A DNA stretch of 23,062 nucleotides, taken from IMG/VR virus record IMGVR_UViG_3300008459_007083, positions 1-23,062 of that record, one strand, 5' to 3'. The position numbers and the translations under genes were made by a program. This DNA is from a virus. Below the pieces are notes generated by a model, which was not told the origin of the DNA, did not search any database, and worked only from the letters and a program-made list of their open reading frames with translations. This document shows, one piece after another, positions 1-23,062 of the stretch. The stretch's first letter is position 1. Each line of letters starts with the position of its first letter.

Positions 1-229
1 CAGTTCCTGCAGTTGTTGGTAAAAGAATTTGAGCCCAAGGCAAATCATTATCTGGTAAATCTGCTTGACTGTATGGGTGATATCCCATAATACGAACTTT
101 GCATCGATTTCCCCACCCATCCTTATTTGCCTGCTTATCTTGAGCAGTTACTGGTGCAACTTGACCAACCCACCAGCGGAATCCATCTCTTCCAACAAAA
201 TTACTTTTTAATAGTGATTCTTCAATCAT
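1..229 (-). CDS. 5: Baseplate hub protein gp5 (N-terminal part only)
   Basis: The gene runs off the left edge, leaving its first 76 codons. It starts at an ATG (229-227) five bases after the stop of the gp27-like hub gene. The translation has a tryptophan-containing start segment (GFRWWVGQVAP, from about residue 16), then a short beta-rich stretch (RCKVRIMGYHPYS) and a DLPWAQI segment. This is the pattern of the OB-fold domain at the N-terminus of T4 gp5, the trimeric protein at the tip of the tail tube that forms the base of the cell-puncturing spike. In T4 gp5 a lysozyme domain follows; here the rest lies outside the window, so its presence cannot be judged. Its position directly after the hub gene fits the gp5-gp27 complex. 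Confidence 0.85.
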   Translation of the reverse strand, partial: MIEESLLKSNFVGRDGFRWWVGQVAPVTAQDKQANKDGWGNRCKVRIMGYHPYSQADLPDNDLPWAQILLPTTAGT

Positions 230-234
230 AGTTT

Positions 235-1566
235 TTACTTGTTATTTGTTCCATAAAGACCGAAAGTATCCCTAACCAATTTCATTGAGGTATAAGATGC
301 CTCTGTATCAAAATGATGGCATAGTTCTTTAATCATATATAGACCACTTTGTTCCTTATCAAATTCATCCTTATCATCACTAGAAATTCTTGGAAATTTG
401 CAGGAAATAATATCACCCGCTCTTAAATTTGTATTGGATGGAACAATCATATTAACTGACTGGGTAAATAAAATATTATATCTCATAATTGCTTGAGATT
501 GATATTTTATTGGATCTGAATTTAAACTTGTTGATATGCCAGATTCAACCGTTCCAACATCTAAAATCTGAGTTAAAATTCTAGTAGGAACGTCTCCTAA
601 ATTAACATTACTACCACTAGATATTTTTGGAAGATCTAATTTTTTGCCTAGATTTTTTACTTGAGATGAATAGTTATCCAATTTAAACACCCCATCCTGT
701 TCTTTTGTAAATCCAAAAGTTAATGGATTATAAAACATCCTGTAACTAGAATATGTTCCGAGTCTTAATTTTTCTAAAAGATTTTGATTTCTTTGAGTAT
801 TATATTTTAAAATTTTAAAATCAGTATTAGATCCTATTCTATTCTCGTTAACTTGACTATAATAATATTCTGCTTTAGAAGAATCCATTATCAATTTGTC
901 AATAGATCGGAATTGGAATCCATCCTTAGTTTGAAAAAATACAAATCCTGCCGTAGCATCTTTCGATATATCAGGAACTCCTTTTGATGCTAACCACACT
1001 AATACTGTAAAAGGTTTTCTTAAATTCCCAATAAATCCGTAAGGATTTGAAGTTTTATCAATAGTGCCTATTCTGTTAGTTTGCAAATATTCACTAATAA
1101 TGCTTCTTACCGAAGTATCAATACTTGAAGTTGTTGGATATTTTTTTGCAACTCTAGAAGTCTCGTTAGTTATTGCTTCTCTAGAAACTAAATTGAGTAA
1201 AAAAGTTTCCCTATTTGTTTCTGAAATTACATCAGTAATACTTGAAACATACAAAGTATCTTTAGTAAAATTTAACCCTGGATTTTTATCAGTATTTCCT
1301 TTTATTTTCAACGATACTCTTTCACCGCCCCTCAAAGGTAAACCATTATAAATTGATTGCCTAGAACCATCCGCGCCACCAAGAGAATCTGATGCTTGAA
1401 TAGAATCACCAGTATTCACTACTCTAATTTTAGCAGTAATTGTAGGAGAAAAAATATCTTCATAGTAATCTATTGATACTGTACCACTTCTAATATCAAC
1501 AGTTTTACTTTGATTATTAGATTCGATAGTTAATTCTTCGTAAATTGACTTATCTATTGCTGCCAT
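235..1566 (-). CDS. Baseplate central hub protein, gp27-like
   Basis: A 443-residue protein with no signal peptide or membrane segment, rich in beta-strand-like and polar sequence, as expected of a virion structural protein. It lies directly upstream of gp5 in the same operon, and its ATG overlaps the stop of the preceding gene (TAATG). The length is close to T4 gp27 (391 residues), the trimeric hub ring that carries gp5. A middle segment (about residues 185-235, with LVWLASKGVPD, GFVFFQT and GFQFRSIDKL) resembles the hub proteins of the gp27 / Mu gp44 fold as I remember them from related phages. I infer the hub role from position, size and this resemblance; sequence identity to T4 gp27 itself is not obvious by eye. 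Confidence 0.65.
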   Translation of the reverse strand: MAAIDKSIYEELTIESNNQSKTVDIRSGTVSIDYYEDIFSPTITAKIRVVNTGDSIQASDSLGGADGSRQSIYNGLPLRGGERVSLKIKGNTDKNPGLNFTKDTLYVSSITDVISETNRETFLLNLVSREAITNETSRVAKKYPTTSSIDTSVRSIISEYLQTNRIGTIDKTSNPYGFIGNLRKPFTVLVWLASKGVPDISKDATAGFVFFQTKDGFQFRSIDKLIMDSSKAEYYYSQVNENRIGSNTDFKILKYNTQRNQNLLEKLRLGTYSSYRMFYNPLTFGFTKEQDGVFKLDNYSSQVKNLGKKLDLPKISSGSNVNLGDVPTRILTQILDVGTVESGISTSLNSDPIKYQSQAIMRYNILFTQSVNMIVPSNTNLRAGDIISCKFPRISSDDKDEFDKEQSGLYMIKELCHHFDTEASYTSMKLVRDTFGLYGTNNK

Positions 1567-3446
1567 TATGTGTATACCAGGTCTAAGAGTAACTTATTTT
1601 TTATAAAACTATTTAACGTCTGACCAACCACAATAACTTGTGGTTGCCCACCACCCCCACCACCAACAGGAATCATCTGTGGTGGTTTCCTATCATCAAT
1701 AACCACCATTTGCTGTCCTGGTTTGCTTGCCTGCTGAATTTGTTGGGTGGAAGTTGCTTGTGATGGTGAAGAAATTTGTGCTAAAGATGGTGCTGGTGGA
1801 GCAACTTGTGCTGGAGATGGAGCACCTGTTGGTTTTCCTGCAACTCCAGTAAGTTGTCTACCAATTGAAAGAAGACCAAGATATGGTTTTGGATCAATTG
1901 GCTTTCCTCCAGGTCTTGCCTCAAAATGCAAGTGAATGTCATAGTTACCACCACTCTTTCCAATTTCACCGATTGTTTGACCATTATACTGCTGTCCCTC
2001 TCTAACAAAAATGCTTGCTAGGTGTGCAAAATAAAATTCAATATTTCCAGATTTAATAATAACTAAATTTCCATATCCAGCACCATTATTTCTAGCATAA
2101 GTAACTTGTCCAGATTGCCTGAAAGAAACATAAAATCCCCTTTTCCCATAAGTTCCAATATCAATTCCGGCGTGAGATCTTGTAGAAGATCTATAAGCAC
2201 CAAAACCTTGTCCAGGAGTTAGACCACCTAAAGAACTCTTATTCATTGCAACATTTAATTCATCTTTTACAGTTGTTGAAACTGTTGGTGATGGAGAAGA
2301 TCTAGTATCAATATTTCTACCAGACTTAACTTGCTCCAAAGATTTTTTAACTTGTTGTGAAGTAATAGAACTACTTTGTCCGTCATGATAAAATTTTCCG
2401 GATGCATTTGGTAAAACTGCAAATTCTTGTGAAAGACCTTGCATAAATTGCTCTGTTGACATCTTCCCAGCCAACCATTGATTTCCTCCCCTATTCATTC
2501 CAATATTAACTTTTGCCGCTATTAAATCTTGATTTTCTGGACTATAAAGATCTTTGTCTGGATTCAATCCTGCTGCTTTTGCTCTACCAACTAAGTATTG
2601 TGGAAGTTGTTGATACTTTCCTACAGCACCGGTTGCTCTTCTAGCAACATCTGCAATAGTCATTTTCGTTGCACCAGGCAAAGTTGTGCTGGGATACATC
2701 GCTTCATAGTTTCCACCAGATTCTTTTGATGCAACTAAATCTAATAATGGTTTCCATTCTCCAGAAGAAGATGTTGTTCCTCCAGGAGGAGACTCATAAC
2801 TTGTCCCAAATGGAGCAGCATCTTGTCCAGTAACCACTCCCTCACTTAAAGTAGTAGTCATCAATTTCATACCTTCATCAAATTGACTTTGCATCTCCTC
2901 AAAATTGTTACCAAGTTCACTCAATGAACTTCTAACTCTATTCGATGTATCAAAAAAATCAAATGATATGACATTCTGGAAAACTGCACCCAATACTTTA
3001 CCAAACCCAGTAAATGTATCTAATACATTACCCATAAAAGATTTAAATATGGTTACCATTCTTTGAATTCTGGCAATCAATTCTGTTGCCATTGTTATAA
3101 TTGTTGGCAAATTATATGTCAACCATCCAAGTAAAAGTGAACCTAAGAAATCAAGTATTCTACTCAAAAATCCCTTTGCACCTTTAGTAATAGCATTTAT
3201 TGGTCTAAAAATAACTTCCCTAGCCTCGATTACATCTTCCTTTGCCTTTCTTTGAAAATATTCTTTCTTTCTGGCAAAAGATTTTTTATCTCCTTGTATT
3301 GCTTCTTTAGTGACTCTTGTTTTATTCAAGAGAACTTTTTTCATATCAACTGTAGTTTTTTTACTCTTATCTAATGAAGAAGAGAATGAAAAAAATCTAC
3401 TAGATATTTTGCGAAGATTTAAGAAAGACCCTGCTATAGTTGCCAT
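1566..3446 (-). CDS. Tape-measure-like tail protein with lysozyme-like and M23 peptidase domains
   Basis: A 626-residue protein in four parts. Residues 1-90 are basic and helical. Residues about 90-140 are a hydrophobic stretch (FLGSLLLGWLTYNLP) typical of tape-measure proteins. Residues about 228-350 look like a lytic transglycosylase/lysozyme domain: SKESGGNY with candidate catalytic Glu242, then GAVGKYQQLP and LYSPENQDLIA. Residues about 410-525 are an M23 (lysostaphin-type) endopeptidase with zinc ligands His425 and Asp429 (HxxxD), His475, and the HxH pair His505/His507. The last 100 residues are Pro/Gly/Gln-rich and end in a short hydrophobic tail. Such domains cut cell-wall glycan and peptide so that tail DNA delivery can pass the host murein. 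It is one base downstream of another tape-measure-like gene that it resembles, so it could be a hub protein instead of the ruler itself. Confidence 0.8.
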   Translation of the reverse strand: MATIAGSFLNLRKISSRFFSFSSSLDKSKKTTVDMKKVLLNKTRVTKEAIQGDKKSFARKKEYFQRKAKEDVIEAREVIFRPINAITKGAKGFLSRILDFLGSLLLGWLTYNLPTIITMATELIARIQRMVTIFKSFMGNVLDTFTGFGKVLGAVFQNVISFDFFDTSNRVRSSLSELGNNFEEMQSQFDEGMKLMTTTLSEGVVTGQDAAPFGTSYESPPGGTTSSSGEWKPLLDLVASKESGGNYEAMYPSTTLPGATKMTIADVARRATGAVGKYQQLPQYLVGRAKAAGLNPDKDLYSPENQDLIAAKVNIGMNRGGNQWLAGKMSTEQFMQGLSQEFAVLPNASGKFYHDGQSSSITSQQVKKSLEQVKSGRNIDTRSSPSPTVSTTVKDELNVAMNKSSLGGLTPGQGFGAYRSSTRSHAGIDIGTYGKRGFYVSFRQSGQVTYARNNGAGYGNLVIIKSGNIEFYFAHLASIFVREGQQYNGQTIGEIGKSGGNYDIHLHFEARPGGKPIDPKPYLGLLSIGRQLTGVAGKPTGAPSPAQVAPPAPSLAQISSPSQATSTQQIQQASKPGQQMVVIDDRKPPQMIPVGGGGGGQPQVIVVGQTLNSFIKNKLLLDLVYT

Positions 3447-3447
3447 T

Positions 3448-5238
3448 TTATGTTACTATATTATAGCTTACTTGGGAATATAACAAATAAAAATTATCAG
3501 GATTTCCGGAAGATATGGATGGTACTTCGGAAGCTGCTCCACTTCTTTCAGACATTTGTGGCATTTGTGGTTGACCTCCACCAGAACTCATATACACTAC
3601 ATTTGGTTTTGCTTCTGGTTCTTGACCAATCGTGGGTGTTGAGGTTGGAATTCTTTGAGTTTGCGCAGGAGATATTGATGGGGATGAAGATGGTACTGAA
3701 GATATTTGTTCTGCCTGACCAGGAACTTTAGATTCTCTTTCTACACCTGGTATCGAAATTTCACCAAATTCTGCAGGTTTGCTAAAATCAACCGTCACCT
3801 CCTCCGAAGGTGTTTCTTTATTGGGATTAAATGAAAACTCCATAGGAGGAGGAACCATATTTACAGATGGTGCAGTAACAGGGGTGGGTGGAGGACTACT
3901 TACTTGTGGGGGAGGAATAACTGGTGAAGTTGGAGTAACATTAACAGGTGATGGATTAGTAGTAGAAGGTGTCGATGAAGGAGGAGGAGGAGAAGTAGTT
4001 GTAGTAGTAGGAGTAATAGGTCGAGAAATACTAGAAGAAGTAGCAGGTTCATTTGGATTTTTCCCCAAAAGATTACCCCCAAACATTTCTGAAACTGCAT
4101 CAAGAGTGTAGGCAGCAGCAAAGGGAATTTTAAGTGCTCCTGGAGCAAAAAGTGCTCCTGCAGAAACCGCTGCATCTACATTTTGACCACTGGCAAGATC
4201 CATAACGCCACTAGCACCAGTAAAGAATTTTGATATGCCACCAAGAAACCCCCCACCAGGTTTTCCTCCAGCGGTAGGTGGTTTTCCTCCAGCAGCGGCA
4301 CCAGCACCAGCAGCCCCTACACCAGCGGCTGCCGCTGCTGCTGGAACTTTTCCAATATTTAATAATCCTTTAGCAGCATTACCAAGGAGTCCAAAAAATT
4401 TACCAATAGTATTCTTTAAGAGAAAACTACCAACACTAAGTGATAATGATGCAATTGTTCGGGAAATTGCTAAAAATCCACCATTAAGTAATAATAAAAT
4501 GCCACCAACAATTGCAAGATTTTTTAGGACTGAATTTTTAATGTTTTCTAATTTTTCAGTATTACCACTAGAAAGAGCTCTAAAAGTTTCTATAGCTTTA
4601 TCAAATAACCACCCAGAAAATAATATAGTAAAAAATTCCATTACTCTACCAAGAGTAAATTGCACTCTTTGACCAATAGCTTGTATTGGTGCCATTAATG
4701 CCGAAACAATCTTTTTCTCTATTAAATTTTCTTTATCTGTCCTATATTGTTGTTCTGCCTCTCTATTTTGTAAAACTTTTTCTTCTAATTCCTTTTTTTG
4801 CTCTAAATTTGAATCGGAAATAAGTGCAGTTTTTACTCCCAATAATTGATTCCCTAAATCAACTACTTTAGTCTGTAAAACTTGAAATTGATTTTGTAGT
4901 GTTCCAATAATGTTATTGTTTAGTGCTAATTGCTGCTCGTCTCTAGTAGTAAGTGCATTTATCTGCTTTTGCAGAGAAGAAACTAAATTTGGATCTACTT
5001 GTGGGGTTTGTGCAGTTGGAACTAACTCTGAAGAATCTATAGCCCTAGTCAAGGGAACAATTGCACCCCCTCTACCACCACCCGCACCTCCACGATTTCC
5101 AGTAAATTTGGAACTAGAAATTCTGGTAATTCTACCTAAACCAAAATTTCTTAAACTAATTCTTTCAGAAGACGTGTAGTATCCACCTTCAGGCTTTTCA
5201 CCAGTTTGAGATCTTTCTAGTGCTTCTTGCCTATCCAT
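3448..5238 (-). CDS. Tape-measure-like tail protein (possible gp29 counterpart)
   Basis: A 596-residue protein. Residues 50-60 are glycine-rich; about 85-175 are a heptad-like, Gln/Glu/Lys-rich region likely to form a coiled coil; 190-290 hold several hydrophobic segments (LAIVGGILLLLNGGFLAI is the clearest); 297-330 are Ala/Gly-rich; and 395-545 are almost entirely Pro, Ser and Thr. Length is close to T4 gp29 (590 residues), the tape-measure/hub protein, and the gene sits directly after gp26 and its frameshift partner, where tailed phages put the tape measure. Its ATG overlaps the 57-codon ORF's stop by eight bases, suggesting translational coupling. No enzymatic domain is visible. The Pro/Ser/Thr stretch gives tandem triplet-like DNA at 3950-4030, which is coding, not a separate repeat element. 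Function is inferred from context and composition. Confidence 0.65.
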   Translation of the reverse strand: MDRQEALERSQTGEKPEGGYYTSSERISLRNFGLGRITRISSSKFTGNRGGAGGGRGGAIVPLTRAIDSSELVPTAQTPQVDPNLVSSLQKQINALTTRDEQQLALNNNIIGTLQNQFQVLQTKVVDLGNQLLGVKTALISDSNLEQKKELEEKVLQNREAEQQYRTDKENLIEKKIVSALMAPIQAIGQRVQFTLGRVMEFFTILFSGWLFDKAIETFRALSSGNTEKLENIKNSVLKNLAIVGGILLLLNGGFLAISRTIASLSLSVGSFLLKNTIGKFFGLLGNAAKGLLNIGKVPAAAAAAGVGAAGAGAAAGGKPPTAGGKPGGGFLGGISKFFTGASGVMDLASGQNVDAAVSAGALFAPGALKIPFAAAYTLDAVSEMFGGNLLGKNPNEPATSSSISRPITPTTTTTSPPPPSSTPSTTNPSPVNVTPTSPVIPPPQVSSPPPTPVTAPSVNMVPPPMEFSFNPNKETPSEEVTVDFSKPAEFGEISIPGVERESKVPGQAEQISSVPSSSPSISPAQTQRIPTSTPTIGQEPEAKPNVVYMSSGGGQPQMPQMSERSGAASEVPSISSGNPDNFYLLYSQVSYNIVT

Positions 5239-5404
5239 TCGCCTGCTGCTTTAGTTTTTCTTCCTCAAGATGATTATGTAAAAGAGATATATAGATTTCT
5301 CTTTCCCAAGGAATCATATTTTCTAACTCTGTCAAGCTATATTTATGATACTGCATCAAGGCAAAATTTGTCTTATAGTATGACGCAATATCTTCATGCG
5401 CCAT
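5231..5404 (-). CDS. 57-codon ORF, candidate -1 frameshift extension of gp26 (tail assembly chaperone type)
   Basis: The 57-residue translation begins MAHEDIASYYKTNF and has a helical, acidic body (SLTELENMIPWEREIYISLL, then HLEEEKLKQQ). The ORF is open upstream of its ATG into the end of gp26, in the -1 frame. A slip at 5413-5419 would read Arg-Val-Gly and then this ORF, giving a fusion of about 298 residues. The ATG (5404) has little sign of a ribosome-binding site; the preceding bases GCGTAGGT overlap gp26's stop. The position, between gp26 and the tape-measure genes, is that of the T part of G/GT-type tail chaperones. Independent initiation at the ATG is the alternative. T4 has gp51 beside gp26, but I see no basis to equate the two. 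Confidence 0.75.
   Translation of the reverse strand: MAHEDIASYYKTNFALMQYHKYSLTELENMIPWEREIYISLLHNHLEEEKLKQQANG
5340..5347 (-). promoter_or_regulatory. Possible T4-type late promoter before the tape-measure genes
   Basis: The minus strand reads CATAAATA, a match to the NATAAATA core of T4-like late promoters. It lies inside the 57-codon ORF, about 100 bases before the first tape-measure gene's start. AT-rich coding DNA produces this motif by chance, so the call is weak. Confidence 0.25.
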
Positions 5405-5419
5405 ACCTACGCGAAAAAA
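5377..5419 (-). promoter_or_regulatory. Programmed -1 ribosomal frameshift signal at the end of gp26
   Basis: On the minus strand, gp26 ends TCT TTT TTC GCG TAG. Bases 5419-5413 form the heptamer T TTT TTC, a canonical X XXY YYZ slippery site in the zero frame. Five bases (GCGTA) separate it from an 11-bp stem: 5407-5397 (GGTATGGCGCA) pairs with 5387-5377 (TGCGTCATACT), with two G-U pairs and a nine-base loop. The 5-base spacing is in the usual range for -1 stimulators. The -1 frame leads directly into the 57-codon ORF. All elements are read from the sequence; that slipping happens is inferred. Confidence 0.75.
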
Positions 5420-6126
5420 GATGTCAAGCCCTCAAGAACAACATCACTTTCAACACCAGTTTTTGGGTTCTTAACAGTCAAGGTATGGGAAAGTTTAGGC
5501 ATTGTTTCAAAAAACTTTTCAATTTCTTTAAACTGATTTGATGTAAGTTGCTCAATAAATTCACTCAATTCCTTCTTAGTGCAATCAGAAGCTGCCCAAG
5601 ATTCTTCTTCACTATAAACCTGTTCTATACAAGAACATATTAAATCGAAAGTATTTGTTACTGATAGAGTTTCACCAACTTCAAAATTATTTTTAATAAA
5701 CTCATTCATTGATGGATACTTCATTCTCATAGAAAGATTATCATCTAGTTTAATATCTTTAGTATGATCTGGAGAAGTTTGAACTTGAATGTCGTCCAAA
5801 TTGATAGTCATAGGAACTTGTGTTTGACCATCATCCGGACAAGTAATTAGGACATCAACCGTCTCTCCTACAGACTTTCCTCTGATATTTAAGAATAAGT
5901 ACTCAATATCAAAAGTAGATAACTCATCTACTTTAATACCTTTACTCAAAATACAATTTGAGATTACAGTTTTGACTGCGTTTGCAATTTGCTTAGTATC
6001 CTCACTTTCCATTGCGATAATGAGAACCTTTTCTTCTTTGACTAAAAAGGGTCTATATCTAATCTTTTTTTGTAATGAAGGAACTTCCAATTCATAAATT
6101 GGTGTAGAAATCTTTGGTAATGGCAT
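5407..6126 (-). CDS. 26: Baseplate hub assembly protein gp26
   Basis: A 239-residue protein of the T4 gp26 / T4_baseplate family (T4 gp26 has 208 residues), which acts in assembly of the baseplate hub. It starts MPLPKISTPIYELEVPS and continues into a basic/hydrophobic stretch with RPFLVKEEKVLIIAMES, then the segment DIEYLFLNIRGKSVGE, all characteristic of the family; a Cys-Pro-Asp-Asp turn follows (CPDDGQT). The body is cytoplasmic-type with no membrane segment. AGG sits about eight bases before the ATG. The C-terminus (LTSFFA) is written over the slippery heptamer described at 5413-5419, so a fraction of product may be extended by the downstream ORF. Family identity is firm; the chaperone-like behaviour is inference from that frameshift layout. 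Confidence 0.85.
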   Translation of the reverse strand: MPLPKISTPIYELEVPSLQKKIRYRPFLVKEEKVLIIAMESEDTKQIANAVKTVISNCILSKGIKVDELSTFDIEYLFLNIRGKSVGETVDVLITCPDDGQTQVPMTINLDDIQVQTSPDHTKDIKLDDNLSMRMKYPSMNEFIKNNFEVGETLSVTNTFDLICSCIEQVYSEEESWAASDCTKKELSEFIEQLTSNQFKEIEKFFETMPKLSHTLTVKNPKTGVESDVVLEGLTSFFA

Positions 6127-6149
6127 AATAACCTATCTATTCATATGAT

Positions 6150-6156
6150 TATTTAG
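6150..6156 (-). promoter_or_regulatory. CTAAATA element overlapping the gp54-like stop codon, 24 bases before gp26
   Basis: The minus strand reads CTAAATA, differing in one base from the ATAAATA core of T4-type late promoters. The TAA in it is the stop codon of the upstream gene, and gp26 begins 24 bases on. The same arrangement occurs after thyX at 13251-13257. Promoter activity is inferred from recurrence and spacing only. Confidence 0.35.
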
Positions 6157-6923
6157 AATGTGAAATTAGTACTATTTGGATCATATGCAAACGTAACTTT
6201 TGCATTCGCATCTAAAAAGTAACTATTGCTTGACTGATTTTGTTGGTTCGGTTGAGTTTGATCCTTATTATTATCAGAATTTCTGTTTATATCCGCACTA
6301 GTAACTTTCCCACAAACATACCTATCATAATTAAAAGTAACACTAATTGTTAATGTACTACTACCCTCATAAGAAACTGATGGAGAAGCAACTGCTAAAG
6401 GAAATAACCCATAAAAATTATACTCAATCGGATTTGAATAATCTTTGTTAAATTTTATAATTTTTGTAGAATCGCATTTATAACCAGAATCAACATCAGA
6501 TGGATACTGCATTCTATAAAAATATCCAGGAGTTGCAGGATTTAATGCACTGTTTGATATATCAGAAGATCCGGATGCAATATATTCTGTCCAGTGCTCT
6601 AAAAATTTTACCATTTTATACTTATGATCTACATAAAAAGACAGATCAATTGGGTTAAACATTTTAGTGTGAGCAAATTTTTCCATCACACCAGTATAAC
6701 TGCCCTTCAAATCCATAGTGGCAAATGAACTAGTTGGTAAAGAAGCAGAATAACACATTAAACCAGCGTCCTCAGTAATAAAACGATAATCCACGTTTCT
6801 TAAGGACAAATATCTTCTTAAATTTGCAGATAGACCACCAAAACTAACCTGATATTGTGAAGTTTGAGCTAAATTAAATATAGGTTTAATATCACTTATT
6901 CGTTTTGGTTTGATTATAGCCAC
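6153..6923 (-). CDS. 54: Tail-tube-like baseplate protein, probably tail tube initiator gp54
   Basis: A structural protein of 256 residues if it starts at the GTG at 6923-6921 (VAIIKPKRISDIK...). A longer frame exists but would overlap the divergent gp4 gene and adds an unlikely hydrophobic leader (FSFICHYTYSIVLL), so the GTG is preferred. The body has the tail-tube-type pattern: CYSASLPTSSF, then DLKGSYTGV, FAHTKMFNPIDLSFYVD, KFLEHWTEYI, and late beta segments (TLTISVTFNYDRYV). These are shared by phage tail tube, gp48 and gp54 proteins. Because gp48 is recognisable elsewhere in the window, gp54, which in T4 starts tube polymerisation on the baseplate, is the best match; T4 gp54 has 320 residues. 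Its stop (TAA) is part of a CTAAATA element before gp26. Confidence 0.6.
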   Translation of the reverse strand: MAIIKPKRISDIKPIFNLAQTSQYQVSFGGLSANLRRYLSLRNVDYRFITEDAGLMCYSASLPTSSFATMDLKGSYTGVMEKFAHTKMFNPIDLSFYVDHKYKMVKFLEHWTEYIASGSSDISNSALNPATPGYFYRMQYPSDVDSGYKCDSTKIIKFNKDYSNPIEYNFYGLFPLAVASPSVSYEGSSTLTISVTFNYDRYVCGKVTSADINRNSDNNKDQTQPNQQNQSSNSYFLDANAKVTFAYDPNSTNFTF

Positions 6924-6924
6924 T

Positions 6925-6931
6925 CTAAATA
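6925..6931 (+). promoter_or_regulatory. CTAAATA element in the divergent gp54/gp4 intergenic region
   Basis: The 36 bases between the divergent genes carry CTAAATATTT on the plus strand, 29 bases before the gp4 start. It resembles a T4-type late -10 element. The rest of the gap is plain AT-rich sequence (CTATACTATATGTATA) with no clear -35, in keeping with late promoters, which need none. Another copy, at 7787-7793, lies 18 bases before gp48. Confidence 0.4.
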
Positions 6932-6959
6932 TTTTTAATAGAACTATACTATATGTATA

Positions 6960-7397
6960 ATGGCATATAAAGGAAAATACCAACCATCAAATTCAAAAAA
7001 ATATAAAGGCGACCCTACAAATATCGTTTATAGATCTTTGTGGGAAAGAAAATTTATGGTTTATTGTGACAAAAATGAAAATGTTCTTGAATGGGGAAGT
7101 GAGGAAATTGCTCTCCCATATCGTTCTCCAATTGATGGAAGAGTTCATAGATATTTTCCAGATTTTTATATTAAAGTTCGAGAAAGCACCGGTCAAATTA
7201 AAAAATATATTATAGAAATTAAACCAAAAAAACAAACAGTAGAACCGAAAATTCCTAAGAGAAAAACCAAAGGATATATTTACGAGGTTGTTGAGTATGC
7301 CAAAAACCAGGCAAAATGGAAGGCAGCTCAAGAATTTTGTGAAGATAGGATGTGGGAATTCAAAGTTCTTACTGAGGATGAATTAGGTATAAACTAA
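6960..7397 (+). CDS. 4: Head completion protein gp4 (TnsA-like nuclease fold)
   Basis: A 145-residue protein, close to T4 gp4 (150 residues), which acts on filled heads before tail joining. It carries the family's conserved run: YRSLWERKF (about residues 24-32), then VLEWGSEEI, PYRSP, and HRYFPDFYI (about 58-67), with a later IIEIKPK. The Glu/Asp plus E-x-K arrangement (FPDF...EIKPK) is that of a restriction-endonuclease-like fold, as in TnsA. Whether it cleaves DNA is not shown by the sequence. It leads the plus-strand block and its stop overlaps the next ATG (TAATG), implying coupled translation. Family assignment is strong. Confidence 0.85.
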   Translation: MAYKGKYQPSNSKKYKGDPTNIVYRSLWERKFMVYCDKNENVLEWGSEEIALPYRSPIDGRVHRYFPDFYIKVRESTGQIKKYIIEIKPKKQTVEPKIPKRKTKGYIYEVVEYAKNQAKWKAAQEFCEDRMWEFKVLTEDELGIN

Positions 7398-7798
7398 TGC
7401 CAAGAAAAACTTTACAACAAAGACAAAATAAAAATACAGAAGATACTAAAGGAAATAGAATAGCACCTTTTTTGGATACCCTAAGAGGAACAGAAAATCC
7501 AGATGACATAATGGTTACTTTATTGGAAATATTGACCGAAACTTCACTTGTTCCAGAGGTAGGTGGATATTATACTTTCATATACTCCCCAAAAACGCCG
7601 AACACCAGATATGATGAATATCCACTAGTTGAAATTACTACTATTTTTAGATGGGGATTTAAAGGAATAAATTATCACCATCCCGGTCCAAGACAATATA
7701 CCTGGGAAGAAATTGTTGGTTCTTTGCATAAAATTTATCCAGACGAATTCAAATCAGTTAGTGCCCTAGCATTTAAAAAAATACGTCTAAATAGTTAA
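7397..7798 (+). CDS. Conserved cyanophage protein of unknown function
   Basis: A 133-residue protein between gp4 and gp48. The first 35 residues are basic and Gln/Asn-rich, probably disordered. The rest looks like a compact domain with repeated aromatic motifs: YYTFIYSPKTPN, FRWGFKG and RQYTWEEIVGSL. I recognise this pattern as conserved among T4-like cyanophages but know no function for it. Its place among head-completion and baseplate genes suggests a virion or assembly role; that is inference. Codons 130-131 contain the CTAAATA element that precedes gp48. No membrane segment, metal-binding cluster or nucleotide-binding motif is visible. Confidence 0.75.
   Translation: MPRKTLQQRQNKNTEDTKGNRIAPFLDTLRGTENPDDIMVTLLEILTETSLVPEVGGYYTFIYSPKTPNTRYDEYPLVEITTIFRWGFKGINYHHPGPRQYTWEEIVGSLHKIYPDEFKSVSALAFKKIRLNS
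7787..7793 (+). promoter_or_regulatory. CTAAATA element before gp48
   Basis: CTAAATA lies in the last codons of the preceding gene, 18 bases before the gp48 ATG. If it acts like a late -10 element, transcription would start just before that ATG, leaving a very short leader. Evidence is motif recurrence only. Confidence 0.35.
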
Positions 7799-7810
7799 AA
7801 AATACCAAAA

Positions 7811-8698
7811 ATGTCAATATACAGGTATCCATTACGAAAACTTGGGGATTCTGATGATTTTTTGGAAATAAAAATTTTAGAATATAAAGCTCCTGGCGTT
7901 ACAACAGGATCGTCAATAACTGGTATTTCACAAAAAACATCCTCAGATTCATTAAAAGGATCAACACCAAAAGATTTCATCTATCTACCAGTACCACAGT
8001 CTATAGAAGATACAAATGCAGTTGATTGGGGCGATGATAGCTTAAATAGCATCGCTGCTTATGGACTTGCGGCTTCAAAAAACGTCATCGGAAGTGCTGA
8101 TGGAGTACAAACTTTAGGAAATGAAATAATTAATGCTATAGGTGCGGCAGGAGATGTTGTAATTTCTGGCAATGGGCAAGACTTAGGTACGTCATTTTTT
8201 GCCTCACAAGCAGTTAATGCACTTGGAGCAAACGTTAGTTTAGAAGGTCTAATTTCAAGAGCTACTGGTAAAGTTTTAAATCCAAATATGGAGCTCTTAT
8301 TCAAGGGTGTAAAATTAAGATCATTTAATTTTTCTTATGACTTGGTAGCAAGAGATCGAGATGAGGCAGCTCAAATAAAAGGGATGATAACTACACTCAA
8401 AAAAGCAATGGCACCAAGAAAAAGTTCTGGATCTGGTGGTGCCGGGGGAGGGTTATTTGTATCTGCACCAAATGTTTTTCAATTAACCTACAAAAAAGGT
8501 TCTCAAAATCATCCATTCTTACATACATTTAAACCAACAGCTCTATTGAATATGTCAGTTGATTATACTGGATCTGGAACATATGCAACATATTCAGATG
8601 CAACTCCAGTCCATATTAAACTTACTATGGCATTCCAAGAATTAAATCCAGTTTATTATGAAGATTACACCGATGATCTAGCGGGGGTAGGGTACTAA
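7811..8698 (+). CDS. 48: Baseplate tail tube cap protein gp48
   Basis: A 295-residue protein; T4 gp48 has 364 residues. It starts MSIYRYPLRKLGDSDDFLEIKI, the N-terminal pattern of this family, and ends with a characteristic MAFQELNPVYYEDY. Between them are a small-residue-rich helical region (about 75-170, the Ala/Gly/Ile/Asn-rich part) and a tail-tube-like section (KLRSFNFSYDLVARDRDEA, then FQLTYKKGSQNH and FKPTALLNMSVDYT). In T4, gp48 caps the baseplate dome and, with gp54, provides the platform on which the tail tube grows. A glycine/serine stretch at about 198-211 looks like a flexible loop. It is followed one base later by gp53, as part of one late operon. Confidence 0.8.
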   Translation: MSIYRYPLRKLGDSDDFLEIKILEYKAPGVTTGSSITGISQKTSSDSLKGSTPKDFIYLPVPQSIEDTNAVDWGDDSLNSIAAYGLAASKNVIGSADGVQTLGNEIINAIGAAGDVVISGNGQDLGTSFFASQAVNALGANVSLEGLISRATGKVLNPNMELLFKGVKLRSFNFSYDLVARDRDEAAQIKGMITTLKKAMAPRKSSGSGGAGGGLFVSAPNVFQLTYKKGSQNHPFLHTFKPTALLNMSVDYTGSGTYATYSDATPVHIKLTMAFQELNPVYYEDYTDDLAGVGY

Positions 8699-8699
8699 A

Positions 8700-9347
8700 A
8701 TGGGTTACTTTAGAGAATTACCAAATGTAGAATATCAATCATTTTTGAATGATTCAACATCATCCAAAGATTACATTCTGGTTAAAAATTTATTCAGAAG
8801 AACTAAATTAAGAGATGATTTATTTAATGTAGTTACATTATTCAATAAGTATCAAATTCCAGATGGTTCTAGACCCGATTTAGTTGCCGAAGAATTATAT
8901 GGAAGTCCTGATTATGACTGGGTAGTATTGATTAGTGCCGGAATAACTCATATCAGAGATCAATGGCCATTATCAGATAAAGACTTATATGAATTTGCAC
9001 TCAAAAAGTATGAAAATGATTTAACAGAAATTAGATACTATGAAACTCGTGAAGTTAAAGATGATGAAGGACGATTGATACTTCCTGCCGGAAAAATTGT
9101 AGATCCAAACTTTACTATACCTAAGCCACAAAAAAAAGATGTAACTATAAATCCGGTTGCCGGAGTGACAAATTATGAATATGAAGTCAAGAAAAATGAT
9201 GAAAAAAGAACAATATATCTGCTCAAACCAGAATACTTGCAGCAATTCTTAAATGATATGAGAAATATTATGTCTTATGAAAGATCTTCACAATATATCA
9301 ATTCAAGCTTGATAAGAACTGAGAACACTAAAGTAAAATCACCATAA
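8700..9347 (+). CDS. 53: Baseplate wedge protein gp53
   Basis: A 215-residue protein of the T4 gp53 family (T4 gp53 has 196). Signature segments are present in order: MGYFRELPNVEYQSF at the start, KNLFRRTKLRDDL (about 29-41), FNKYQIPDGSRPDLVAEELYG, then DYDWVVLISAGI and RDQWPLSD (about 80-95). In T4, gp53 is a wedge component that joins neighbouring wedges during baseplate assembly. The C-terminal third is charged and ends YLQQFLNDMRNIM plus a polar tail. It is the last plus-strand gene here and is closed by the hairpin terminator at 9351. Identification is firm. Confidence 0.9.
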   Translation: MGYFRELPNVEYQSFLNDSTSSKDYILVKNLFRRTKLRDDLFNVVTLFNKYQIPDGSRPDLVAEELYGSPDYDWVVLISAGITHIRDQWPLSDKDLYEFALKKYENDLTEIRYYETREVKDDEGRLILPAGKIVDPNFTIPKPQKKDVTINPVAGVTNYEYEVKKNDEKRTIYLLKPEYLQQFLNDMRNIMSYERSSQYINSSLIRTENTKVKSP

Positions 9348-9350
9348 AAA

Positions 9351-9371
9351 ACCGCAGACAATGTCTGCGGT
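9351..9371. terminator. Hairpin terminator between convergent gp53 and gp32
   Basis: ACCGCAGACA and TGTCTGCGGT form a near-perfect GC-rich inverted repeat with a minimal loop between two convergent genes. On the minus strand it is followed by TTTTT, so it is a good intrinsic terminator for gp32; on the plus strand the following sequence (CTAATATTATTTAA) is only U-rich, so it may act in both directions. Confidence 0.85.
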
Positions 9372-9394
9372 CTAATATTATTTAATTTACACCA

Positions 9395-10315
9395 TCACTC
9401 TTCAGCAAGGCGAGCAAAGTAGGAGAGGGTATCATCATCCTCATCTTCACTATAAGAAGAAGATTTAGTAGGAGTTAGATTATTCAGTTGAGTGCGAAGA
9501 TCTTCATCAAGAGAAGGCGCAGTTCCACGATAACCATCCTCATCTTCAACTTCGGCATCCTGAGCCTTAGAAGAACCTTTCAGACCAAGAGTATAATCAA
9601 GGCGCTTCTTGAGATCTTCATAAGACTTATATTCAGCAGGACTCATAAACTCCTGGAGAGAATACTGCTTCTTCCAGATTGCTTCCATTGCATCATCATC
9701 GTCCAGTAGAGCACTCTGAGAGGCAAATTCACTGGAATCATAATTACGATAACCAGCAACGTTCTTTGCCTTCAGTTTGAAGTTAGCACCTTTCCAGAAG
9801 TCAAACGGATCGATAGGGGTCTCATCTTCAAACTCTGGTTGCATTGCTTCGGTGAGTTTGTCAAAGATTTTCTTACCATACTTGAACAGGAATACCTTGC
9901 CCTCATTCTCGGGATTGGTAGGATCCTTTACAACATAGATATTGCTCATATAAGTCAGTTTGCGCTTCTGCTTACGTGCAACTTCTTTATTAGAGTCTAT
10001 ACCAGAATTCCAGAGACCAGAGTTGTGTTCGCACACAGGGCACTTCTGATTCAGTGTGGTCAGGCAGTTATCAATCAACCAACCACCAGGACCCTGGAAG
10101 GCGTGAGAATAGACTTTAACGAATGGTAGATCTTCCCCATCAGGAGCAGGCAGGAAACGAATAACGGCATAACCATTGCCACTTTTATCAACGTCAAGTT
10201 TCCAGAGACGGTCATCGGAAGAATTACCAGAATTATTCATTTTTTCGACTTCTTTCACCAGTTTATCGGTGAGAGAACCAAGTTTAGATTGTTTTTTAAG
10301 GTCGGCAAAACCCAT
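9395..10315 (-). CDS. 32: Single-stranded DNA-binding protein gp32
   Basis: A 306-residue protein (T4 gp32 has 301) that coats single-stranded DNA in replication, recombination and repair. It has the basic N-terminal cooperativity domain (MGFADLKKQSKLG... KLVKEVEKM), an OB-fold core with the zinc ligands His71, Cys84, Cys92 and Cys95 (HAFQG, DNC, KCPVC), and a very acidic C-terminal tail (about 257-306, many Asp/Glu), which in T4 contacts gp59 and other replication proteins. GAGGT lies shortly upstream of the ATG. Third codon positions look richer in G/C than in the structural genes nearby, as expected for a strongly expressed gene. It has its own promoter (10359-10387) and terminator (9351-9371). 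Confidence 0.95.
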   Translation of the reverse strand: MGFADLKKQSKLGSLTDKLVKEVEKMNNSGNSSDDRLWKLDVDKSGNGYAVIRFLPAPDGEDLPFVKVYSHAFQGPGGWLIDNCLTTLNQKCPVCEHNSGLWNSGIDSNKEVARKQKRKLTYMSNIYVVKDPTNPENEGKVFLFKYGKKIFDKLTEAMQPEFEDETPIDPFDFWKGANFKLKAKNVAGYRNYDSSEFASQSALLDDDDAMEAIWKKQYSLQEFMSPAEYKSYEDLKKRLDYTLGLKGSSKAQDAEVEDEDGYRGTAPSLDEDLRTQLNNLTPTKSSSYSEDEDDDTLSYFARLAEE

Positions 10316-10358
10316 TTTAGATACCTCGGATAGTTTGGATTCGGGAGATTACTTGGAT

Positions 10359-10387
10359 ATTATAGCAAAAAAGCACTCATCAGTCAA
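10359..10387 (-). promoter_or_regulatory. Near-consensus sigma70-type promoter for gp32
   Basis: The minus strand reads TTGACT (10387-10382), a 17-base spacer, then TATAAT (10364-10359), with TGC just before the -10 giving an extended -10. The -35 overlaps the stop of the DUF1825 gene. This predicts start of transcription about 35 bases before the gp32 ATG and would let gp32 be read by unmodified host polymerase independently of the upstream operon. Confidence 0.75.
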
Positions 10388-10709
10388 GATACTTTTTGAG
10401 CGACTCAATGGTTTTTGTCATACTGCTGAAAAGTATGCTCATATCAGTCTCTGGTGGGAATCCCATCAGAGCAACGGACTTTCTCAGATTCTCTTTCATC
10501 TCAATTGCCTGAGGGTCATCAGAAAGAGAAAGTCTGGTGTACATAATACGCTGCTTTTCAAGCAGTCGTGTCATTTTTTCGATGTGTTCTAGTTTATCTT
10601 CACGGGGCATCATACCAAAAGTTAAAATACTATTGTATATAAATTCTTGGAGTTCGTGAATTTCTTTAAGTTCTTCCTGAATAAGTTCAGAATCAAAAAA
10701 ACTACTCAT
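10380..10709 (-). CDS. DUF1825 family protein, cyanobacterial-type
   Basis: A 109-residue, mostly helical protein. It starts MSSFFDSELIQEELKEI and has REDKLEHIEKMTRLLEKQRIM followed by TRLSLSDDPQA; this matches my memory of the cyanobacterial DUF1825 family (FFDSE-x-V, EK...LLEKQ/RI, LSDDP/ED). Function of that family is unknown to me. No membrane segment or catalytic motif is visible. It sits between gp59 and gp32 where T4 has other genes, overlaps the gp59 stop by eight bases (GATGAGTAG), and its own stop lies within the gp32 promoter. The gene was probably gained from a cyanobacterial host; that is inference. Confidence 0.75.
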   Translation of the reverse strand: MSSFFDSELIQEELKEIHELQEFIYNSILTFGMMPREDKLEHIEKMTRLLEKQRIMYTRLSLSDDPQAIEMKENLRKSVALMGFPPETDMSILFSSMTKTIESLKKYLD

Positions 10710-11298
10710 CTATAATATCCCGTAAAATTCGTTTATAAGAGAACACATCAATATGTATAAAGGGTTTATACTTTTTGATTTTTAAACTTACGGTTTCCCA
10801 CACAGGGTCCAGAAGTTTTTTATCAAATACATTCCCAAACAGAAATATTATATCATAAATGACTAGTGTTTCAAGACTAATATTTCCACTCAGAAACTTT
10901 TTTAGTACCGGCGGATGCCCTTTGGAGCAATTCAAGGCATCTTCTAATTTTATTTCCGAGAACAATTCTGTTGATTGCTCCTTGAATAAGTAACTCAGAC
11001 TCTGTTGTCTTTTCATCCATTCCTGGTAGTTTTTTTCTCCAGAATTGATAATTTCTCCAATCCATATACTTTGGGGATTATCTGTTGAAATAAAGTTTGA
11101 TACTAAGAAATCAACAACTTCTTTATCAGAATACTTACGTGATGTTTTTTCAAACCAGTATTTGTCCTTACGTTTATTAAAGGAGGTTAGACTGGCACGA
11201 GTTTTAGCACCATATTTAAAGAAGTCGTATTTTGGATTTGTGAAATGATTTTTAAGTGACAAATAATGTTGATAGGTTTCAAAAGGAGTCACAATCAT
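10702..11298 (-). CDS. 59: Helicase loader gp59
   Basis: A 198-residue protein (T4 gp59 has 217) that loads the gp41 replicative helicase onto gp32-coated forks. The opening MIVTPFETYQHYLSLKNHFTNPKYDFFKYGAKTR contains the family's diagnostic segment (THFT/NPKYDFFKY type), followed by RKDKYWFEKTSRKY. The remainder is helical and basic. It is translated from an ATGA overlap with the stop of gp33, and the DUF1825 ORF overlaps its end, so the four genes gp33-gp59-DUF1825-gp32 read as one set. T4 also places gp59 and gp33 beside gp32, which supports the assignment. Confidence 0.85.
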   Translation of the reverse strand: MIVTPFETYQHYLSLKNHFTNPKYDFFKYGAKTRASLTSFNKRKDKYWFEKTSRKYSDKEVVDFLVSNFISTDNPQSIWIGEIINSGEKNYQEWMKRQQSLSYLFKEQSTELFSEIKLEDALNCSKGHPPVLKKFLSGNISLETLVIYDIIFLFGNVFDKKLLDPVWETVSLKIKKYKPFIHIDVFSYKRILRDIIDE

Positions 11299-11564
11299 AA
11301 AGGCAATTTTGCTCTCGAAGTTTTCTTCATAAAGTTAAGACGAATGGCATCCCATTTCAACCTTTCTTTGAGAGGTTTTGAAATAAGTTTTGCAATTGAA
11401 TCAACTTCAATACTGTTAATTTCACAATAATGACAGATGGCATCAATGTAATTACAGTTTTCTTCTGCAACGATTTTCTCAATTTCTAGAGCAAACTTAG
11501 AAGGCGTAAGAAATTTGTCCTCTATTGCCTTTTCTAATTCTACATTTTCTTTATTTTGTTCCAT
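11295..11564 (-). CDS. 33: Late promoter transcription accessory protein gp33
   Basis: An 89-residue protein if it starts at the ATG at 11564 (MEQNKENVELEKAIEDKF); a longer frame adds 33 residues that lie inside the upstream nuclease gene in another frame, and I regard those as spurious. GGA precedes this ATG. The core KFALEIEKIVAEENCNYIDA, then CHYCE and SKPLKERLKWDAI, is the gp33 pattern (T4 gp33 has 112 residues). In T4 gp33 binds RNA polymerase and, with gp55 and the gp45 clamp, activates late promoters; gp55 and gp45 are outside this window. It overlaps the nuclease gene by 14 bases and gp59 by four. Confidence 0.8.
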   Translation of the reverse strand: MEQNKENVELEKAIEDKFLTPSKFALEIEKIVAEENCNYIDAICHYCEINSIEVDSIAKLISKPLKERLKWDAIRLNFMKKTSRAKLPL

Positions 11565-12231
11565 AGAGTTCCAGTTTATCTCCAACAAACTTTCTAATGT
11601 ATTGGGTAAGCAGTTTGATGTACTTTGGTTTGTCATATTCTTCATAGACGACACATTCTCCATTTTCGCAAGCCATAATGATTACAAGTTTTTTGACTGA
11701 AATTCCAGTCAATTCGTATAGCATACATCCATATGCCATACACTGAACAAAATAATGTTCGATCCACTCTCGTGGTTTTGGTTTTTTAGATGTCTTAAAG
11801 TCTATGATTGCTAGTTCGCCATTATATTCTGCAATACAGTCAACTGTTCCAGCAATACCTAGTATCTTACTATATAGGGACCCTTCAAGAGAGTGAATAT
11901 TGCTTATACGATTGAGTTCTGTTTTAGAAATCTTGAACAGAAAATCAGAAAGAGGTTGAACTGGTGGAAGTTCTTTATTATACAAATAGTTTTCAACTAG
12001 AGTGTGCATATCAGTTCCACGACTTGTTGCCGCTTTTGTGACACGCTCTGCCTCTGCTTCTCCGACCTTTTTACGCCATTTAACAAAAATTTCTTTATTA
12101 AAATGACTGGTCACCGAAGTGATGGAGACCAGTCTGAGAAGTTCTTCTTCGGTTGGAACTTTATAATAACGAACACCATCTATAGTTTCTCTCTCAAGTT
12201 GAGGGAGATTCAAATCAATATGATTAAACAT
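11551..12231 (-). CDS. PD-(D/E)XK exonuclease, MGME1-like
   Basis: A 226-residue nuclease. Motifs in order: RGTDMH (71-76), GTVDCIAEY with Asp131, IIDFKTSKK with Asp144 and Lys146, and a following Q...Y helix (VQCMAYGCM, Gln163). This D...DxK plus Gln/Tyr helix is the metal-binding core of the RecB-like branch to which mitochondrial MGME1 belongs; members cut single-stranded DNA. I infer a role in recombination or host DNA processing from its place beside gp33, gp59, phoH and thyX. The ATG overlaps phoH's stop (TAATG). Compared with full-length RecB-type proteins it has no helicase part. Confidence 0.8.
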   Translation of the reverse strand: MFNHIDLNLPQLERETIDGVRYYKVPTEEELLRLVSITSVTSHFNKEIFVKWRKKVGEAEAERVTKAATSRGTDMHTLVENYLYNKELPPVQPLSDFLFKISKTELNRISNIHSLEGSLYSKILGIAGTVDCIAEYNGELAIIDFKTSKKPKPREWIEHYFVQCMAYGCMLYELTGISVKKLVIIMACENGECVVYEEYDKPKYIKLLTQYIRKFVGDKLELYGTK

Positions 12232-12983
12232 TAAAATCCTGCATCCATTTTAGCAATAATATACTCTTTGACAAGTCCCGAACGAACAATATCTTCGACA
12301 CCAAATTCAATTATATCAAAAGATGGCATTTTACGCAAGACTGTCATAAAATCAATAATTCCATTACGCTCATTTGTTTTCTGTAGGTCACTCTGAGAGG
12401 CATCTCCACAGAACATAATCTTTGAGTTCTCACCAACACGAGTAATAATAGAATCTAGTTCGTGATATGACATATTTTGGAACTCATCCACAATAATAAT
12501 AGAATTATCAAGCGTGGTTCCTCTTAAGAATGAGGTGCTCCAGAACTTAATTGTTTCCTGAGATTTGAGATTTCCATAGAGCATCTCAAATTCGGCATCA
12601 CTTGAAAGTTGAAACATATACTTCACCATATTCTTATAAGGAATCTGATAAATATCCGACTTGTCATCATAAGAACCGGGAAGAAATCCAATCTCCCTTG
12701 TGGCAACTAAAGAACGGACAAGGTAGATTTTTTCGAAAGGTGTTCTTTCATCTAGAACTTCGCGGAGAGCATTATAAAGAGTGATAAAAGTTTTACCAGT
12801 ACCGGCGCACCCGTAGGCAACTAAATGCTTTTGGTCGGCATACGAATCAAAAAGTTTTCTTTGATTATCTGTAAGTGGGTCAATATCTACCAGATATTCA
12901 CCACTTAAAGGTTTTTTACGCTTTGCTTGACGAGTAGTAAGACCAACACCGATTGGTTGCTCTGCTCTTTTTCTTCTTGCCAT
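12231..12983 (-). CDS. phoH: PhoH-like ATPase
   Basis: A 250-residue P-loop ATPase. Basic N-terminus (residues 1-25), then Walker A GCAGTGKT (58-65), IYLVRSLVATREIGFLPG, Walker B IIIVDEFQN with the catalytic acid, and a sensor-like FCGDASQSD. This is the standard order of PhoH proteins, which are RNA/DNA-binding ATPases of uncertain function; in cyanobacteria and E. coli the family was linked to phosphate starvation, and phage copies are very common among cyanophages. No other domain is fused. It lies six bases after the preceding small gene. Whether it responds to phosphate here is not visible: no recognisable pho box was found in front of it. Confidence 0.9.
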   Translation of the reverse strand: MARRKRAEQPIGVGLTTRQAKRKKPLSGEYLVDIDPLTDNQRKLFDSYADQKHLVAYGCAGTGKTFITLYNALREVLDERTPFEKIYLVRSLVATREIGFLPGSYDDKSDIYQIPYKNMVKYMFQLSSDAEFEMLYGNLKSQETIKFWSTSFLRGTTLDNSIIIVDEFQNMSYHELDSIITRVGENSKIMFCGDASQSDLQKTNERNGIIDFMTVLRKMPSFDIIEFGVEDIVRSGLVKEYIIAKMDAGF

Positions 12984-12989
12984 AAGTGT

Positions 12990-13229
12990 TTAGATTTTTT
13001 TTACATTTGAACCGGGCATTTTTGATGCACGACCAAGAACATCGTTCCATCCAGGATTTTTAGAAATCAGTTTATTTTGCCAATCACCAACCTCACCAAC
13101 ATTCATTTGTGTTGGAATAAGTGGTTTCATATGTGGGTTTTCCTTAAGATATGGATCTTTTTCTGCCATATACATCCATTTCTCAAAGATTTCACCTGTT
13201 TCTGTATTTTCAAACCGATATGTAGGCAT
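12990..13229 (-). CDS. Small conserved cyanophage protein with FmdB-like start
   Basis: A 79-residue protein beginning MPTYRFENTETGEIFEKW, which resembles the start of FmdB-type zinc-ribbon proteins (MPTYEY plus CxxCG) but has no cysteines, so any zinc site has been lost. The rest is polar and proline-containing (ENPHMKPLIPTQMN, then NPGWNDVLGRASKMPGSN) without a recognisable fold. Function unknown. It lies between thyX and phoH in the minus-strand operon, 24 bases after thyX's stop, and behind a CTAAATA element. Confidence 0.75.
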   Translation of the reverse strand: MPTYRFENTETGEIFEKWMYMAEKDPYLKENPHMKPLIPTQMNVGEVGDWQNKLISKNPGWNDVLGRASKMPGSNVKKI

Positions 13230-13250
13230 AAGTTATAATAATTTACAAAA

Positions 13251-13257
13251 TATTTAG
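13251..13257 (-). promoter_or_regulatory. CTAAATA element overlapping the thyX stop codon
   Basis: The minus strand reads CTAAATA, where TAA is the thyX stop codon; the next ATG is 22 bases further. It repeats the arrangement at 6150-6156. Late promoter activity is possible but unproven. Confidence 0.3.
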
Positions 13258-14006
13258 GGGGAAAGACGTGCCTTATGAAGCCTCTTTTCTTCATAATATG
13301 CCCAAACACTTGGAGTCCATTTCTGGAGTTCTGGAACAAAAGATTCACACAATGCCTGAATTTCAAGTTGAGCATCAAGTTTAGAACGAAGATCCATAAA
13401 GTGAAGAACAGAACGAAGATTGAAGGAAACTACAAAGTTCTGACGAATTGCCTGAGGTAGATAATCCCGAATGTGCTCCTCACACATACCTTGCTCATAG
13501 TAGTCAGAGTACTCCTCACACTCACTCAGAATGCGCCCTAGTTTGCGTTGACGGTGTTCTTGCGTCCACTCATACTTCTTACCCTTACGGTTAGTGTAGA
13601 ACCCCACAGGGCGCACGTAGAACACCTCTTCAATATCAAGTTCTTTCTTGGCAACTTTAACAACTCTCTTTCCAGTATAACGTTGCGATTGAACATCCCA
13701 GGTTGTTCCAATACGATGAGTTCTTGCCTGAACAATCACATTATGAACGAATCCAGAACAAGAAAAAGTAATCTGTGGGTGCTCTAATGGTCCCCAGTGA
13801 CCTCTTTCATTTGCAAGTAATTGTTCAACAACCCATTCACCACACTTAGCACTATTCGGAACTTCTACATTATGGATGGGAACTTCAGAATAATCACCTT
13901 TACCTGCCTGCCAAACAACTTGTTCTGGAATTGGATAAGACTGAAGTTTAACTACTTCAAGGTACTTATCAAGTTCTAATAGATCTTTTGATTTAATTGG
14001 TTTCAT
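13254..14006 (-). CDS. thyX: Flavin-dependent thymidylate synthase ThyX
   Basis: A 250-residue enzyme that makes dTMP from dUMP using FAD, NADPH and methylenetetrahydrofolate. The ThyX signature is present in the cyanobacterial/cyanophage form: RTHRIG (95-100) followed by SQRYTG (107-112), matching the RHR-x7-S region. An upstream LEHPQITF (75-82) and downstream NFVVSFNLRSVLHFMDLR helix with the catalytic Arg/Ser environment also fit. Length is typical. Thymidylate supply supports phage DNA synthesis. It starts at an ATGA overlap with the preceding 54-residue gene. T4 itself uses the unrelated ThyA-type td enzyme, so this is a cyanophage-type substitution. Confidence 0.95.
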   Translation of the reverse strand: MKPIKSKDLLELDKYLEVVKLQSYPIPEQVVWQAGKGDYSEVPIHNVEVPNSAKCGEWVVEQLLANERGHWGPLEHPQITFSCSGFVHNVIVQARTHRIGTTWDVQSQRYTGKRVVKVAKKELDIEEVFYVRPVGFYTNRKGKKYEWTQEHRQRKLGRILSECEEYSDYYEQGMCEEHIRDYLPQAIRQNFVVSFNLRSVLHFMDLRSKLDAQLEIQALCESFVPELQKWTPSVWAYYEEKRLHKARLSP

Positions 14007-14167
14007 TTTCCAAATCCTTTCGACATTTTAGTTTCTAATTCTGCAAGTTCCTGTTTAACAACTCGCAATTGTGATTTCATTTCCTTAAGTTGCTCACCAG
14101 AATATAGATGATCTTGTTTGATTAATCTTTCCAACAATTTTACAAGTTTTCTAGATCTTGCTGTCAT
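14003..14167 (-). CDS. Small basic coiled-coil-like protein
   Basis: A 54-residue ORF (MTARSRKLVKLLERLIKQ start) not captured by length cutoffs. It is nearly all charged helix (KEMKSQLRVVKQELAELETKM has a heptad-like leucine/valine pattern) and ends MSKGFGK. It overlaps thyX and the next gene upstream by four bases each (ATGA), which is good evidence that it is real and part of a coupled operon. Function unknown. Confidence 0.75.
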   Translation of the reverse strand: MTARSRKLVKLLERLIKQDHLYSGEQLKEMKSQLRVVKQELAELETKMSKGFGK

Positions 14168-14331
14168 AGTTTATAATCCTCACCGAAAATTTCATCATAG
14201 TCTACTTCTTGTGGTCGAATATCATCATATCTATACTTATATGGTTGCCCATCAGACAAAATTTCACCTTTTAAAGAATCTAACAAGAGTTCCATATTAC
14301 GAATAATAAGTTTGATTTTTTCTTTATCCAT
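14164..14331 (-). CDS. Small acidic conserved cyanophage protein
   Basis: A 55-residue ORF, MDKEKIKLIIRNMELLLDSL then a polar acidic tail (DIRPQEVDYDEIFGEDYKL). The first half is amphipathic helix. The stop overlaps the next ATG (ATGA). I recall similar short proteins next to thyX in other cyanophages, but no function. The promoter for this operon should lie just upstream (14332-14365), where I see no clear -35/-10 pair. Confidence 0.7.
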   Translation of the reverse strand: MDKEKIKLIIRNMELLLDSLKGEILSDGQPYKYRYDDIRPQEVDYDEIFGEDYKL

Positions 14332-14365
14332 TTAGAGTAATATTCTGGTCCAATTATACAAAAAA

Positions 14366-14389
14366 AGAGAGGACTTGTCAATCCTCTCT
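14366..14389 (-). terminator. Intrinsic terminator
   Basis: On the minus strand AGAGAGGA (loop TTGACAAG) TCCTCTCT forms an 8-bp stem followed by TTTTT. It would end transcripts of the two small genes to its right. The 50-residue ORF's stop (14380-14378) lies in the loop, so ribosomes would reach the 5' arm before it forms. Confidence 0.85.
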
Positions 14390-14530
14390 ATCAACTTTAA
14401 AAATTTGCTCAAACCATTCACTTAAATGTATTCCATAACAATGCCAATAATTATTACCCCTGTATGTTAAAAGGTAACAAGCAGGTTTTCTACCATCCGG
14501 ATCTTCTTTATGGTAGAAGTCTTCAATCAC
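14378..14530 (-). CDS. Small protein, GTG start
   Basis: A 50-residue ORF starting at a GTG that overlaps the stop of the preceding 33-residue ORF (GTGA). It reads V/M-IEDFYHKEDPDGRKP, then CYLLTYRGNNYWHCYG and IHLSEWFEQIF, a compact aromatic-rich sequence with coding-like character rather than random frame. No ribosome-binding site is evident, so coupled re-initiation is likely. Function unknown. It ends inside the following terminator. Confidence 0.55.
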   Translation of the reverse strand: MIEDFYHKEDPDGRKPACYLLTYRGNNYWHCYGIHLSEWFEQIFKVDRED

Positions 14531-14628
14531 GCTACTTGAGGCTTTTTCGCCATATTAAGTTTAGCATTGTGAAGTTTAGTTTGCTTCTTCTCTTTGTCTT
14601 TTAAGTATTGAACGAAAGTGATTTTCAT
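14527..14628 (-). CDS. Small lysine-rich protein
   Basis: A 33-residue ORF (MKITFVQYLKDKEKKQTKLHNAK start, ending KKPQVA) with a strong ribosome-binding site AAAGGAG seven bases before the ATG. One third of residues are lysine. It is coupled to the next ORF by a GTGA overlap. The strong Shine-Dalgarno sequence is the main reason to believe it; function unknown. Confidence 0.6.
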   Translation of the reverse strand: MKITFVQYLKDKEKKQTKLHNAKLNMAKKPQVA

Positions 14629-14640
14629 AAGTTTGCTCCT

Positions 14641-14685
14641 TTACTGATGAGTAAATTTGCGTTTCTTCGGTTTCCCTACTTCCAT
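14641..14685 (-). CDS. Possible 14-residue basic leader peptide
   Basis: An ATG-to-TAA frame (MEVGKPKKRKFTHQ) whose stop directly abuts the AAAGGAG of the next gene. Its ATG is inside a 5-bp hairpin (ATCGC TTAG GCGAT, 14684-14697). It could be a leader peptide controlling the 33-residue gene, or chance. Confidence 0.3.
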   Translation of the reverse strand: MEVGKPKKRKFTHQ

Positions 14686-14712
14686 CGCCTAAGCGATAAA
14701 CGTAAAATATGT

Positions 14713-14742
14713 ATATAACTTATTTTGTAACTTTTGATACAA
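14713..14742 (-). promoter_or_regulatory. Possible early promoter for the small-gene set
   Basis: On the minus strand TTGTAT (14742-14737) is followed 18 bases later by TTATAT (14718-14713), a fair sigma70-like pair, in the 134-base gap between the speD terminator and the 33-residue gene's ribosome-binding site. Several alternative -10 candidates lie in the same AT-rich run. Confidence 0.3.
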
Positions 14743-14766
14743 TTTTAAAAGCCTTAAGGGTTAAAA

Positions 14767-14796
14767 ATTTTGGCGGAATTTTTTGCCACCCAAAAT
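14767..14796 (-). terminator. Intrinsic terminator after speD
   Basis: On the minus strand ATTTTGG and CCAAAAT form a 7-bp outer stem with two further inner G-C pairs, and the hairpin is followed by TTTTTAA. It lies 24 bases after the speD stop. Confidence 0.65.
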
Positions 14797-14819
14797 GAAA
14801 TTAAAGTTCAATTTTGATT

Positions 14820-15146
14820 TTATCGCTCAATATAACTAAGGGTATGATTACTAGCAGATAATTGTTCGATGATTACGTCGCACCCTATTTTTGGGTTGCA
14901 ATCACCACAAGTATAAACATCACAAGCTGCCTTTCCCTCCTCAGGCCAAGTATGGATACTAATATGACTCTCAGACAATAAGCACAATACTGTAACTCCT
15001 TGCGGATCAAACTTTTTATAAATTGTTTGACATACGGTTGCCCCACTAATTGCTGCGGCATTTTCTAGTAGATCAATAAGAAAATGCTCATCGTTCAAAA
15101 GAACGAATGAGCATCCGTATAAGTTAAGTAAATAGTGCTTTCCCAT
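14820..15146 (-). CDS. speD: S-adenosylmethionine decarboxylase proenzyme SpeD
   Basis: A 108-residue prokaryotic-type SpeD, which makes decarboxylated SAM, the aminopropyl donor for spermidine synthesis. The signature SESHISIHTWPE (58-69) is intact: self-cleavage before Ser60 would give the pyruvoyl group, and His65 and Cys80 correspond to the processing and catalytic residues of the small bacterial/archaeal enzymes (Ser63, His68, Cys83 in Thermotoga). Length is slightly short of the usual 120-130 residues. It starts directly at the stop of the previous gene. speD is a known cyanophage auxiliary metabolic gene, perhaps adjusting polyamines for DNA packaging or photosystem function; no spermidine synthase gene is in this window. 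Confidence 0.93.
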   Translation of the reverse strand: MGKHYLLNLYGCSFVLLNDEHFLIDLLENAAAISGATVCQTIYKKFDPQGVTVLCLLSESHISIHTWPEEGKAACDVYTCGDCNPKIGCDVIIEQLSASNHTLSYIER

Positions 15147-15521
15147 TTATTTTCTTTTTTTAGGTTTTGGTGCCTGGTATCCCCACAGTTTTGGATTAAC
15201 TTTACCATCAGCCCATCTCATCCCTTTAAAACCTTCTCTAAACTTATCCCAATATAGATCAAAAATTTTAGATTGTTTAGGACTTCTTGTGATGTCATAA
15301 CAAACTTTGCCATCAAGTAGATAGGCAACTAGGTAGGCATCAAGAGGAAGATTTGGATTTTTAGCATCCTGTAAGGTACATCTTTCTTGAATAATTTCGC
15401 ATCCATAACGAGATTTAGAAAGTTCTCTTTCGTGTGGAGTCCATACTTCTAAATTAGTCTCTTTATCGGATGCCTTATCTTTTTCTGCTGACATCTTTTT
15501 CGGTGTAATATTTCTAGTCAT
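15147..15521 (-). CDS. Conserved cyanophage protein of unknown function
   Basis: A 124-residue protein from the ATG at 15521 (MTRNITPKKMSAEKDK...); GTGAGG lies nine bases upstream, and the longer GTG frame would start inside that site. The N-terminal 35 residues are polar and probably disordered. The rest is a small domain (YGCEIIQERCTL, LDAYLVAYLLDGKVCYDI, DLYWDKFREGFKGM) ending in a basic tail (PKPKKRK). I recall it as conserved in cyanophages, without known function. It directly abuts speD, suggesting coupled expression. Confidence 0.75.
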   Translation of the reverse strand: MTRNITPKKMSAEKDKASDKETNLEVWTPHERELSKSRYGCEIIQERCTLQDAKNPNLPLDAYLVAYLLDGKVCYDITRSPKQSKIFDLYWDKFREGFKGMRWADGKVNPKLWGYQAPKPKKRK

Positions 15522-15552
15522 TACAATAAACCTCACTTAATATAGTAACGTA

Positions 15553-16167
15553 TCAACCTCTACCACCCCATCTAATATCTGGGTAAGCTTGTGATACGAT
15601 TTCTTTGGTAATTTTATATTTAGTTTGTAGTTTTTTATCTTTACAGAGGCATACAATTTCTGCTTCTAATGGATGCAATCCTTGCAGAACATTGATGAAC
15701 ATCGTTTCTCTGCGAAGAGAACTTAGACTATCATTCCCACCCCTAATAAAATTATAAAACGCATTATATTCTTTACGAATAGAAGATCTTCCTTGATCAT
15801 TGGCACCAAGAGAATTGGTTCCAATTTCTTGCATTTTAGAAACTGCATCAGTAATCTTTTCGCTTACAGTTCCACTGAAAGAATTTTGTTCCCCAACACT
15901 TGCATATGGAACTTCACCTTCAGGAAGCATTGAGATAATACTTTCATCAAAATTCCAAATAAAAATGGATTTTAATGATGCATCTTCATATTTTTTAAGA
16001 ATTTCTACCTTTTTTGCATTTGTTCTTTGCTTTGATACAAGTTGAAGAACTTCAAATGCAAATGGATTCGTTGGTAAATTATCAGAAATAACTTCAAACT
16101 TTTTAGTATTAGTTGTTGGTACTTCTTTAATTTCTTTAGTCTTCTTCGTCGTTGTCTTCGTAGTCAT
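15553..16167 (-). CDS. Conserved T4-like cyanophage protein (possibly DUF6433)
   Basis: A 204-residue protein from the ATG at 16167; a TTG start four codons earlier is possible but sits too close to the GAGG site. The first 25 residues are Thr/Lys-rich. The core has PFAFEVLQLVSKQRTNAKKVEILKKYED, SIFIWNFDESIISMLPEGEVPY and LHPLEAEIVCLCKDKKL. I believe this corresponds to a family of T4-like marine phages (DUF6433) but cannot verify. Function unknown. It overlaps the 74-residue membrane protein by 32 bases. Confidence 0.75.
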   Translation of the reverse strand: MTTKTTTKKTKEIKEVPTTNTKKFEVISDNLPTNPFAFEVLQLVSKQRTNAKKVEILKKYEDASLKSIFIWNFDESIISMLPEGEVPYASVGEQNSFSGTVSEKITDAVSKMQEIGTNSLGANDQGRSSIRKEYNAFYNFIRGGNDSLSSLRRETMFINVLQGLHPLEAEIVCLCKDKKLQTKYKITKEIVSQAYPDIRWGGRG

Positions 16168-16360
16168 AATCGTTTTCAAACCTCACGGCAAGTATTTCGT
16201 CTGGAATAATGTTCCCATTTGCATCATACATTTCTGGATGGAATTTAGGGAATTCTTGATAGTTCATCATATATTCTCTAGCAACCCAACCTGTCATTAT
16301 CCCGACTATAAAAAATAAAACGGTCATAAATGAACCGAATACTAAACTAGTTGCTAACAT
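16136..16360 (-). CDS. Small membrane protein with acidic tail
   Basis: A 74-residue protein from the ATG at 16360, chosen because GGAGAAAAAA precedes it; an upstream extension (MSFPLKQG...) has no such site. Residues about 3-25 (ATSLVFGSFMTVLFFIVGIMTGWVA) form one membrane segment, followed by REYMMNYQEFPKFHPEMYDANG and a very acidic end (DYDYEDNDEED). N-terminus out or in cannot be decided. It lacks the high-light-inducible protein motif. I know similar short membrane proteins in cyanophages, function unknown. A late promoter match lies about 180 bases upstream. Confidence 0.75.
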   Translation of the reverse strand: MLATSLVFGSFMTVLFFIVGIMTGWVAREYMMNYQEFPKFHPEMYDANGNIIPDEILAVRFENDYDYEDNDEED

Positions 16361-16439
16361 TTTTTTCTCCGGGAAACTACTATTTTTTCCTTGTTTTAAT
16401 GGAAAACTCAAAATAAATGGTTACTTCCCGTTTGAGGAG

Positions 16440-16490
16440 GCAAACCATCTTTTCGTAAATAACGTGAAACAGTTTGGTTTGCTTTTTTTT
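16440..16490 (+). terminator. Plus-strand intrinsic-terminator-like hairpin without a plus-strand gene
   Basis: GCAAACCA (16440-16447) pairs with TGGTTTGC (16475-16482), immediately followed by eight T on the plus strand. All genes around are on the minus strand. AATAAATG, a near match to the late promoter core, lies at about 16410-16418 on the plus strand. This could close a short plus-strand RNA of about 70 bases. In the minus direction the hairpin lacks a T run. Confidence 0.5.
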
Positions 16491-16537
16491 ACCCCCATTC
16501 AAAATTAATTCAACACCACGATTTACGTGGTCATTAT

Positions 16538-16545
16538 TATTTATG
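16538..16545 (-). promoter_or_regulatory. T4-type late promoter for the 74-residue protein to speD set
   Basis: The minus strand reads CATAAATA, an exact NATAAATA match, just after the grx stop (16553). It would create a leader of about 170 bases (16361-16531) before the membrane protein gene; that leader contains a 6-bp hairpin (ACCACG TAAAT CGTGGT, about 16515-16531) and the hairpin at 16440-16482. I see no gene in it. Confidence 0.55.
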
Positions 16546-16552
16546 TTTGTCA

Positions 16553-16789
16553 TCAAATAATATTTTGTTCTTTAAGATACTTGACCGTATCAGTACATCC
16601 ACCCAGTTTAATATCATTACAAATAACTTGGGGGAATGTTGAACCTTCACCAAACTCAGAATAGAATTCTTCTCGGGTAAAATCCTGATCTAAATTATAC
16701 ACTACATACTTTAGATTTGTCAATTCTAAAACTTGTTTTACTTTTTGGCAATATGGACAACTATCTTTGGAATAAATTGCGAAATTCAT
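16553..16789 (-). CDS. grx: Glutaredoxin
   Basis: A 78-residue glutaredoxin. The active site CPYC (Cys11-Cys14) follows the first strand, with the cis-proline loop TFPQV (Pro53) and the GG turn LGGCTD (63-66). Such proteins pass electrons from glutathione to ribonucleotide reductase and other disulphides; T4 has nrdC in a similar role. An additional Cys65 in the GG turn is a minor variation. No ribonucleotide reductase gene is in the window. It stands alone between two late promoter matches. Confidence 0.93.
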   Translation of the reverse strand: MNFAIYSKDSCPYCQKVKQVLELTNLKYVVYNLDQDFTREEFYSEFGEGSTFPQVICNDIKLGGCTDTVKYLKEQNII

Positions 16790-16814
16790 AACTTTAAAAT
16801 ATTAGGGTTTAACG

Positions 16815-16822
16815 TATTTATT
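16815..16822 (-). promoter_or_regulatory. T4-type late promoter for grx
   Basis: The minus strand reads AATAAATA, an exact NATAAATA match, 26 bases before the grx start and 15 bases after the stop of the 978-residue gene. No -35 is needed in the T4 late system. Confidence 0.6.
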
Positions 16823-16836
16823 GTAACAAATTTTGA

Positions 16837-19773
16837 TCATTCATTGAAAATATAAATCATAAATTCACAAGTATAAGTATCAATAAAATTATCATCAAAT
16901 ATCTTATCCTTAATATCTAATGAATTTCCCCAAGAAATATTTTGACGAGTACAAGACATAACTTTATAATTTTTAAATTGAGACAGGCAGTTATTCCTAA
17001 AGGTTTTAAACTTATCCCTACAACCCTGATAATTAAGATGAACTTCCATAGCAATAAACTTGACATTATTAAGTAAGAAGTCCATATTTTCTTCTGTGAA
17101 AATACTATATTCCCCACCTTCACAATCAACCTTCATATAATCAACATAATTGATTGAATATTTTTCAATCATATTCTTAAAAGTTATTCCTGTAAATTCT
17201 TCGTCGCCACCAAAGATATTAATTTTATCAATCTCATCTCCAACAATCGCACTATTAATATAGGTTAATGGATTTTCGGAATAATCAAATACCTTCTCGG
17301 AGCAGTTCTTTGAAAGTACCTTTAGTAACCTTTTAGAAGGTTCCACACAATAAACTTTTTTTGGTTTCTGATCTAAGATTGAAATAGTATAAGCACCAAC
17401 ACTGGCACCGATATCTAAAACTACATCACCTTCCTTAACATCATTCCAAAATCTATAAACTTTCTCGTGAATAATTTCTCTTTCTATAGTCACAATATCT
17501 TCATAAGTCAAAGTTGACCAATCAAAATCTTGAGAATAGTTGAAAGAATGATTACTAGGTTTTGCCGAATTTACCGGAACATTTCCACCTACAACTTTTA
17601 TCGTTTCACAGATTACATTATAATCATATTCTGATATTTGATAATTGGAAGTGATATCCTGAAGTAATTCTCTAGATTCTTCCGTCTTTCCCCACCACCA
17701 GGCAGCAATAGATTTTTCATAAAGAAGTCCATATTTACCAGGATATGCAACATCAGTTCTTAATGCTGGCAAATCAAAATTACAGTGCCTAATACCAAGA
17801 TCAGCAGTGATATAACAATCTTGCCACCATTGCTTTTTTTCGGCATAGCGACTTAAAAGATAATATGCTTCTGGGCGATCAGGTCTAAATGCCTGTGCCT
17901 GAAACAACATTCCTCTAGAACTTCCATCTCGTTCCCCTTGCTTTTCATAACAATAGGAACCACGAATGAGAGCCTCATACGCAAGATCTTTATCATCTGC
18001 TCTTTCGGCACATCTTAAAAAGTATGAAAGTGCAGGAGCAGTATGCCCCTCTTTCTCATACCAAAGTCCAAGAGAAAAATTATATTCGGCATTTTCAGTA
18101 TCCAAAGAATACTGAGTTAGAAGTTCTTCAATCTCAGTTTTTTGTGTCAGAGTTTCTTTTCTATTTACTTTTCCTTTATTTTTCCAATATTCTATAACAA
18201 GTTCTTTTGACTTTCTATGATTTGTTTTTTGCCCATCACTAACATCATCATCTTCGTTTTCAAAAGTTGACTTAAAATCAATATTCTCAACAAAAAGGGG
18301 AATGGTATATGTTTTACCAAGAGAAGTAAATAAAATATTCTCAATCAGAGGCATAACATCAGCACTAGGAAGTTCTAAGTGATAAGTATCATCAATAATA
18401 TATGTGTCAATTATTTTTTTAGCATAATCCCTAGTAAGAATATATGCTGTTGCACCCCAATCATCCCAATACCTTTCTCTCAATGCAAAGGTATCATAAC
18501 TTCCACGGATTGTAAATAACTGAACACACTCAGCATCTTTAGGTAAAGAATCTACAAATTCTTTCCAAGTGAAATTCCAGTGCTGAACAGTATCCAGACT
18601 CAAATCATCTTCACAGAAAAATCCATACTCCTCATCTGTAGTTTCATACCAATCCTTAATTGCTTTTAGATGTGAAACGCAACACCCTTTCGTACCGTCA
18701 TTTAAAGTATCAAGATATTTACCCGTTAATTTATCATCACAATCAGAAAACTTTTTTGAAATTATGGACCTTGGAGATATCCCATATTTTGAAAATTGTC
18801 CTTCCAACTCTTCCCTTCTATCAGAACATTCTTCAAGACTTACATAATACGGTGTAGGAAATCCTTTTAATTTATCTTCTTGTTCTTCCAATTCAATTTC
18901 CTCTGCAAAATAATTTTGGTCATCCATTTGAATAATTTTCCAATTTGTCTTTGGTTTTATGTAAGTCTTTTTGTTTTCCCCAATAATTTTTTGATTTAAC
19001 TTAGTATGAGTTTGAGAAATGAAATATTCAGCTTGCCATTTATCATTACCATCATTAAAAGAATTTATCCACTGACTTTGACTTCCTTCCCCATCATCAG
19101 AATAAAATCCTTCAAAATTTTCAACTCTTTTTGTATCTGCGTGTGGGAGATGAATCATATTATGATCGCAATCTATTTTTTTATGATTCAATCCCAAATT
19201 TTCCAATCGTTCATAGAGTTCGCTATCTTCAAAGGCATAATATTTTCCAAGATTTTCGTTGTATCCTCCAATCTTTTCAAAATTTTCCTTAGTAATAAAT
19301 AAAAGACCAGTAAGGTATTTGAAATAAGGACTATAAGAAGTAAAATATTCTCTTAGTTGCTCAGTACTCATTTCTTGCTTATCAATCATATAAGTATCAG
19401 TTTTCTCATCATAAAATTCTGGACTGGTATAATTATGAATACCGGAGGTAAATTCATTTTCACCGGGAAAATATTTTTCAATAAACTTATAATATGGATT
19501 AATCACATAATCAGTATCAAGTTTAAGAATATAGTCTCCAGTAGCAAGACTCGCAGCAAGATTTAATGGTTGTGGTTGATTAAAATATTTTTTATTCTGA
19601 ACAGTTACAATTTTAATTCTTGGATCTAAACTCGTAAAAGAATTAAGTGGTTCATCCGAACTCCAATCTACAACAATAATCTCAGATATTTCTTTAAAAT
19701 TTAACCAAGAATTCAAAGATACTCGAAGTGCAGAATTACGATTTTTGCAGGCACAAATAATAGAAATACTCAT
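16837..19773 (-). CDS. Multidomain glycan enzyme: GT2, GT25-like, TPR-like region and FkbM methyltransferase
   Basis: A 978-residue protein with four parts. Residues 1-230: GT2-type glycosyltransferase with SIICACKNR at the start, DTD at 86-88, and FEDSEL with the catalytic-type acid (Glu182/Asp183). About 305-500: GT25-like domain (YYVSLEECSDRREEL, GCCVSHLKAI, FFCEDDLSL with Glu388-Asp390, and WGATAYILTRDYA). About 555-715: helical tetratricopeptide-like repeats (LGLWYEKEGHTAPALSYF, RPDRPEAYYLLSRYAE). About 750-978: FkbM-type SAM methyltransferase with VLDIGASVGAY (785-795), EP at 811-812 and KVDCEGGEY (881-889). It is the last and largest gene of the glycan cassette, cytoplasmic with no membrane anchor. 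Substrates cannot be read from the sequence. Confidence 0.85.
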   Translation of the reverse strand: MSISIICACKNRNSALRVSLNSWLNFKEISEIIVVDWSSDEPLNSFTSLDPRIKIVTVQNKKYFNQPQPLNLAASLATGDYILKLDTDYVINPYYKFIEKYFPGENEFTSGIHNYTSPEFYDEKTDTYMIDKQEMSTEQLREYFTSYSPYFKYLTGLLFITKENFEKIGGYNENLGKYYAFEDSELYERLENLGLNHKKIDCDHNMIHLPHADTKRVENFEGFYSDDGEGSQSQWINSFNDGNDKWQAEYFISQTHTKLNQKIIGENKKTYIKPKTNWKIIQMDDQNYFAEEIELEEQEDKLKGFPTPYYVSLEECSDRREELEGQFSKYGISPRSIISKKFSDCDDKLTGKYLDTLNDGTKGCCVSHLKAIKDWYETTDEEYGFFCEDDLSLDTVQHWNFTWKEFVDSLPKDAECVQLFTIRGSYDTFALRERYWDDWGATAYILTRDYAKKIIDTYIIDDTYHLELPSADVMPLIENILFTSLGKTYTIPLFVENIDFKSTFENEDDDVSDGQKTNHRKSKELVIEYWKNKGKVNRKETLTQKTEIEELLTQYSLDTENAEYNFSLGLWYEKEGHTAPALSYFLRCAERADDKDLAYEALIRGSYCYEKQGERDGSSRGMLFQAQAFRPDRPEAYYLLSRYAEKKQWWQDCYITADLGIRHCNFDLPALRTDVAYPGKYGLLYEKSIAAWWWGKTEESRELLQDITSNYQISEYDYNVICETIKVVGGNVPVNSAKPSNHSFNYSQDFDWSTLTYEDIVTIEREIIHEKVYRFWNDVKEGDVVLDIGASVGAYTISILDQKPKKVYCVEPSKRLLKVLSKNCSEKVFDYSENPLTYINSAIVGDEIDKINIFGGDEEFTGITFKNMIEKYSINYVDYMKVDCEGGEYSIFTEENMDFLLNNVKFIAMEVHLNYQGCRDKFKTFRNNCLSQFKNYKVMSCTRQNISWGNSLDIKDKIFDDNFIDTYTCEFMIYIFNE

Positions 19774-19810
19774 AAGTTATTTTTATAAAATTAAATCAAT
19801 GCTGTATATA

Positions 19811-20548
19811 TTAGAGAACAATCCAGTCCGAAAGATACAAATCTTTGGTATTCCAATTTGAAAATTCCCCACAAAACCAGTTTTTTGGTGCAATTGTTTT
19901 TTTACTTTTTGCCAACCACGATCCCCACCAGGAAAAGGATGAGTTTGAAATAATATGATAGTCACAGAGAGACATTAAACATAAGTCAACGAAGGGATCA
20001 TTAGAAGAAGAAAATTTAAATCTTTTTCCAACAAACTGTTCCCTACACCAATTTATATCATCACTTAAAACCATAATTTCTAAATCAGAAAAATATTTAA
20101 GTGCTTCTAAATAATAATCAAGTTCCAGTAAAATAAAATTAGGATCAGTTATATAATCTCCCCGTCGAACGTGAAGTGCCACGACTTCTTTTGAAAGAAT
20201 ATGTTTGCGATAGTGAGAACAACTATTGAATATTATATCATAAAATCTAAAATCTTTTCTAAGTTCTTCTTCAATATGAGAAAAATACTTTTCAGTTTGA
20301 AAGAATCCGTATAAATCTCCTTCAGAACAAGAAAAAATATTCTCATCAAATTCATATGATGTTTCTTTTATGGTCGGATAAAAAATTTCAGTGCCTTTCT
20401 TTGGAATCTGAAAGCATTTATGAAGTGAAGTATCTAATGGTAGGCAATAATCTGTTGAATTATGTGTCGCAATTCCTTTCAAAGCGGCATATTGGAACAT
20501 CTGATTTCCAAGTCTTCCAAGTGAGCCAAGATTACTAAATGATATCAT
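19811..20548 (-). CDS. Alpha-1,2-fucosyltransferase-like enzyme, GT11
   Basis: A 245-residue GT11-family glycosyltransferase. Motifs: GRLGNQMFQYAALKG near the N-terminus (about 11-25), HVRRGDY (about 126-132) for GDP-fucose binding, and SNSSFSWWGSWLA (about 200-212). GT11 enzymes transfer fucose from GDP-fucose, usually in alpha-1,2 linkage. I take the ATG at 20548; a GTG one codon earlier is equally possible. It overlaps the preceding methyltransferase by 14 bases, so the two are probably co-translated. Host GDP-fucose would be needed, because no GDP-fucose synthesis genes are visible here. Confidence 0.88.
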   Translation of the reverse strand: MISFSNLGSLGRLGNQMFQYAALKGIATHNSTDYCLPLDTSLHKCFQIPKKGTEIFYPTIKETSYEFDENIFSCSEGDLYGFFQTEKYFSHIEEELRKDFRFYDIIFNSCSHYRKHILSKEVVALHVRRGDYITDPNFILLELDYYLEALKYFSDLEIMVLSDDINWCREQFVGKRFKFSSSNDPFVDLCLMSLCDYHIISNSSFSWWGSWLAKSKKTIAPKNWFCGEFSNWNTKDLYLSDWIVL

Positions 20549-21197
20549 CACTTATAAAAATAGTATTAATATCATCTTTATAAATTTCGCTATAATTATA
20601 TTTTTCTATGTGATGCCTGAGATGCTTTACCTTGGTTACAATTTCTAGATTATCTGTGAAGTATGAGTGATTATCAACCAACTCCACAATTAACATCTTT
20701 GGTTTCCATTCATTAAGATTAAAAGAATAAAAGACTTCGTGTTCTTTTCCCTCAACATCAACAACCAACAAATCAAAATTATGAGGTACATTATATCTTT
20801 TTAAGAAAGTATCCATTCTTAATTGGTAGCAAATACTCTCACTATAATCTGGGTAATTAAACTTTGTTATTCCTAACTCGGCGTGTTCCTTATCAAGACT
20901 AGAAAGAATCCCATTACCATAAATTTTTTGAACTCCTTCTTCTGATCCTATTGAAAGATTCGCAACTATTACATTATTTTTTTTATGCCTATCCAAGCAC
21001 TTGAGATAATTTTCGTGTATTGGTTCAACATAAAATCCTCTCCATCCAGAATCTGCCAAACAAGAGGTGTTTGATACAGATTCCCCATCAAAAGCACCAA
21101 TCTCAACGAAAGTTCTATGATTAGAAAATAACCCAAAGTAATTTGTGTATATCTTATCTAAATCTTTTATCTGACAAGTTTCTGATAATTTGTACAT
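20535..21197 (-). CDS. FkbM-type methyltransferase
   Basis: A 220-residue SAM-dependent methyltransferase of the FkbM type. It has VEIGAFDGESVS (about 31-42) for SAM binding, YVEPIHENY (about 56-64), and LVVDVEGKEHEVF in the acidic motif (about 144-156). FkbM-type enzymes methylate hydroxyl groups of sugars or polyketides. A stop is shared in a 14-base overlap with the fucosyltransferase. Low third-position GC, like neighbours. It could also be an inactive paralogue, but the key acidic residues are present. Confidence 0.85.
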   Translation of the reverse strand: MYKLSETCQIKDLDKIYTNYFGLFSNHRTFVEIGAFDGESVSNTSCLADSGWRGFYVEPIHENYLKCLDRHKKNNVIVANLSIGSEEGVQKIYGNGILSSLDKEHAELGITKFNYPDYSESICYQLRMDTFLKRYNVPHNFDLLVVDVEGKEHEVFYSFNLNEWKPKMLIVELVDNHSYFTDNLEIVTKVKHLRHHIEKYNYSEIYKDDINTIFISDDII

Positions 21198-21202
21198 AAT
21201 GA

Positions 21203-21814
21203 TTATTTGATATAAAGTGCATCACCCCAAGGACCATCGTACCACCAAAAAGTTTCTACTCTTCTCATATTATAGTTTGATAGGTAATTATCAATCTCCT
21301 CAATATAAGCATTTCCTTCATAAACCTCATTACGATTAACTTCGCAATATAAGTAATCAATATTTTCTAGTGTTTTTTCTGCTCCTTTAAGAACCTCCAT
21401 TTCGTATCCTTGAACATCCAGATTAATGAAATTATAGTTTTTAAATAAAAAATCATCAAGTCTTTTCATTTCTACTGTCTCTTCACCAGAAAAAACTACC
21501 TCAGGATGTAAGTCCAAATGAATCTTTGGTTTCAGAACAGAACTACTTTCAAGATTATTACTACTTAAAAACATATTGACATTCTGATTTTTATTTCCCA
21601 GAGCAACGCAATGTCCGATAATATTTGCACTTGAATCAGAGACATTATTCTTTAATACCTCAAAGTTATTTTTTAGGGGTTCAAATAAAGCAATATCATC
21701 AATTCCAAGATTCACATAATTAGGTACTTCTTCCCCATAATGAGCGCCAATATGAATAACTCCAGATATATTCATATTATATTTTTTAATAAGTCCACTA
21801 AGTTCTAAAATCAT
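21203..21814 (-). CDS. FkbM-type methyltransferase
   Basis: A 203-residue SAM-dependent methyltransferase. GVIHIGAHYGEEVPNY (about 18-33) is the SAM-binding loop, LFEPLKNNF (about 43-51) the second-strand acid, and FINLDVQGYEMEVLKGAE (about 129-146) the FkbM acidic motif. It is only loosely similar to the 220-residue neighbour, so the pair are not a recent duplication. It starts at an ATGA overlap with the GH130-like gene. Probable target is a hydroxyl of a sugar made by the cassette; that is inference. Confidence 0.85.
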   Translation of the reverse strand: MILELSGLIKKYNMNISGVIHIGAHYGEEVPNYVNLGIDDIALFEPLKNNFEVLKNNVSDSSANIIGHCVALGNKNQNVNMFLSSNNLESSSVLKPKIHLDLHPEVVFSGEETVEMKRLDDFLFKNYNFINLDVQGYEMEVLKGAEKTLENIDYLYCEVNRNEVYEGNAYIEEIDNYLSNYNMRRVETFWWYDGPWGDALYIK

Positions 21815-22803
21815 TTAAAAACAAACTCCTCTACAAAACTCTTAGGAACTCTTACCAGATATGCTGCATTATCTTGATACCCGAAAGTAATCAGATAGTC
21901 ACCTTTATATTCTACCATACCCACGGCAAACTCAATCTCGGCATTCATAAATGAGAATTGCCTTGATATTTTAACAATATTCCAGTCCTTATCCCAGACA
22001 ACGAAACGATGACGATACACACCATCCTTTCTTCCTGCATCACTCTTTGTTAGGTAAGTTTCGTGTGTTAAACAGAACCTGTAGTTATCACCAAGAGGAA
22101 TAATCTGAGAACCACCACGAAGGTCAATTGTTCCCAAATCTATCCAATCTTTTTTTATAACAGTCTCTGTAGTATTAGTTTCAATATCATACTTCACAAT
22201 CTCGGTGCCATTCGTCCATTTCACATAGTGATACGGCATATCCAGAATTGGCATCCAGTTCTTGTTACAATACTCTTGGTCTGGTGGGGGAGAAGGAATA
22301 CGGTGTTGATTAACCTCTTTAACTCCACTTTCGGCAAATTCAATCTCCGAAAGTTCCATACGACCAGTTCCAATCGTATCTAAATCTCTTCTTACTCCTG
22401 TCGTGTAAAGTTTATCATTCCAACGAACAATACGGCAATCTTCCAGTCCGACAAATTCCCACAGTTCTTTATCAGGAAACTTTGAAGTATCGATGCGATG
22501 ATAAGATTTTATAGACATATCATCATTCATCTCGCACATAATATTCCAAGTGCGAAGACGAAGGTCACTCTCTGGATGAATATAAACCAGGGGCCCCCAA
22601 GGATGCTCAAACTTTCTCTTCTCCGAATGATAAAGAGTATAGTTAATATTTCTAAGATTTACCAGTAATTTATCACCATCAAGGTATATGGATGGGTTTG
22701 TAAGTGCTGGTCCTTTAATTTCGTTTGAAGGTATAATTAAAGGATGAATGCTTCCTTTATTCTGAATTGCAAGTTTTACAAAGTTCAGTTCATCAACTGC
22801 CAT
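21811..22803 (-). CDS. GH130-like five-bladed beta-propeller (glycoside phosphorylase/hydrolase relative)
   Basis: A 330-residue protein with the GH130 propeller pattern: NPSIYLDGDKLLVNLRN near residues 36-52, GLEDCRIVRWNDKLYTTG (about 119-136; the family usually has EDPRI), KNWMPI plus YHYVKW (about 180-195), and a late EIEFAVGMVEYKGDYLITFGYQD. GH130 enzymes are mannoside phosphorylases or hydrolases. The conserved Asp/Glu surroundings are visible but the change of the EDP motif to EDC makes catalysis uncertain. It is the first gene of the cassette, downstream of tandem promoters, with no clear ribosome-binding site. Third codon positions look more GC-rich than in the genes after it. Confidence 0.75.
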   Translation of the reverse strand: MAVDELNFVKLAIQNKGSIHPLIIPSNEIKGPALTNPSIYLDGDKLLVNLRNINYTLYHSEKRKFEHPWGPLVYIHPESDLRLRTWNIMCEMNDDMSIKSYHRIDTSKFPDKELWEFVGLEDCRIVRWNDKLYTTGVRRDLDTIGTGRMELSEIEFAESGVKEVNQHRIPSPPPDQEYCNKNWMPILDMPYHYVKWTNGTEIVKYDIETNTTETVIKKDWIDLGTIDLRGGSQIIPLGDNYRFCLTHETYLTKSDAGRKDGVYRHRFVVWDKDWNIVKISRQFSFMNAEIEFAVGMVEYKGDYLITFGYQDNAAYLVRVPKSFVEEFVFK

Positions 22804-22826
22804 AAAACAATTATAACGATTTGAAT

Positions 22827-22834
22827 TATTTATT
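22827..22834 (-). promoter_or_regulatory. T4-type late promoter for the glycan cassette
   Basis: The minus strand reads AATAAATA, an exact NATAAATA match, 24 bases before the GH130-like gene's ATG. It would start transcription in the leader of that gene. Confidence 0.6.
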
Positions 22835-22840
22835 GGTCCT

Positions 22841-22869
22841 ATTATAATCCTTATTTAAAATAAAATCAA
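22841..22869 (-). promoter_or_regulatory. Sigma70-type promoter for the glycan cassette
   Basis: The minus strand reads TTGATT (22869-22864), a 17-base spacer, then a perfect TATAAT (22846-22841). It lies between the glycine-rich gene's stop and the late promoter, so the cassette could be read both early (host-type polymerase) and late. Confidence 0.6.
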
Positions 22870-22872
22870 GTT

Positions 22873-23062
22873 TTATACGTTAATAGTGTTTGTGGATGGG
22901 AAGAAACGATTTGGTCCCCATATAATTCTTACTGCACCATTGGCACCATTACCTGCAGTTGCGGTTCCTGATGACCCTCCACCGCCGCCGCCATAAAGTC
23001 CTCCAGCAGCAGTTCCACCAGCACCAAGAGAACCATCACCACCCCCAGAACCACCAGCTCCA
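22873..23062 (-). CDS. Glycine-rich virion/tail-fibre protein, C-terminal end
   Basis: The last 62 codons and stop of a gene that continues off the right edge. The translation is Gly/Ala/Ser/Thr-rich with runs of glycine (GGSGGGDGSLGAGGT, LYGGGGGGS) and ends GAVRIIWGPNRFFPSTNTINV. That GAVRIIWG plus FPSTNT ending is, in my memory, the usual C-terminus of large glycine-rich structural or fibre-like proteins of cyanophages and related marine phages. The length and other domains are outside the window. Its neighbourhood to the glycan cassette suggests host-surface interaction; that is inference. Confidence 0.8.
   Translation of the reverse strand, partial: GAGGSGGGDGSLGAGGTAAGGLYGGGGGGSSGTATAGNGANGAVRIIWGPNRFFPSTNTINV

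Follow-up and report, generated by a model that had tools for sequence, protein, structure and literature searches.

Near the tail genes of T4-like cyanophages lies a short open reading frame that public records list as a gene, and the question raised by the locus examined here is whether this frame is a gene at all or the end of its neighbour, gp26. In phage lambda, one tail assembly chaperone gene gives a short form and a -1-extended long form, G and GT (Levin 1993; Xu 2004, 2013, 2014, as cited in PMC5009743), and a 2016 review names T4 as the exception to a G-T frameshift that long-tailed phages otherwise widely conserve (PMC5009743). According to the PRFect paper, which cites Vladimirov et al. 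2022, frameshifting is replaced in some T4-like phages by a pair of copies, a short one and a long fused one (PMC10885494). The product of T4 gene 51 has been called essential and of unknown function (PMC3004832). A preliminary description of the locus proposed a -1 frameshift joining gp26 to a 57-codon open reading frame and knew of no earlier account of one for gp26 of T4-like cyanophages; the extension is already annotated as gp51 in public cyanophages and, as reported by papers that cite it (PMC10885494, PMC12846349), a 2022 study dealt with the T4-like chaperone identity and poly-T slippery sites (Vladimirov, Gautam and Davidson, Virology 566:9). The chaperone identity and the T4 two-gene solution are thus already known, and the poly-T slip site probably is. 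In the literature examined, with Vladimirov et al. 2022 represented by its citing papers, neither the GAGGG upstream nor the covarying hairpin was described, and no counts like those of the survey below were given.

Survey of related loci

The window is the whole stretch of DNA analysed, 23,062 nucleotides of IMG/VR record IMGVR_UViG_3300008459_007083, from a T4-like cyanophage. A first scan of viral contigs gave 80 relatives of its gp26 locus, one of which (L004) lies on a contig that runs only 41 bases beyond the gp26 stop. When the search was widened to six further queries and to public phage records, the total rose to 229 distinct loci. Removal of a few T4-type loci and fragments and of two Ackermannviridae-like Vibrio phages left 221 extension-bearing loci, and loci of less than 90% identity served as 62 representatives.

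Layout of the locus

The features of the locus, all on the minus strand, are as follows.

6153..6983 (-), gene for the tail tube protein, immediately 5' of gp26 (PF23849, 6.9e-14; phrog_45, 3.5e-37)
5407..6126 (-), gp26, short form of 239 aa (PF12322 T4_baseplate, phrog_150; putative TAC-N equivalent)
5429..5433 (-), GAGGG, putative frameshift stimulator resembling a Shine-Dalgarno sequence, with 9 nt between it and the heptamer
5413..5419 (-), T TTT TTC, slippery heptamer in phase with gp26 (zero frame; from sequence and conservation)
5408..5412 (-), 5-nt spacer, taking in the T and A of the zero-frame stop TAG at 5409-5407
5397..5407 (-), 5' arm of a predicted 11-bp stem (fold and covariation)
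5388..5396 (-), 9-nt loop (fold)
5377..5387 (-), 3' arm of the 11-bp stem (fold and covariation)
5231..5413 (-), -1 frame extension, 60 codons (RVG plus the 57-codon frame) and stop (phrog_634, cyanophage 'gp51'; putative TAC-NC equivalent)
3448..5238 (-), 596-aa open reading frame in the tape-measure position (position and length)

At the end of gp26 the minus strand reads GAG GGC TTG ACA TCT TTT TTC GCG TAG GT ATG G. The outer pair of the stem is G-U, with the third base of the gp26 stop as one partner. Translation of the -1 frame gives FF-RVG-MAHEDIASYYK.. and terminates at 5231, and its stop overlaps the ATG at 5238 of the 596-aa frame. The predicted products have 239 residues in the zero frame and 298 after a -1 shift. 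For the unshifted protein the predicted C-terminal peptide is TGVESDVVLEGLTSFFA; a -1 shift in the window sequence would give the junction peptide TGVESDVVLEGLTSFFR, and reinitiation would give the N-terminal peptide (M)AHEDIASYYK.

Most of this agrees with the preliminary description, which had placed the heptamer, the 5-base spacer and the stem with its nine-base loop (5407-5377) correctly to the base, had read the -1 frame as open through Arg-Val-Gly into the 57-codon frame and its stop as overlapping the start of the tape-measure candidate, and had given about 298 residues for the long form. It had described the signal as heptamer and stem only, and so had missed the GAGGG upstream.

The 596-aa frame had no family match and no similarity to the phiM12 tape-measure candidate; T4 gp29 has 590 aa, and the frame is a candidate tape-measure gene by position and length only. 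Just 3' of it, a 626-aa protein with an M23 peptidase domain is encoded (1566-3446, -), and a TnsA-like endonuclease domain protein (PF08722; 6960-7397, +) adjoins the tail tube gene on the opposite strand. Elsewhere the window holds an S-adenosylmethionine decarboxylase gene (PF02675; 14820-15146, -), a host-type metabolic gene in a phage, and a cluster of sugar-modifying genes (16837-22803, -) that comprises a fusion of glycosyltransferase and FkbM methyltransferase of 978 aa, a family 11 glycosyltransferase and two FkbM methyltransferases.

Identity of gp26 and the extension

The gp26 protein matches PF12322 at 255 bits, against a curated cut-off of 24.5, and the extension matches phrog_634, 'baseplate hub assembly catalyst'. 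The extension is annotated as gp51 in S-PM2 and P-SSM2; in KJ019044 (L092, 2508-2687) it is unannotated, with a 180-nt gap before the next gene, and elsewhere it appears as a stand-alone gp51. In T4, gp26 and gp51 both match PF12322, and the C-terminus of gp51, in the same frame after the PF12322 domain, matches phrog_634; profile comparison aligned T4 gp51 residues 200-244 with the cyanophage -1 extension. The match of the 57-codon frame to T4 gp51 is confined to the C-terminal ~45-50 residues of the latter, and the frame is not, as a T4-type stand-alone gp51 is, a gene of its own with an in-frame N-terminal PF12322 domain. Genes 26 and 51 are divergent in T4 and in Aeromonas phage 25. By these matches the long form has its T4 counterpart in gp51, and the short form in gp26.

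An AlphaFold model of the window gp26 (pLDDT 89.7) was compared with 909 PDB chains. The top three were RBSTP2171 (3FGX), HK97 gp13 (2OB9) and YqbN (3KLU), with Z of 8.0, 7.9 and 7.2 over gp26 residues 1-95 and 5.2 for the next chain; all three are tail assembly chaperones (PMC9603447). Z values of 7.2-8.0 may come from common arrangements, and what is specific in this comparison of a predicted model is that three chaperones ranked first. Foldseek alone placed 2OB9 at rank 3 with a weak E of 0.56. A gp26 profile search of the sequences of solved structures found no credible match, and an NCBIfam search returned nothing.

Conservation of the heptamer and the open -1 frame

All 80 relatives of the first scan have TTTTTTC at the same position and an open -1 frame. 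In the wider set an in-frame slippery heptamer is present in 221/221 loci, as T TTT TTC in 210 and T TTT TTT in 11, and in every one the -1 frame is open beyond the gp26 stop. Given gp26 codon usage, the chance of this among the 62 representatives is P = 10^-61.6, a value which assumes independence although the loci are related; for the same reason the number of loci overstates the independent support. In the AT-rich window itself TTTTTTC is not unusual (18 found, 20.7 expected), and therefore the case rests on conservation. In S-H34-like cyanophages (L097-L107, L091, L093) the zero-frame stop abuts the heptamer (TTTTTTC TAG/TAA).

The first alternative is that the 57-codon frame is a separate gene, gp51, translated by termination and reinitiation at an ATG just 3' of the gp26 stop. 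The window has such an ATG at 5404, 2 nt past the stop, an ATG falls within the first seven -1 codons in 69/81 near relatives, and public records list the extension as a gene. But in 65/221 loci no ATG, GTG or TTG occurs before codon 13 of the -1 frame, and one locus (L001) has no start before codon 28 of 62. Where the frame is without start codons the protein is nevertheless conserved (FFRxALxHxxLxNYY), and the conserved residues begin 5' of the ATG (FF-R-V/I/L). The GAGGG, 24 nt from the ATG, is too distant for a normal ribosome-binding site, and a separate gene leaves both the conserved heptamer and the fused T4 gp51 unexplained. We consider it very unlikely as the account of this frame, although some reinitiation could occur at the 5404 ATG, which is not constant among relatives but is present in most members of the window lineage.

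A finding that would speak against a frameshift, a heptamer lost while the reading frame is kept, was named in the preliminary description, and it occurs in one distant lineage: in the two Ackermannviridae-like Vibrio phages (L086, 2498-3390; L087, 2483-3439) the extension frame is retained, the heptamer is missing and stop and ATG overlap as TAATG. This suggests, from sequence comparison, that stop-start reinitiation took over from frameshifting there; the other loci are not overturned by it.

GAGGG and hairpin as putative stimulators

The -1 signal of E. coli dnaX consists of a Shine-Dalgarno-like sequence about 10 nt upstream, an A-rich heptamer and a downstream hairpin. The locus here has a comparable three-part arrangement, with GAGGG at 9 nt, heptamer and hairpin, of which the first and last are predicted stimulators; it differs in that the dnaX heptamer is A-rich and the gene and the purpose are other ones.

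GAGGG is present in 142/221 loci. At this site the Glu codon is GAG in 51/62 representatives, compared with 77/258 of the other Glu-Gly pairs (Fisher 5e-14), and predicted pairing with the anti-Shine-Dalgarno sequence is stronger than in synonymous shuffles (z about -10.8). By these measures the synonymous sites of GAGGG are under selection; the element has its counterpart in E. coli dnaX and probably acts as a stimulator through pairing with the 16S anti-Shine-Dalgarno sequence.

The stem folds at -16 kcal/mol, with z = -5.3 for the 43 bases 3' of the heptamer and z = -2.2 over a longer stretch, and a folding-energy minimum lies at its position (-12 kcal/mol, versus about -4 nearby). Within the window lineage, stem covariation amounted to 30 double-change cells versus 9.8 when shuffled and 7-20 in slid controls, the compensatory changes being chiefly U-A, G-C and A-U swaps at pair 21-35. 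RNAalifold on the 40 nearest loci gave 9 pairs, 3 with compensatory changes; for all 62 representatives it found no common structure, owing to the presence of two kinds of hairpin among them. A downstream hairpin was found in the window lineage and in the S-H34-like lineage, and the fold signal is absent in the ACG-2014b-like and S13-scan groups. A universal hairpin was accordingly rejected, as it is absent or weak in several lineages. By its covariation the predicted 11-bp hairpin is kept in the window's own lineage and is lineage-specific. In the sub-lineage L067-L078 a short palindromic hairpin (such as GGTCC-ATAT-GGACC) stands in place of the 11-bp stem. An Rfam search returned nothing relevant. 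Of the conservation check that had been proposed, the heptamer, the -1 frame and, in the window lineage, compensating changes in the stem were borne out, and a hairpin common to all loci was not.

These elements bear on a second alternative, in which RNA polymerase adds or drops bases on the six-T run and the edited mRNA is translated normally into the fusion. T runs are the type of sequence where transcriptional slippage can occur, and the product would be identical. The run, however, is no longer than six T plus C in 210/221 loci, and a heptamer exactly in zero-frame phase, a GAGGG and a covarying hairpin spaced 5 nt away suit ribosomal frameshifting, while slippage needs none of them; we regard it as highly improbable. 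Finally, a functionless heptamer, a by-product of the Phe-Phe pair that is invariant across the family in an AT-rich genome where TTTTTTC is common, can practically be dismissed, as other Phe-Phe pairs in gp26 genes are slippery in only 4/247 cases and T4-type gp26, which retains the pair, writes it as TTC TTT, without a slippery heptamer (GAG TTC TTT in T4).

Discussion

Comparative evidence strongly supports a -1 frameshift, and gp26 and the 57-codon frame are very probably one tail assembly chaperone gene read in two ways. A shift of the lambda G/GT kind is favoured because the heptamer is conserved, the -1 frame is open, start codons are missing in many loci and the stem covaries in the window lineage, and because the gene order (tail tube, chaperone, tape-measure candidate) and the chaperone-like predicted fold agree with it; the chaperone reading of the preliminary description thus gained support.

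The shift itself, its efficiency and its role in assembly are inferred. Most ribosomes would end at the gp26 stop and give the 239-aa short form. A minority would shift backwards by one base at T TTT TTC, when the Phe codons TTT and TTC occupy the P and A sites, and read 60 further residues, giving the 298-aa long form. Probable aids to the slip are the GAGGG upstream, through its pairing with the 16S anti-Shine-Dalgarno sequence, and, in the window lineage, the 11-bp hairpin downstream. If lambda G/GT is a guide, the tape measure protein may be coated by many copies of the short form, and the extension on the rarer long form may recruit tail tube subunits.

The slippery site of lambda is GGGAAAG. 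The phage here shares with lambda a short form paired with a (here predicted) -1-extended long form, the place of the gene between those for the tail tube and the tape measure (here a candidate), and a modelled short-form fold like those of the tail chaperones 2OB9, 3KLU and 3FGX; it differs in its T TTT TTC heptamer, its PF12322 family and longer short form (239 aa), a zero-frame stop right at the slip site, and the GAGGG upstream. Similarity to T4 lies in PF12322, common to gp26 and gp51, and in the gp51 C-terminus, homologous to the -1 extension; T4 has two divergent genes and no frameshift, whereas the phage here would obtain both forms from one gene. Pakpunavirus Adele, and with it Vandenendeviridae and Andersonviridae, are described as having a chaperone frameshift on a GTTTTT motif (PMC12846349). 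There too a -1 shift is described on a T run ending a short chaperone gene, with the extension misannotated as a separate gene; the phage families are other ones, and the section on this frameshift describes no upstream Shine-Dalgarno-like element or hairpin.

A wider reading, to which we give roughly even chances as a whole, is that both tail chaperones of T4-like phages and their kin (cyanophages, KVP40-like, Aeromonas Ah1-like, Rhizobium and Stenotrophomonas phages) came originally, and for the most part still come, from a -1 frameshift. It includes a three-part, dnaX-like signal with swappable hairpins, a later duplication as the origin of the T4 two-gene arrangement, and a move of the Ackermannviridae-like branch to stop-start reinitiation, so that one two-form protein would have three expression solutions.

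The T4 exception of the 2016 review (PMC5009743) here covers the sampled T4-type loci; other T4-like loci carry the heptamer, and most sampled T4-like relatives can obtain both forms from one gene. The results support the view that T4 gene 51 encodes the long version of the gp26 tail chaperone. Over 400 cyanophage records match, and many marine phage genomes probably hold a wrong gene model, because public records either omit the extension or give it a 57-aa gene of its own. Comparing one-gene with two-gene phages offers a direct way to ask what makes the ratio of short to long form important.
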